From: Thermoleophilia bacterium
GTDB taxonomy: Bacteria; Actinomycetota; Thermoleophilia; Solirubrobacterales; 70-9
Reading direction: 5' to 3'
Length of the DNA: 64,000 nucleotides
Assembly: GCA_016650125.1 (NCBI GenBank)
Contig: JAENWT010000014.1
Coordinates: forward strand, 1 to 64,000
The position numbers were made by a program, and so were the translations under genes. Positions 1 to 64,000 of this stretch are shown here, in pieces. Position 1 is the stretch's first letter, and each line of letters opens with the position of its first letter. Below the pieces are notes generated by a model that saw nothing but the letters and a program-made list of their open reading frames with translations, was not told the DNA's origin and did no database searches.

Positions 1-117
1 ACCCTGCATGGCCTGCGAACACGGCTGGTCAGCCGCTTCGTTGCCCTGGCCGCGGCGATCGCCCTAAACCATCAACTCGGCCTGCCACCGAGAGCGCTGG
101 CTCAATACGTGGGCTGA
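1..117 (+). pseudogene. C-terminal end of a transposase (IS982-like), cut by the window edge
   Basis: The first 38 codons are open in frame 1 and end at a TGA. The peptide begins TLHGLRTRLVSRF and ends RALAQYVG. This resembles the extreme C-terminus of IS982-type DDE transposases, where a conserved L-x-G-L-x-T-R segment precedes an alanine-rich helix and an asparagine-leucine stretch. The catalytic core would lie outside the window, so it cannot be said whether the gene is intact. No terminal inverted repeat was identified in the 29 bases after the stop. The position next to a tRNA-associated accessory region fits a mobile element. It could also be another DDE-family transposase. Confidence 0.45.
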
Positions 118-146
118 GTTCGTGGAACTAGTCATCTAGTCCCCGG

Positions 147-1958
147 TCAGTCCTCGAGCTCCGCGATGCGGGCTTCGAGGTCCGCGATCTTTTCGTCCTG
201 CGCCCGGCTCTTCTCGGCCAGCGTCTTGATGGCGGCAAGGGCGACTCCGTCGACGTCGGTGGTCGAGATCGACTTGTCATCGGTCCCGAACCCGAACGCG
301 GCGTAGAAGTCCTGGGCCATCGGACCCGCGTGCCGGGCACCGGTGGCGTCGGTCTTGAAGGACCAGGAGGAGATCGGGATGTCGGCAAGTTGAGCCAGTA
401 CGTCGCTGCCGTCGATCGGCTCGAAATCCTTCTTTGTATTGCGGTCGCTGGTGCAGGAGAACGCGCCGGAGCCGGCCGGCAGGTCGCACCCGGTTGACAG
501 ACCGCTGCTGGTCCGGAACCTGAAACCGCCCGAAGCACGGACACCGAATTCGTCGGACGCGACGGAGTCGAAAGCGCCGCCAAACGAGTCAGAGAAAAGC
601 ATCGCGCCCGGATGAGCGGCGAGGACGTTCGCATTGTTGCCCGCGGCGAAGCCGCCGGACGCGGCGACGGCATTGTTCGAACCGGCGGCAATGGAGGATC
701 GGGCCCCGGATGCGGTGTTGTTGATCCCGCCGGACACGGTTGCCCAGACGCCGCTTGCGACGTTGTTGGCGCCGCCCCCTACCGTCGCCAAGGTGTTGCT
801 CGCGGTGTTTGCCGTGCCAGCACCAACGGTCGAAGCGGTGCCGCTCGCCATGTTTAGGTTGCCTCCACTCGCGTTCGAATTCGTGCCGGAAGCGGTGTTC
901 TGGGCGCCACCGCCGACGGTGGCACCGATGCCGCTGGCAACGTTGTTGACCCCCCCGCCGGCGTTCGCAAATAGCCCCGTGGCTGAGTTCGAGGTCCCGC
1001 CGGCGACGGTGGAACCGTCGTCGGACGCGATGTTCAAGCTGCCGCCACCGATCGTGGAAACCACGCCCTGGGCAGAGTTTCCCTGGCCGCCGCCGATGGT
1101 CCCTCCGGTGGCTCCGACCTTGTTTGCGGAGGCCGGATCGGTCGCGTCGCTGCGTCCTCCACCGGCGATCGTGGCCGAGAAGGCTCCTCCTGTCACCGCG
1201 TTGTCGGGACTGCCTCCGATCACGTTCGGTGCTGGTGCCGTCCCGTTGAGCTTCGGTTCGAGTCGCAGCGCCCGGGCGTTGTTCACCCGGAAGTTGAGCG
1301 GCTGGTCATCAGTGGTTCCGAGGAAATCGGTCGCGGGTGTGATCGATGCGTTGCCCGTGACCTGCCAGAAGTCCTCGGCGTGGAGTCCGTCGAGCAGATC
1401 GGCGTTCAGGCCCGATCCCGGTCCGTCGACCGTGAGGAGCTTGTCGAGGATCTCCTGCGGGGCGTCGGGAGACCCCTGTTCTCCCGTTGCGCCGGTCTCC
1501 CCGGTTGCCCCAGCGGCTCCGGTCGGGCCTGTTGCGCCCGCGGCTCCGGTCCCCCCATTTGTGCCAGCGGCTCCGGTCGGGCCCACCGATCCTGTCTGGC
1601 CCTGGGCTCCGGTCGCCCCGCGTGCCCCGGCAGCACCTTTCGCCCCCTGCGGCCCGCGCACGCCGGCCGGACCCTGCCTGCCTTGCGCACCCTTTTTTCC
1701 GCGGCGCCCCCGGGCGTTCCATGAAATCTTGGTCTCCCCTCGCCGGCAGCGACCCTTCTTCGAGGATCGATTGAGCGTCTTGAAGGTTCGGGTCACACAG
1801 GCGTAGATCCGGTGCGGCTTCGAGGACGCGGATATCCCCGCGTCGGTCGAAGTTTCAGCTGCGCCCGCATCCGGAGCGAAGGCAAACAGAAGCGCAAGGC
1901 AACAAAGCAGAACGGCAAGCAGGCCGGAACGGGGGCCTTCAGCAACGGATATGGGCAC
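147..1958 (-). CDS. Secreted collagen-like / YadA-head-like protein with C-terminal S74 chaperone domain
   Basis: The 603-residue product starts at GTG 1958, with AGGGAG about ten bases upstream. Residues 1-34 form a signal peptide ending near AGA-AET. Residues ~85-165 are collagen-like Gly-X-Y triplets ([19 protein letters not shown]). Residues ~255-430 are tandem 14-residue repeats of the type N-x-A-S-G-x-x-A-T-V-G-G-G, as in trimeric YadA-type adhesin heads. The last ~100 residues contain [14 protein letters not shown] and a final coiled coil. These mark an intramolecular chaperone of the peptidase S74 (endosialidase tail-spike) family, which trimerises and then cleaves itself off. The inferred product is a trimeric surface fibre. 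The gene is divergent from the tRNA-Val region. Confidence 0.85.
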
Positions 1959-2101
1959 GATCTCATCTCCCTGGAGATTGGTTAGGTGCCCGTCAACCTA
2001 TCGGCGGGGAGTGCCCCTTTCAATCCCTGACAAGGGAGGTTCGGGCCAGATAGGCGCTTCGCAAGCGCTGAGCGGTCCGCTCAAGGCATAATCCCCGCTT
2101 C

Positions 2102-2174
2102 GGGCGGTTAGCTCAGTTGGAAGAGCACCTGCTTTACACGCAGGGGGTCACTGGTTCGAGCCCAGTACCGCCCA
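2102..2174 (+). tRNA. tRNA-Val (anticodon TAC)
   Basis: A full cloverleaf can be folded. The acceptor stem is GGGCGGT/ACCGCCC, the D arm GCTC...GAGC, the anticodon stem CCTGC/GCAGG around the loop TTTACAC, and the T arm ACTGG-TTCGAGC-CCAGT. The discriminator is A. The loop gives anticodon TAC (valine). CCA is not encoded. The 3' half from 2131 onward is repeated downstream at 4481 and 8073, so this gene is an integration target. Confidence 0.95.
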
Positions 2175-2175
2175 T
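2131..2175 (+). repeat. tRNA 3'-half attachment site, copy 1 (inside the intact tRNA-Val)
   Basis: These 45 bases run from the 3' side of the anticodon stem through the end of the tRNA and one base beyond. They are identical to 4481-4525. A 3'-half tRNA duplication beginning at the anticodon arm is the usual footprint of tyrosine-integrase insertion at a tRNA gene. This copy belongs to the functional tRNA. Confidence 0.85.
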
Positions 2176-2307
2176 ACCCAGAACTACATGATGCCTGCTA
2201 GCCTGCGCCGTTCCTGAGTCAGGGCAGGACTCTTCAAGGGTGAGAAATTTCCCGGCCGCATGGCCGGCACCGCGCGGTGCCTCTCTCATCCACAGCCAGG
2301 GAGATTC

Positions 2308-4320
<2,013 letters not shown>

Positions 4321-4480
4321 GCGCAGCAGTTTCAATTGGCAGAATCGACAATTTTCTGCCTGAATCCACGGCAATCCAACCTAATCGACGGGTATCCGCG
4401 ACGGGCATGAATGTGTTGTTCTCGGCATTGACAATGGCGAAACCCAAGCGGAGAGTCAATTAGCGAATTCTGCCTTACTG

Positions 4481-4525
4481 GCTTTACACGCAGGGGGTCA
4501 CTGGTTCGAGCCCAGTACCGCCCAT
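4481..4525 (+). repeat. tRNA-Val 3'-half attachment site, copy 2
   Basis: These 45 bases are identical to 2131-2175, but the upstream half of the tRNA is missing (ACTG replaces ACCT just before it), so this is not a tRNA gene. It marks the junction between two tandem insertions. The 160 bases before it, from 4321, contain no recognisable gene. The minus-strand stop of the next gene is only six bases after it. Confidence 0.9.
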
Positions 4526-4530
4526 TGAGG

Positions 4531-5394
4531 TCAAGCTCCGGCGTCGAACAGGATTGCGTCGGTTCCCAACTGCACATCTATCGATCGGGTGCCACCAAAG
4601 CACCTGATCATCACCGAGGTACTAGGCAGCGCTCCCGGACGGCGCTTCACATCGGCCCAACTTGGCCAAAAGCCATTTCGTTCTCGAAAGGCTCGGCAAG
4701 CCTTCGCGGCTTCCAGGGGACTCCACGATCTCCGCTGCCCAGTCGAAGTTTCAGAGACCATGCCGGCGGCGAGGATGGCGTCGGCAAAACGGTCGAAGTA
4801 CCTGTAGACAGTGGAGATGCTGGGCAATCGGTTGAGCGCCCTGCATTCATCCGACTTCGGGGGTCGGCCGAAGTCGTCCCGGAAACGCTGTATCGCTCCG
4901 ATGATCTGCGTTCGGTTCCACTGCTCCCCGATTCGCGGTGGCCACAGGAACTTCGCGTCCGGCTCGCCATCGTGAGAGGGGGAAACGCAGGGTCGAGCTC
5001 CCTCGAATGGAACGTCGCCGGCGCGTTCGGCCAACGCCTCGAGCGAAGCCGTCCTCCCTCTAGTTGCCCTGACGTCGTTCACGCCGTAACGCGCGGTGGC
5101 GATGAACAGACCCATCCAGCTGCCGGGTTTCTCCTTGAGCAGTCTAGGCCGTTTCGTCAGGAAACTGACGAGAGTGTCCTGGATTGCATCTTCGGCGTCG
5201 GCCAAATCACAGCGTTGCTGCCGGGCGATTCGCAGCGCAACGCGACGGAGGGTCTTGTGGTCGAAGTCTGCGAAAGCAGCTGAGATCTCCCCGTCCACCG
5301 GAGATGGCTCGGGCCGGCTCACCGAATAGCCAACCCTGGCATCGAACTCAGGTCCGTCAATCTTGGCGATCGCCTCTGCGAACGTGGAGGCCAT
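4531..5394 (-). CDS. Sigma-70 region-2-like protein with two homing-endonuclease-associated (HNH-repeat) modules
   Basis: The product has 287 residues. Residues ~47-117 match ECF sigma region 2: an ADAEDAIQDT core helix, then GSWMGLFIATARYGVNDVRA, and a basic stretch with SLEALAE. No sigma region 4 is present. Instead, residues ~158-212 and ~222-270 each match the homing-endonuclease-associated repeat. The pattern is a helix with F-R-x-x-x-G-x-x-P, then LPS at the start of a second helix, then an aromatic/FG-type turn. Such repeats are DNA-binding units beside HNH nucleases, but no HNH motif is present here. The start overlaps the stop of the upstream gene (TGATG), so translation is coupled. 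The inferred role is an atypical transcription factor of the element. Confidence 0.7.
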   Translation of the reverse strand: MASTFAEAIAKIDGPEFDARVGYSVSRPEPSPVDGEISAAFADFDHKTLRRVALRIARQQRCDLADAEDAIQDTLVSFLTKRPRLLKEKPGSWMGLFIATARYGVNDVRATRGRTASLEALAERAGDVPFEGARPCVSPSHDGEPDAKFLWPPRIGEQWNRTQIIGAIQRFRDDFGRPPKSDECRALNRLPSISTVYRYFDRFADAILAAGMVSETSTGQRRSWSPLEAAKACRAFRERNGFWPSWADVKRRPGALPSTSVMIRCFGGTRSIDVQLGTDAILFDAGA

Positions 5395-6089
5395 CAGGCG
5401 GCCTGCTGAGCCACGTAGACGGCTCGTCCGTCGCGTCTTGCCATTCGGATCTCTTCTTCACGAATCAACGCGCCGCATTCCCTCTGCACCACTTCGCGAG
5501 GCGTTCGGACGGCCTGGGCGAGTTCGTCCACCGAAGCCGATCCCCGGTCCTGAATGGTGGCCAGCAGGCGTCCCTGCATGGTTCCCTGATCGCCCGTCTT
5601 CGGTGACGGGCGGAGCGCGGATGCCTTGGACTCGTGGGGCTTTGCGGAGTAGCGCGTGGCTGTTCCGGTCCCGGTGCGAATGACCAGTCCATCTGCGACG
5701 AGTCGCTTCAACGCACTCCTGGTCGAGAAATCGGAGATATTGAGAGAGCGACGGATCTCCTGGAATCCCATCGGTTTGCCCTGTTCAACGAGATAGCGGT
5801 GGACCGCTTGCCGACGTTTCTCTGCTAGGGCGGCCGGGCTTTGGCCAGCCTTTTTCGGGCTCCGCTTCTGTCTTGTCCGTTGAGCTTTCGGCTGCGCGTC
5901 CTGCGGGTCGGGCGAGAGTGCTGCTGCGGCTCGATCCAATTCGCAAAGTCTCCGGTCCTTTTGGTTCTCGACGCCTTTGATCAGGCGAGTCGCCCAGGCC
6001 TCGACCTTTCGTTGCTCGGCCTCGATGGCTTTGCGTACGGCCGACTCGGTGTCGGGGAGGGCGACTTCGAGTGGACTCTTATCGGACAT
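5394..6089 (-). CDS. Tandem winged-helix DNA-binding protein
   Basis: The product has 231 residues. Residues ~12-58 are charged and predicted coiled coil (KAIEAEQRKVEAWATRL...). A very basic linker follows (~residues 70-85). Residues ~88-150 read as a winged helix (VHRYLVEQGKPMGFQEIRRSL, recognition helix SDFSTRSALKRLVADGLV, wing TGTGTATRY). Residues ~168-229 form a second one (MQGRLLATIQDRGSASVDELA, then TPREVVQRECGALIREEEI). No enzyme motif is seen. It is the first gene of a two-gene operon with the sigma-like protein and overlaps it by two bases. It is divergent from the AbiE pair across a 283-base gap. It may control its own operon. Confidence 0.65.
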   Translation of the reverse strand: MSDKSPLEVALPDTESAVRKAIEAEQRKVEAWATRLIKGVENQKDRRLCELDRAAAALSPDPQDAQPKAQRTRQKRSPKKAGQSPAALAEKRRQAVHRYLVEQGKPMGFQEIRRSLNISDFSTRSALKRLVADGLVIRTGTGTATRYSAKPHESKASALRPSPKTGDQGTMQGRLLATIQDRGSASVDELAQAVRTPREVVQRECGALIREEEIRMARRDGRAVYVAQQAA

Positions 6090-6372
6090 CTGACTTCTCC
6101 TCGATGGGTAGTTGTCACGTCGTAGTGTTCCCGGCCTACGGAAACTGCATTCGTGAGTAGTGCGACAACGCTACATCGAGGTATTCCGCTCGTGGTCTGG
6201 TTTCAAGGTGCTATTCAAACTTCTTCGTGTAACCTCGGCGATCATTTGCACCGCCGGCACCGAGCATCGCTCGGAGCCTCTGGACGCTGGCAGCGCAATA
6301 GTGGCCGGGCCAGGGTTTGATTATCTGTAAAAATTACATTTTGTCAGGTATTTAGGTGATAAACTCCCCTAT
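6090..6372. promoter_or_regulatory. Divergent intergenic region upstream of the AbiE pair and the winged-helix operon
   Basis: This 283-base gap separates two outward-facing operons and must hold both promoters. The right end (about 6316-6372) is AT-rich against a GC-rich background. It contains TTGTCA at 6341 and AGGTGA at 6354 ahead of the AbiEi ATG. No convincing -35/-10 pair or perfect operator palindrome could be fixed by eye. AbiEi antitoxins of known systems repress their own promoter through repeats in this position, but that is inference here. Confidence 0.4.
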
Positions 6373-6975
6373 ATGTCTGACGTAGATCATGATGGCCTGT
6401 ACCGCCTGGCAGAATCGCAGGCCGGTTACTTCACGGCGCAGCAAGCCATTGACGCCGGCATGGACCGAAGCACACTTCGCCACCACGCTCGTCCCGGAGG
6501 TCGCTACGAACGGGTTCGCAGGGGGCTGTTTCGCCTGCGCCACTTTCCCTCCAGTGCCCATGAGCATGTGATGGCCGTATGGCTCCCACTCCGCGATGCC
6601 GGCGCGGTGGTTTCGCACGAGAGCGCCCTGGAGCTTTACGGCCTCTCTGACGTGATTCCCGACGCGGTTCATCTGTCGCTGGCGCGCTCCGAGCGAGGTC
6701 AGCGGCGTCGCGACGGAGTACAGCTCCACTTCCCAGCCCAGCCTCCATCCGGAGATGAGGTGCGACCGGTCTCGGGGCTGCCGGTCACCAGTCCGGAGCG
6801 CACGATCATCGATGCGCTCAAGGCTGGAGCCCAGCCCGAGCAGGTCGAGATGGCCGTCCGCCAGGCACTGGAGCGAGGGATGACGACCCCTCGGCGGCTG
6901 CGAAAGGCTGCGTCGTCCGGTCCGAGACGGATCGACGGGTTCCTCGAGGAGGTTCTCGAGGGGGCGCCCAAATGA
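6373..6975 (+). CDS. AbiEi-family antitoxin / transcriptional repressor
   Basis: The product has 200 residues. The N-terminal ~65 residues form a winged helix of the AbiEi type (LYRLAESQAGYFTAQQAIDAG, then STLRHHARPGGRYERVRRGLFRL). The C-terminal part has the family landmarks VVSHESALELYGLSDVIPDAVHLS and GLPVTSPERTIIDAL. In type IV AbiE systems this protein neutralises the nucleotidyltransferase toxin without direct binding and represses the operon. The stop overlaps the next start (ATGA), the usual arrangement of the pair. Start ATG 6373 has AGGTGA twelve to nineteen bases upstream. The position between two tRNA-derived attachment repeats marks it as island cargo. Confidence 0.85.
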   Translation: MSDVDHDGLYRLAESQAGYFTAQQAIDAGMDRSTLRHHARPGGRYERVRRGLFRLRHFPSSAHEHVMAVWLPLRDAGAVVSHESALELYGLSDVIPDAVHLSLARSERGQRRRDGVQLHFPAQPPSGDEVRPVSGLPVTSPERTIIDALKAGAQPEQVEMAVRQALERGMTTPRRLRKAASSGPRRIDGFLEEVLEGAPK

Positions 6976-7880
6976 GATACCAGGACGCAGCGTCGTTTCG
7001 CCAGGCTCTCGAGCAACGTCTCAAAGACGAGGCCGCAGGCGACGGTGCCCGACTGGCCCGCATGCGCAAACGCGTCGCCTTCGATCGTCTACTTGTCCGC
7101 CTGGCGGCGGTCGCCCCCGGCCAATGGCTGTTGAAAGGCGGTTTCGCGCTCGACCTGCGCCTGTCCGCGAGAGCGAGGAGCACCAAGGACATCGACATCG
7201 AGTGGCGATCCAACGAGGAGGGACTACTCGACGTGCTCCTTGACGCGGCGAGCCACGACGCGGGCGACTTCTTCGTGCTGACGATCGAGGTTACGGGTGC
7301 GCCTGATGATCGCCTGGGCGGCAGCCATCGATTCCGGGTCACCTCGTCTCTGGCAGGACGCCCGTTCGAGACGTTCTTCCTCGATGTCGGCTACCGGGAC
7401 GATCAGACGACAGACTTGGAGATCCTGCTTACGGACGATGTTCTGTCCTTCGCGGAGATCGATCCCGTCGAGGTCGAGGCTGTTGTAGTCGAGCTGCAGG
7501 TTGCCGAGAAACTACACGCCTTGACACGTACCTATGAAGGTGGACGCGCCAGCACGCGGACCAAGGATCTGGTCGACATCGTCCTGATATCGACTCTCGC
7601 CCACCTGGACGCCGAGACACTGAGACGGGAGATCGATGCTGTGTTCGCGTCGCGCGACACGCATCCGCCCCCGTACGCATTGCCTCTGCCGCCACCAGAT
7701 TGGAATGAGCCGTTTCGACGGCTGGCCCAGGAAGTGGGGATCCCCGAAAAGCTTTCGCGAGGACATCGGGATGCCGCTGCGATGTTGGATCTCATCCTGG
7801 CTGGCGAGATCACCGCAGGAACCTGGGATCCTGTGGAGCAACGCTGGACCAAGAAGCCAGCTCAAGGAAGGAAGATCTGA
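6972..7880 (+). CDS. AbiEii/AbiGii-family nucleotidyltransferase toxin
   Basis: The product has 302 residues. Residues ~45-75 carry the nucleotidyltransferase signature (WLLKGGFALDLR followed by TKDIDIEW), which supplies the glycine turn and paired aspartates of the DNA polymerase beta-like fold. Further landmarks are LLTDDVLSFAEIDP, VAEKLHALTRTYEGG and TKDLVDIVLI. Family members act as abortive-infection toxins that transfer nucleotides to cellular targets; tRNA has been shown for some relatives. The target here is unknown. The ATG overlaps the antitoxin stop by four bases, so the two form one operon. The length matches the family, and no truncation is seen. Confidence 0.85.
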   Translation: MRYQDAASFRQALEQRLKDEAAGDGARLARMRKRVAFDRLLVRLAAVAPGQWLLKGGFALDLRLSARARSTKDIDIEWRSNEEGLLDVLLDAASHDAGDFFVLTIEVTGAPDDRLGGSHRFRVTSSLAGRPFETFFLDVGYRDDQTTDLEILLTDDVLSFAEIDPVEVEAVVVELQVAEKLHALTRTYEGGRASTRTKDLVDIVLISTLAHLDAETLRREIDAVFASRDTHPPPYALPLPPPDWNEPFRRLAQEVGIPEKLSRGHRDAAAMLDLILAGEITAGTWDPVEQRWTKKPAQGRKI

Positions 7881-8072
7881 CGCACGGGCTCGGTGCTGTA
7901 GGGGATGGTTCAGACCCGAGTGGTCATTTGAGGCAATTAGGACCAGTAGTCCCAGTAAACCAGTCAAATCGCCGCATATCCGAACCGATCGACCGATTTG
8001 GAATCTCGCAGAATTCCCAGAAAGCTCTGCATATGGGGTATTTCTGCGGCAACCCTTCGGTTGAGTCAGATC

Positions 8073-8116
8073 GCTTTACACGCAGGGGGTCACTGGTTCA
8101 GCCCAGTACCGCCCAT
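8073..8116 (+). repeat. tRNA-Val 3'-half attachment site, copy 3 (one-base deletion)
   Basis: These 44 bases match 2131-2175 except that one base is missing in the T loop (GGTTCAGCCC instead of GGTTCGAGCCC). No 5' tRNA half is present. This is the outermost boundary of the stacked insertions, and its decay is consistent with being the oldest. The flanks 7881-8072 and 8117-8273 contain no recognisable gene and no recombinase. Confidence 0.88.
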
Positions 8117-8273
8117 CTGGAATGTCTTTTGGTCCAAGGAAGGCTTTCTTGCCCATCCCCTAGCGTGTTTGTTCCCAGAATCTGTCGGGTACAAAGTCTG
8201 CCTATGGCAGTGACTCATCTGCCTCAAAAAGCGGCGCCCTTTTGCGCCTCTCCTCCCAGGAACTGGTGGACAC

Positions 8274-10076
8274 TTGCTATTGCTGTCTGAACTTTCAAAG
8301 AGAGTCCTACTCGTCTCTGGTGCACTTCTGGTCGCGTGTCTTGTGGTCGTGGCTCCCGCCTCTGCGCAACTGACCTTCGGCCCACAGACCGACTACGCAG
8401 TCGGAGCCGGTACCTATGCCGTCACTTCAGCCGACTTCGACGGAGACGGTGTCGCTGACCTGGCTTCGGCCAACTCGATAGCAAACAGTCTCTCCGTACT
8501 GCTCGGCAACGGCGACGGAAGTTTCGGCGCGGCAACCGATTTCGGTGCCGGCACTGGCGCCTACTCGGTCACTTCAGCCGATTTCAACGGAGACGGAAAC
8601 GCTGATCTGGCCTCGGCCAATTACCAATCTGACGACCTCTCCGTCCTGCTCGGAAGGGGCGACGGCACATTTGGCCCGGCAACCAGCTACGGCGCAGGCA
8701 TCACGCCCTTTTCAGTCACCTCGGCTGATTTCAACGGTGACGGGATAAGTGACTTGGCCGCGGCCAACTACACCTCCGGCAGCGTCTCGGTCCTGCTCGG
8801 AAACGGCAACGGCACCTTCGGCCCGAAGAGTGACTTCGATACAGACGTCCAGTCCGCGTCCGTCATATCGGCCGACTTCAACAAAGATGGCGACCAGGAC
8901 CTGGCCACCGCGAACGAGGACCCCGGCAATCTCTCGGTCCTGCTCGGGAACGGCAACGGCACATTCGGAACGGCAACCAATTTCGGCGCGGGCAGCCGTC
9001 CCTCGTCGGTCACCTCTGCCGACTTCAACAAAGACGGCAACAGGGACCTGGCCTCGGCCAACTCCGAATCCAACGACCTCTCTGTCCTGCTCGGCAATGG
9101 CGACGGCACTTTCACCCCGGCAACCAACTACGACGTGGGTACCGGCCCATTCGCCATCACCTCAGCCGATTTCAATGGCGACGGTATCCCGGACCTCGCT
9201 TCGGGCAACGCCTATACCGCCAATCTCTCGGTCCTGCTCGGCACCATCGACGGTACCTTCGGTCCGCCGGCCTACTTCGGTTCCCTGTCCGGTCCTTATT
9301 CGGTGGCCTCGGCCGACCTGAACGGCGACGGGTTCGCCGATCTGGTTTCGTCCAACTTCGCTGACACCAATACCCTCTCGGTGCTGTTGAACTCTCCGAC
9401 CGCCGACCTCAGTCCGGCATCGTTCACCTTCGGTTCGATCGCCACTCCCGTCCCTCAGGGAACCGCGAGCGCTCCCCAAACAGTCACGATCACCAACAAT
9501 GGATCGGTACCCCTCAGGGTCAAGGGCTTCAATATAACCGGCCCTGATTCTGCCGATTTCGACACTGGCACGCAGACCTGCGGCCAATCGGTCGAGCCCG
9601 GCGGTTCCTGTCAGATCCGGGTCCGCTTCTTCCCTCAAGCCGAGGGAGCTCGCGAGGCGAGTCTCGAGATTCTCTCCAATGCGGCGACTGCCACAGCCGA
9701 CCTTGCCGGGACCGGCGGAGCGTTGCCCCAGGGTCCAACGGGACCGGCGGGCCCCCAGGGAGACCCCGGCAGGTACGCCGCGATCAGCAAGTTGAGTGTG
9801 AGTGGTCCCGCCAAGGCCAGAAAAGGCAAGAAGGTGACCTTTAAAGTCAAGATTTCGAACTCCGGCAACACGACGGCCACCGGCGTCGCGCTAAAGATAA
9901 GCGGTAAGGGTGTCAGCTTCCGCAAGACGGTCGGGAGTATCTCGGCCAGTACGACCAAAGTGGTCACCTCCAAGGTCAGGCTGAACAAGCCCGGCAAAAT
10001 AAAGTTGAAATTCGCATTCAGGTCCGAAAATGCCGGCGGCCGGACCGTTTACAAGAAAATCACGGTTAAGCGGTAG
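8274..10076 (+). CDS. Secreted FG-GAP repeat protein with choice-of-anchor and short collagen-like regions (paralogue 2)
   Basis: The product has 600 residues. The start is a TTG (8274) with only a weak GGTGG before it, so the exact start is uncertain. A signal peptide follows (RVLLVSGALLVACLVVVAPASA). Residues ~35-380 are seven FG-GAP repeats (SADFNGDGxxDLASAN ... LSVLLGNGDGTFG). An ASPM/choice-of-anchor-D domain follows (FTFGSIATPVPQG ... GGSCQIRVRFFPQAEG). A short collagen-like stretch (GPTGPAGPQGDPG) and a C-terminal CARDB-like beta domain (KLSVSGPAKARKGKKVTFKVKI) complete it. It shares domain order with the 2308 gene but has a different C-terminus. It lies just outside the third attachment repeat, so it may be the resident copy. 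Confidence 0.85.
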   Translation: MLLLSELSKRVLLVSGALLVACLVVVAPASAQLTFGPQTDYAVGAGTYAVTSADFDGDGVADLASANSIANSLSVLLGNGDGSFGAATDFGAGTGAYSVTSADFNGDGNADLASANYQSDDLSVLLGRGDGTFGPATSYGAGITPFSVTSADFNGDGISDLAAANYTSGSVSVLLGNGNGTFGPKSDFDTDVQSASVISADFNKDGDQDLATANEDPGNLSVLLGNGNGTFGTATNFGAGSRPSSVTSADFNKDGNRDLASANSESNDLSVLLGNGDGTFTPATNYDVGTGPFAITSADFNGDGIPDLASGNAYTANLSVLLGTIDGTFGPPAYFGSLSGPYSVASADLNGDGFADLVSSNFADTNTLSVLLNSPTADLSPASFTFGSIATPVPQGTASAPQTVTITNNGSVPLRVKGFNITGPDSADFDTGTQTCGQSVEPGGSCQIRVRFFPQAEGAREASLEILSNAATATADLAGTGGALPQGPTGPAGPQGDPGRYAAISKLSVSGPAKARKGKKVTFKVKISNSGNTTATGVALKISGKGVSFRKTVGSISASTTKVVTSKVRLNKPGKIKLKFAFRSENAGGRTVYKKITVKR

Positions 10077-10173
10077 TTCTTTACTCGGGGTGGACTGGCT
10101 GAAGGGGTCCCTTCGATTCAGGCGGCGCTGCCACACGGCGCCTTCGCGGGTATCGGCGTAACCTCATTGGTTG

Positions 10174-10190
10174 ATGAGAAGCATTCTCAT
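10174..10190. promoter_or_regulatory. Palindromic operator-like site ahead of the cupredoxin gene
   Basis: ATGAGAA-GCA-TTCTCAT is a perfect 7-bp inverted repeat with a three-base centre, 72 bases before the cupredoxin start. Its outer TGA..AA/TT..TCA pattern resembles Fur/Zur-family boxes. Assignment to a metal regulator is inference, prompted by the copper-type protein downstream. Confidence 0.45.
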
Positions 10191-10194
10191 GTCG

Positions 10195-10236
10195 ATCCCT
10201 ACAGGGCTGATCCATATCCCTACAGGGCTGATCCAT
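10195..10236 (+). repeat. Two tandem copies of a 21-bp unit
   Basis: A 21-bp unit (ATCCCTACAGGG followed by CTGATCCAT) occurs twice without a gap, at 10195-10215 and 10216-10236. It lies between the palindrome and the start of the cupredoxin gene. Each unit contains the partial palindrome CCCTACAGGG. It may be a duplicated binding site or a slippage product. Confidence 0.8.
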
Positions 10237-10261
10237 ACCCCCGACGAAAGAAAGTCTCTCC

Positions 10262-10735
10262 ATGAAATCGAACGCGAAGCGAATCATTTTGACAACTGCT
10301 GCCGTAGTGCTGGCATTCGGATTCTCAGCCTGCGGAAGTTCCAGCAGCGATTCCGACTCCGAAAGCACAGAGGCCGAGACCACGACCACCACCACAGCTC
10401 CCGCAAACGCGGAGATCGTCCAAGTCAGCATGGTCGAGATGGCTTTCAAGGTCGATCCGTCCACTGTCAAGGCTGGAAATGTCACATTCGACATGTCAAA
10501 CGACGGCACCGTGCCTCATGAGTTGGTCGTCATCAAGACCAACACGAAGGCCGGCGACCTGCCCACCGACTCATCCGGAGAGGCTTCGGAAGCCGGTGCC
10601 GTGGGCGAGGCTGAAGTGGATTCGGGTAAGACCGATGAGCTCACTCTGAAGCTTGCTTCCAGTCACTATGCACTGATCTGCAACCTGCCGGGCCACTACA
10701 AGGCCGGCATGTACTCGGACATCAACGTCAAGTAG
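10262..10735 (+). CDS. Cupredoxin-domain lipoprotein (type 1 copper site)
   Basis: The product has 157 residues. A lipoprotein signal ends at Cys24 (FSAC), followed by a Ser/Asp/Thr-rich linker to about residue 47. Residues ~50-157 form a plastocyanin/sulfocyanin-like beta barrel. The four type 1 copper ligands are visible: His86 (TVPHE), Cys140 (LIC), His145 (PGHY) and Met150 (AGMY). An acidic insertion lies at ~100-123. The inferred role is a membrane-anchored extracytoplasmic electron carrier or copper-binding protein; its redox partner is not in this window. A strong terminator follows at once. The palindrome and tandem repeat upstream suggest metal-responsive control. Confidence 0.85.
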   Translation: MKSNAKRIILTTAAVVLAFGFSACGSSSSDSDSESTEAETTTTTTAPANAEIVQVSMVEMAFKVDPSTVKAGNVTFDMSNDGTVPHELVVIKTNTKAGDLPTDSSGEASEAGAVGEAEVDSGKTDELTLKLASSHYALICNLPGHYKAGMYSDINVK

Positions 10736-10760
10736 ATAGCAACGTCAATAGGGCGTTGGG

Positions 10761-10790
10761 AAGAGCGGGGCGATGAGTCGCCCCGCTCTT
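10761..10790 (+). terminator. Rho-independent terminator of the cupredoxin gene
   Basis: A perfect 13-bp stem (AAGAGCGGGGCGA / TCGCCCCGCTCTT) encloses the loop TGAG and ends in TCTTTC. It lies 26 bases after the stop codon. Confidence 0.9.
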
Positions 10791-10793
10791 TCG

Positions 10794-11567
10794 TGCAATG
10801 GCAACCTGTACCTGCCCGCATACAAGCCCCGTGCCCACGTGGACCTCTCGGCCTACGGCGGATCCCCTGACGCAACCGTCATTGACGCGGAGATTCAGGA
10901 GATCGACCCGGAGGGAAACGCAGTTTGGTCGTGGAACAGCAAGGACCACACCGGACTCGATGAGACCGGTCGCTGGTATTCGATCCCCGTCGGAAACACC
11001 GATCTCGTTCATATCAACTCGATCGATGTCGACGGAGACTCACTCGTAGTCTCTTTCCGCCACGCGGATGCCGTCTACAAGATCAACCGGACAACAGGGG
11101 ATATCGAGTGGAAGCTCGGAGGGACGCCGACCCCGGAGAGCCTCACAGTTGTCGATGACCCCTATGCGGGCACGGGCTACCCGCTCGGCGGTCAACACGA
11201 TGCGCGTGTCCTCGCCGATGGAACCGTGACCGTCCACGACAATGGCTCGGGCCTGGAGCGGCCGCCGCGAGCGGTCCGCTACGAGATCGATGAAGCCGCG
11301 CATACGGCGACTCTGGTGGAATCCGTCAGCGATCCGGAGATCACGAGTTCGGCCTGCTGCGGCTCGGTGAGGCGCTCACCCTCTGGCAGTTGGCTGATGA
11401 GCTGGGGTGGCAACTCGAGGGTCACCGAGTTCAATTCCGATGGCGACCGGACCTTCCGCCTCAGCTTCGGTGCTCTTCTGTTCTCCTACCGTGCCTTCCC
11501 GGTTCCGCAAGGGCAGATCAGTCGGCAGTCGATGCGGGAAGCGATGGAGACCATGCACCCGCGGTAG
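10794..11567 (+). pseudogene. Arylsulfotransferase (ASST)-like protein lacking its N-terminal part
   Basis: About 257 codons match the C-terminal half of secreted bacterial arylsulfotransferase / ASST beta-propeller proteins. Landmarks are IQEIDPEGNAVWSWNSKDH, then LVHINSIDVDGDSLVVSFRHADAVY, INRTTGDIEWKLGG, GGQHDARVLADGTVTVHDNG and ARAVRYEID-like strands. Family members are usually well over 400 residues with a signal peptide. Here the similarity starts immediately after the cupredoxin terminator. The only nearby ATG (10772-10774) is inside that hairpin. No signal sequence, ribosome site or promoter is seen. It reads as a 5'-deleted gene, with no frameshift within the remainder. Confidence 0.7.
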
Positions 11568-11600
11568 GCGGCACTCGAGGTCTGAGCCGACGCCTGTCAG

Positions 11601-12575
11601 TCAGCGAGGTCCATCGGTGTTGACGAAGACGACCGGGCCGACTCCCAGGCGGCCGTCGTCGAGGTTGATCAGCCCGGCCATGGCTTTTGCGGTGTAGACC
11701 GGGTCGAGCTCGAGTCCGGCCCGGTCGGCAGCGAGGTCGTGGGCTCGCCCTGCTGCTTCGGTCGGGTGGCCGTATCCGGGGCCAAGCTGGTCGTCGATCA
11801 CGATCAGGTTGTCACCGAGGTGGAGTTCGGGCAGCTCGGCGCCGCGCTTGCGGAGGAGGCGCTGGCACTTCCGGGCCAGGCCGGTCAGTGCTTTCGCATC
11901 GAGCCGCAGGGTGTCGTTGACCACCACCGCCACGACCTTGGTGTCGAGGCCGGCCAGCTTCAGTCCGAGCAGCAGGCCAGCGGCGGTTCCACCCGACCCG
12001 ACCGCGGTCACGACGTGCGACGGCTCGTCCATCTCGCCGGCCTTCACCTGTTCCGCCAGCTCGAGGGCGACCTCGACATAGCCCACCGTGCCGACGGCGT
12101 TGGAACCCCCGGCCGGCAGGAAGTAGGGCCGGTGGCGGGCCATGAGCCAGATGACCTCGGCGACGGTGCGGGCCTTGGTGTGGGTGAAATGAATCTGCGC
12201 TCCCGATCTCTTCAACCGTTCCATCTGCTCGCGAACGTGATCGTCGACCGGTTGGTCGACCAGGGCGAGCACCGTGTTCAGTTTGTGCTCCATGCCGTAA
12301 AGCGTGCAGGCGAGGCCCCAGTTGGTACCGATCCCGCCTACGGTGAGGATCGTGGACTTGCCGCGGCGCTTCGCCTCCGGGATGAGCCACTCGAGCTTCC
12401 GCACCTTGTTGCCGCCCCAGCCGCCGTCACCGAATCCGCTTTCGTCCTTCAGCCAGACCTCGGCCGGACCGTCGGTGAGGCCCGGAAGCGGCCGCAGCGG
12501 CGTCGGCGCCGCTCCGAGCGGGATCCACGGCAGTGAATCTTCCAGCTTGGGAAAGAGCTCGTGAAGGCGGGTCAT
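11601..12575 (-). CDS. PLP-dependent D-cysteine desulfhydrase / ACC deaminase-family enzyme
   Basis: From ATG 12575 the product is 324 residues and clears the zwf stop by 26 bases; a start at 12638 would overlap zwf. The fold-type II PLP signature is WGGNKVRKLEWL, whose lysine binds PLP. It is followed by LTVGGIGTNWGLACTLYG, the phosphate loop VGSGGTAAGLLLG and the C-terminal LDPVYTAKAMAGL. This combination is typical of D-cysteine desulfhydrase and 1-aminocyclopropane-1-carboxylate deaminase homologues. Substrate cannot be fixed from sequence. It is the last gene of the apparent 14463-11601 operon behind zwf. Confidence 0.8.
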   Translation of the reverse strand: MTRLHELFPKLEDSLPWIPLGAAPTPLRPLPGLTDGPAEVWLKDESGFGDGGWGGNKVRKLEWLIPEAKRRGKSTILTVGGIGTNWGLACTLYGMEHKLNTVLALVDQPVDDHVREQMERLKRSGAQIHFTHTKARTVAEVIWLMARHRPYFLPAGGSNAVGTVGYVEVALELAEQVKAGEMDEPSHVVTAVGSGGTAAGLLLGLKLAGLDTKVVAVVVNDTLRLDAKALTGLARKCQRLLRKRGAELPELHLGDNLIVIDDQLGPGYGHPTEAAGRAHDLAADRAGLELDPVYTAKAMAGLINLDDGRLGVGPVVFVNTDGPR

Positions 12576-12601
12576 CCGGCTGGTCGCTGGATCCCGCCGG
12601 C

Positions 12602-14065
12602 TCAGTCGCGCCAGCGGCGCTCGAAAGGCAGGCGCCACTTGTGCGGGTTGATCAGTTCCTGGACCTCCTTCGGCCCGTAGGAGCCGCGGTCGTAGATCTG
12701 GACCTCGGGCGGGTTCTCCAGCATCGGGGTCGAAGCGGCCCAGAGCGTCTCGATGCCGGTAGCCGTGGTGAACAGGGTGTGGTCGCCGCCCATCGCGTCG
12801 CGGATCAGACGCTCGTACGCCTCGAGCGTGTCGGCGTTCGTACCGACTTCTTTCAGCGAGAACTGCAGGCTCGCTTTGTCGAGCATCATTCCCGGGCCCG
12901 GCTTCTTGCCGTAAAAGGAGAGAGAGATCCGCGAGGACTCGTCGAGGTCGAAGGTCAGATGGTCCGGCCCGTATTTGCCGACGCCGGAACCAGCCGGGAA
13001 CATGCTCTTGGGCGGTGAGCGGAAAGCGATCGAGATGATGCGTGAACCTTCGCCCATCGCCTTGCCGGTCCGCAGGTAGAACGGCACGCCCGACCAGCGC
13101 CAGTTGTCGATCGAAGCTTTGAGCGCGATGAAGGTCTCGGTCTTTGAATGCGGGTCCACGCCTTCCTCGTCGCGGTAGCCCTCGTACCGGCCGCGCACGA
13201 CGTCTTCCGGCTGGATCGGCTTGAGCGAGCGGAAGACCTTGTTCTTCTCTTCAGTGATCGAGCCCGGCTCTAGCTCGACCGGCGGCTCCATCGCGACGAA
13301 GGCGAGGATCTGGAGCAGGTGCGTGACCACCATGTCGCGGAAGGCGCCGGTGGCGTCGTAGAACTGGCCGCGGCCCTGGACGGTGAGCTCTTCGGGCACG
13401 TCGATCTGGATGTGGTCGATGTGGTTTCGGTTCCAGATCGGCTCGAAGAGTCCGTTGGCGAATCGCAGCGCGAGGATGTTCTGGGCCGCTTCCTTGCCGA
13501 GGAAATGGTCGATCCGGAAGATCTGTCTTTCGTCGAAGACCTCGTGGACCTTGCCGTTGAGTTCCTTGGCCGAGGCGAGGTCGGTGCCGAACGGCTTCTC
13601 CATGACGATCCGGGAGCGCTCGACCAGGTTTGCCTCGCCAAGCATCTGGACGACCGAAGTCGCCGCCTTCGGCGGCACGCTCAGATAGTGGAGGCGGCGG
13701 GCCGGCTCGCCGATCGAAGCTTCGGCTTCAGCTACGGCCTGGGAGAGTCCCGCCGGGCCCTTCTGCGTGCTGATGTAGGTGATCCGTCGCCAGAACCGCT
13801 CCCAGTCCTCACCGCTGACGACTCCGCGCCCGAACGTGTCACAGGCGGCGTAGGCCAGCTTCTGGAAGTCGGCGGTCGACATCTCCTCGAGCGAAGTGCC
13901 GACGATGCGGCAGTCGGAGAGGTGACCGGCTCGATCGAGGTGGTAGAGGCCGGGCAGCAGTTTGCGCTTGGCCAGGTCTCCGGTCGCGCCGAAGAGGACC
14001 ACGACGTGCGGTTCGGGCGGGGCGATTGCCGACGCGTCGGCGTCCTGTGGTCCGGCAGCAGCCAT
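12602..14065 (-). CDS. zwf: Glucose-6-phosphate 1-dehydrogenase
   Basis: The product has 487 residues, the normal family length. The N-terminal dinucleotide site is [12 protein letters not shown] (residues ~25-36). The EKPFG segment lies at ~156-160. The catalytic signature RIDHFLGKE at ~184-192 contains the substrate lysine and catalytic histidine. The enzyme oxidises glucose 6-phosphate to 6-phosphogluconolactone and generates NADPH at the entry to the oxidative pentose phosphate pathway in the cytoplasm. It lies between a small membrane protein gene upstream and the PLP enzyme downstream, all on the minus strand. No other pentose phosphate gene is present here. Confidence 0.97.
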
Positions 14066-14112
14066 GGTTATTAACCTATTCGCGATTCAAGGGCACGGTG
14101 GCTCTGCCCGTG

Positions 14113-14463
14113 TCAAGAATCTGTGACGGGTGGGTGGGACGCCGGGACAGGGGTCGCCCGGTAGGCGCACCAGACGGCGAAGAACGCGACGGCGAGGACG
14201 ACTCCGAGCCAGTGAACCCCGAGGATCACCGCGATCAGGCTCGGCAGCCCGGCCAGGATCGCTCCGAGGACCACAGTGCCGCGTGGCAGCTTGAGCACGG
14301 CCGCCGTGAATACGGCACAGATGATCCAGGCGGCGGGCCCGCTGAGCCAGCCCCAGTTCTCGAAGAACTCCTTCGGCAGCGACAGGGCCAGGACCACCGA
14401 GAGGGCGGCCACCGCCAGCAGTTGGACCAGCGCTGATTTCCAGAGGATCTCCCGGTTCATCAT
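14113..14463 (-). CDS. Small integral membrane protein
   Basis: The product has 116 residues. Three to four hydrophobic segments can be seen: residues ~8-28 (SALVQLLAVAALSVVLALSL), ~40-57 (GPAAWIICAVFTAAVLKL), ~63-82 (TVVLGAILAGLPSLIAVILG) and ~84-102. A short polar tail follows. No enzymatic or transport motif is recognised. It is the first gene of the zwf-containing minus-strand group, 47 bases from zwf. It is divergent from the polysaccharide deacetylase across only 24 bases. Confidence 0.6.
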   Translation of the reverse strand: MMNREILWKSALVQLLAVAALSVVLALSLPKEFFENWGWLSGPAAWIICAVFTAAVLKLPRGTVVLGAILAGLPSLIAVILGVHWLGVVLAVAFFAVWCAYRATPVPASHPPVTDS

Positions 14464-14487
14464 GGCATTTATAGTGAATCTTGATCA

Positions 14488-15693
14488 GTGTTCAATTCAG
14501 GAAGACCCATTCTGCTCGAAAGGCACGGCAACCGGCTGGCAGTTCTCGGCTTCGCCGGACTGCTCGGCCTCGTGACGGTGTTCGCCTCGAGCCCCGCCAG
14601 CGGAGCCGACAATGAGCCGGTCAAAGCGGCGAAGCTCTCACAGGCCGGCAAGAGCCTGATCGTCCAGATCACCACCAGCCGCCAGATCTCGTTGAGTGGC
14701 CTGTCAAGGCAGCCCGACCTCGACCGGCCGAAGTCGAAGTACCTCTGTCTCGAGATGACGAGGTTCGGGCACAGCGTGATCTCACGGATCTGCCTCGGCG
14801 GCAAGCACAATGTGCATCATCGCCTGGGGGTCACCCGCACGAACAGGGCAAACAGGATCTACTCGAAGGACACGATCCCGGCATCGGTCAAGCGGTCTTC
14901 GAGCCACAAGTTCACCTTCAAGCTGGACCCGGCCGACGCCCGGCTGCCGCACGGACCGTATTCGTGGCGGATCGTGCGTTCGGACGGGACCTGCCGTGCC
15001 AACACAACCGATTGTCGCAGCAGTTTCCCGGCCCGCCACCTGGCCCGTTACCGGATGAGGGTGATCGAAACGGTCGGCTGTACCGGTGGCAACGGCCAGT
15101 TTGTGACGCATGGCCCGCGTGGCCGCAAGCGAATCGCCCTGACCTTTGATGACGGCCCCAGCACTTACACGTCCCAGATCCTCCACATCCTCAAGGCCCA
15201 CAAAGTCAAAGCCACGTTCTTCGAGATCGGCCAGGAGGTCCAGCGGTACCCGGCCACCTCCCGCCGCATCCTGGCACTCGGGCACGAACTCGCGAACCAC
15301 ACGATGCATCACGGCGCGTATCCCGGGACAGCGGATATTCGTCAGACCAACCATGTGATCAAGAGCCGGACCGGGTTCAAGCCCTGCCTCTTCCGGCCGC
15401 CGGGCGGTGCGGTCAACTCCGCGGTGCTAAGCGCTGCCCGGGCCAGCAAGGTGAAGACCGTGAACTGGGACCGCGACACGAACGACTGGCAGCTCCCCGG
15501 TTCCGGGTCGATCCTCAACACCATCTCCAGCGCCCGCTCCGGATCGATCGTCCTAATGCACGACGGCGGTGGACCGCGCAGCCAGACTGTCGATGCCCTC
15601 TCCGCCGGGATCAGCCGGCTCCGGCACCGCGGCTACAAGCTGGTCACCGTCTCGGAACTGCTCGGCAACGAGATGATCTACCGGCCGCGGTAG
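14488..15693 (+). CDS. Secreted polysaccharide deacetylase (NodB domain)
   Basis: The product has 401 residues from a GTG start. A signal peptide covers residues ~16-40 (AVLGFAGLLGLVTVFASSPASGA). Residues ~45-200 form a beta-rich domain with several cysteines. The NodB domain occupies ~215-395. Its motifs are TFDDGP (219-224; catalytic base and metal aspartates), the metal histidines in NHTMHH, RPPGG, WDRDTNDW and LMHDGG. All metal and catalytic positions appear present. Such enzymes remove acetyl groups from peptidoglycan or other N-acetylglucosamine polymers outside the membrane. The substrate here is not determined. A strong terminator follows. Confidence 0.9.
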   Translation: MFNSGRPILLERHGNRLAVLGFAGLLGLVTVFASSPASGADNEPVKAAKLSQAGKSLIVQITTSRQISLSGLSRQPDLDRPKSKYLCLEMTRFGHSVISRICLGGKHNVHHRLGVTRTNRANRIYSKDTIPASVKRSSSHKFTFKLDPADARLPHGPYSWRIVRSDGTCRANTTDCRSSFPARHLARYRMRVIETVGCTGGNGQFVTHGPRGRKRIALTFDDGPSTYTSQILHILKAHKVKATFFEIGQEVQRYPATSRRILALGHELANHTMHHGAYPGTADIRQTNHVIKSRTGFKPCLFRPPGGAVNSAVLSAARASKVKTVNWDRDTNDWQLPGSGSILNTISSARSGSIVLMHDGGGPRSQTVDALSAGISRLRHRGYKLVTVSELLGNEMIYRPR

Positions 15694-15710
15694 GCAGCAC
15701 CACAGCATGA

Positions 15711-15740
15711 AAAACGCCCCGCTCTCGCGGGGCGCCTTTC
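15711..15740 (+). terminator. Rho-independent terminator after the deacetylase
   Basis: CGCCCCGC-TCTC-GCGGGGCG is a perfect 8-bp GC stem (15715-15734) preceded by AAAA and followed by CCTTTCATT. Its position between two convergent genes lets it act on both strands. Confidence 0.85.
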
Positions 15741-15761
15741 ATTCAGCTTTCGGCCTCTTGC

Positions 15762-18290
15762 TCAGTGGGCGGGGATGATGGCGTCGAAGTTGCCATCCCA
15801 CTCGCTGCCGATACACGCTTCGCCACCGCAGAGGTCATTGACGTAACCGCTGGGGTCGAAGAACGTGTGGATCATCTCCACCGGTCCTTCGGCTCCCCGG
15901 GGTGCCCCGTGCGGATCCTCCCAGAGGGAGGTCGGCGCCAGATTCGGGATCGGCGGGGTGCCGGTGCCGATGTTGTCACCGGCCAGGTCGAGCGGGTTCG
16001 TCCGGAACGGGCCCGTGTCGTAGTAGGTGATGGTCGAGCCGGTATACGGGTAGTCGCCGGCGGTCAGTCGCGGCACGTTCCACAGTTCGTCGTAGTTCGG
16101 CCACCGCTCGTCACTGATCGTGCCGGGGTTGGTCACGAATCCGGCGGTCCTCGCCTCGATGTCACTGGTGAAGTTGGAGACCTGGTGGTCCCCGACCGCC
16201 ACGATCAGATTGACCCGGTGCTTGGGCGTATTCGGCGGCGGGTTGTCGGTCATCCGGTGCGCGTAACCGTTCGGCTCGCCGCGGTCCCAGAGCATCTGGA
16301 CCAGGTTGAGAGCCAGCGGCTCCGCCAGCTCGTCCGGGTAGGACGCCTCGAACAGAACTCCGTAGGCCGGCCAGTCGGTCGACCGGTGGAGCAGGTTCGA
16401 GTAGTTCATGCCGCCGACGACCATCGCCGACTGGGTGAAGTCTGGCGAAAGCGCGGTCAGCGGACCGCCCATGATTGCTCCCTGGCTGGCACCCAGGTAG
16501 TAGACGTTGTCCGTGCGGATGACCGAATCCCCCAGATACTGGAAGTTCGTATCGGTCCCGAGGCCGTCCGGGTGGTACATCAACCTGGCCAGGAAGAGCT
16601 CGTTGATCAAGCCCTGCTGCAGCCGGTCCGGGATCACGGAGAAACCGGACAGGTTGGTCAGCGCCTGGGCCACGTGAGGCAGGTCCTCGCTCGCCATGCC
16701 GATCTCGTCGGTGGCGCAGGAGATCATCGAGTGGTCCTGGGCGAGGTCCGGCCCAATGCTGCCGGTCACCTGGCTGGCGGTGCCCAGCAGGCCGTGGCCG
16801 AAGACCATCGGCCGCAGCGTCGGCGGGTCCGCACCGGTCACGCCGACCGGCGGCACGATGCATTCGAACTTGGCGTCGTAGGTGCCGATGCGCTGGGGCA
16901 TTCCGTTCGAGTCAAGGTCGAGCAACCCCCCGGGTTCGCAGTCCTCGGTCAGGAAGCAGGGAACCTTGTAGGTGCCTTTGATGTGGCGGGCGATCTGCGG
17001 GCCTAGGTCACCGGCGTTCGGGTCGGTGATGGTGAAGTCGGGAGAGTCGCCTTGGACGATCTCGTCGGCCATCGTCTTGTCGCCGAGGGAACGGAATGCC
17101 TGATCGCGCATGTGGAGTGCACGCTCGAAGTTGTTCTCGTCGCTGGCGACCGTGAAGTCCCAGGCGAGGTAGAGCTCGGAGCGCTTGATCCCCGCCCCCT
17201 TGAGCGTGTCGAAGATGCCTTCGAAATGGTCGCGCCGGGCGTTGACAGCGGCCTGGTCCGACGGCAGGTCATCCCGGTAGTAGCGGAAGGCCGACGGCGG
17301 CGTGAGCAGCGTGCCGGCGCCGTTGGTCAGGTTGCGCAGGGCGACGACGTAATGGCCCTTCGCCTTGAAGTTCATCGCCGGGCTGATCATCAGCGCCGCC
17401 TTGGTGGGGTCGGCCGCGTTCGAATCGATCTGAGCCCAGATCGGCCAGCGCTTGCCGGTGTCGGTGTCGATCACGACGACCTTCTGGTCGGGCTCGGAGT
17501 AGCGGCCCAGGTGGTCGAGCGGCACCATGTCGTTCTCGGTCACATCCGCGGCGTTGTCGATTCCCGGGACCTTGAGGATGATGCCCTGGCCCTGGCTGAA
17601 ACCGTCCGAAGCCAGGAAGGCGGCGGGACTGATCGGCGTGCCACCAACGTTCTGCGGCATGCCGCCGGAGGTGAACTTGATGCGCTTGCCGGTCGGGCTC
17701 GAGCTGTCGTCCCTGGTGTAGTAGTCGTTCGGGAAAGGCAGCATGCACATGCCTTCCTTCGGCTGCGCGATGAAGTCACACTCGGGCCTCGCGACGTCGA
17801 CCGGCGCCAGCTTGCAGTCGGCGCTGTTCCGGTTCATCGACCTGGTGGCCTTCGCCTGGCGCTTGCCGCGCTTCGCGGTGACCGTGAGCGTTCGTGCCTC
17901 GCAGTTCTTGACCGAGGACTGGGAATTGCTGATCAGCTTCAGTACGACGATGCGTCGGCCCTTGCGGCCGATCTTCACGGTCTTGCCCTTGGTCAGCTGG
18001 CTCTTCGGCACGTCGTAGGTGCTCGAGGTCGAGCTGAGCCGCACTTTGGTCTTCGGCGGGGAAACGACCCGGACCTTGAAGTTGCCGCGGGCAAGTCCGG
18101 TCGCGTTGTTGTTCAGGATCGCGACCCGGGGCTTGACGTTCCGGCGTTTCTTCTTGTGCTTCTTCTTTCCCGGTTTGGCCTTCGAAGCGGTGGCGCCTTC
18201 GCTGCCCTTGGCCGTAGCAATGCCCGTCAGACAGGCGGAGATCACGATGCCGGCCAAAAGGGCAACAAAAAGAGTCACGAAACGACGCAT
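15762..18290 (-). CDS. Large secreted alpha/beta-hydrolase-like protein
   Basis: ATG 18290 is chosen because GAGGAA lies a few bases upstream and a signal peptide follows (RRFVTLFVALLAGIVISACLTGIATA). The product is 842 residues. Residues ~30-60 are lysine-rich, followed by a beta domain to ~165. The rest has the pattern of secreted lipase/esterase-like proteins: a cysteine-containing entry (MCMLPFPNDYYTRDD), a long non-catalytic part, FGHGLLG, and the nucleophile elbow GASQG (GxSxG) at about 620. A late D/H pair is not assigned with confidence. The overall layout recalls VolA-type lipases with a virulence-factor-lipase N-terminal domain. The substrate is unknown. Confidence 0.7.
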   Translation of the reverse strand: MRRFVTLFVALLAGIVISACLTGIATAKGSEGATASKAKPGKKKHKKKRRNVKPRVAILNNNATGLARGNFKVRVVSPPKTKVRLSSTSSTYDVPKSQLTKGKTVKIGRKGRRIVVLKLISNSQSSVKNCEARTLTVTAKRGKRQAKATRSMNRNSADCKLAPVDVARPECDFIAQPKEGMCMLPFPNDYYTRDDSSSPTGKRIKFTSGGMPQNVGGTPISPAAFLASDGFSQGQGIILKVPGIDNAADVTENDMVPLDHLGRYSEPDQKVVVIDTDTGKRWPIWAQIDSNAADPTKAALMISPAMNFKAKGHYVVALRNLTNGAGTLLTPPSAFRYYRDDLPSDQAAVNARRDHFEGIFDTLKGAGIKRSELYLAWDFTVASDENNFERALHMRDQAFRSLGDKTMADEIVQGDSPDFTITDPNAGDLGPQIARHIKGTYKVPCFLTEDCEPGGLLDLDSNGMPQRIGTYDAKFECIVPPVGVTGADPPTLRPMVFGHGLLGTASQVTGSIGPDLAQDHSMISCATDEIGMASEDLPHVAQALTNLSGFSVIPDRLQQGLINELFLARLMYHPDGLGTDTNFQYLGDSVIRTDNVYYLGASQGAIMGGPLTALSPDFTQSAMVVGGMNYSNLLHRSTDWPAYGVLFEASYPDELAEPLALNLVQMLWDRGEPNGYAHRMTDNPPPNTPKHRVNLIVAVGDHQVSNFTSDIEARTAGFVTNPGTISDERWPNYDELWNVPRLTAGDYPYTGSTITYYDTGPFRTNPLDLAGDNIGTGTPPIPNLAPTSLWEDPHGAPRGAEGPVEMIHTFFDPSGYVNDLCGGEACIGSEWDGNFDAIIPAH

Positions 18291-18396
18291 CAAAGATTCC
18301 TCCCACGGAACGACGCAAAAAGTGTTGGTACCGCTCCCTGTGGAAAGGTTACTACGAAATCGCACCGAATCCGCAGGAGACGTGTTTCAGAACCCG

Positions 18397-19593
18397 ATGA
18401 CTTTCTCAGGTAGCCGGCGCTTTCCGGTCCCAGTCTTGATCCTGCCGCTGCTTCTGCTGGTGGCACTGATGTTCGCTCCTGCCCCGAAAGCGGCCGCTTC
18501 CCCCTTTGACCATCACGGCATGTGGATCTGGTACGTCGACAGCTCCGAGGGCGGTGACACGGCCAAGATCATCAAGCGGGCCCGCCAGTCCGGCATCAAG
18601 ACGCTCTACATCAAGTCCGGTGACGGCACCGACACCTGGAGCCAGTTCAACAAACACATCGTCCGGCGCTTTCACCGGGCCGGCCTCGACGTCTGTGGCT
18701 GGCAGTACGTCTACGGTCGGGGGCCGGGACGCGAGGCCAAAGTCTCCGCGGCGGCCGAGCGGCGAGGCGCCGATTGTTTCGTGATCGACGCCGAGACCGA
18801 ATACGAAGGCAACTATTCCGGCGCCGACCGTTACATCCGCAAGCTGCGCGGGAAGGTCGGCAACAGGTTCCCGATCGCGCTGAGCACTTTTCCTTACGGG
18901 CACTACCACCCGGCCTTCCCGTATTCCGTGTTCCTCGGGCCGGGTGCCGCGTCGGACAACATGCCGCAGGTCTACTGGGACGCGATCGGCGACACGGTCC
19001 GCGAGGCCATTGCTGTCACCTGGCTTGACAACGACCTTTACAAGCGAAACATCTACCCGGTCGGCCAGACCTACGAGGACCCCCGCGCCAAGGAGCTGAT
19101 CGCTTTCCGGCGTTACGCGGAGAACTACGGCACGGCGCCGAGCTGGTGGTCGTGGCAGGAGACCAACGGCAACGAATGGAAAGTGCTCGGCCGGACCCTT
19201 CCCGGCCCCTACAAGCACTACCAGGAAGTCCGGGAAAAGCCGGTCATGGAGAGCGGCAGCCGCGGTGACATGGTGGTCTGGCTGCAACAGCACCTGAATG
19301 GTGCCGGCATCGAGGTCCCGGTCACCGGGATCTACGGCAGGAAGACCATTCGTGGCGTGAAGAAATTCCAGGGCAAGCACGACCTGGTGGCCGACGGTGT
19401 CTCCGGAACGCAGACCTGGAACCGCCTGCTCAAGGTGAGGCCGGTGCGCGTGCGCTGGTCGGGAACCCGCTCACGCGGGCTCGGCGCCGGAATCTCCGCC
19501 ACGCCGTCGGGTGCGCCGCTCTCGGCGAACCTGCCGATGAAGCGCAACGAACTCGCCGGGGCTGAATCCGGGGCTTCTCATCCCGGCAAGTAA
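18397..19593 (+). CDS. Secreted protein with C-terminal peptidoglycan-binding domain
   Basis: From ATG 18397 the product is 398 residues. An upstream in-frame GTG at 18382 sits too close to the AGGAGA at 18375, so the start is not certain. A signal peptide covers residues ~10-35. Residues ~38-300 look like a TIM-barrel glycosidase-like domain (GMWIWYVDSSEGG, LYIKSGDGTDTW, DCFVIDAETEYEG, PQVYWDAIGD). The DAE motif recalls GH25-type folds, but catalysis is not proven. Residues ~305-370 are a peptidoglycan-binding type 1 domain (SGSRGDMVVWLQQHL ... VTGIYGRKTIRGVKKFQ). Likely role: cell-wall remodelling. Confidence 0.75.
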   Translation: MTFSGSRRFPVPVLILPLLLLVALMFAPAPKAAASPFDHHGMWIWYVDSSEGGDTAKIIKRARQSGIKTLYIKSGDGTDTWSQFNKHIVRRFHRAGLDVCGWQYVYGRGPGREAKVSAAAERRGADCFVIDAETEYEGNYSGADRYIRKLRGKVGNRFPIALSTFPYGHYHPAFPYSVFLGPGAASDNMPQVYWDAIGDTVREAIAVTWLDNDLYKRNIYPVGQTYEDPRAKELIAFRRYAENYGTAPSWWSWQETNGNEWKVLGRTLPGPYKHYQEVREKPVMESGSRGDMVVWLQQHLNGAGIEVPVTGIYGRKTIRGVKKFQGKHDLVADGVSGTQTWNRLLKVRPVRVRWSGTRSRGLGAGISATPSGAPLSANLPMKRNELAGAESGASHPGK

Positions 19594-19620
19594 CCCGGCC
19601 GTCGCTATCCGGCGTGACAG

Positions 19621-20475
19621 CTACCGGGCGATTTTCGTTTTCAGCTCACCCAGCTGGGGCGAAGCCACGGTGACGTCATCGCCATCCTCGAGCCAGACCC
19701 ACGGCTGACGGGCCATGCCGACTCCCGAAGGGGTGCCGGTCGAGATGATGTCGCCGGGTTCGAGGGTCAGCCAATGAGAGAGCTGGCTGATCAACTCGGG
19801 GATCGAGAAGATCAGGTCGTCAGTGGACGAGTTCTGCATTTCCTCGCCGTTCAGGATGAGGGAGATGCCGATCCCGTCGTGCGGGCCGACTTCGTCGGGG
19901 GTCAACATCGCGGGCCCACAGGGAGCCGAGCCGTCGAAGACCTTGCCGGCCATCCACTGCGAGGTGAGGCCCTGGAGGTCCCGGGCCGAAAGGTCATTCA
20001 GCAGGGTGTAGCCGGCGACGTGCTCGAGCGCGTCTTCGACCGAGACGTCTTTGGCCCGGCGCCCGATCACCACTGCGACTTCGGCTTCGTAGTCGACCTT
20101 GGTGCTTGCTTCGGGCAGGGTGACGGTGGCGCCGTCGCCGACCAGGGCATTCCGGTACTTGCCGAAGATGATCGGCGCCTTGGGCAGGTCCTGGCCGGTC
20201 TCCTCGGCGTGCTTTTTGTAGTTCAGGCCGACACAAATGATCTTGTCCGGGTCGGGGATCGGCGCGTGGATCCGGACCGAGGCGGGGTCGACCGGCTCGA
20301 CTGTGGTCCCGGCTTCGATGCGCTCGCCGACCTCGGCGATCCGGTCTTCGTGGATGAGTTCACGAAGGCTCGATCGGGTCGGGTGATCGATCACGTCCCA
20401 GGCGTCGTAGATGCCGTCGGGGGTGAGAACGCCGGCGCGCGGCCCGTTGTCGGATTCGAAAGTGACGAGTTGCAT
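19621..20475 (-). CDS. Fumarylacetoacetate hydrolase-family protein
   Basis: The product has 284 residues. It has an N-terminal FAH-like cap, then the catalytic domain from IICVGLNYKKHAEETG. Metal ligands are visible in YEAEVAVVIG (two glutamates) and in the NDLSARDLQ loop. PWVWLEDGDDV and STGTPSGVGM near the end are family landmarks. Relatives act as acylpyruvases, oxaloacetate decarboxylases or 2-hydroxyhepta-2,4-diene-1,7-dioate isomerases, using Mg2+ or Mn2+ to handle beta-diketo acids. The exact substrate cannot be called. No aromatic-degradation neighbours are present, so a housekeeping acylpyruvase role is as likely as a catabolic one. Confidence 0.88.
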   Translation of the reverse strand: MQLVTFESDNGPRAGVLTPDGIYDAWDVIDHPTRSSLRELIHEDRIAEVGERIEAGTTVEPVDPASVRIHAPIPDPDKIICVGLNYKKHAEETGQDLPKAPIIFGKYRNALVGDGATVTLPEASTKVDYEAEVAVVIGRRAKDVSVEDALEHVAGYTLLNDLSARDLQGLTSQWMAGKVFDGSAPCGPAMLTPDEVGPHDGIGISLILNGEEMQNSSTDDLIFSIPELISQLSHWLTLEPGDIISTGTPSGVGMARQPWVWLEDGDDVTVASPQLGELKTKIAR

Positions 20476-20565
20476 GCGGCCAGCTTATGGACTCGGGACA
20501 CTGTCCTGACAGGAAACGCGTGACATTGCGATAATCCCGGCTCCGGTTTACAGCCGGTGTCCTAC

Positions 20566-20639
20566 GGGGGCGTAGCTCAGTTGGTTAGAGCGCTGGCCTG
20601 TCACGCCAGAGGCCGCGGGTTCAAGTCCCGTCGCTCCCG
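20566..20639 (+). tRNA. tRNA-Asp (anticodon GTC)
   Basis: The acceptor stem is GGGGGCG/CGCTCCC, the D arm GCTC...GAGC, and the anticodon stem CTGGC/GCCAG around CTGTCAC, giving GTC. The T arm is GCGGG-TTCAAGT-CCCGT and the discriminator G. CCA is not encoded. No displaced 3' copy of this tRNA was seen. Confidence 0.95.
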
Positions 20640-20645
20640 CTTTTT

Positions 20646-20677
20646 GGACCTCCGGGTTGTTTTTGACCCGGACGTCC
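20646..20677. terminator. Hairpin between tRNA-Asp and the convergent SDR gene
   Basis: GGACcTCCGGGT and ACCCGGAcGTCC pair with one mismatch around an eight-base T-rich loop. The hairpin directly abuts the stop codon of the minus-strand gene at 20678. Flanking T and A runs allow use from either side. Confidence 0.65.
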
Positions 20678-22138
20678 TTACCAGTCGGAGACTTTGTAGT
20701 CCTTGAGGAAGACGCCGTGGATGTCTTCGCCTTTTTCTCCCCGGATGATCGGGTCGTAGACACGGGCGGCGCCGTCGACCAGGTCGAGCGGCGCGTGGAA
20801 ACCGTCTTCGGCGAGGCGCTTCTTCATCGTGTGCGGGCGCTCGTCGGTGATCCAGCCGGTGTCCACTGCGGTCATGAGAATGTTGTCTTTCTCGAGCATC
20901 TCCTGAGCGCTGGTCCGGGTCAGCATGTTGAGAGCGGCCTTGGCCATGTTGGTGTGTGGATGGCCGGGTCCCTTGTATCCGCGGGAGAACTGGCCCTCCA
21001 TCGCGGAGACGTTCACGACGTAGGTGCGCCTCGCTTCGGAGGCCGCCATCGATTCCCGCAGCCGGCTGATCAGGATGAAGGGCGCGGTCATGTTGCAGAG
21101 CTGGACCTCCAGCAACTCGACCGGGTCGACCTCGTTCACCGGCTGGATCCAGCTGTTGGTGTCGACCCGGTCCGGCACCAGCCCGCCGGCGTCGATCGCC
21201 CGTTCCTCTTCGACCAGGTCGAAGTTGGCCGACCCGGCGGTCAGGGACATCGCGGTCAGCGCGTGCGGGGTCGGCGCCCAGTGGTCGCTCGATCCGGAAG
21301 TGAGGTGGTGGTGACCTTCCTTGTCAGGCCGGGTGAAGGTTTCGATTGAAGGCAGCTTCCCGGGCGGCAACTCTCCGCGTTCGGCCGCGACCAGCGGTCC
21401 GTAGGCTTCGGCCGTGCGACGCACGGTCTGGCAGGCGTTGTTGATCAGGATGTCGAGCGATCCCCGGGCGGCGACGTGCGCGGCCAGGTCGATCACCTGG
21501 CCGGGGTCGCGCAGGTCGATGCCGACCACATCGAGCCGGTCGATCCAGTCGGCGCTGTCGGGCATCGCCTTGAACCGCCGGACGGCGTCGTTCGGGAAGC
21601 GGGTCGTGATCGTGGTGTAGGCGCCGTCGCGCAACAGGCGCAGGGCGATGTACATGCCGATCTTGGCGCGGCCGCCGGTGAGCAGCGCCCGCTTTCCTGA
21701 CAGGTCCGTGGTTGCGTCGCGCCGGGCGTGGTTGAAAGCTGCACAGTTCGGGCAGAGCTGGTGGTAGAAGGCGTCGACCCGGTTATACGGCTGCTTGCAG
21801 ATGTAACAGGCGCGCGGCTCGATCAGGACCCCGGCGATCGCGCCTTCGGCCTCGGAGACGAGCGGCAGGCCCTCGGTCTCGTCGTCGATCCGGCCCGGAG
21901 CGGCAGTGGCGGTCAGGGCGGTGACCCGTGCGTCGTGTTCGAGCTGCTCGCGCCGCTTTTCGAGCCGGCGGCGCTGCTTCACCGACTTGTAGAGACCGGC
22001 GGTCGCCTGCTGGACCTTGATTGAGTCAGGGTGTTCGACAGGCAGGCGGTCGAGCTTCTCGAAAACCCGCAGGGCGGCCTCGAGCTCGTCGGGCTCGATG
22101 CGGGTGTCGTCGTTGGGCCGGGAGCGTTGATCTGACAT
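20678..22138 (-). CDS. Short-chain dehydrogenase/reductase with N-terminal zinc-ribbon-like module
   Basis: The product has 486 residues, about twice a simple SDR. Residues ~10-80 are helical and charged (KQRRRLEKRREQLEHDA). A four-cysteine zinc-ribbon-like element, CYIC...CPNC, sits at ~110-131. The Rossmann domain follows, with TGGRAKIGMYIALRLLRDG as cofactor loop, LDILINNACQTVRR for the NNA motif, and the active site NVSAMEGQFS...YKGPGHPHTNMAKAALN. In the last of these the usual Y-x-x-x-K is altered to a longer spacing before the lysine. The family is recognisable, but its substrate is not known. It stands alone and converges on tRNA-Asp. Confidence 0.75.
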   Translation of the reverse strand: MSDQRSRPNDDTRIEPDELEAALRVFEKLDRLPVEHPDSIKVQQATAGLYKSVKQRRRLEKRREQLEHDARVTALTATAAPGRIDDETEGLPLVSEAEGAIAGVLIEPRACYICKQPYNRVDAFYHQLCPNCAAFNHARRDATTDLSGKRALLTGGRAKIGMYIALRLLRDGAYTTITTRFPNDAVRRFKAMPDSADWIDRLDVVGIDLRDPGQVIDLAAHVAARGSLDILINNACQTVRRTAEAYGPLVAAERGELPPGKLPSIETFTRPDKEGHHHLTSGSSDHWAPTPHALTAMSLTAGSANFDLVEEERAIDAGGLVPDRVDTNSWIQPVNEVDPVELLEVQLCNMTAPFILISRLRESMAASEARRTYVVNVSAMEGQFSRGYKGPGHPHTNMAKAALNMLTRTSAQEMLEKDNILMTAVDTGWITDERPHTMKKRLAEDGFHAPLDLVDGAARVYDPIIRGEKGEDIHGVFLKDYKVSDW

Positions 22139-22212
22139 GGATCCAAACGATAAGCCCCGGGGCTTCGCAACCCGTTAGCCGTGATGTTGTATCGGCAAAT
22201 CAGAAAATCAAA

Positions 22213-22243
22213 CACCGGTTTGGCCAGTTAAGCCAAACCGGTG
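22213..22243 (-). terminator. Rho-independent terminator, minus strand
   Basis: CACCGGTTTGGC and GCCAAACCGGTG form a perfect 12-bp stem around a seven-base loop. On the minus strand the stem is followed by TTTGATTTT, the expected U-rich tail. It serves the minus-strand reading frame that ends at 22256. Confidence 0.9.
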
Positions 22244-22255
22244 CCTTGTCCCTTG

Positions 22256-22795
22256 CTACTTGGCGCTACCGGTCTTGCCGGCCTTCGCCTTGCAGGTCAC
22301 GGTGCGGGTTACCTTCTTGGTCTTCGAAGCGGTCACTTCGATCTTGACTTTCGTCTTCCTTGCGGCCTTCTTCGTGACCTTCATCCGGAGCTTGACCCTC
22401 CTGGCCTTGCCGGCCTTGATCGATCCGGGCTGCTTGCAGGCGGGCTTCGGCGGTGCAGCTGCGATGGCGACAGACGCGGTGGCTGTATTGCCCGCGCCGT
22501 CGGCAGCGGTAACCGTGGCCGTACCGGCATCTTTGCTGGCGCAGGTTGCGGTCGGACCGCTCACCTTCCCGCCGTCCTGGCAGGTCCAGACGGCGCCGAT
22601 CAGCTTGCCGGATCCACCCGTCGTCGTGACGTTGACCGTCGCGCCTTCGTAAGTCCGCGACTGGACGGTCGCGGCCGCGTTCAGGGCCGGGTTGATCTTG
22701 ATCGTGTCGGCCGAGCTGCGGGTCTTGGTGTTGCTTCCGGTCGCCGTCGCGGTCACCTCTGTGCCGGAGAGTAGCGCAGGAGATTGAAGGGTGGT
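22256..22795 (-). pseudogene. Exported Ig-like protein fragment directly behind the ferritin stop
   Basis: An open frame of 180 codons begins at the codon after the ferritin TGA and stays in the ferritin frame. The peptide starts TTLQSPALLSGTEVTATATG. It then shows a bacterial Ig-like/HYR-type repeat (GSGKLIGAVWTCQDGGKVSGPTATC split around the cysteines) and a lysine-rich C-terminus typical of secreted proteins in this window (KVTKKAARKTKVKIEVTASK). There is no signal peptide, so it cannot be exported on its own. The only start available is GTG 22756, without a clear ribosome site. It is probably a 5'-deleted gene. A terminator follows. Confidence 0.55.
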
Positions 22796-23332
22796 TCAGC
22801 CTCCGCCAGCCGCCGGAGGTGCAGTGGGGTCGTCGCCTTCTTCTCCGAGACCCTCGCGGGCGATGTATTCCTCGGCCAGCAGCATGTTGTCCTTCGAGCG
22901 CTCGACCACGTTGAGCAGGTCGCCCATCAGCGCGACTTCCTCGACCTGTTCCTTGACGAACCACTGAAGGAAATGCTCGGCCCGGTAGTCCTTGAGCTCG
23001 CGAGCCAGTTGGAAGAGGCCGTAGATCTCCTCGGAGACACGCTCTTCCTGGGCGAGCGCGGCCTCGACCGGGGTGATCGGGTCGTCGAACTGCGTGGCCT
23101 GTGCCTTGACGTCGGGGATGTCTACCTTTTCGTCAACGTCGAGCAGATACTGCACCATCATCATCGCGTGCTCACGTTCCTCGAGTGCCTGGCGGTAGAA
23201 GAACGCGGCGAGACGGGGCAGGGTGCTTGCGTCGTAGTAGACGGCCATCGCCACGTACTGCTGCGACGCCGCAAACTCGTTCGAAATCTGGGCGTTCAGG
23301 GCCGACCCGAAACTCTTCTTTTTCTTAACCAC
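22796..23332 (-). CDS. Ferritin (non-haem iron storage)
   Basis: The product has 178 residues forming a four-helix ferritin. Ferroxidase-site residues are in their usual places: Glu in NEFAASQQYVAMAVYY (helix A), E-x-x-H in LEEREHAMMM (helix B), the glutamates of QEERVSEEIYGLF (helix C), and WFVKEQVEEVALMGD (helix D). The C-terminal tail (GEEGDDPTAPPAAGGG) is short and flexible. It oxidises Fe(II) and stores the mineral inside a 24-subunit shell. The next reading frame is fused in phase after its stop codon. No iron box was identified in the 90-base gap upstream. Confidence 0.93.
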   Translation of the reverse strand: MVKKKKSFGSALNAQISNEFAASQQYVAMAVYYDASTLPRLAAFFYRQALEEREHAMMMVQYLLDVDEKVDIPDVKAQATQFDDPITPVEAALAQEERVSEEIYGLFQLARELKDYRAEHFLQWFVKEQVEEVALMGDLLNVVERSKDNMLLAEEYIAREGLGEEGDDPTAPPAAGGG

Positions 23333-23422
23333 TTTTCAACTCCGCTGGTTCGAGGATTTCACCTACCGTACAGCAGGTCGCGGCTTCGGTCTGCCATCCA
23401 GCCAGTTAGCTGTTGCTAAGCC

Positions 23423-24484
23423 TCAATTAGGGATTCCAAAGCCGATTGAGGGGACTTCCATCGGGCTGACCGGCAGGCCCGGCTCCGGCTTGGGGGAGTT
23501 GTAGCCGCGCGGGGCGGTGTCGTTCGGTGCATCGGGATGGATGAGGGCGGCCAGGTACTGGATCTGGTCCCGTCCGACACCGAGTTCCCACTGCCCGCCG
23601 CCGTACGCGGTGATGCCTTCGGCCGCGCAGTAGTCATAGGCGTTCAGCAGCGACTCGAGCCCACCCAACCGCGAAGGCTTGATGTTGATCACCTTCGGCT
23701 TGTATTCGAGCGCCTGGATGTCGGCGACCGAATGGATCGGCGCGTCCCAGGTCACCCGGTCCATGATCGGCCTGAGGACTTCGCGCGTCTCGTCGGTAAG
23801 GTCCGGATCCTCGAACCAGGCATCGGGGAAAGCGTCGACCAGCCGCTGGTAGAGCTGTGGGTCGGTCTCGATGTCGACTGGCGTGCCTTTGTACTGGCCC
23901 TTGAGGTCGAGCGTGTTCACGGCCCCGGTGGCGACCAGCTTGTCGATCAGGTCCTGGTCCCAGTCGAGGGCCGGATCGAGCTTGAACTTGAGACTCGGGT
24001 AACGATCGAGCTTGGCCTCGAGCAGGCCGACGTCGGACTGCTTGCCGCCAGGTCCGCCGCCGAGGCCCATCGACGCGACGAAGGTCAGCGGGGACAGCTC
24101 GCGGCCGAGGACCGCGGCGAGGTCCGTGTCGGCCTGCTTGCAGGCGAGGTCGACCGCGGCCGATTCGAAGGCCCAGCGCCGGTAGTTCCGGGAGACCTCG
24201 CGCTCGGGCGCCACCGGGAAGAGGTCGGTGGTGCCCATCAGTTCGCAGAACTCGCCGATCGTGCGCGGGCCGGTCAGGTCGAGGTAACTGCCGGCGTCGG
24301 CCAGCGCGATCGCGTCAAGACCTTCATAAGTGACGTCTTCGCCGTTGCCGGTCAGGCCGTCGTGGCTGATCTGGATCACTGTGGTCAGGCGCTCGAACTC
24401 CGGACCCGGCGAGTAACTCAAGGTCTCCAGCGCGTAAGAATCGATTTCCAGCGGGAGTTCGGCGATGCGCTCATAAGTGGACAT
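23423..24484 (-). CDS. Enolase-superfamily enzyme (mandelate racemase / muconate-lactonizing type)
   Basis: The product has 353 residues with an N-terminal capping domain and a modified TIM barrel. Superfamily catalytic positions can be read in order: K-x-K in SLKFKLDPA, metal ligands in LDLKGQYKG, WFEDPD and WDAPIHS, and the late lysine in INIKPSRLGG. YGGGQWELGVGRDQIQ lies near the end. Members include o-succinylbenzoate synthase, dipeptide epimerases and sugar-acid dehydratases. The family cannot be narrowed from sequence alone, and no menaquinone genes are nearby. It is divergent from glyoxalase I across 75 bases. Confidence 0.8.
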   Translation of the reverse strand: MSTYERIAELPLEIDSYALETLSYSPGPEFERLTTVIQISHDGLTGNGEDVTYEGLDAIALADAGSYLDLTGPRTIGEFCELMGTTDLFPVAPEREVSRNYRRWAFESAAVDLACKQADTDLAAVLGRELSPLTFVASMGLGGGPGGKQSDVGLLEAKLDRYPSLKFKLDPALDWDQDLIDKLVATGAVNTLDLKGQYKGTPVDIETDPQLYQRLVDAFPDAWFEDPDLTDETREVLRPIMDRVTWDAPIHSVADIQALEYKPKVINIKPSRLGGLESLLNAYDYCAAEGITAYGGGQWELGVGRDQIQYLAALIHPDAPNDTAPRGYNSPKPEPGLPVSPMEVPSIGFGIPN

Positions 24485-24559
24485 CTGGCCAGACTATCTA
24501 TGCACATCGTTCGGCCAGAAAAGTCCAACTTGCCGGACGCCGCCGGATAAGGTCAGGGT

Positions 24560-24952
24560 ATGTCCGAACTGATCCACACGTGCTACCGGATTCTCGAGAT
24601 CGACCGTTCGGTCGCCTTCTACGAAAAGCTCGGCCTGGTGGAGATGCGCCGTCTGCCGATCCGCGACGAAGCGATCAACATCTTCATGGGCTTCGAAGGT
24701 GACGGGCCGAAGCTGGAGCTGACCTGGAACCACGACCGGACGGAGCCCTACGAGATCGGCACCGGTTACGGACACATCGCACTGACAGTCGCCAACCTGG
24801 ACGGCGCCCTGGAACAGCTTGCAGCTGACGGAATCACGCCGGAGAGACCGCCCTACACAGTGAGTGAGGGCGGCTCCCGGCTCTGCTTCGTCCGCGACCC
24901 CGACGACTACCGGGTCGAACTGATCGAGCGCAATCCCGGAACCGGGAACTAG
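24560..24952 (+). CDS. Lactoylglutathione lyase-like glyoxalase I
   Basis: The product has 130 residues in two beta-alpha-beta-beta-beta vicinal-oxygen-chelate units. Candidate metal ligands are His6 (LIHTCYRI), the Glu in PKLELTWNH, His in GYGHIALTV and Glu in YRVELIER, as in GloA. RILEIDRSVAFYEKLGL is a typical opening. Glyoxalase I converts the hemithioacetal of methylglyoxal. Actinobacteria generally use mycothiol rather than glutathione, so the thiol cofactor is an open question. Its TAG overlaps the TAG of the convergent gene in a shared CTAG. Confidence 0.85.
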   Translation: MSELIHTCYRILEIDRSVAFYEKLGLVEMRRLPIRDEAINIFMGFEGDGPKLELTWNHDRTEPYEIGTGYGHIALTVANLDGALEQLAADGITPERPPYTVSEGGSRLCFVRDPDDYRVELIERNPGTGN

Positions 24953-25792
24953 GCCGAGCCGAGCACTTGTTGACAGGCGCCGAGGAACTCTCCGAGTTCC
25001 TCGGCGTTTCGATCCCTGGGGCCGCCGTCGAGGGCCGAGAAGATCAGTGAGCGGCCGTCGGAATTCATCTTGACCAGGCCGCGTTCGGCCGAGACTCCGG
25101 TCGGCAGCAGGCCCCGGCCGAGCATCGGCGAGCGGCCGCCGGCGACCAGGACGATCCAGCCCATCGTGTCGTACTCGGCGTTGTCGGTGAACACGAGAAA
25201 GGTGTCCTGCCAGGGGCCGCCGGCCGGGCCGGCGGCGGCGTGGGCGATCTCGCCGGGCAGGAAGGTCTCGATGTGTGAGGCCCGGTAGGCGCTGGTGGGT
25301 CAGCCAGTCGATCAGGGTGGGGGCGAAGAGCCGCCAGACCGAATTTTCTTCCTGGTCGTTGTCGGTGAACAGCGCGTAGCGCTCGAGGCACTGCTCGCTT
25401 TCCAGCGTCACCGACCGGTCCGGAGCTTCGATGACCTGACGGTCGGAGTCCGGATTGTCCATGTCCTGCTCACTCAGGTCATGGTCATGCAGGAGGACGC
25501 GCTGAGCGAAGCCAAGGCTGTCCGGTGCCTGGATCAGCACCAGGGTGAAGGGGCTGCGCTTGAGGTCGTTCGTGCCCGTGAACACGTAGGAGACATGGGC
25601 CAGCCACGAATCCTTGAGGTCACCGGGCAGGTCGCCGCGGACGAAGCCGGTTACTTCCTTCATGAAGCCATGGCGCAACAGCTGGGTCGCTTCCGGCAGG
25701 GCGAAGCTGGTTTCACGGAAGTAGAGGCTGTGGGCAGCAGCCCATGCGGCGAGCTCCTGTCGACCTTCCGGGATTTCCGCAGGTTCGCTCAC
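24949..25792 (-). pseudogene. Uncharacterised protein interrupted by one frameshift near 25290
   Basis: The gene starts at GTG 25792, which overlaps the TetR stop as GTGA. About 168 codons read VSEPAEIPEGRQELAAWAA ... LFAPTLIDWLTHQ. The frame is then lost. The continuation lies in another frame (AYRASHIETFLPGEIAHA ... MFTDNAEYDTMGWIVLVAGG ... LGEFLGACQQVLGSA) to TAG 24949. Skipping one base around 25285-25295 joins them into a protein of about 280 residues. I do not recognise the family. It is the third gene of the SRPBCC-TetR operon. The break may be a real mutation or an assembly error. Confidence 0.7.
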
Positions 25793-26298
25793 CGGGGGAT
25801 CATGGCGGAAATGCCTGATTGCCACGCGGCATCGATGTCGGCGCCTGGCGGGAAACGGTCGTTCAGCTCCAGTTCGACGAGGCCGTGGGCCATCGCCCAG
25901 CAGGCCCGGGCCCGGTCGCGATCGTTGTCAAGCGCGTCGAGCAGGGGGTTTTCGGCGGACTGCTCGACACCTTCAGTAATTCCTTCCCGGTCGAGTGGGG
26001 TCGAGGTGGCCAGCTGGTACAGCGCCGGGTTGGCCCGGGCCCACGCCCGATATGCCGCGGCGATCGATTCGAGGTCAGGGCCCGCGACGACGGTCGCCTG
26101 ACCGATTTCGGCCAGGGCCCGCTCGCTCAGCAGGGTCTCGATCTCGTGGCGGTTTCGCACGTGTTTGTAGAGGGACGGCGCCTTGATGCCCATCTCCGAC
26201 GCGAGGTTCCTCATGGTCAGGGCATCCGGGCCGTCGTCTTCGAGCAGCTTTCTGGAAACCGAGACGATCTGTTCCCGTCGGTCCGGGCGTTCCGTCAC
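25789..26298 (-). CDS. TetR/AcrR-family transcriptional regulator
   Basis: The product has 169 residues from GTG 26298. The N-terminal helix-turn-helix is clear: REQIVSVSRKLLEDDGPDALTMRNLASEMGIKAPSLYKHVRNRHEI. The C-terminal domain (AAAYRAWARANPALYQLATS ... ACWAMAHGLVELELNDRFPP) is of the WHG / TetR_C_33 type. It overlaps the SRPBCC stop upstream (GTGA) and the next start downstream (GTGA), so it is the middle gene of a coupled operon. Two operator-like palindromes in front of the operon are the obvious autoregulatory target. The ligand is unknown. Confidence 0.9.
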   Translation of the reverse strand: MTERPDRREQIVSVSRKLLEDDGPDALTMRNLASEMGIKAPSLYKHVRNRHEIETLLSERALAEIGQATVVAGPDLESIAAAYRAWARANPALYQLATSTPLDREGITEGVEQSAENPLLDALDNDRDRARACWAMAHGLVELELNDRFPPGADIDAAWQSGISAMIPR

Positions 26299-26729
26299 GA
26301 CGCAACCTCACAGCGTTCGCGCAGCGCTTCGTTCAACTGTCCGAAGCCGTGCTCGGTCTTTTGCAGCATGCCGCCGAACAGGCCGACCGTGATTCCGGTG
26401 AACTTCTCTCCGTGGAGCAGCCGGGTCCGTCCGTCGGGCAGCTCTTCGAGCCGGAAGTAGTGCTCGCCGTCGAAGATTCCGCGCACGCCGAGGTGTCCGA
26501 TCCAGCGCAGTTCCCGCCCTGTGTCGGTCTTCGTGACCCGTGGCTTGAAGGTCATCGGGCGACCGTCGGGCGGCGTCATCCGCAGGGTCAGCCGGCTGCA
26601 GTCCCGGATCTCTCCGCTCGCTTCCGGGATGAAGGGGTTCCATTCCGGCCAGGACTCCAGGTCAGTGAGTTCCTGCCACACCTTCTCGGGGCTGGCGTCA
26701 ATGACTGTTTCTGTTCTGATTTCCCTCAT
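26295..26729 (-). CDS. SRPBCC (START/Bet v1-like) domain protein
   Basis: ATG 26729 is chosen because AAGGAG precedes it at ideal spacing, giving 144 residues. The START/polyketide-cyclase-like fold is recognisable from MREIRTETVIDASPEKVWQELTDLESWPEWNPF at the N-terminus (read as two halves) and the closing helix GFGQLNEALRERCE. Such proteins bind hydrophobic ligands in a deep cavity; no catalytic residue can be assigned. It is the first gene of the operon with a TetR repressor, so the ligand it handles may also be the inducer. That is inference. Confidence 0.8.
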   Translation of the reverse strand: MREIRTETVIDASPEKVWQELTDLESWPEWNPFIPEASGEIRDCSRLTLRMTPPDGRPMTFKPRVTKTDTGRELRWIGHLGVRGIFDGEHYFRLEELPDGRTRLLHGEKFTGITVGLFGGMLQKTEHGFGQLNEALRERCEVAS

Positions 26730-26748
26730 GTCGACTCCTTCTAGTTTA

Positions 26749-26778
26749 GCTAACGGCATTAGCCTAACAGCGTTAGCC
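26749..26778. promoter_or_regulatory. Two adjacent TetR-type operator palindromes
   Basis: GCTAACGGCATTAGC at 26749-26763 and the 17-bp GCCTAACAGCGTTAGCC at 26762-26778 are each near-perfect inverted repeats built on GTTAGC/GCTAAC, with a three-base centre. They lie 20-50 bases upstream of the first gene of the SRPBCC-TetR operon, where a promoter should be. This is the usual arrangement for TetR self-repression. Confidence 0.75.
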
Positions 26779-26806
26779 AAGAAAAGCGAGGGGAATCTGT
26801 CAAGGA

Positions 26807-28267
26807 CTATCCGGCGACGACCCGCAGGGTGGTCAGTTCGCGGTCGGCGGCACCACGCACGTAGCCGCCGTGGTCGATCGAGTCGGTGATGAAGTCGAGT
26901 GTCTCGCGGGTGAGGATCTCGCCGGGCAGCACGTTCGGGATCCCGGGGGGATAGGTGGCCAGCGGTTCAGCGGCGATACGGCCTTCGGCCTGGCTGAACG
27001 GCACGACTTCCTGCTGGCCGAGGAAGGCCTCCCGCGGGGTCATCGCCGGTTCGCCCCACGGTGGCGGCGGTGAAAACTCGGGTTTGGTCGCCGGCGGTTC
27101 GGCCTCGAGGTGTTCGACAGCGGCGGCGATGCCGTCGATCAGGCGCCGGGCCCGGGCCGGGGTGCCGGTCCCCATGCCGAAGACGGCGACGGCGACGGTG
27201 TCCGAGGCGAGTTCGAGGTTCACGTTGGCCAGCTCCCGCGCCAGCGTCGCGATCCGGTAACCGCTGGCGCCGGTGCCGCGCACGTCGATGGTCAGCCGCA
27301 GCGGATCCCAGCCCTTGATGCTCTCGCGGTCCAGCAGCCGCTCGTCGAGCACGTCGAGCCCCGGAATCTCCTTGATCGCGGTTCGGGTGTCGGCGAGCAC
27401 GGCGATCGTCTCACCGAGCATCTCCTCGCCGTGAATCGCCGCCTGCCGGCGGGCAGCGTCGAGCGATCCGCAAAGCAGCGAGTTGGGACTGGTCGACTCG
27501 GTCATGCTGATGCAGCGGTCGACGATCGCACCGTCGAATCGGTCCGAGCCGAGGTGGATCATCGCCGACTGGGTCAGGCTGCCGACGATCTTGTGGGTCG
27601 AGGAGATGACCAGGTCGCCGCCGGCGTCGAGCGCATCCTGGGGCAGTGCCGGATGGAAGTGCAGGTGGGCTCCCCAGGCTTCGTCGACGACCAGGGGGAG
27701 GTTGCGGGCGTGGGCGACTTCGGCGAGCGCCGCGACATCGGCGCTGGCCCCGAAGTAGGTCGGCGAGACGATCATCGCGGCGGCCGCATCCGGACAGCGG
27801 TCGAGGGCGTCGTTCAGTGAATCGGGTGTGAGGCAGTGGGCCACGCCGAGCTCGGGGTCGATCTCGGGCGCGGCAAAGGTCGGCTTGAGGCCGGCCATGA
27901 TCATGCCGTCGATCACCGACGAGTGGACGTTCCGCTGGACGACCAGCTCACCGCCCATGTGGGCCACGGCCATGCACATCGCCTGGTTGCCCTGGGATGC
28001 GCCGTTCATCAGGAACCAGGTGCGCTGGGCGCCCCAGGCCTCGGCGGCCAGCTTCTGGGCCGCCTGGAACGGGTTGGGGTCGCCGACGTCGATGCCCTCG
28101 ATCAGGGCGGGGATGTCATCGAGCAGCGCGGTCTGGCCGACCAGGAGGTGGAGCGAGTCGTCGGCCCCCGTGCCACCCTGGTGACCGGGCACGTTGAAGC
28201 GCCCGGGGTCGCTCTGCGTGTATTCGAGGAGGGCATCCACGTAAGGAGTCTGATCCTGATCGCTCAT
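26807..28267 (-). CDS. Orn/Lys/Arg decarboxylase-family PLP enzyme
   Basis: The product has 486 residues. It opens with FNVPGHQGG, the family entry motif. It then shows WFLMNGASQGNQAM (cofactor phosphate loop), QRNVHSSVIDGMIMAGLKP, VVDEAWGAH (PLP-ring aspartate) and SSTHKIVGSLTQSA, whose lysine forms the Schiff base. The C-terminal region ends with YPPGIPNVLPGE, typical of the family. The length is that of the short fold-type I decarboxylases. It makes a diamine or polyamine (cadaverine, putrescine or agmatine) from a basic amino acid; the substrate is not resolved. It sits near the polyamine transport and transaminase genes. Confidence 0.88.
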   Translation of the reverse strand: MSDQDQTPYVDALLEYTQSDPGRFNVPGHQGGTGADDSLHLLVGQTALLDDIPALIEGIDVGDPNPFQAAQKLAAEAWGAQRTWFLMNGASQGNQAMCMAVAHMGGELVVQRNVHSSVIDGMIMAGLKPTFAAPEIDPELGVAHCLTPDSLNDALDRCPDAAAAMIVSPTYFGASADVAALAEVAHARNLPLVVDEAWGAHLHFHPALPQDALDAGGDLVISSTHKIVGSLTQSAMIHLGSDRFDGAIVDRCISMTESTSPNSLLCGSLDAARRQAAIHGEEMLGETIAVLADTRTAIKEIPGLDVLDERLLDRESIKGWDPLRLTIDVRGTGASGYRIATLARELANVNLELASDTVAVAVFGMGTGTPARARRLIDGIAAAVEHLEAEPPATKPEFSPPPPWGEPAMTPREAFLGQQEVVPFSQAEGRIAAEPLATYPPGIPNVLPGEILTRETLDFITDSIDHGGYVRGAADRELTTLRVVAG

Positions 28268-28329
28268 GGATCGAGTCTAGTCCGGGACTGGGCCGCAGTC
28301 TGCCCGGCCCGACCTGAATAATGAGGTTC

Positions 28330-28818
28330 ATGCCCCTGCGAATGACCACCCTCGGTTGTCTGGCGCTCGTCCTGGCCGGCCTGGTGGCGGGCTGCGGCAG
28401 CGAAGACGCGCCGCCGACGCTGAAGGAGGACTTCATCGCCAAGGTCGACCGGCTCTGTGCCGCCGACGACCGCCGCACGGCTCAGGCCGCGGCCGATTTC
28501 CAGGACGCGATCAAGGACGACGACTACGCCGCCGCGGCCGCCGTCGTCACCGGGCTCCAGACCACCGAGGCGGCGACGATCGAACAGATCGAGGCGATCG
28601 ACCCGCCCGAAGCCGATCAGGTGACGATCGACGAGTACGTGTCGCTCAGCAAGCAGCTGAACGAGCTCGACACGAGGATCGCCGACGCGGTCAAGCTCGA
28701 GGACCACGAAGCGTCGGACGTGGCCGAGAAGGAAGGTGACCTGCTCGAGGACCGGCGGAACCGGCTGGCCGATGACTACGGATTCAACCAGTGCGGCACC
28801 GGAGAAGACGCACTGTAA
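28330..28818 (+). CDS. Small lipoprotein, helical (paralogue 1)
   Basis: ATG 28330 has GAGG four bases upstream; an in-frame ATG at 28321 is the alternative. The product is 162 residues. A lipoprotein signal ends in a GCGSE lipobox (LALVLAGLVAGC). The mature part is helical and acidic: LKEDFIAKVDRLCAADD, then IDPPEADQVTIDEYVSLSKQL, and a final YGFNQCG. Two cysteines could form a disulphide. It is clearly paralogous to the next gene through the PPEADQ/TIDEY block and the ADDYG...CG ending. The function is unknown. Confidence 0.75.
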   Translation: MPLRMTTLGCLALVLAGLVAGCGSEDAPPTLKEDFIAKVDRLCAADDRRTAQAAADFQDAIKDDDYAAAAAVVTGLQTTEAATIEQIEAIDPPEADQVTIDEYVSLSKQLNELDTRIADAVKLEDHEASDVAEKEGDLLEDRRNRLADDYGFNQCGTGEDAL

Positions 28819-28888
28819 TCCGGTTGGATCTGCCCCGGCTAAGGGGTAGGGTGGGTCAATCGTCCACTCCACCAGTCGGGAGAATTAA

Positions 28889-29395
28889 ATGAGTCGAATT
28901 TCCAGTCGGATCGCCTTGATCGGCGTCGGCGCAGTCCTAGTTGCAGCAGGAGTCGCCGGTTGTGGCGGCAGCAGCGACGACAGTTCCAGCGATGCCCTGT
29001 CGAAGGATGACTACATCGCCCAGGCAAACGAGATCTGCTCCAACCTCACAGCGGACGTCGCAGGGCTCGGAGATGACTTCAGCTCGTCGTACGGGTCCGG
29101 TGAATACGAAGCGGCGTCTATAACCCTTTCTGATGGCAACGACAAGATCAACACCGCGCTCGACGAGCTCAAGGCACTCACTCCCCCGGAGGAGGATCAG
29201 GCCACGATCGACGAGTACCTGTCGCTGAATGATGACCAGTCGGAAATCAGCGACCAGTTGGTCGATGCCGTCGCTGATGGCGATGACACGAAGATCAAAG
29301 ACCTGGGCGCGCAGATCGACGAATTGCAGGTCAAGAGCGACAAGATCGCTGACGACTACGGAATCACCGAATGCGGTAGCGCCAGCAACGCCTAG
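28889..29395 (+). CDS. Small lipoprotein, helical (paralogue 2)
   Basis: The product has 168 residues with GGGAG upstream of ATG 28889. The lipoprotein signal (LIGVGAVLVAAGVAGC) is followed by a Gly/Ser/Asp linker. The mature domain repeats the organisation of its neighbour: DYIAQANEICSNL, LTPPEEDQATIDEYLSLNDDQ and IADDYGITECG. The pair is a local tandem duplication with its own 70-base spacer. The divergence suggests separate roles. They may be surface-anchored binding proteins, but nothing in the sequence names a ligand. Confidence 0.75.
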   Translation: MSRISSRIALIGVGAVLVAAGVAGCGGSSDDSSSDALSKDDYIAQANEICSNLTADVAGLGDDFSSSYGSGEYEAASITLSDGNDKINTALDELKALTPPEEDQATIDEYLSLNDDQSEISDQLVDAVADGDDTKIKDLGAQIDELQVKSDKIADDYGITECGSASNA

Positions 29396-29449
29396 GTTTC
29401 ACCGGAAATTCGCCGTTCGCAAGGGGCACGGAGGCCCCGCGAACCGCTG

Positions 29450-29551
29450 CTACCCGTAGGGGTACCACCAGTCCTTGACCTCGATCACCGAGTCCATGTG
29501 GATGTGCTTGGCCTCGCGGAAGGCGTCGAGGCCTTCGGTACCGAGCTCCCG
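29450..29551 (-). pseudogene. Remnant of an aldehyde dehydrogenase C-terminus
   Basis: The last 33 codons before the stop read RELGTEGLDAFREAKHIHMD, then SVIEVKDWWYPYG. This is the usual end of aminobutyraldehyde / succinate-semialdehyde-type aldehyde dehydrogenases (a G-x-G-R-E-L-G-x-x-G-L-x-x-Y/F-x-x-x-K pattern). The catalytic part is absent. The preceding codons do not match, and a 14-bp hairpin lies only 43 bases upstream. The position just downstream of potC fits an enzyme lost from a polyamine degradation cluster. The call rests on a short match. Confidence 0.5.
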
Positions 29552-29593
29552 GTGATTAGGCGTCGAAGGTCCGGTCGAACCTTGTGCCACGGT

Positions 29594-29639
29594 TTCTTTG
29601 CCGCGTTTTAGTCCTATATGCACTGAACGCGGCAAAGAA
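29594..29639. terminator. Perfect 14-bp hairpin downstream of potC
   Basis: TTCTTTGCCGCGTT (29594-29607) and AACGCGGCAAAGAA (29626-29639) pair perfectly around an 18-base loop. It lies about 60 bases beyond the potC stop and just before the aldehyde dehydrogenase remnant. There is no clear U-tract on either side, so it could be a terminator, an mRNA 3'-end stabiliser or the scar of a rearrangement. Confidence 0.6.
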
Positions 29640-29697
29640 CCCCGACTACATGGATCTCGCAGAGCCCAACCGAGGTCGCCGCCCGCGGTAGACCGGC

Positions 29698-30552
29698 CTA
29701 AATAGGCAGGGAAACTGCAGATGTCTTGGCATCATCAGCGCGTTTGTCCGCCATCTTTTCGGCGCGGCGCTGCTGGATTATCACTGCGAGCATGGCGATC
29801 ACCGTGACCGTGAAGAGCATGGTTGCGATCACGTTGACTTCGACCGGGATACCTCGCTGGTTGGCGCCGAAGATGTAGAGCGGGAAGGTGACTTCGGCGC
29901 CGGAGTTGAAGTTCGAGATGACGAAGTCGTCGATCGAGAGCGCGAAGGAGAGCATTCCGGCGGCGGCGACGCCCGGGGCGAGCAGTGGCAGGGTGACGGT
30001 GCGGAACGTGGTCAGGGGTTTCGAACCGAGGTCGGCGGCCGCTTCTTCGAGGCGGCGGTCAAAGCCGATCAGGCGCGAGCGCACGACGACCACGACGAAA
30101 CTGATGCAGAACATGATGTGCGCGATCAGCAGGGTGGTGAAGCCGAGGTCGAATATGCCCAGAGTGAGAAAGAATGAAAGCAGTGAAGCGCCAATGACGA
30201 CTTCCGGCGTGGCCATCGGGATCACAATTAGGAGATTTGTTGCCCGGCGGCCGAAGAACTGGTACCTGACCAGGGCCAGGGCGATCAGGGTGCCGAGCGC
30301 AGTGGCGCCGAGCGCGGTGAAGAAGGCCAGCCGGATGCTGACGACCAGCGCATCGGTCAGTTCGGTGATCTTGAACGGGTGCTGCCAGTACTCGGTGGTG
30401 AACCCGACCCATTCGAAGTTGTATCGACCGGTGGGATCGTTGAACGAGAACAACGCGATCACCGCGATCGGGATCAGCATGTAGGCCAGGGCGAGGATCG
30501 CGAAGATCATCACCCCGTGTTCCCGCAGCCAGCGGATCGGTCCGCGGTTCAT
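29698..30552 (-). CDS. potC: Polyamine ABC transporter permease, PotC-like
   Basis: The product has 284 residues with six hydrophobic segments, the first at ~15-35 (IFAILALAYMLIPIAVIALFSF). The permease EAA loop reads LEEAAADLGSKPLTTFRTVTLPLLAPG at ~175-200 and contacts the ATPase. Opening residues FNDPTGRYNFEWVGFTTEYW are typical of the PotC branch. Its ATG overlaps the PotB stop (ATGA). It is the last intact gene of a potADBC operon that imports putrescine or spermidine, or a related amine. Nothing in the permease itself defines the substrate. Confidence 0.88.
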   Translation of the reverse strand: MNRGPIRWLREHGVMIFAILALAYMLIPIAVIALFSFNDPTGRYNFEWVGFTTEYWQHPFKITELTDALVVSIRLAFFTALGATALGTLIALALVRYQFFGRRATNLLIVIPMATPEVVIGASLLSFFLTLGIFDLGFTTLLIAHIMFCISFVVVVVRSRLIGFDRRLEEAAADLGSKPLTTFRTVTLPLLAPGVAAAGMLSFALSIDDFVISNFNSGAEVTFPLYIFGANQRGIPVEVNVIATMLFTVTVIAMLAVIIQQRRAEKMADKRADDAKTSAVSLPI

Positions 30553-31418
30553 GTGGCCTCCTCCTCCTCGCCCATCAAGGCCTCGGTACCGGCGAACTTG
30601 ATGTAGAGCAGCAGGGCGACCAGGATGATCGCCATCAGGGTGAAGGACAGGGCCGCGGCTTCGGGGTAGTCGTTGACGACCAGGTACTTCGACTGGATCA
30701 CGTTGCCGATCATCGCCTGGTTGGTGCCGCCGAGAAAGGTCGAGTTGACGTAGTCACCGGAGGCCGGGATGAAGCACAGGAGAACGCCGGCGACGATGCC
30801 CGGCATGGTCAGTGGCAGGGTGACCCGGATGAAGGTCTGGGTGGCGGACGCGTAGAGGTCCTTCGAGGCTTCGATGAACCGCTGGTCGAGGCGTTCGAGC
30901 GAGGCGTAGAGCGGCAGGACCATGAACGGCAGGAAGTTGTAGGTCAGGCCGGCGATCACCGCTCCGCTGGTCGCCAGCACCCGGCCGTCCGGGGCCACGA
31001 GGTGGAGTGTCTTGAGGACGCTGACCACCGGGCTGGCGTCGTCGAGGATCGTCTTCCAGGCGATCGTCCGGATCAGGTAGGTGGTGAAGAACGGCGCGAT
31101 CACCGCGAACAGCATCAGGTTCTTCCACCGGCCGCCCTTGAAGGCGATCGCGTAGGCCAGCGGATAACCGATCAGCAGCGACAGGATCGTCGCCACACCG
31201 GCGTAGTAGAAGGCCCGGCCGAACTGGGTGCTGTAGTTGGAGATCGCGTCGGTGTAGTTCTCCGTCGCCCAGGTCAGCTGGTAGCCGCTTTCCAGCGAGC
31301 CGGTCTTCAGTGAGAGCTCGCCCATGAAGTACATCGGAACCACGAAAAACAGAATCAGCCAGATCAGGCCCGGGGCGAGCAGCCCGTAAGGAACCAGCCG
31401 CTGACGGAGAGTTTTCAT
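30549..31418 (-). CDS. potB: Polyamine ABC transporter permease, PotB-like
   Basis: ATG 31418 is taken as the start because a transmembrane segment follows directly (YGLLAPGLIWLILFFVVPMYFMGELSL). Upstream codons in the same frame are shadow of potD. The product is 289 residues with six membrane segments. The EAA loop reads FIEASKDLYASATQTFIRVTLPLTMPGI. The conserved APFFTTYLIRTIAWKTIL block is diagnostic of PotB. It pairs with PotC to form the membrane channel. The gene lies 50 bases after potD and overlaps potC by four bases. Confidence 0.88.
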   Translation of the reverse strand: MKTLRQRLVPYGLLAPGLIWLILFFVVPMYFMGELSLKTGSLESGYQLTWATENYTDAISNYSTQFGRAFYYAGVATILSLLIGYPLAYAIAFKGGRWKNLMLFAVIAPFFTTYLIRTIAWKTILDDASPVVSVLKTLHLVAPDGRVLATSGAVIAGLTYNFLPFMVLPLYASLERLDQRFIEASKDLYASATQTFIRVTLPLTMPGIVAGVLLCFIPASGDYVNSTFLGGTNQAMIGNVIQSKYLVVNDYPEAAALSFTLMAIILVALLLYIKFAGTEALMGEEEEAT

Positions 31419-31468
31419 CGAAGTTTTCTCACTCGGTGAGTTTCTCCGCCAGCGCCGTTTTCCGTCAG

Positions 31469-32629
31469 TCAGCCGGTCACTACGTCCTGGAATGCCTGTT
31501 CGACTTCTTTCACGTCGGCTTCGTTGCCGGGCGGTGAGACCTGGGCGAAGCAGTTTTTCGTGAACTCCGAGGACGGGAAGATCAGCTCGTTGTCGGCTAT
31601 CGAGGGGTCGCTCTTCTGGAGGATCTCCTTGACGCCGGACACCGGGCTCACGTAGTTCACGTACTCGGTGATCTTCGCCTGGACCTCGGGCTCGTAGACG
31701 TAGTTCATGAACTCGTAAGCGGCCTCCGCGTTCGGTGCGCCGACGGGGATCATCATGTTGTCCGACCAGATCGAGCAACCCTGCTCGGGCTGGACGTAGG
31801 TGATGTCCTCGTTGTCGGCCTGGGCCTGGACCGCGTCTCCGGACCAGCCGATCGCGGCGACGACGTCACCCTTGGCGAGGTCCTGGACGAAGTCGTTGCC
31901 GGTGAAGCGGCGGATCTGGCCGTTGTCGACGTTCTCCTTGAGCTTGTCGATCGCGTCGAGCCATTGCTGGGTCGTGGCTTCTTTCGGATCGATTCCGTCC
32001 GCGGCCATGACCAGCGGCACCGTGTCGCGCATCTCGGAGAGCATCGTGACCTTGCCCTTGTACTTCGGGTCGAACAGGTCGTTGATCGAAGTCACGTCCG
32101 GTGCCAGGTCCTTGCGCACTACCAGGCCGGTCATGCCCGATTGCCACGGCACGCTGTAATTGCGTTCCGGATCGAAGGTCGGGCTCTGCAGGCTCGGGAT
32201 CAGGTTCTTCTCGACGGTCGCGATCTTTTTCTTGTCGAGGTTCTGGACGAAGCCGAGCTTGTACATCTTCTCGGCCATCCAGTCGGTGACGACGACGATG
32301 TCGCGTCCGCCGGACTCACCCTGGCTCAGCAGCGGCTGGACCTTGCCGAAGAACTCATTGTTGTCGTTGACGTCCTCGGTGTACTTGGTGGTTGCGCCGG
32401 TCTCCTTGTCGAAGTTGTCGATGGTCTTGCCGTCGATGTAGAGTGGCCAGTTCGAGATCGTCAGGTTGCCCGCCGGATCGCCACCTTCGGCCGTGGTGAC
32501 GTTGTCGTTATTGGTGCCCTCCGAGATTCCGCCACCGCCTCCACAGGCGACCAGGGCCATCGACGCCACAAGGGCGAGGGCAGCCAGAAGCAGAAGTTTC
32601 ATGGACTTGTTCGTGGAAGCGGTTTTCAC
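31469..32629 (-). CDS. potD: Polyamine-binding lipoprotein, PotD-like
   Basis: The product has 386 residues. The signal ends in a lipobox (ALVASMALVAC) with a Gly-rich linker, so the protein is membrane-anchored. The body is a type II periplasmic-binding fold of the spermidine/putrescine family. It contains LTISNWPLYIDGKTIDNF, DIVVVTDWMAEKMYKLG, YSVPWQSGMTGLVVRKDL and the late IWSDNMMIPVGAPNAEAAYEFMNYVY. The two tryptophans and the acidic residues fit an amine-binding pocket. The start overlaps the potA stop (ATGA). It captures the substrate and delivers it to PotBC. Confidence 0.9.
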   Translation of the reverse strand: MKTASTNKSMKLLLLAALALVASMALVACGGGGGISEGTNNDNVTTAEGGDPAGNLTISNWPLYIDGKTIDNFDKETGATTKYTEDVNDNNEFFGKVQPLLSQGESGGRDIVVVTDWMAEKMYKLGFVQNLDKKKIATVEKNLIPSLQSPTFDPERNYSVPWQSGMTGLVVRKDLAPDVTSINDLFDPKYKGKVTMLSEMRDTVPLVMAADGIDPKEATTQQWLDAIDKLKENVDNGQIRRFTGNDFVQDLAKGDVVAAIGWSGDAVQAQADNEDITYVQPEQGCSIWSDNMMIPVGAPNAEAAYEFMNYVYEPEVQAKITEYVNYVSPVSGVKEILQKSDPSIADNELIFPSSEFTKNCFAQVSPPGNEADVKEVEQAFQDVVTG

Positions 32630-33828
32630 TTTGAGTCTCCTTCAGTGTTTTTGTCGGTGGGCTCGACTTGAGCTGGGGCGTCGTCAGGGGACTGGCTGAC
32701 GAGGTGCATGTTTTCGGGGGTCCAGCTGAGCTTGACCCGGGCTCCGCCGCCGGGCAGCTGCTGGCGGTCGGCTTCGTTGGCGTTCGGGACGAGGACGGTC
32801 ATCTTCACGTCGTTGGCGACCGCGATCGACATCTGAGTCGAGGTGCCGAGGTAGAGCGAAGTCTCGATGACGCCGTCGATGCTCGGCCGGTCAGTTGGAG
32901 CCTGGTCGGAAGTCGTGACGCTCAGCTTCTCCGGCCGGACGACCGCGAAGCAGCGTTCGTTGGGCGAGAAGCGGGCGGCGTCGCCGGTCGAGATCGTGGG
33001 GCCGCTGTCGAGCTTGACTTCATTCGAGCCGACGGTGGCCGCGGGCAGCAGGTTGGAGACGCCGATGAAGCCGGCGACGAAGGTCGAGGCCGGCCTCTCG
33101 TAGACGTCTTCGGGGCCGGAGCATTGCTCGATCCGGCCGCCGTTCATGACCGCGATCCGGTCGGACATCGTCAGCGCTTCTTCCTGGTCGTGAGTGACGT
33201 AGACGAAAGTGATGCCGACGTCGCGCTGGGTGTTCTTCAGCTGGACCTGGAGTCCCTTGCGCAGTTTGAGGTCAAGTGCGCCGAGCGGCTCGTCGAGCAA
33301 CAGCACCTTGGGCAGGTTGACCAGGGCCCGGGCGAGGGCGACACGCTGCTGCTGTCCGCCCGAAAGCTGTGACGGCTTGCGCTTGGCTTCAGCCGAGAGG
33401 CCGACACGCTCGAGCTCGGCCGCGACCCGCGACTTGATTTCGGACTTGCCGACCCTCTGCCGCTTGAGGCCGAAACCGACGTTCTCTTCGAGGTTCATGT
33501 GCGGGAAGAGCGCGTAGCTCTGGAAGACGGTGTTCGTCGGCCGTTTGTAGGCCGGCTGACCGGCGACGTCGTCGCCGTCGATCAGGACCTTGCCTTCGGT
33601 CGGTTGCTCGAAGCCGGCGATCATTCTCAAGGTCGTCGTCTTGCCGCAGCCGCTGGGTCCGAGCATGGTGAAGAACTCTCCGTCGGCGATCTCGAGATCC
33701 ATCCCCTTGACCGCTTCGAAGGTGCCGAACCGTTTGGTCACACCCTCCAGTCGCACGCCTGCCGTACCGGCGCCAACCGAAGTTCCTTCGTCTCCATCGA
33801 CGGGCGGAGCGTCTACCGAGCTTTCCAT
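32626..33828 (-). CDS. potA: Polyamine ABC transporter ATPase, PotA-like
   Basis: The product has 400 residues. The ATPase domain (~25-260) contains Walker A GPSGCGKTT, the Q-loop in VFQSYALFPHMNL, the signature LSGGQQQR, Walker B VLLLDEPLGALD and the switch histidine in YVTHDQEEALTMSDRIAVM. The C-terminal ~120 residues form a TOBE/OB regulatory domain (CFAVVRPEKLSV ... VIETSLYLGTSTQMSI). Residues 1-25 are a short acidic extension. GAGGAGAGAGG lies ahead of the ATG. It is the first gene of the potADBC operon. The 189-base gap up to 34017 should hold the promoter, though no clear -35/-10 pair was found. Confidence 0.93.
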   Translation of the reverse strand: MESSVDAPPVDGDEGTSVGAGTAGVRLEGVTKRFGTFEAVKGMDLEIADGEFFTMLGPSGCGKTTTLRMIAGFEQPTEGKVLIDGDDVAGQPAYKRPTNTVFQSYALFPHMNLEENVGFGLKRQRVGKSEIKSRVAAELERVGLSAEAKRKPSQLSGGQQQRVALARALVNLPKVLLLDEPLGALDLKLRKGLQVQLKNTQRDVGITFVYVTHDQEEALTMSDRIAVMNGGRIEQCSGPEDVYERPASTFVAGFIGVSNLLPAATVGSNEVKLDSGPTISTGDAARFSPNERCFAVVRPEKLSVTTSDQAPTDRPSIDGVIETSLYLGTSTQMSIAVANDVKMTVLVPNANEADRQQLPGGGARVKLSWTPENMHLVSQSPDDAPAQVEPTDKNTEGDSK

Positions 33829-34017
33829 CGAACCTCTCTCCTCGGGGGTGAACGGGCTGGTTCATCGCGGTGGTCGAACATCGCACCGGTTTTTCAAACC
33901 TATGCCATATCGCTCGTCTCAGACAACCCCGGTATGTCCAGAGTTTCCCGAGAAGCGTTATAAAGCGTTGGACCGCGGTCCGAAAAGTGCGGAGCGATTC
34001 GATGTGTTCGGCTGCGT

Positions 34018-35523
34018 TCAGTCGAGCAGGTGCGGATCGGCAATCTCGCGCCGGCGCTTGAAGAAGGGTTCTTTCTGGTGGTAGCGCCAGGCGAAGAGCA
34101 GGACCACTCCAAGCAGCAGGAAACCGACGCCGATGACTGCCGGTGGAACGAAGCCGAGCCAGGATGCGGTACCGGAAGCCGAGGTCTCCGGGTTGGACCA
34201 GTCGATCAACGACTTGATGAAGAGGTAGGACAGCAACAGGGCACCGATCACCGGAGCCACACCGACGAAGAGGAAGTTCTTGACCGACTTGCGCAGTTCG
34301 TGGCGGTAATAGAAAGCACAGCCGAATCCGGTGAACGCGTAGTAGAAGGCGATCATCAGTGACAGAGCCGAGAGCGAATCGAAGAGGAAGTTCTCGCTGA
34401 TCAGTTTGGCCGGCAGGTACCAGATGATCGCCAGGACTCCGATGGTCACGGTCGAGACGACCGGCGTGAAGAAACGCTTGGAGATTTCGCCGAAAGCTTT
34501 CGGCATCGCTTCGGCCCGCGCCATCGACATCGAGGTCCGTGACGCCGGCAGGATCGTGGTCTGGGTCGAGGCGAGCGCCGAGACGACCACGGCCAGCAGC
34601 ACCAGCGGCCCGAGCGTGCCGCCGAGTACCTGGTCGGCATAAGTCGAGAGGATCGCCGCGTCGTCGTCGAATCCGGTCGCGCCCTTGACCCCACCCCAAG
34701 CGACCAGTGCGGTCGCGACTCCGAGGTAGGTGACCAGCAGGATCGTGGTCGAGATCACGCCGGCCAGGCCGGGCTTCGTCACGTCGCCACCCGTCTCCTC
34801 GTTGAGGTTGACTGCGCTCTCCCAGCCCCAGTAAATGAAGACTCCGAGCAGGAGGGCACCAGTCAGGGCCCCGGTGCCTTCGATCGCAAACGGGTTGAAC
34901 CAGCTGAGGCCGGGTTCGACCGAACCGCCCGGCGCGTCCCCGGCGAAGACCTTCCAGAGCGCTACCGCAACGAAGAGCAATAGCGGCACAAGCTGCATGA
35001 CCATCAGGATCTTCTGCAAATTGGCTGAAATCTCGGTGCCCCAGACGCAGATGCCGGTCATTACGATCATCAGCACCACGGCGGTCGCGGTCACCCACCC
35101 GACCGAAGCGGCGAGGCCTTCGGCTCCGATCAGGTCGTAGAACGAATAGGCGGCGACGTCGGCCAGCGAGCCGACGACCAGGATGCCGGTCACGCAGATC
35201 GCCCAGCCGGTCATCCAGCCGGATTGCGGGCCGATCGCCCGGGTCACCCACGAGAAGCTGGTGCCGCAGTCAGGGTCGGCCTTGTTCATGTAGTAGAAGG
35301 CCGAGGCGATGAAGAACATCGGAACGAAGGAAACGATCAGGGCGGCCGGGGCCTGCAGGCCGACCAGCACGACGATCGAACCGATGACCGCCGCGAGCGA
35401 GTAGGCGGGAGCGGTCGAAGCGAGGGCGATCACCAGTCCGTCGGTGAAGCTGATGGCGTCCTTCTTCAGTCCCGCCGGATCTTCGACTGCTGGTGCATCG
35501 GCGGCTGCGGCGTTGGCTTCCAT
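34018..35523 (-). CDS. APC-family amino acid / amine permease
   Basis: The product has 501 residues with about twelve hydrophobic segments. The APC opening is clear: FTDGLVIALASTAPAYSLAAVIGSIVVLVG, then NKADPDCGTSFSWVTRAIGPQSGWMTGWAICV, the conserved second-to-third helix region. A late hydrophobic block ends in FAWRYHQKEPFFKRRREI, a basic cytoplasmic tail. It carries an amino acid or amine in by proton-coupled symport or exchange. Its position between a polyamine ABC transporter and an aminotransferase suggests an amine substrate, by context only. It is divergent from the aminotransferase. Confidence 0.85.
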   Translation of the reverse strand: MEANAAAADAPAVEDPAGLKKDAISFTDGLVIALASTAPAYSLAAVIGSIVVLVGLQAPAALIVSFVPMFFIASAFYYMNKADPDCGTSFSWVTRAIGPQSGWMTGWAICVTGILVVGSLADVAAYSFYDLIGAEGLAASVGWVTATAVVLMIVMTGICVWGTEISANLQKILMVMQLVPLLLFVAVALWKVFAGDAPGGSVEPGLSWFNPFAIEGTGALTGALLLGVFIYWGWESAVNLNEETGGDVTKPGLAGVISTTILLVTYLGVATALVAWGGVKGATGFDDDAAILSTYADQVLGGTLGPLVLLAVVVSALASTQTTILPASRTSMSMARAEAMPKAFGEISKRFFTPVVSTVTIGVLAIIWYLPAKLISENFLFDSLSALSLMIAFYYAFTGFGCAFYYRHELRKSVKNFLFVGVAPVIGALLLSYLFIKSLIDWSNPETSASGTASWLGFVPPAVIGVGFLLLGVVLLFAWRYHQKEPFFKRRREIADPHLLD

Positions 35524-35731
35524 CGTCTCCCCCGTCGAATCAGTTGCGTTGCGTCCACCCTATTGCTCCGGTTGGTCACGAGACGAGTTGGGCTGAATTC
35601 ATACATCCCGACGTAAAGATTCCGGTCCATTGAACGTTTCGTCAGCTTGCCTTGCCCCCGGGCGCTGTCTAAGGTTGAACTGGAACCACCAGTTTTCCCG
35701 TCCCTTTGGGCGGGACAGAGAAAGGAAACGC

Positions 35732-47309: not shown

Positions 47310-48422
47310 TTGACACCGAAGGGTGACGAATCTGAGTCGAAGGACTTCAAGGACCGGATCTCACCGGCCCTGGTCGCCGGGCTGGGTGAAGACCTGAAAG
47401 CGGCCTGGCCGGACTTCCCCGAAGCCGGTTTCGTTACCCGGGCCTCTGACGGTCTGACCGGTCTCGAGATGAAGGGGCGGGTCGTCCACGTGGCCGATGC
47501 CCTCGCCGCTGCGCTACCGGACGATTTTGGGGAGGCGGCGAAGGTCATCGAAAAGTCACTCGAATCCCCCCGCATGGACGGCTGGGTCATTTACTGCGTC
47601 GATGACTATGTCGCGCGGTACGGGATCGACGACCCCGAGGTCGCCCTCCCGCTGATGGCCCGGCTCACCTCCCGGTGGTCTTGCGAGTTCGCGATCCGGC
47701 CGTTTATCGAGGCTCATCCCGGGATCACCTTCGAGTACTTCGACCGGTGGATCGAGAGCGACGACGAAAACCTGCGGCGGCTGGTCTCCGAAGGATCGAG
47801 GCCACGGCTGCCCTGGGGTGGGCACCTCAAGGGCTTCATCAACGACCCGGCACCCACGATCGGCCTGCTCGACCGGCTGGTGGATGACCCCTCCCTCTAC
47901 GTGCGCAAGTCGGTGGCCAACCACCTGAACGACATCGCCAAGGACCACCCCGAGCTCGCGGTAAAGACGGCCCGGCGCTGGCTGGCCGGGGGCGGCGAGG
48001 CCGAGCGCCGTGCCTGGATCGTCAACCACGGTATGCGCAGCCTGATCAAGAAGGGTGACCCCGCCGCGCTGGCCCTGGTCGGATACGACCACGAAGCCGA
48101 GGTCACGATCGCCCGTTTCCGGGTATCTCCAGGGGAGATCGCGATCGGGGACGCGGTGACGATCGAGTTCGCCCTCGCCGCACCGGAGCCGACGCCGGTG
48201 ATGGTCGACTTCGCGGTCCACCACGCCGGTTCATCAGGCGTCCGCAGCGCCAAGGTCTTCAAGCTGAAACGGCTGGAGCTCGAACCGGGCATCGAGACGG
48301 GATTCGTCCGGGAGCACCGAATCCGCGAGGTTTCGGTCCGCCGGATCTACCCGGGACCGCACTTGATCGAAGTCCAGGTCAACGGCCGCGTACTGGCCGC
48401 CGCGACCGTCGAGGTCCGCTAG
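47310..48422 (+). CDS. DNA alkylation repair protein, AlkC-like HEAT-repeat glycosylase
   Basis: The product has 370 residues from TTG 47310, with GGAAGG eight bases upstream. Residues ~60-240 are alpha-helical HEAT-like repeats. These include WVIYCVDDYVARYG, LTSRWSCEFAIRPFI, LRRLVSEGSRPRLPWGGHL and VDDPSLYVRKSVANHLNDIAKDHPE, the last two being typical of AlkC/AlkD DNA glycosylases. The C-terminal ~110 residues form a beta-rich Ig-like domain (VTIEFALAAPEPTPVMVDFAVHH), a feature reported for some AlkC relatives. It probably removes N3-alkylated purines. It is monocistronic; a large hairpin follows. Confidence 0.8.
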   Translation: MTPKGDESESKDFKDRISPALVAGLGEDLKAAWPDFPEAGFVTRASDGLTGLEMKGRVVHVADALAAALPDDFGEAAKVIEKSLESPRMDGWVIYCVDDYVARYGIDDPEVALPLMARLTSRWSCEFAIRPFIEAHPGITFEYFDRWIESDDENLRRLVSEGSRPRLPWGGHLKGFINDPAPTIGLLDRLVDDPSLYVRKSVANHLNDIAKDHPELAVKTARRWLAGGGEAERRAWIVNHGMRSLIKKGDPAALALVGYDHEAEVTIARFRVSPGEIAIGDAVTIEFALAAPEPTPVMVDFAVHHAGSSGVRSAKVFKLKRLELEPGIETGFVREHRIREVSVRRIYPGPHLIEVQVNGRVLAAATVEVR

Positions 48423-48441
48423 CCCCAGACCCCCATCCCGG

Positions 48442-48490
48442 GAACTGGCAATGAAAGTAGGCGTATATCGCCTACTTTCATTGCCAGTTC
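48442..48490. terminator. Perfect 22-bp inverted repeat with TATAT loop between convergent genes
   Basis: The arms 48442-48463 and 48469-48490 are exact reverse complements. The left arm begins GAACTGGCAATGAAAGTAGG, and five bases (TATAT) separate the arms. The hairpin starts 20 bases after the AlkC-like stop and ends at the stop of the convergent gene. No U-tract follows on either strand. A bidirectional terminator is the simplest reading; a small palindromic repeat element is the alternative. Confidence 0.7.
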
Positions 48491-48491
48491 G

Positions 48492-49365
48492 CTACGGGGT
48501 CACGTTGAGGGTAGGACCGCAGCTGCCTTCTCGGGCGAAGCGACCGGGAGAGGCGAGGCGGGAAGTGACCCGCCAGATCCCCCTCGACCCGATCCGGAGC
48601 TGCTTCGAGCGGAAGTTGCCCTTCGAATCGGTCTTCAGCGCGGTCAAGGGGAATGAATCGCCGTTCTGGTTGCCGCCGGGGCCGGGAGTGGGGTCAGCGC
48701 GGAAATTGATCTTCCGGTTCGGCAGCGCGGGGCGGGTGTAGCCGCGGAGCCTGAACGTCTGGTTCGGCTTGCGGGCTACAAGCAGCTTCGGATCGGCGCC
48801 CGGCACGACGGTTCTGATCCTCATCCCGGGCTTGCCGCCGACCTCGACGTTCGCCGGGATCAGCACCGGGTCGTCACCGTTTTCGATGCGGAAGTCGGTC
48901 TCGGTGTCCATGCCGGCCAGCGGGGCCGCCTCGAGGCGGGCCGGAGCGACGATCGTGGTTTCGACCCCGGGATCGAGGATGACTTCATACCAGCTCTGGT
49001 TCCCGGAAAAGGCCCCGCGCCAGCAAGCCCAGGGAACCGGATCGGAGACGATCGAGAAGGCCAGCTTGATCTTCCCGGGGCCGTCGAGCGTGGGCTGGGC
49101 GAAGTACGAGAACGGTGAGCCGGACACGCCGGGGAAGGTGAAGACCGGCATCGGCAAGGTGAAGATGAAGTGCGAGCCATCCGGCCCGGCAGTCACGTCC
49201 AGCCGGTAGGAGAAGTTCCGCGAGTCAGGCCATGAGACCGTGTCAGGAACCGTGGTCAGGGTCCGCGAGACCGGAAGCTTCGGAGTGATCGCCCCGGCGG
49301 ATGAAGTCGAAACAACTAGTGCAAGGGCGATGCCGACCAGCAGGGAGAGAGAGGGCCCTCTTCAC
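48492..49365 (-). CDS. Secreted protein of unknown function with the frame broken in the signal peptide
   Basis: The continuous frame (to about 49361) encodes LLVGIALALVVSTSSAGAIT, a hydrophobic signal core, then TPKLPVSRTLTTVPDTVSWPDSRNFSYRLDV and a beta-rich body. The body ends with a prealbumin-like segment (SFPLTALKTDSKGNFRSKQL) and GSCGPTLNVTP. There is no ATG, GTG or TTG in that frame ahead of the signal core. One frame over, GTG 49365 starts MKRALSL, a perfect basic n-region. The two join across a (GA)4 run at ~49344-49352 if one base is gained or lost. Either a mutation, an assembly error or slippage control is possible. Function is unknown. Confidence 0.6.
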
Positions 49366-49404
49366 CCTGCGCCATCCAGTCTGCGAGGAGCGCAGTTGCC
49401 CGAC

Positions 49405-50331
49405 CTAAGAGTTCTGTATCTCAAAGAAGTCAAGATCAACCTTCTTAATCTCCAAGGTGGAAGCCACTGAGACTCCGACGCCGTAGTCGATCATCAGTTC
49501 AGTGAGCTTTTGCCCGTCAATGAGCGCAATTTCGGTTCCACCGTAGCTTGAGAACTCTCGGGCCCCCTTGGTGAAGGTTGAGCTTGCAATGAATACCCCT
49601 TTTGTGGCTCCGTACTTGGTCAGCGTACCCACGAACTTCTGCATATCCACGCTTCCAACTGGGTTGGTCCAGAGCTTGGCCTGGACATAGATCTTTTCGA
49701 GACCCAGCGCATCTTCGTGAACGATGCCATCGATACCATCGTCGCCGCTGCCGCCGACATGTTCGGTGTGGCCCGAAAGCTGCCCGTAACCCATTGACTT
49801 CAGGAGTCTTAGGACCAAAGTTTCGAAGAAGAACCACTTTGCTTCCATCACGCGTTGGAGCAATTCGTCCTTCAGAGCCTCGCGGAGTTCGGACTCTGCT
49901 GTTGAGATGCGTTCCTCGGGAGTCGCAGTGTCCTCATTCGATTCTGAGGGAGCTTGGGTTGACGGACTGGAGCTGGACGGATTGGCCGGCTTCGACATAA
50001 ATTCGACGAATTCGGGAAATTGCTTCAGAACCGGAGCCGATAGGTCACCGGAAACATCGGCCAGGATGGCCTTACCTCGATCGGTGATGACGTAGATCCC
50101 CTGCTTGGGCCTGTCGATCAACCCCGACTTGGCCATATAGGTCGTGGCCCAACCAACTCGGCTCGAGAGTTTCGTTGTTTGGCCTGAGGGGAGCAGTTCC
50201 GCCTGTTCACCTTCGGTGATCGAAAAATGATCACACACCACACGCATGAGTTCCTTGCGAGATGTTGAACCCTGCGAGTCGAGCACCTCGAGGATAGGTT
50301 TCATCATCTCGTAGTGAGTCGGTACCGGCAT
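49405..50331 (-). CDS. Mrr-type restriction endonuclease
   Basis: ATG 50331 (GGAGAGGG just upstream) gives 308 residues. The N-terminal ~105 residues form a winged-helix Mrr_N domain (HYEMMKPILEVLDSQGSTSRKEL ... RVGWATTYMAKSGLIDRPKQGIYVITDRGKAIL). A Ser/Pro-rich linker follows. The C-terminal nuclease domain has FFETLVLRLLKSMGYG, then GGSGDDGIDGIVHED and the YVQAK strand, giving the D...Q-x-K catalytic pattern of Mrr/PD-(D/E)xK enzymes. Mrr cuts DNA with foreign methylation. No methylase is adjacent, which fits a modification-dependent enzyme. Confidence 0.9.
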   Translation of the reverse strand: MPVPTHYEMMKPILEVLDSQGSTSRKELMRVVCDHFSITEGEQAELLPSGQTTKLSSRVGWATTYMAKSGLIDRPKQGIYVITDRGKAILADVSGDLSAPVLKQFPEFVEFMSKPANPSSSSPSTQAPSESNEDTATPEERISTAESELREALKDELLQRVMEAKWFFFETLVLRLLKSMGYGQLSGHTEHVGGSGDDGIDGIVHEDALGLEKIYVQAKLWTNPVGSVDMQKFVGTLTKYGATKGVFIASSTFTKGAREFSSYGGTEIALIDGQKLTELMIDYGVGVSVASTLEIKKVDLDFFEIQNS

Positions 50332-50917
50332 CCCTCTCCGTTCCTCATTCAGACATCGACCTTGCTGGCCGGATTCCCATACTGACCGGCTGAGCAACTG
50401 TTGCAGGAGCTTACCCACGGCAGCATCAGCCGAAGGGTGTCGGCCAAGAGAGAAGTGCCGGTCAGGTGGATCTGGACCAAGCCAGACGGTGTCTCGAGCA
50501 TGTGCTGAGTAGCAGCGCTACGAGCGCATGCTCGAGACACCGTCTGGCGCCGAGTCCAGGGCCGCATGGCCGGTGCTTGGCTCGCAGGCCGCCACCCTGA
50601 AACCACTTAGCGAGACGTAGAAAGAATTAGGCGCGAGAGGGCCGCGGGAGGCAGGGGGTCCGCGCGGCCCTCATCGCGCCTGCGCGCCGGTAGCCAGGGA
50701 GGGATGCCGACGCGAACGCTTCCGGGGGTTACACCGCCGGAAGCGGGCTTTGGAAATTAATTAAAAAAGGTGGGGCCGCTCCGGGCCGCCGCGTCCGATC
50801 CTGCTCCTTCCCATTTCTCCCTTAACTGCAAACGAACTGCAACCTGATCTTATACACCTCTAAGGGTTATCCGTCAAACCCTTTTTGAGGGCCCGTCGGG
50901 AATGGGCGCGAAAAGCT
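50332..50917. other. 586-base intergenic region rich in strong hairpins
   Basis: No protein gene is convincing here. Three strong inverted repeats are present. The first is a perfect 22-bp pair at 50481-50502 / 50527-50548 (GCCAGACGGTGTCTCGAGCA...) with a 24-base loop. The second is an 18-bp stem at 50629-50646 / 50663-50681 (AGGCGCGAGAGGGCCGCG) with one bulge. The third is a 9-bp stem at 50717-50725 / 50737-50745 (CGCTTCCGG). An AT-rich patch, TTAATTAAAAAAGG, starts at about 50758. The region lies between two minus-strand genes (kgd end and Mrr start). It could hold the Mrr promoter, the terminator-proximal end of kgd on the other side, or a structured RNA. Confidence 0.5.
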
Positions 50918-53900
50918 TCAGGAACCGACTGTCAGAGCCGTAAGTACGATGCGTTCCTGCTCGCGGATGTGGGCCACGGAGTAGCCCTCGCCGGGGCTGG
51001 CCCGTTCCGGCCTGCCGATGTAGTCCAGATCGAGGTGGTCCGGCATGATGTCCGGCAGGCGCCGGCGCATGACGCTCCAGGCACCCATGTTCATCGGTTC
51101 TTCCTGTGCCCAGACGACTTCCTTGAGGTTCGGGTAGGCCCCGATCAGCGAGCTGAGCTGGTCGCGGGCGAAGGGGTAGAGCAGTTCGACCCTGGCCACG
51201 GCGACCTTTTCGGCGGACTCGCGGCTCTCGGCGGCATCGATGTCGTAGTAGATGCGGCCGGAGCAGAGCACCAGCCGTTCGACCTTCTCGCGCCGCTCGG
51301 TGGCCCGCGGGTCGTCGAGGATGAAGTGGAAGTGCTCACCGGTGAGCTGGTCCAGGGTCGACGCGGCGGCCGCTGCCCGCAGCATCCCCTTGGGGGTGAA
51401 CACGACGAGCGGCCGGGCCTTCTTGATCATGGCCTGGCGCCGCAGCAGGTGGAAGTACTGGGCCGGGGTCGAGGGATTCGCGATCCGCATGTTGCCTTCG
51501 GCCGCCAGTGAGAGGAACCGCTCCATCCGGGCGCTCGAATGCTCGGGGCCGGCGCCTTCGTGCCCGTGGGGCAGGAGCAGGGTCATGCGCGAGGTCAGGC
51601 CCCACTTCGATTCGCCGGAGGCGATGAAACTGTCGATGATGACCTGGCCGGAATTGGCGAAGTCGCCGAACTGGGCCTCCCAGATGACCAGCGAATCCGG
51701 CTTCGAGGAGGCATAGCCGTATTCGAAGCCGAGGCAGGCGGTCTCGGAGAGCGGGCTGTTGTGGAGTTCGAGCGGCGCCTTCGCGTCGTTCAGGTGCTGG
51801 ATCGGCGCGTACTTGAGGCCGGTCTTCTCATCGTGGAGGACCAGGTGGCGCTGCGAGAAGGTCCCGCGCTCGGTGTCCTGCCCGGTCATGCGGACGTGGA
51901 CGCCGTCGGTGAGCAGCGAGCCCAGGGCCAGTGCTTCGGCGTGGGCATACTCGATGCCGCCGGCATCCATCACGTCGATCCGCTTCGACAGGGGCTTCCG
52001 CAGCTTGCGGTGGATCGTGAAGCTGGCCGGCACCTCGATCAGCTCTTCGTTCAGTTTGCGCAGCTTCTTCTCGGGCACCGCGGTCTGGACCGGCGGGCTG
52101 GCGCTGCGGTCGAGGTCACCCGTGCCGACGTTGGTCACAGTCGGGTCTTCGTAGACCCCCGAGTCCATCTTTTCGCGCAGGGAGTGGAGCGTCTGCTTGA
52201 GGTAGGAGCGCCGCGCGTTGGCGAACTTCTCGACCTCGTCGGCGGTCACGACCTTCTGCTCGACCAGCTTCTCGGTGTAGATCTGCGAAGCCGGCTTGTG
52301 GCCCTTGATCGCGGCCGCCATCAGGGGCTGGGTGTAAGCCGGTTCGTCGGTTTCGTTGTGGCCGTAGCGGCGGTAGCCGACCACGTCGATGACGATGTCC
52401 CGGCCCCAGTTCTCGCGGTAGGCCATGGCGAGCCGCATCGCCTGAGAACAGGCCTCGACGTCGTCGGCATTGACGTGGATGATCGGCACGTTGAAGCCCT
52501 TGGCCATGTCGGCCGCGTACGGGGTCGAACGCCCGTCGGTCGGGTCCGTGGTGAAACCGATCTGGTTGTTCTCGATGATGTGGATCGTGCCGCCGACCGA
52601 ATAACCGTCGAGGCTCTGGAGGTTGAAGGTCTCGGCGACCACGCCCTGGCCGGGGAAGGCGGCATCGCCGTGGAGGACCACGTTCACCGCCTTCTTGAAG
52701 TCATGCGTGATCTTGTTGCCTTCGATCTCGCTCTGCGAGAAGCGGGTGGCGCCGGTCACGACCGGATCGACAAACTCGAGGTGACTCGGGTTGGGGTAGA
52801 GGTGGACGTCGATTGTCTCGCCGTCGACGTCCTCGTAGCTGCCCTGATGCCCGTAGTGGTACTTGACGTCACCGGTGCCGCCGTGGGGGATCGCGGCGAC
52901 GGCCTTGACGTCCTCGATCCGTTTGCCGCCTTCGAACTCGGCGAAGATCGATTCGGGCGGGCGCCCGACGTTGTGGACGAGGACCGACAGACGGCCGCGA
53001 TGGGCCATGCCGAGCACGACTTCGCCGGCGCCGCCGCGGATCGCGAGCGTCGAGAGCTCGTCGATCATCGTCACGATCGCGTCGAGGCCCTCGATCGAGA
53101 ACATCTTCTGTCCCAGGTAGGCCTTCTCGATGAAGCGCTCGAATTCGAAGACGTCGATCAGGCGGTCGAGCAGGCGCGTCTGCTCGTCCCGGGTCAAAGG
53201 CTTGCGGTGGGCGCCGGTCTCGATCATCTCGCGCATCCAGACCCGCTGCTGGTGCGAGGAGATGTGCTCGAACTGGTACCCGAGCGAACCGGTGTAGGCG
53301 GCGCGGATCCGCGGCAGCGCCTCGAGCAGGGTCTCGTCCGGCACACCGATCCGCAGGATCGATGCCGGGATCTTGGCCATCAGCTCCGGGGTCAGGGCTA
53401 CCGTCTCCGGGTCGAGCGCCGGGTCGCCCTTGGGCTTGGCGCCGAGCGGATCGAGGTACGCGGCCAGGTGGCCGTGAGTGCGGAACGCCTTGAGCAGGGA
53501 GGTCGCCGCCTGGACCGCCTGCAGCAGTTCCGGGGTCGGCTCCTGGGCGATCGCGCTGCTGGTCGGGTGAGAATCGGCAGAGAGTGGAGGGGCAAGCGAG
53601 GCCTTGGGCGCCGAAGCCGCGAGGATCGAGGCTTCGAAGCCGAGGTCGGTCGCCACCCGCTCGTAGAAGTCGTTGCCGCCACCGATCAGCCCGTCGAGGG
53701 TCTTGAGGAAGTTGCCGGACTCGGCTCCCTGGATGATGCGGTGGTCGTAGGTCGAGGTCAGCGTCATCACCTTGGAGACGCCGAGCCGGGCGATCCGGGC
53801 GGGATCGGCGTGCGTCCATTCCGCTGGATAGGCGATCGAGCCGGCGGCCACGATCGTTCCCTGGCCGGTCATCAGCCGTGGCACCGAGGCGACCGTGCCG

Positions 53901-54862
53901 ATGCCGCCAGGGTTGGTCAGGGTGATGTTCGTGCCGGCGAAGTCGTCCGGGGTGAGCCGGTTCTCCCTGGTCTTGGTGATCAGGTCCTCGTAGCTCGCGT
54001 GGAACTCGGGGAAGTCCATTAGGTTTGCGCCCTTGATCGCGGGCACCATCAGGGCCCGTGAGCCGTCCTTTTTCTCGACGTCGACCGCGATGCCGAGGTT
54101 GATCTGACGGTCGTTGATGACGTAAGCCTTGCCGTCGCGCTCGGTGTAATGACGGGCCATCGCCGGCCATTCCCTGGCGGCGAGAACGATCGCCCAGGCG
54201 ACCAGGTGGGTGAAGGAGACCTTCATGCCGCGCTCGGCGAGAGCGCCGTTCAGTCCCTTGCGTTTGGCGTCGAGCGTGTCGACCGCGATCGTGCGGAAGG
54301 AGGTCGCGGTCGGCGTCTTGAGACTCTCGTTCATCGCCTTGGCCAGCATGCCGGCCGGCCCGCGCAAGACCTTTTCTTCACCGGTGTGCGCAACGGAGCC
54401 GCCGTTGGCCGCGGCCAGGACGTCGTCCTTCGTCACCTTGCCGTCGAGACCCGTTCCGGAAATGCTGTCGAGCTTGATGCCTTCGGCTTCGGCCACGCGC
54501 CGGGCGACCGGTGTGGCGCGGCCTTCGCCGGCGTCAACCTTGCCGTTTGCGGCCGGGGCCGGGTCTTCGGTCTCGGCCGGGGTCGGAGTTGCGGCTGGGG
54601 AGCCGCCGTCAGCGGAAGGTGCGAGCTCGGCCAGCGCGGCGCCGACGGCGATGTCCTGGTCCGGCTCGACCAGAAGCTTGGTGATCGTGCCCGCCTTCGG
54701 GGACGGGACTTCGGCATCAACCTTGTCGGTTGAAACCTCGACGATCGTCTGACCCTCTTCGACCACATCTCCGACCGCCACGTGCCACTCGAGGACCGTG
54801 CCTTCAGTGACGGACTCGCCCATCTCGGGCATCGTGATTTCGGTGATTGTCGACTCGGCCAT
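50918..54862 (-). CDS. kgd: Fused 2-oxoglutarate dehydrogenase E2-E1 with its own lipoyl domain
   Basis: The product has 1314 residues. Residues 4-80 are a lipoyl domain with the target lysine at 47 (VSTDKVDAEV). Residues ~112-152 are a peripheral-subunit-binding domain (RATPVARRVAEAEGIKLDSI). Residues ~170-410 are the E2 acyltransferase core, with STYDHRIIQGAESG holding the catalytic histidine at about 374. From ~430 onward is the thiamine-dependent E1 part, including EKAYLGQKMFSIEGLD, MAHRGRLSVLVHNVGRP and GDAAFPGQGVVAETFNLQSL. Corynebacterial OdhA and mycobacterial Kgd have a similar E2-E1 order but lack the lipoyl segment. It converts 2-oxoglutarate to succinyl-CoA in the TCA cycle. An E3 gene is not in the window. 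Confidence 0.93.
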   Translation of the reverse strand: MAESTITEITMPEMGESVTEGTVLEWHVAVGDVVEEGQTIVEVSTDKVDAEVPSPKAGTITKLLVEPDQDIAVGAALAELAPSADGGSPAATPTPAETEDPAPAANGKVDAGEGRATPVARRVAEAEGIKLDSISGTGLDGKVTKDDVLAAANGGSVAHTGEEKVLRGPAGMLAKAMNESLKTPTATSFRTIAVDTLDAKRKGLNGALAERGMKVSFTHLVAWAIVLAAREWPAMARHYTERDGKAYVINDRQINLGIAVDVEKKDGSRALMVPAIKGANLMDFPEFHASYEDLITKTRENRLTPDDFAGTNITLTNPGGIGTVASVPRLMTGQGTIVAAGSIAYPAEWTHADPARIARLGVSKVMTLTSTYDHRIIQGAESGNFLKTLDGLIGGGNDFYERVATDLGFEASILAASAPKASLAPPLSADSHPTSSAIAQEPTPELLQAVQAATSLLKAFRTHGHLAAYLDPLGAKPKGDPALDPETVALTPELMAKIPASILRIGVPDETLLEALPRIRAAYTGSLGYQFEHISSHQQRVWMREMIETGAHRKPLTRDEQTRLLDRLIDVFEFERFIEKAYLGQKMFSIEGLDAIVTMIDELSTLAIRGGAGEVVLGMAHRGRLSVLVHNVGRPPESIFAEFEGGKRIEDVKAVAAIPHGGTGDVKYHYGHQGSYEDVDGETIDVHLYPNPSHLEFVDPVVTGATRFSQSEIEGNKITHDFKKAVNVVLHGDAAFPGQGVVAETFNLQSLDGYSVGGTIHIIENNQIGFTTDPTDGRSTPYAADMAKGFNVPIIHVNADDVEACSQAMRLAMAYRENWGRDIVIDVVGYRRYGHNETDEPAYTQPLMAAAIKGHKPASQIYTEKLVEQKVVTADEVEKFANARRSYLKQTLHSLREKMDSGVYEDPTVTNVGTGDLDRSASPPVQTAVPEKKLRKLNEELIEVPASFTIHRKLRKPLSKRIDVMDAGGIEYAHAEALALGSLLTDGVHVRMTGQDTERGTFSQRHLVLHDEKTGLKYAPIQHLNDAKAPLELHNSPLSETACLGFEYGYASSKPDSLVIWEAQFGDFANSGQVIIDSFIASGESKWGLTSRMTLLLPHGHEGAGPEHSSARMERFLSLAAEGNMRIANPSTPAQYFHLLRRQAMIKKARPLVVFTPKGMLRAAAAASTLDQLTGEHFHFILDDPRATERREKVERLVLCSGRIYYDIDAAESRESAEKVAVARVELLYPFARDQLSSLIGAYPNLKEVVWAQEEPMNMGAWSVMRRRLPDIMPDHLDLDYIGRPERASPGEGYSVAHIREQERIVLTALTVGS

Positions 54863-55009
54863 CGTGAGGAGTGTATGAAAACTGCGCGACCGGGTTGATT
54901 CCCTGAAATGCGCCCTGCAAAACCGCTCCCGCCGTAGGGGTTGTAGTGTCCTGAAAAGTCCGGCACACAGTGCATTGGGTCAGGTGTTTTGAAGCTCGGA
55001 GGAGGAGCG

Positions 55010-57007
55010 ATGGATTACTTCGTAACCGGCGGTACAGGATTTATCGGGCGCCATCTGGTCGAGAGACTCATGAAGCGCGAAGGAACCATCTACATGCTGG
55101 TGCGCGAAGGCTCCCGCGGGCGCTTTGAGAAACTACTCGCCGGCTGGGGCGCCGACGCCGACCGGGTCGTACCGGTCATCGGGGACCTCTCGCAACCGTT
55201 CCTGGGCGTCTCCGACAAGGAGATCGCCGACCTGACCGGCAAGATCGGCCACTTCTACCACCTCGCCGCGATCTACGACATGGAGGCCTCCGAGGAATCG
55301 ATGCGGGCCGCCAACATCGACGGGACCGTCCACGCCGTCGAGCTCGCGAACAAGCTTGAAGTCGGCTGTTTCGAGTTGGCCAGCTCGATCGCCGTCGCCG
55401 GCCTTTACAAGGGCACCTGGCGTGAGGAACAGTTCGACGAAGCCGAGAACCTCGACACCAATGCCTACTTCCGGACCAAGCACGAGTCCGAAAGGGTCGT
55501 CCGTGACCAGTCCACCCGGCCCTGGCGGGCCTACCGTCCCGGCATCGTCGTCGGCAGCTCCGAGACCGGAGAAATGGACAAGATCGACGGTCCGTACTAC
55601 TTCTTCAAGCTGATCAAGCGCCTGCGCGCGGTCCTGCCGCCCTGGTTGCCGACGGTCGGGGTCGAAGGCAAGCAGATCAACGTCGTGCCGGTCGATTTCG
55701 TGGCCGCCGCGATCGACCACATCAGCCACGTGGAAGGCCTCGACAACCAGGCCTTCCACCTCACTGACCCGAATCCGCTCACCGCCGGTCAGCTGCTCAA
55801 CCTCTTCTCGAGGTCGGCCAGCGCCCCGCAGATGTCGGTGCGCATCGACCCGGAGATGCTCAACATCATTCCGCCGGCCGTCCGCGGCGGCCTGATGATG
55901 CTGCCGCCCGTGAAGCGCATCTCCGACAACGTGCTCAACGACGTCGGTATTCCGCGCGAGGTGCTGATCCACATCAACTACCCGACCACGTTCGACTGCA
56001 AGAACACGCTGGCCGCGCTCGAGGGATCCGACATCTCGGTGCCGCCGCTGGCGACCTACTCCGACAAGCTCTGGGACTACTGGGAGCGCGAGCTCGATCC
56101 CGATCTCTTCAAGGACCGCTCGCTGGGCGGCGCGATCGGCGGCAAGATCGTGATGATCACCGGCGCTTCGTCCGGTATCGGGCAGGCGGCAGCCGAAAAG
56201 GCGGCCGCGGCCGGTGCCAAGGTGCTGCTCGTAGCCCGCAGCGTCGACAAGCTCGAGGTCGTAAAGGCTGCGATCGAAGCGGAAGGTGGCGAAGCCGCCA
56301 TCCACGCCTGCGACCTTGCCGACGTCGATGACATCGAGCGCATGGGGAAGGTTGTGCTGGCCGAGCACGGCCACGTCGATATCCTGGTGAACAATGCCGG
56401 CCGCTCGATCCGCCGCTCGGTAGCGCTCTCTTACGACCGCTTCCACGACTACGAGCGCACCATGCAGCTCAATTATTTCGGCTCCTTGAAGCTGATCCTG
56501 ACGCTGCTACCGCGTATGCGCGAACGCAAGAGCGGCCACATCATCAACATCAGCTCGATCGGTGTCCAGACGAACACGCCGAGGTTTTCGGCCTACGTCG
56601 CTTCGAAGGCGGCACTCGACGCCTTCAGCCGCACGATCGCCTCGGAGATCGTCGACGACCGGGTCCACATCACCTCGATCTACATGCCGCTGGTGAGGAC
56701 GCCGATGATCGCGCCGACCAAGATGTACGACGCCTTCCCGACCATGACCCCCGACGAAGCAGCGGAGATGATCACGGGGGCGATGATCAGCAAGCCCAAG
56801 AAGGTCGCGACCAAGCTCGGCAACTTCGGCGAGCTGCTCTACGCGATCTCACCGAAGGCAAGCGACGCTGTTCTCAACCAGGGCTACAAGCTGTTCCCAG
56901 AGTCGAAGGCGGCCAAGGGCCAGGTCGAAGGTGAGGGTGCGCCGGACAAGGCGGTCTCCACGGAAGCCGTCGCCTTCGCGCACCTGCTGCGCGGCGTCCA
57001 CTGGTAG
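55010..57007 (+). CDS. Two-domain SDR, fatty acyl-CoA reductase (AcrA1-like)
   Basis: ATG 55010 has a strong GGAGGAGG and gives 665 residues. Residues 1-~370 are an extended SDR (MDYFVTGGTGFIGRHLVERL, YFRTKHESERVV for Y-x-x-x-K, YRPGIVVGSS). Residues ~380-640 are a second, classical SDR (IVMITGASSGIGQAAAEKAA, VNNAGRS, NISSIGVQTNTPRFSAYVASKAA). This double layout matches mycobacterial AcrA1 and related acyl-CoA reductases, which reduce long-chain acyl-CoA toward fatty alcohol. The C-terminal LGNFGELLYAISPKASD resembles the same family. It is followed after six bases by an alkyl-DHAP-synthase-like oxidase, so the two are co-transcribed. Confidence 0.82.
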   Translation: MDYFVTGGTGFIGRHLVERLMKREGTIYMLVREGSRGRFEKLLAGWGADADRVVPVIGDLSQPFLGVSDKEIADLTGKIGHFYHLAAIYDMEASEESMRAANIDGTVHAVELANKLEVGCFELASSIAVAGLYKGTWREEQFDEAENLDTNAYFRTKHESERVVRDQSTRPWRAYRPGIVVGSSETGEMDKIDGPYYFFKLIKRLRAVLPPWLPTVGVEGKQINVVPVDFVAAAIDHISHVEGLDNQAFHLTDPNPLTAGQLLNLFSRSASAPQMSVRIDPEMLNIIPPAVRGGLMMLPPVKRISDNVLNDVGIPREVLIHINYPTTFDCKNTLAALEGSDISVPPLATYSDKLWDYWERELDPDLFKDRSLGGAIGGKIVMITGASSGIGQAAAEKAAAAGAKVLLVARSVDKLEVVKAAIEAEGGEAAIHACDLADVDDIERMGKVVLAEHGHVDILVNNAGRSIRRSVALSYDRFHDYERTMQLNYFGSLKLILTLLPRMRERKSGHIINISSIGVQTNTPRFSAYVASKAALDAFSRTIASEIVDDRVHITSIYMPLVRTPMIAPTKMYDAFPTMTPDEAAEMITGAMISKPKKVATKLGNFGELLYAISPKASDAVLNQGYKLFPESKAAKGQVEGEGAPDKAVSTEAVAFAHLLRGVHW

Positions 57008-57013
57008 GCAACG

Positions 57014-58639
57014 GTGCCCCGGCGGCTCAAGCACTGGGGCTGGGGATACGAGGATCAGCAGCGGCCTGAGCACGAGGTTGAAGAGGCCGCTGCCGGGATC
57101 CGGGCCATGCTCGGATTCGGCGGCGAGGTGCGGGCGGCGAAGCCGCTGGACGAAGTTGAACTGAGGGGTCCGAGGCTCGAAGCCCCGGCCGGCAACGACG
57201 GGCTCTTCTCCGCCGACCGTCACGACCGGGCGGTGCACGCGCTCGGCAAGGCCTACCGCGACATCGTGCGCGGCCACCGCGGCGAGTTCCCGAACCCGCC
57301 CGACCTGGTCGCCTACCCGGCGGATGAGGCCGGGGTCGCCCAGGTCCTGGACCGGGCCGCGGACTGGGGTGCAGCGGTCATCCCGTTCGGCGGAGGGACC
57401 AGCGTCGCCGGTGGCATCGAGCCGCGACTGGCCGACGAGGACCAGCCCAGCGTCTCACTCGACCTGACCCGTCTCGACCAGGTGCTGGAGATCGACCACA
57501 CCTCGCTGGCCGCCCGGATCCAGGGCGGGGTTCGGGGCCCCCACATGGAGGATCAGCTGCGCGAGCACGATCTGACCCTCCGCCACTACCCGCAGTCCTT
57601 CGAGTACGCGACGCTCGGCGGCTGGATCGCCACCCGGGCCGGCGGGCACTTCGCGACCGGCGAGACCCACATCGACGACCTGGTCGAGTCGGTCTCGGCG
57701 ATCAGTCCGGCCGGCCATTGGCAGAGCCGGCGGCTGCCCGGGTCCGGGGCCGGGCCGTCACCAGACCGCATGCTGGTCGGTTCCGAGGGAATCCTCGGAG
57801 TGATCACCGAAGCCTGGATGAGAGTCAGGCCGAGACCGGTATTCAAGGCGACCGCGGTGGTCGAGTTCGACGACTTCACCGCGGCGGCGACCGGTGCGGT
57901 GCGCGCGATCGTGCAGTCCCGCCTCGGACCGAGCAACTGCCGGCTGATCGATCCCATGGAAGCGGGGACCATGGGGGCCGGCGACGGCAGCGCGACCCTG
58001 CTGCTGCTCGGCTTCGAGTCGGCCGACGTACCGGTGGGCGAGCTTCTGGACCAGGCGACCCAGATCGCCACCGACCATGGTGGCCGGTTGACCAACCAGT
58101 CGGTGAAGGGGCCCGACTCCGGAGGAACGGGCGGCGGAGGCAGCTCGGACAAGTGGCGCGACGCTTTCCTGCTCGCTCCGTACATCCGGGACACCTTCGT
58201 CTCCTGCGGCGTTCTCTCCGAGACTTTCGAGACGGCGATTACCTGGAACCGGTTCGAGGAGTTCCACAGGGAGGTGAAGGCGGCGGCCATTGCGGCCGTG
58301 GCCGAAGTCTGCGGCGCTCCAAAGGAAGGCGAAGGCGCCCCGCGGATCAGCTGCCGGCTGACCCACGTCTACCCCGACGGCGCCGCGCCCTACTTCACGG
58401 TGATCGCCCCGGCGATCCGCGGCGGCGAAGTCGAGCAGTGGGACGAGATCAAGGCAGCAGCCTCACAGGCGATCATCGATAACGGAGGAACGATCACTCA
58501 TCACCATGCGGTGGGAAGAGATCACAGACCCTGGTACGACCAGCAGCGGCCTGACCTGTTCGCCAACGCTCTGGGTGCCGCAAAAGCGGTTGTTGATCCG
58601 GAAAAACTGCTTAATCCCGGGGTACTCATAGATCCTTGA
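57014..58639 (+). CDS. FAD-linked oxidase, alkyldihydroxyacetonephosphate synthase-like
   Basis: The product has 541 residues. It opens with RRLKHWGWGYEDQ, the W-G-W/Y-G element of the AGPS branch. The FAD-binding PCMH domain follows (VIPFGGGTSVAGGIEPR, with LRHYPQSFEYATLGGWIATRAGGHFATGETHIDDLV in place of the flavin loop). The C-terminal cap includes TGGGGSSDKWRDAFLLAPYIRD, SCRLTHVYPDGAAPYFTV and GGTITHHHAVGRDHRPWYDQQ. The last resembles the histidine-rich active-site element of AGPS. Such enzymes exchange the acyl chain of acyl-DHAP for a fatty alcohol to make an ether bond. Its partner upstream could supply the alcohol. D-lactate or glycolate oxidase relatives are the alternative. Confidence 0.8.
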   Translation: MPRRLKHWGWGYEDQQRPEHEVEEAAAGIRAMLGFGGEVRAAKPLDEVELRGPRLEAPAGNDGLFSADRHDRAVHALGKAYRDIVRGHRGEFPNPPDLVAYPADEAGVAQVLDRAADWGAAVIPFGGGTSVAGGIEPRLADEDQPSVSLDLTRLDQVLEIDHTSLAARIQGGVRGPHMEDQLREHDLTLRHYPQSFEYATLGGWIATRAGGHFATGETHIDDLVESVSAISPAGHWQSRRLPGSGAGPSPDRMLVGSEGILGVITEAWMRVRPRPVFKATAVVEFDDFTAAATGAVRAIVQSRLGPSNCRLIDPMEAGTMGAGDGSATLLLLGFESADVPVGELLDQATQIATDHGGRLTNQSVKGPDSGGTGGGGSSDKWRDAFLLAPYIRDTFVSCGVLSETFETAITWNRFEEFHREVKAAAIAAVAEVCGAPKEGEGAPRISCRLTHVYPDGAAPYFTVIAPAIRGGEVEQWDEIKAAASQAIIDNGGTITHHHAVGRDHRPWYDQQRPDLFANALGAAKAVVDPEKLLNPGVLIDP

Positions 58640-59220
58640 TTCGGTCTGCCGGCGGGGGCGCGGGCAAAGAATCGTTCTTTTTCATCGACTATGGATGAAA
58701 AAGGACGATTGTGTTGGTTCGGGGTCGGTCTGCCGCGGGTGACGGGTCGCCTGCGACATCGCACGGGTCAGCTTCGGCGAACTGGGTCGGTTACGACCTG
58801 AGCCTGGGTCCCTAGCCGACCCAGTTCCGGATTTGGCGTCCTGCCTGGGTCTCGGGTACTTCGGCCCGGGGCCTCCCGATCACTTCGATCTTTGCGGGCT
58901 TTCGGTGCTCGGCCCTTTGCGACATCGCACGGGTCAGGCCTCGGTTACTTCGGGCTCAGGTGTGGTTCGGGTACCCCTGTCCAGGTGCCTCGCTGTTGGA
59001 TCAACCTGGGCGCGGCGCGAACGATTTCTCGTCCCGTCGACTAACCGCAACCTGGACAGGGGTACCCGGACCGCGCCTACGGCACATCGCCACCCCGGCA
59101 TCCTGGACAGGGATGCCTGCACCGCACCCCACGGCAGGCCGCTCTTCGTGAAGGACTCCCGTCAGATCTCGGCCGAAACCGTGTCATCGCGGCCCAAATC
59201 GTTAGCCTTCTGCGACTTTG
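58640..59220. repeat. Intergenic region packed with inverted and direct repeats
   Basis: No gene is convincing in these 581 bases. A 17-bp stem with one G-U pair at 58670-58686 / 58694-58710 (AATCGTTCTTTTTCATC) probably terminates the operon. GAACTGGGTCGG at 58779-58790 pairs with 58816-58827. A 19-bp perfect repeat, CGGGTACCCCTGTCCAGGT, at 58968-58986 pairs with 59050-59068, and a decayed copy lies near 59102. TGCGACATCGCACGGGTCAG occurs twice, at 58752 and 58918. The UbiA promoter should be near the right end. Confidence 0.7.
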
Positions 59221-60138
59221 ATGGAAGCTGCCTCCTCCGAAACCTCTGAACACACGCTGACTGAACGGGGTCCCCTCAGGGCAGCCTTGAAGACTGCTCG
59301 TCCTCACGAGTGGGTCAAGAACGTCCTGGTTTTCGCCGGGCTGCTGTTCTCCGGGCAGGTCGACGAGCCCTGGGCGATCGGCCAGGCTCTGATCACTTTC
59401 GCCGCTTTCTGCGCGATCTCGAGCGCCGGCTACTTCATCAATGACCTCAACGACGTCGAGCTCGACCGCCAGCACCCGAAGAAGCGCTTCCGGCCGATCG
59501 CCGCCGGCCAGCTCTCGGTCGGCTCGGCCTGGGTGATCGCCTCCGGGCTCGCGGTCGGCGCGATTGCCGTCGCCTTCCTGGCGGTCAACTGGAAGGTCGG
59601 CCTCATGGTCAGCGGCTACGGCGCAATCCAGGTCGCTTACAGCTTCGGCCTCAAGCAGGTCGTGATCATCGACGTCATGACCCTGGCCGCCCTGTTCATC
59701 CTGCGGGTGATGGCCGGTGCCGAGGCGGTGGACACGGTTGCCTCGGAGTGGCTGATCCTCTGCACCGGCATGCTCGCCTGCTTCCTCGGCTTCACCAAAC
59801 GCCGCCAGGAAGCGGTTTCCGAACTTCATGAAGGTACGAGCAGCCGCCCCGTGCTCGAGCATTATTCGTTGCCCTTCCTTGACCAGATGGTGGCCATGGT
59901 CACCACAGGAACGGTGATCAGCTACGCCATCTACACGATCGATTCACCGCTGATCGGCAGCAAGATGATGCTCACGATCCCGCCTGTGGTCTACGGAATC
60001 TTCCGATACCTCTACCTGATCTACGACCGGTCCGACGACCGTTCGACGGCCGCGATCGTGGCCGAAGATCGCGGCGTGATCCTGGCCGGCGCCGTTTTCG
60101 CGATCACCGCGTTCCTGCTGCTCTACGTTTTCAACTGA
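59221..60138 (+). CDS. UbiA-family prenyltransferase, decaprenyl-phosphate phosphoribosyltransferase-like
   Basis: ATG 59221 gives 305 residues. About eight to nine membrane segments are visible. The first Asp-rich motif reads YFINDLNDVELDRQHPKKRFRPIAAG (N-D-x-x-D-x-x-x-D), and the second lies in GFTKRRQEAVSEL. The opening ARPHEWVKNVLVFAGLLFSGQ is characteristic of the DPPR-synthase branch (Rv3806c-like) rather than quinone prenylation. That enzyme transfers phosphoribose to decaprenyl phosphate, the first step toward decaprenyl-phosphoarabinose for wall arabinan. The oxidase and epimerase partners are not in this window. The alternative is an unassigned UbiA family member. Confidence 0.8.
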   Translation: MEAASSETSEHTLTERGPLRAALKTARPHEWVKNVLVFAGLLFSGQVDEPWAIGQALITFAAFCAISSAGYFINDLNDVELDRQHPKKRFRPIAAGQLSVGSAWVIASGLAVGAIAVAFLAVNWKVGLMVSGYGAIQVAYSFGLKQVVIIDVMTLAALFILRVMAGAEAVDTVASEWLILCTGMLACFLGFTKRRQEAVSELHEGTSSRPVLEHYSLPFLDQMVAMVTTGTVISYAIYTIDSPLIGSKMMLTIPPVVYGIFRYLYLIYDRSDDRSTAAIVAEDRGVILAGAVFAITAFLLLYVFN

Positions 60139-60429
60139 AAGAAACGGCGTTTTCCCCTTGCAGCACCGAACGGTGCACGGTCAATCTTCGCTTGACTTTG
60201 GTGAAATCGCCCTTAACCGTGTGGGAAGAACATGGGAGACGGGTGAGGACGCTCTGAGACCCGACGAGAGTCGGAAAGCGTCCTGATCGACACTCTGATG
60301 TCTGTGGAATCTCGAATCGCAGGGCAGACATCCGGGCCGTTTCAAGGCTTTCCCGCCGTTCACAAGCCAATACACATTGACTAATGCACCGAGATTTCAA
60401 CTGGTGCTTGTGAAATTACGGAGAAAAAA
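60139..60429. other. Intergenic region upstream of the DUF11 surface protein
   Basis: This 291-base gap contains no recognisable gene, tRNA or strong hairpin. The short open frames in it lack ribosome sites and family similarity. It should contain the promoter of the downstream gene. GGAG lies about seven bases before the TTG start at 60430. Confidence 0.5.
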
Positions 60430-63400
60430 TTGAATCCCGTCGCCCGAATGACTGTCCGTCTGCTCGCTCTCTGCGCCGTTTTGGCCCTGGGACTGTTCAC
60501 CGTTTCGACCGCTCAGGCGGCCGGCACTCCGAACCTGAACCTGAGCGCCAACGCCAGTAATCCCCTTTATGGCGAGACCGGCACCGTTTCGGTTACGGCG
60601 TCACTGCCGAACGGCGAGCCGAAGGGCTACAACCTCAGCTTCCGTGTCGTGCTTCCGGCCGGCATCAGTTAGTTACGCGGGTGGCGCCCTATACGCGCCG
60701 CAGATCATCAGCAACGCGCCGACCACAGGCAAGACGACGCTGATCTTCTCGAACATCTCGGACCTCGTCGCCAACTCGAATCAGGCGATCGGTTTCAACG
60801 TCACCCACAATCCCGCGCTCTACGAAGTCGGCGACACGTACAACATCACCTACGAGGCTTTCGTCAACACCGATCCGCGGATCCTGCCGGCCTTCAACGC
60901 TTCCGGCGTCGCCGTACCCGCCTCTTCGACCGGCAGCGCCAGCGCGTCCACCGTGTCGAAGATCAACGCGATCCGCATCACCAAGTCCGAGCCGAGCCGT
61001 GAAGGCGAGATCCTCCGGGGCGTCCACGACAACCAGACGATCTACACGCTGAAGCTGCGCAACAACAACATCAACCCGACGCTGACCACAACGATCGACG
61101 ACTACCTGCCCGCCGGCCTCGAGTACCTCGGCTGCCAGGGCGACGCTGACAACACCACGAACGCGCCGACCAATTCCGGCAGCGCCGACGAATATCCCGG
61201 CTCCGGCCCGATCGTCGTCGGGTCGGTCGCCAACTGCCACGCCGCGCAGTCCGTCGAGACCGTGCAGATCGACCCCGACGGACCGTCCGGCCCGCTGGCC
61301 GACGGCGTCTACACGCACGTGCGCTGGGCGACCGGCAACCTGGCCCCCGGCCAGGAGATCACTTACAGCTACCGCGCCGCGGTCCCGCTGACCAACAACA
61401 CGCTCAACTGGAGCGGCACCGAGCCGGACAAGTTCTCCGGTGACCAGGCCGCGAACCTCGACAACAACGCGGCCAACCCGGGCAACGAAGTCCAGGACGA
61501 GCAGGTACTGACCAACTACGCCGAGGGCGCCGGCGCCTACCAGAAGACGGCCGGAGGCACGATCAATGCCACTGACAACACGTCGCTGACCCGCACCGCC
61601 GAGGACCTGGTCGTCTACAAGACCAACCTCACCTCCGACACCCTCGCCCAGGGCGCCACCAACACCTGGGAGCTGCGCTTCCGCACCGGCGAGTACCGCT
61701 ACAGCGAAGGCATCGTCGTCACCGACAAGCCCGACGACGAGATCGTCAACGTGGTGAACGTCGCCGGTGCCGGATTCACCACCAAGGCGTGGGACGTGCT
61801 CGACCACAACATGAAGTGGAAGATCCCCGGTCCGATCGCCCCCGGTGCCACGGTCACGCTGACTTACACGGCGAACGCCGTCTCGTCGGCCAGCCTCCAC
61901 ACCGGACAGACCGCGGTCAACACGGTCGGCGCGCCCAAGTACTTCGGCATCCCCGAGGCGGACCGCACCAACCCGTGGACCTACCGCGAATACGCCAGCA
62001 ACAACGACTCGGTGATCCTCGCCTTCGAGTTCGCCGAGATCTCGGTGGTGAAGACCACGACGGCTCCGGGCTTCCCGGACATCGCCGACGCACCGGTCGA
62101 GCAGTCCTTCGGCTGGCGCATCGTCGTCAAGAACAACGCCGACACGGCCCGCGCGTTCGACACGATCGTCCAAGACACCCTGCCGCCGGCCTGGACCTAC
62201 GACGCCGGATCGACCTCGATCACCGGTGCGACCACGGCAGAACCCGCTGTAGTGACGGACCCGGCCGGTGACCAGCTGACCTGGAACTTCTCCGGTCAGA
62301 CGATCCAGCCCGGTGCCAGCGTCGTGATCACCTTCACGGCCACACCGCAGCTCGCGGCCCGCGCCAACCCGCCGGTCCAGACCAACGACTCCGACGCTGC
62401 CTCGAAGGACTCGAGTGGCAACCCCGGCAACGCCGACGGTCCGTACACCGACGAGGACGACGCCCACGCGACCCTCAAGTTCCCGATCGCCGACCTGGTC
62501 CTGACCAAGACGGCTCCGGCCGAGGTCCAGTCGAACGAAGAGTTCAACTACACGATCAAGGTCGAGAACAAGGGCCCGGACACGGCCACCAACGTCGTGA
62601 TCAACGACCCGCTGCCCGCCGGCCTGACCTTCGTGTCATCGGCCGACTGCAGCTCCGCCGCTGTCTGCAACATCGGAACGCTCGCTTCCGGTGCCTCGAA
62701 GACAGTGATCATCAGGGTCAAGGCCACCTACGCGGTTGCCGGCACCATCGTTGTCAACACCGCGGTCGCCACCCAGAAGGAATGGGAGCCGACCCCGGAC
62801 GACAACACGGACACGGTCGAAACCCACGTACTGGGCGAAGCGAACGTCGAGATCACCAAGACGGCCGCTCCGACCGACGCCCGCCCGGGTGACATCGTCA
62901 CCTACTCGCTGAAGGCCAAGAACATCGGCACGGCGATCGCGAACAACGTCGTGATCACCGACTCCCTGCCGGTCGGCGTCAGCTTCGTCTCGGCCGACGC
63001 GCCGTGTGTTGAAGCCACCGGCACCGTCACCTGCGAGATCGGTTCGCTCAACCCGGGCGAGGAACACACCTACCAGGTCAAGGTCAAGGTCGATCCGTGG
63101 GGCAGCGCCAATACCGCGGAAGACCACCTGCTCGACGTCCAGAAGGTCGAAGCCCAGATCGACCTCGAGGCCGGCGAGCTGAAGACCGTCTCCGTGACCT
63201 GCCCGAGCGGATACTTCGCCTCGGACGGTTCGGTCCGGATCGATCACGTCGATCAGGGCACCGGCGACTGGCCGACCCCGCAGGTCCTGGAATCTCGCGC
63301 CAGCAGCCTCGGCACCTGGCAGGGCACCGTGAAGAACACAGCCACCGGCCGCGCCCAGGCAAAGATCTTCGCCGTCTGCATCAAACAGAGCACAGTTGAC

Positions 63401-64000
63401 GGCACCCACAGCCACAACCTGATCACCACGGCCCCGGTCACAAGCACCAGCCCGGTTCTCGCAGGCCAGAACACCGCCACCCTTCAGTGCGGCCCCGGCC
63501 AGGTGGCAATCCAGCCCGGCTTCATCTCGAGTACCCCCGCCGACCTGATCTACTCGCAGCCCGCGGGCAATGGCTGGAAGTTCATCCTCGACAACCACGC
63601 GCCGGCAACAGTTACCTTCTCGATCCGCTGCATGACCAGGCAAGTGGCCTTCGCCAGCGGTCACACCCACGACCTGAAGCTCGAGCGCATCACCAACGAT
63701 GTCGTGGTGGGACCGGGCAAAGTTAACGAGGCGCAATTGACCTGCGCCGATGGCAGCAAGGGCATCGTCGCCGGCTGGGACCTCGACCACGGCCTGCTTT
63801 CCCTCGGCAACGATCCAAGGCCGGTCACCCGCGCCTACAAGCTCTACAACCCGACGGGCGCACCGCTCCATGCCCGCCTCAGCCTGCTCTGCCTCGGTGA
63901 CCGGACGGCCGGAGAGCACCTTGCTCCGCAGAGCTACATCAACACCGCCTCGGTCTCGACCACCTCGCCCGAATCCAGCATCTTGAATAACAGCTCGTCC
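60430..64000 (+). CDS. Large secreted DUF11-repeat surface protein, frameshifted at 60667-60674 and cut by the window end
   Basis: TTG 60430 starts a signal peptide (RLLALCAVLALGLFTVSTAQAAG) and a first beta domain. At 60670 a TAG stops the frame after 80 codons. The reading continues one frame over (SYAGGALYAPQIISNAPTTG) and stays open to the last base, more than 1100 further codons. AGTT is duplicated at 60667-60674; one copy fewer restores the frame. The body has isopeptide/DUF11-type Ig repeats, such as ADLVLTKTAPAEVQSNEEF with NPLPAGLTFVSS-like motifs near 62490-62650 and ANVEITKTAAPTDARPGDIV at 62845-63010. It is probably a long cell-surface fibre. Confidence 0.8.

Follow-up and report, generated by a model that had tools for sequence, protein, structure and literature searches.

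How might a protein that joins part of a sigma factor to DNA-binding repeats, and that is encoded with a winged-helix partner in a mobile element, act in its host? The question is raised by two genes of a soil bacterium, a Thermoleophilia bacterium (GTDB: Bacteria; Actinomycetota; Thermoleophilia; Solirubrobacterales; 70-9). The window, i.e., the whole stretch of DNA that was analysed, comprises 64,000 nt (assembly GCA_016650125.1, contig JAENWT010000014.1, positions 1 to 64,000, forward strand). On its minus strand, positions 4531-5394 encode a sigma2-HNH-repeat protein of 287 aa, labelled P0001, and positions 5394-6089 encode its partner protein of 231 aa, labelled P0002; these coordinates are exactly those of the initial annotation. 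Relatives were sought in a comparison set of 232 genomes of the order.

The initial annotation had proposed a profile search for both domains of P0001. With Pfam, HNH_repeat (PF18780) matches residues 161-212 at 7.8e-8 and 33 bits, above its cut-off of 26 bits, and Sigma70_r2 matches residues 49-93 at 6e-5 and 23.2 bits, just below its cut-off of 24 bits. Eleven NCBIfam sigma models align to the protein over the region-2 part only (best 1.5e-4). The AlphaFold model is poor (pLDDT 54), and the Foldseek list is dominated by sigma factors at a level that is not significant (E ~0.7). VIA-align places residues 34-119 (5038-5295, minus strand) on sigma region 2: of the 50 structural neighbours listed, at least 43 are chains of sigma factors, with alignments that nearly all span ~34-119, and the ECF factor sigma H of M. 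tuberculosis is among the best matches (Z 6.2), a Z of ~6 being modest for helical bundles. A PDB sequence search with query A1 gave no match. The Pfam match and the structural matches together bear out the ECF-like sigma region 2 that had been seen at residues ~47-117.

Region 2.2 of this domain reads DAEDAIQD (residues 66-73). In known sigma factors, the D-x-x-Q-D/E motif of this region contacts the beta' clamp. The equivalent D and Q are kept in three of the four sigma2-HNH-repeat proteins described below; in the protein of genome G034, residue 72 is H instead of Q. The helices of region 2 through 2.4 and an ECF-like SLEAL segment are retained, even in the distant protein of genome G040.

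No match to region 4 was found in P0001 with Pfam or NCBIfam, and HNH repeats stand in its place; the same two collections gave no match to a nuclease domain, HNH or other. The first repeat (residues 161-212; 4759-4914, minus strand) reaches 45.8 bits with a local HMM for which 24 repeats were taken from other HNH-repeat proteins, that of G040 among them, and its model (155-211) aligns with the HTH of a TetR-family regulator at Z 5.4. Pfam reports this one repeat and misses the second (residues 231-268; 4591-4704, minus strand), which the local HMM scores at 24.0 bits. None of the ~950 scored shuffles of the C-terminal stretch attains the real score of repeat 2, and the result is the same for both homologues of P0001 (G034, G031). 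The two repeats, the missing region 4 and the missing HNH nuclease, all claimed at the outset, are thus upheld, the second repeat by the local HMM.

Full-length homologues of P0001 were found by protein search of the 232 genomes in G034 (60%) and G031 (~35-36%) only. A profile that included the G040 protein retrieved exactly four sigma2-HNH-repeat proteins in the order; the next matches cover the HNH repeats alone or the sigma part alone. In the G040 protein, both domains exceed the Pfam cut-offs (Sigma70_r2 7e-7, HNH_repeat 1.5e-14); hence, the fusion is real and not the accident of a single gene. Among the members of the pair family, Pfam matched HNH_repeat in three of three and Sigma70_r2 in two of three. 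Two further matches (L136/L137, from G103 and G092) were rejected as relatives, as they resemble ordinary ECF factors with region 4. Phage and plasmid collections yielded no relative of P0001, and no relative of P0002 was found among plasmids; in viral contigs, query A1 found no relative and query A3 had one match, over HNH repeats only. In the literature accessible without subscription, no work on the HNH repeat or on its fusion to sigma2 came up.

The partner is present at full length in 3 of the 232 genomes, always adjoining the sigma2 gene, and a class-wide draw added only weak winged-helix matches. The survey of co-occurrence that had been suggested therefore gives four fusions, three of which keep the overlapping partner gene. 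The AlphaFold model of P0002 is good enough (pLDDT 77) to recognise a long helix, the coiled coil, at residues 14-58 (5916-6050), and two MarR/TrmB-like winged helices at residues 85-149 (5643-5837; also by Pfam search) and 171-227 (5409-5579; structure model), all on the minus strand. This agrees with the architecture initially described, as does the gene arrangement with the proposed translational coupling: the P0002 stop overlaps the P0001 start by one base (TGATG) in the window and in both relatives, G034 and G031. No anti-sigma or response-regulator domain is present. Tentatively, and with a chance somewhat short of even, we read the two proteins as a two-subunit promoter-specificity factor that serves as regulatory core in a family of integrative defence elements found at tRNA genes.

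Caution on the mechanism is needed chiefly because region 2 is the least conserved part of P0001 between the window and G034 (39 of 86 residues identical, 45%), the opposite of usual sigma factors. This would be unusual for a contact with the highly conserved RNA polymerase. The HNH repeats are identical at 36 of 55 (65%) and, for repeat 2, at 43 of 51 positions (84%) in the same comparison; between the window and G031 they are diverged (27/55 and 23/51, about 47%). A fast-changing sigma2 domain, which in one member has lost the region 2.2 glutamine, could be that of an RNA-polymerase binder and not of a true initiation factor: sigma2 would tether RNA polymerase, compete with the host sigma or bind an anti-sigma, and the repeats and the partner would regulate the element as a conventional activator or repressor. 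The sigma-like domain of PhyR binds an anti-sigma. PhyR is a precedent for a sigma-like domain that is present but not used as a sigma factor (PMC8103513). The retention of the helices through 2.4 and of the SLEAL segment, also in G040, and the absence of an anti-sigma or response-regulator domain make this explanation rather doubtful. With the HNH repeats as the most conserved part, P0001 might also regulate the element purely by sequence-specific binding to DNA, as an excision or copy-control repressor, its sigma2-like bundle serving only as a dimerisation or spacer domain. The modest structural Z-scores would suit such a protein, and HNH repeats of the lineage occur in other mobile-element proteins, e.g., a serine recombinase; however, several members match sigma-family HMMs independently, one of them above cut-off, and sigma chains make up nearly all structural neighbours of residues 34-119, which renders it unlikely.

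The preferred reading, a promoter-specificity factor of two subunits, has to be seen in the context of the element. An intact tRNA-Val(TAC), the integration target, lies at 2102-2174, and copies of its 3' end (att) are found within it (2131-2175), at 4481-4525 (identical over 45 bp) and at 8073-8116 (one base deleted), all on the plus strand. These three copies delimit two att-bounded segments in tandem, and the pair sits in the second, which refines its initially proposed location in a tRNA-Val insertion. The segment of the pair, from att copy 2 on the left to att copy 3 on the right (4481-8116), is 3.6 kb long and has only four recognisable genes: the pair and, as cargo, the AbiEi antitoxin-type regulator (6373-6975, plus strand; PADLOC 1.2e-59, Pfam) and the AbiEii nucleotidyltransferase toxin (6972-7880, plus strand; PADLOC 3.5e-82, Pfam 7.3e-24). 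With the tRNA 3' end directly repeated at its two ends, the segment is bordered like a tRNA-targeted integrative element; an integrase of its own was not found, either as a match in the own-genome stretch or as a remnant detectable with the integrase of sister genome G001. The first att-bounded segment carries an FG-GAP protein, and an integrase is found in neither segment. An inverted repeat, TGTAAAAATTACA, at 6326-6338 just upstream of AbiEi is a candidate AbiEi operator. The P0001 gene stops at a distance of 6 bp from att copy 2; truncation of the sigma2 gene by integration was considered and rejected, the C-terminus being equal in length to that of the G034 homologue.

Sister genome G001 contains an AbiEi/AbiEii element that has a tyrosine integrase but not the pair, and its borders carry the same 44-bp core; in several other sister genomes, no second copy of the core was present within the stretch read. 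The G034 pair lies in an 11.2-kb element bordered by tRNA-His and a 44-bp repeat; this element also encodes SIR2, an Upx-like protein and an integrase. In G031, the contig that carries the pair is short; tRNA-Pro and a PDC-M21B protein are encoded on it, and a second att was not seen there. The lone sigma2 protein of G040 is encoded divergently from a tyrosine recombinase and an HTH_17 gene. As the three pair loci differ in tRNA gene (Val, His, Pro) and in defence cargo (AbiE, Upx with SIR2, PDC-M21B, by PADLOC), the pair is the constant component, and tRNA and cargo are variable.

Recognised or candidate defence genes are thus carried by three of three pair loci, and phages interfere with host sigma factors. 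The pair might on these grounds be part of a defence system, a sensor or trigger that switches on the adjacent toxin or abortive-infection cargo during phage attack. This is very improbable: the cargo is unrelated between elements, AbiE-type systems own a regulator (AbiEi), the AbiE element of G001 at the same tRNA does without the pair, and PADLOC gives no match for P0001 and only weak matches at the HTH level for P0002. AbiE as a dedicated target was rejected on the same observations of other cargo in relatives and of the G001 element. The initial annotation had suggested control of the element or of AbiE; the AbiE-specific half of this falls away, and control of the element gains support from the varied cargo and from upstream DNA conserved in two elements.

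The preferred reading, with the pair as regulatory core, is in keeping with this DNA. Upstream of the partner gene, a non-coding block of 79 bp (6168-6246, minus strand) is common to the window and to the G034 element (L019 8992-9070). The local alignment of the two scores 44, and the best of 500 shuffles reaches 26; the block is a candidate autoregulatory promoter/operator. The genes around the block differ between the two. It contains box A, GATCGCCGAGGTT (6231-6243, minus strand; conserved in L019 at 9055), and box B, the near-palindrome TACCTCGATGTA followed by nCGT (6172-6183), which is found once in the window and once in L019. In both elements, box A (GATCGCCGAnGTT...AAGAAG) and the near-palindrome (TACCTCGATGTAnCGT) are exactly 59 bases apart, and no further occurrence of either box was seen elsewhere in the window or L019. 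A sigma-type -10/-35 in the block was looked for by eye and by consensus scan, with nothing convincing. G031, whose HNH repeats are diverged, lacks the block, which would suit the block as a target of the HNH repeats or of the partner, although three pair loci are a small number. Because two elements of different content share the block, the transferable unit seems to be the regulatory DNA, the winged-helix partner and the sigma2-HNH-repeat protein together.

In comparison with ECF (group IV) sigma-70 factors, P0001 has region 2 (2.1-2.4), the region 2.2 motif and the segment after it, and may function like them; by domain content, it is not a complete ECF sigma factor, as two HNH repeats replace region 4, and its partner is a DNA-binding coiled-coil/winged-helix protein and not a recognisable anti-sigma. 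In SigO-RsoA, as here, region 2 is apart from region 4 and a second protein of the same operon may aid DNA recognition. However, an RsoA-type second subunit brings a true region 4, whereas P0001 has its own HNH repeats and P0002 is a winged-helix protein without a match to region 4; a division of regions 2 and 4 over two coupled proteins is therefore not found. A chain of the RNA-guided transcription complex 9n9q of the PDB, which we take to contain a dCas12f-associated sigma factor, is also among the best structural matches of P0001 (Z 6.0). There, a sigma factor is aimed by a module of nuclease ancestry, which is a functional analogy: the RNA guide is in a separate Cas protein, while in P0001 protein repeats are fused to region 2. 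Phage T4 gp55 is a minimal region-2-based sigma that needs a second protein; it lacks repeats for reading DNA, and gp33/gp45 are not readers of DNA sequence either. The likeness to gp55/gp33, the late transcription factors of T4 (PMC2988020, PMC7892883), is again one of function, and P0001 differs from gp55 by the HNH repeats that it carries.

Among HNH_repeat (PF18780) proteins, P0001, with two good-scoring repeats, stands apart by having no nuclease and by its fusion to sigma region 2, an architecture found in 4 of 232 genomes. In this lineage, the repeats occur mostly without nucleases: as stand-alone arrays (L056), as arrays with HTH (L034, L047) and, in L005, at the end of a serine recombinase. 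The 'homing-endonuclease' label is hence a poor guide to origin, and the initial proposal that the repeats derive from an endonuclease targeting module is weak. The HNH repeat is a general module, presumably for binding DNA, and the fusion to sigma2 is one of its uses. HNH-repeat matches elsewhere were considered as possible sigma2 fusions; except for G040, those examined were arrays, HTH fusions or enzymes without a sigma domain.

Several of these proteins deserve a description of their own. The serine recombinase (Recombinase + Zn_ribbon_recom) at L005:1468-3312 (G159) has two C-terminal HNH repeats. A family of ~300 aa in several species of one genus (L047, L081, L126, L128) combines an HTH with two HNH repeats; its HTH has a borderline score for sigma region 4 (24.0 vs 24.1 bits in L047), which makes it a mirror image of the sigma2 fusion. 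Within one family of the class, many genomes have a well conserved array of ~230 aa (L056, L057, L084), usually with one match per genome, and this array looks vertically inherited. More HNH-repeat loci lie within the same genome (L023:7391-9107 and L022); by eye, the C4 locus of this set is near a transposase, a KAP-type NTPase and an SMC-like ATPase, which suggests another island.

For the pair itself, we infer the following route by which DNA binding would lead to initiation. Sigma region 2 would attach to the host RNA polymerase at its beta' clamp helices, in the manner of ECF sigma factors, and upstream promoter DNA would be read by the HNH repeats, three-helix and HTH-like, in place of region 4. 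The partner, probably dimeric via its coiled coil, would bind the palindromic box and either help to recruit the sigma2 protein or hold it in check. The complex would activate its own operon from the 79-bp block and, on some trigger, other genes of the element as well. In this form, the pair would be a two-component sigma factor whose promoter recognition upstream of -10 has passed from region 4 to the HNH repeats and a tandem winged-helix partner, and a self-contained, cargo-independent switch of integrative defence elements; we consider this possible and put it forward with considerable reserve.

The domain composition, the loss of region 4, the coupling to the partner and the location in a tRNA-borne element recur in related elements and are supported. 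The pair may, to judge from its domains, represent an unusual way of choosing promoters, and the 79-bp block offers a concrete DNA target for testing this. If true, the -35-reading half of a sigma factor would be exchangeable for an unrelated DNA-binding repeat, which would provide a modular route to new promoter specificities, and mobile defence elements would keep a constant regulator while their cargo changes.
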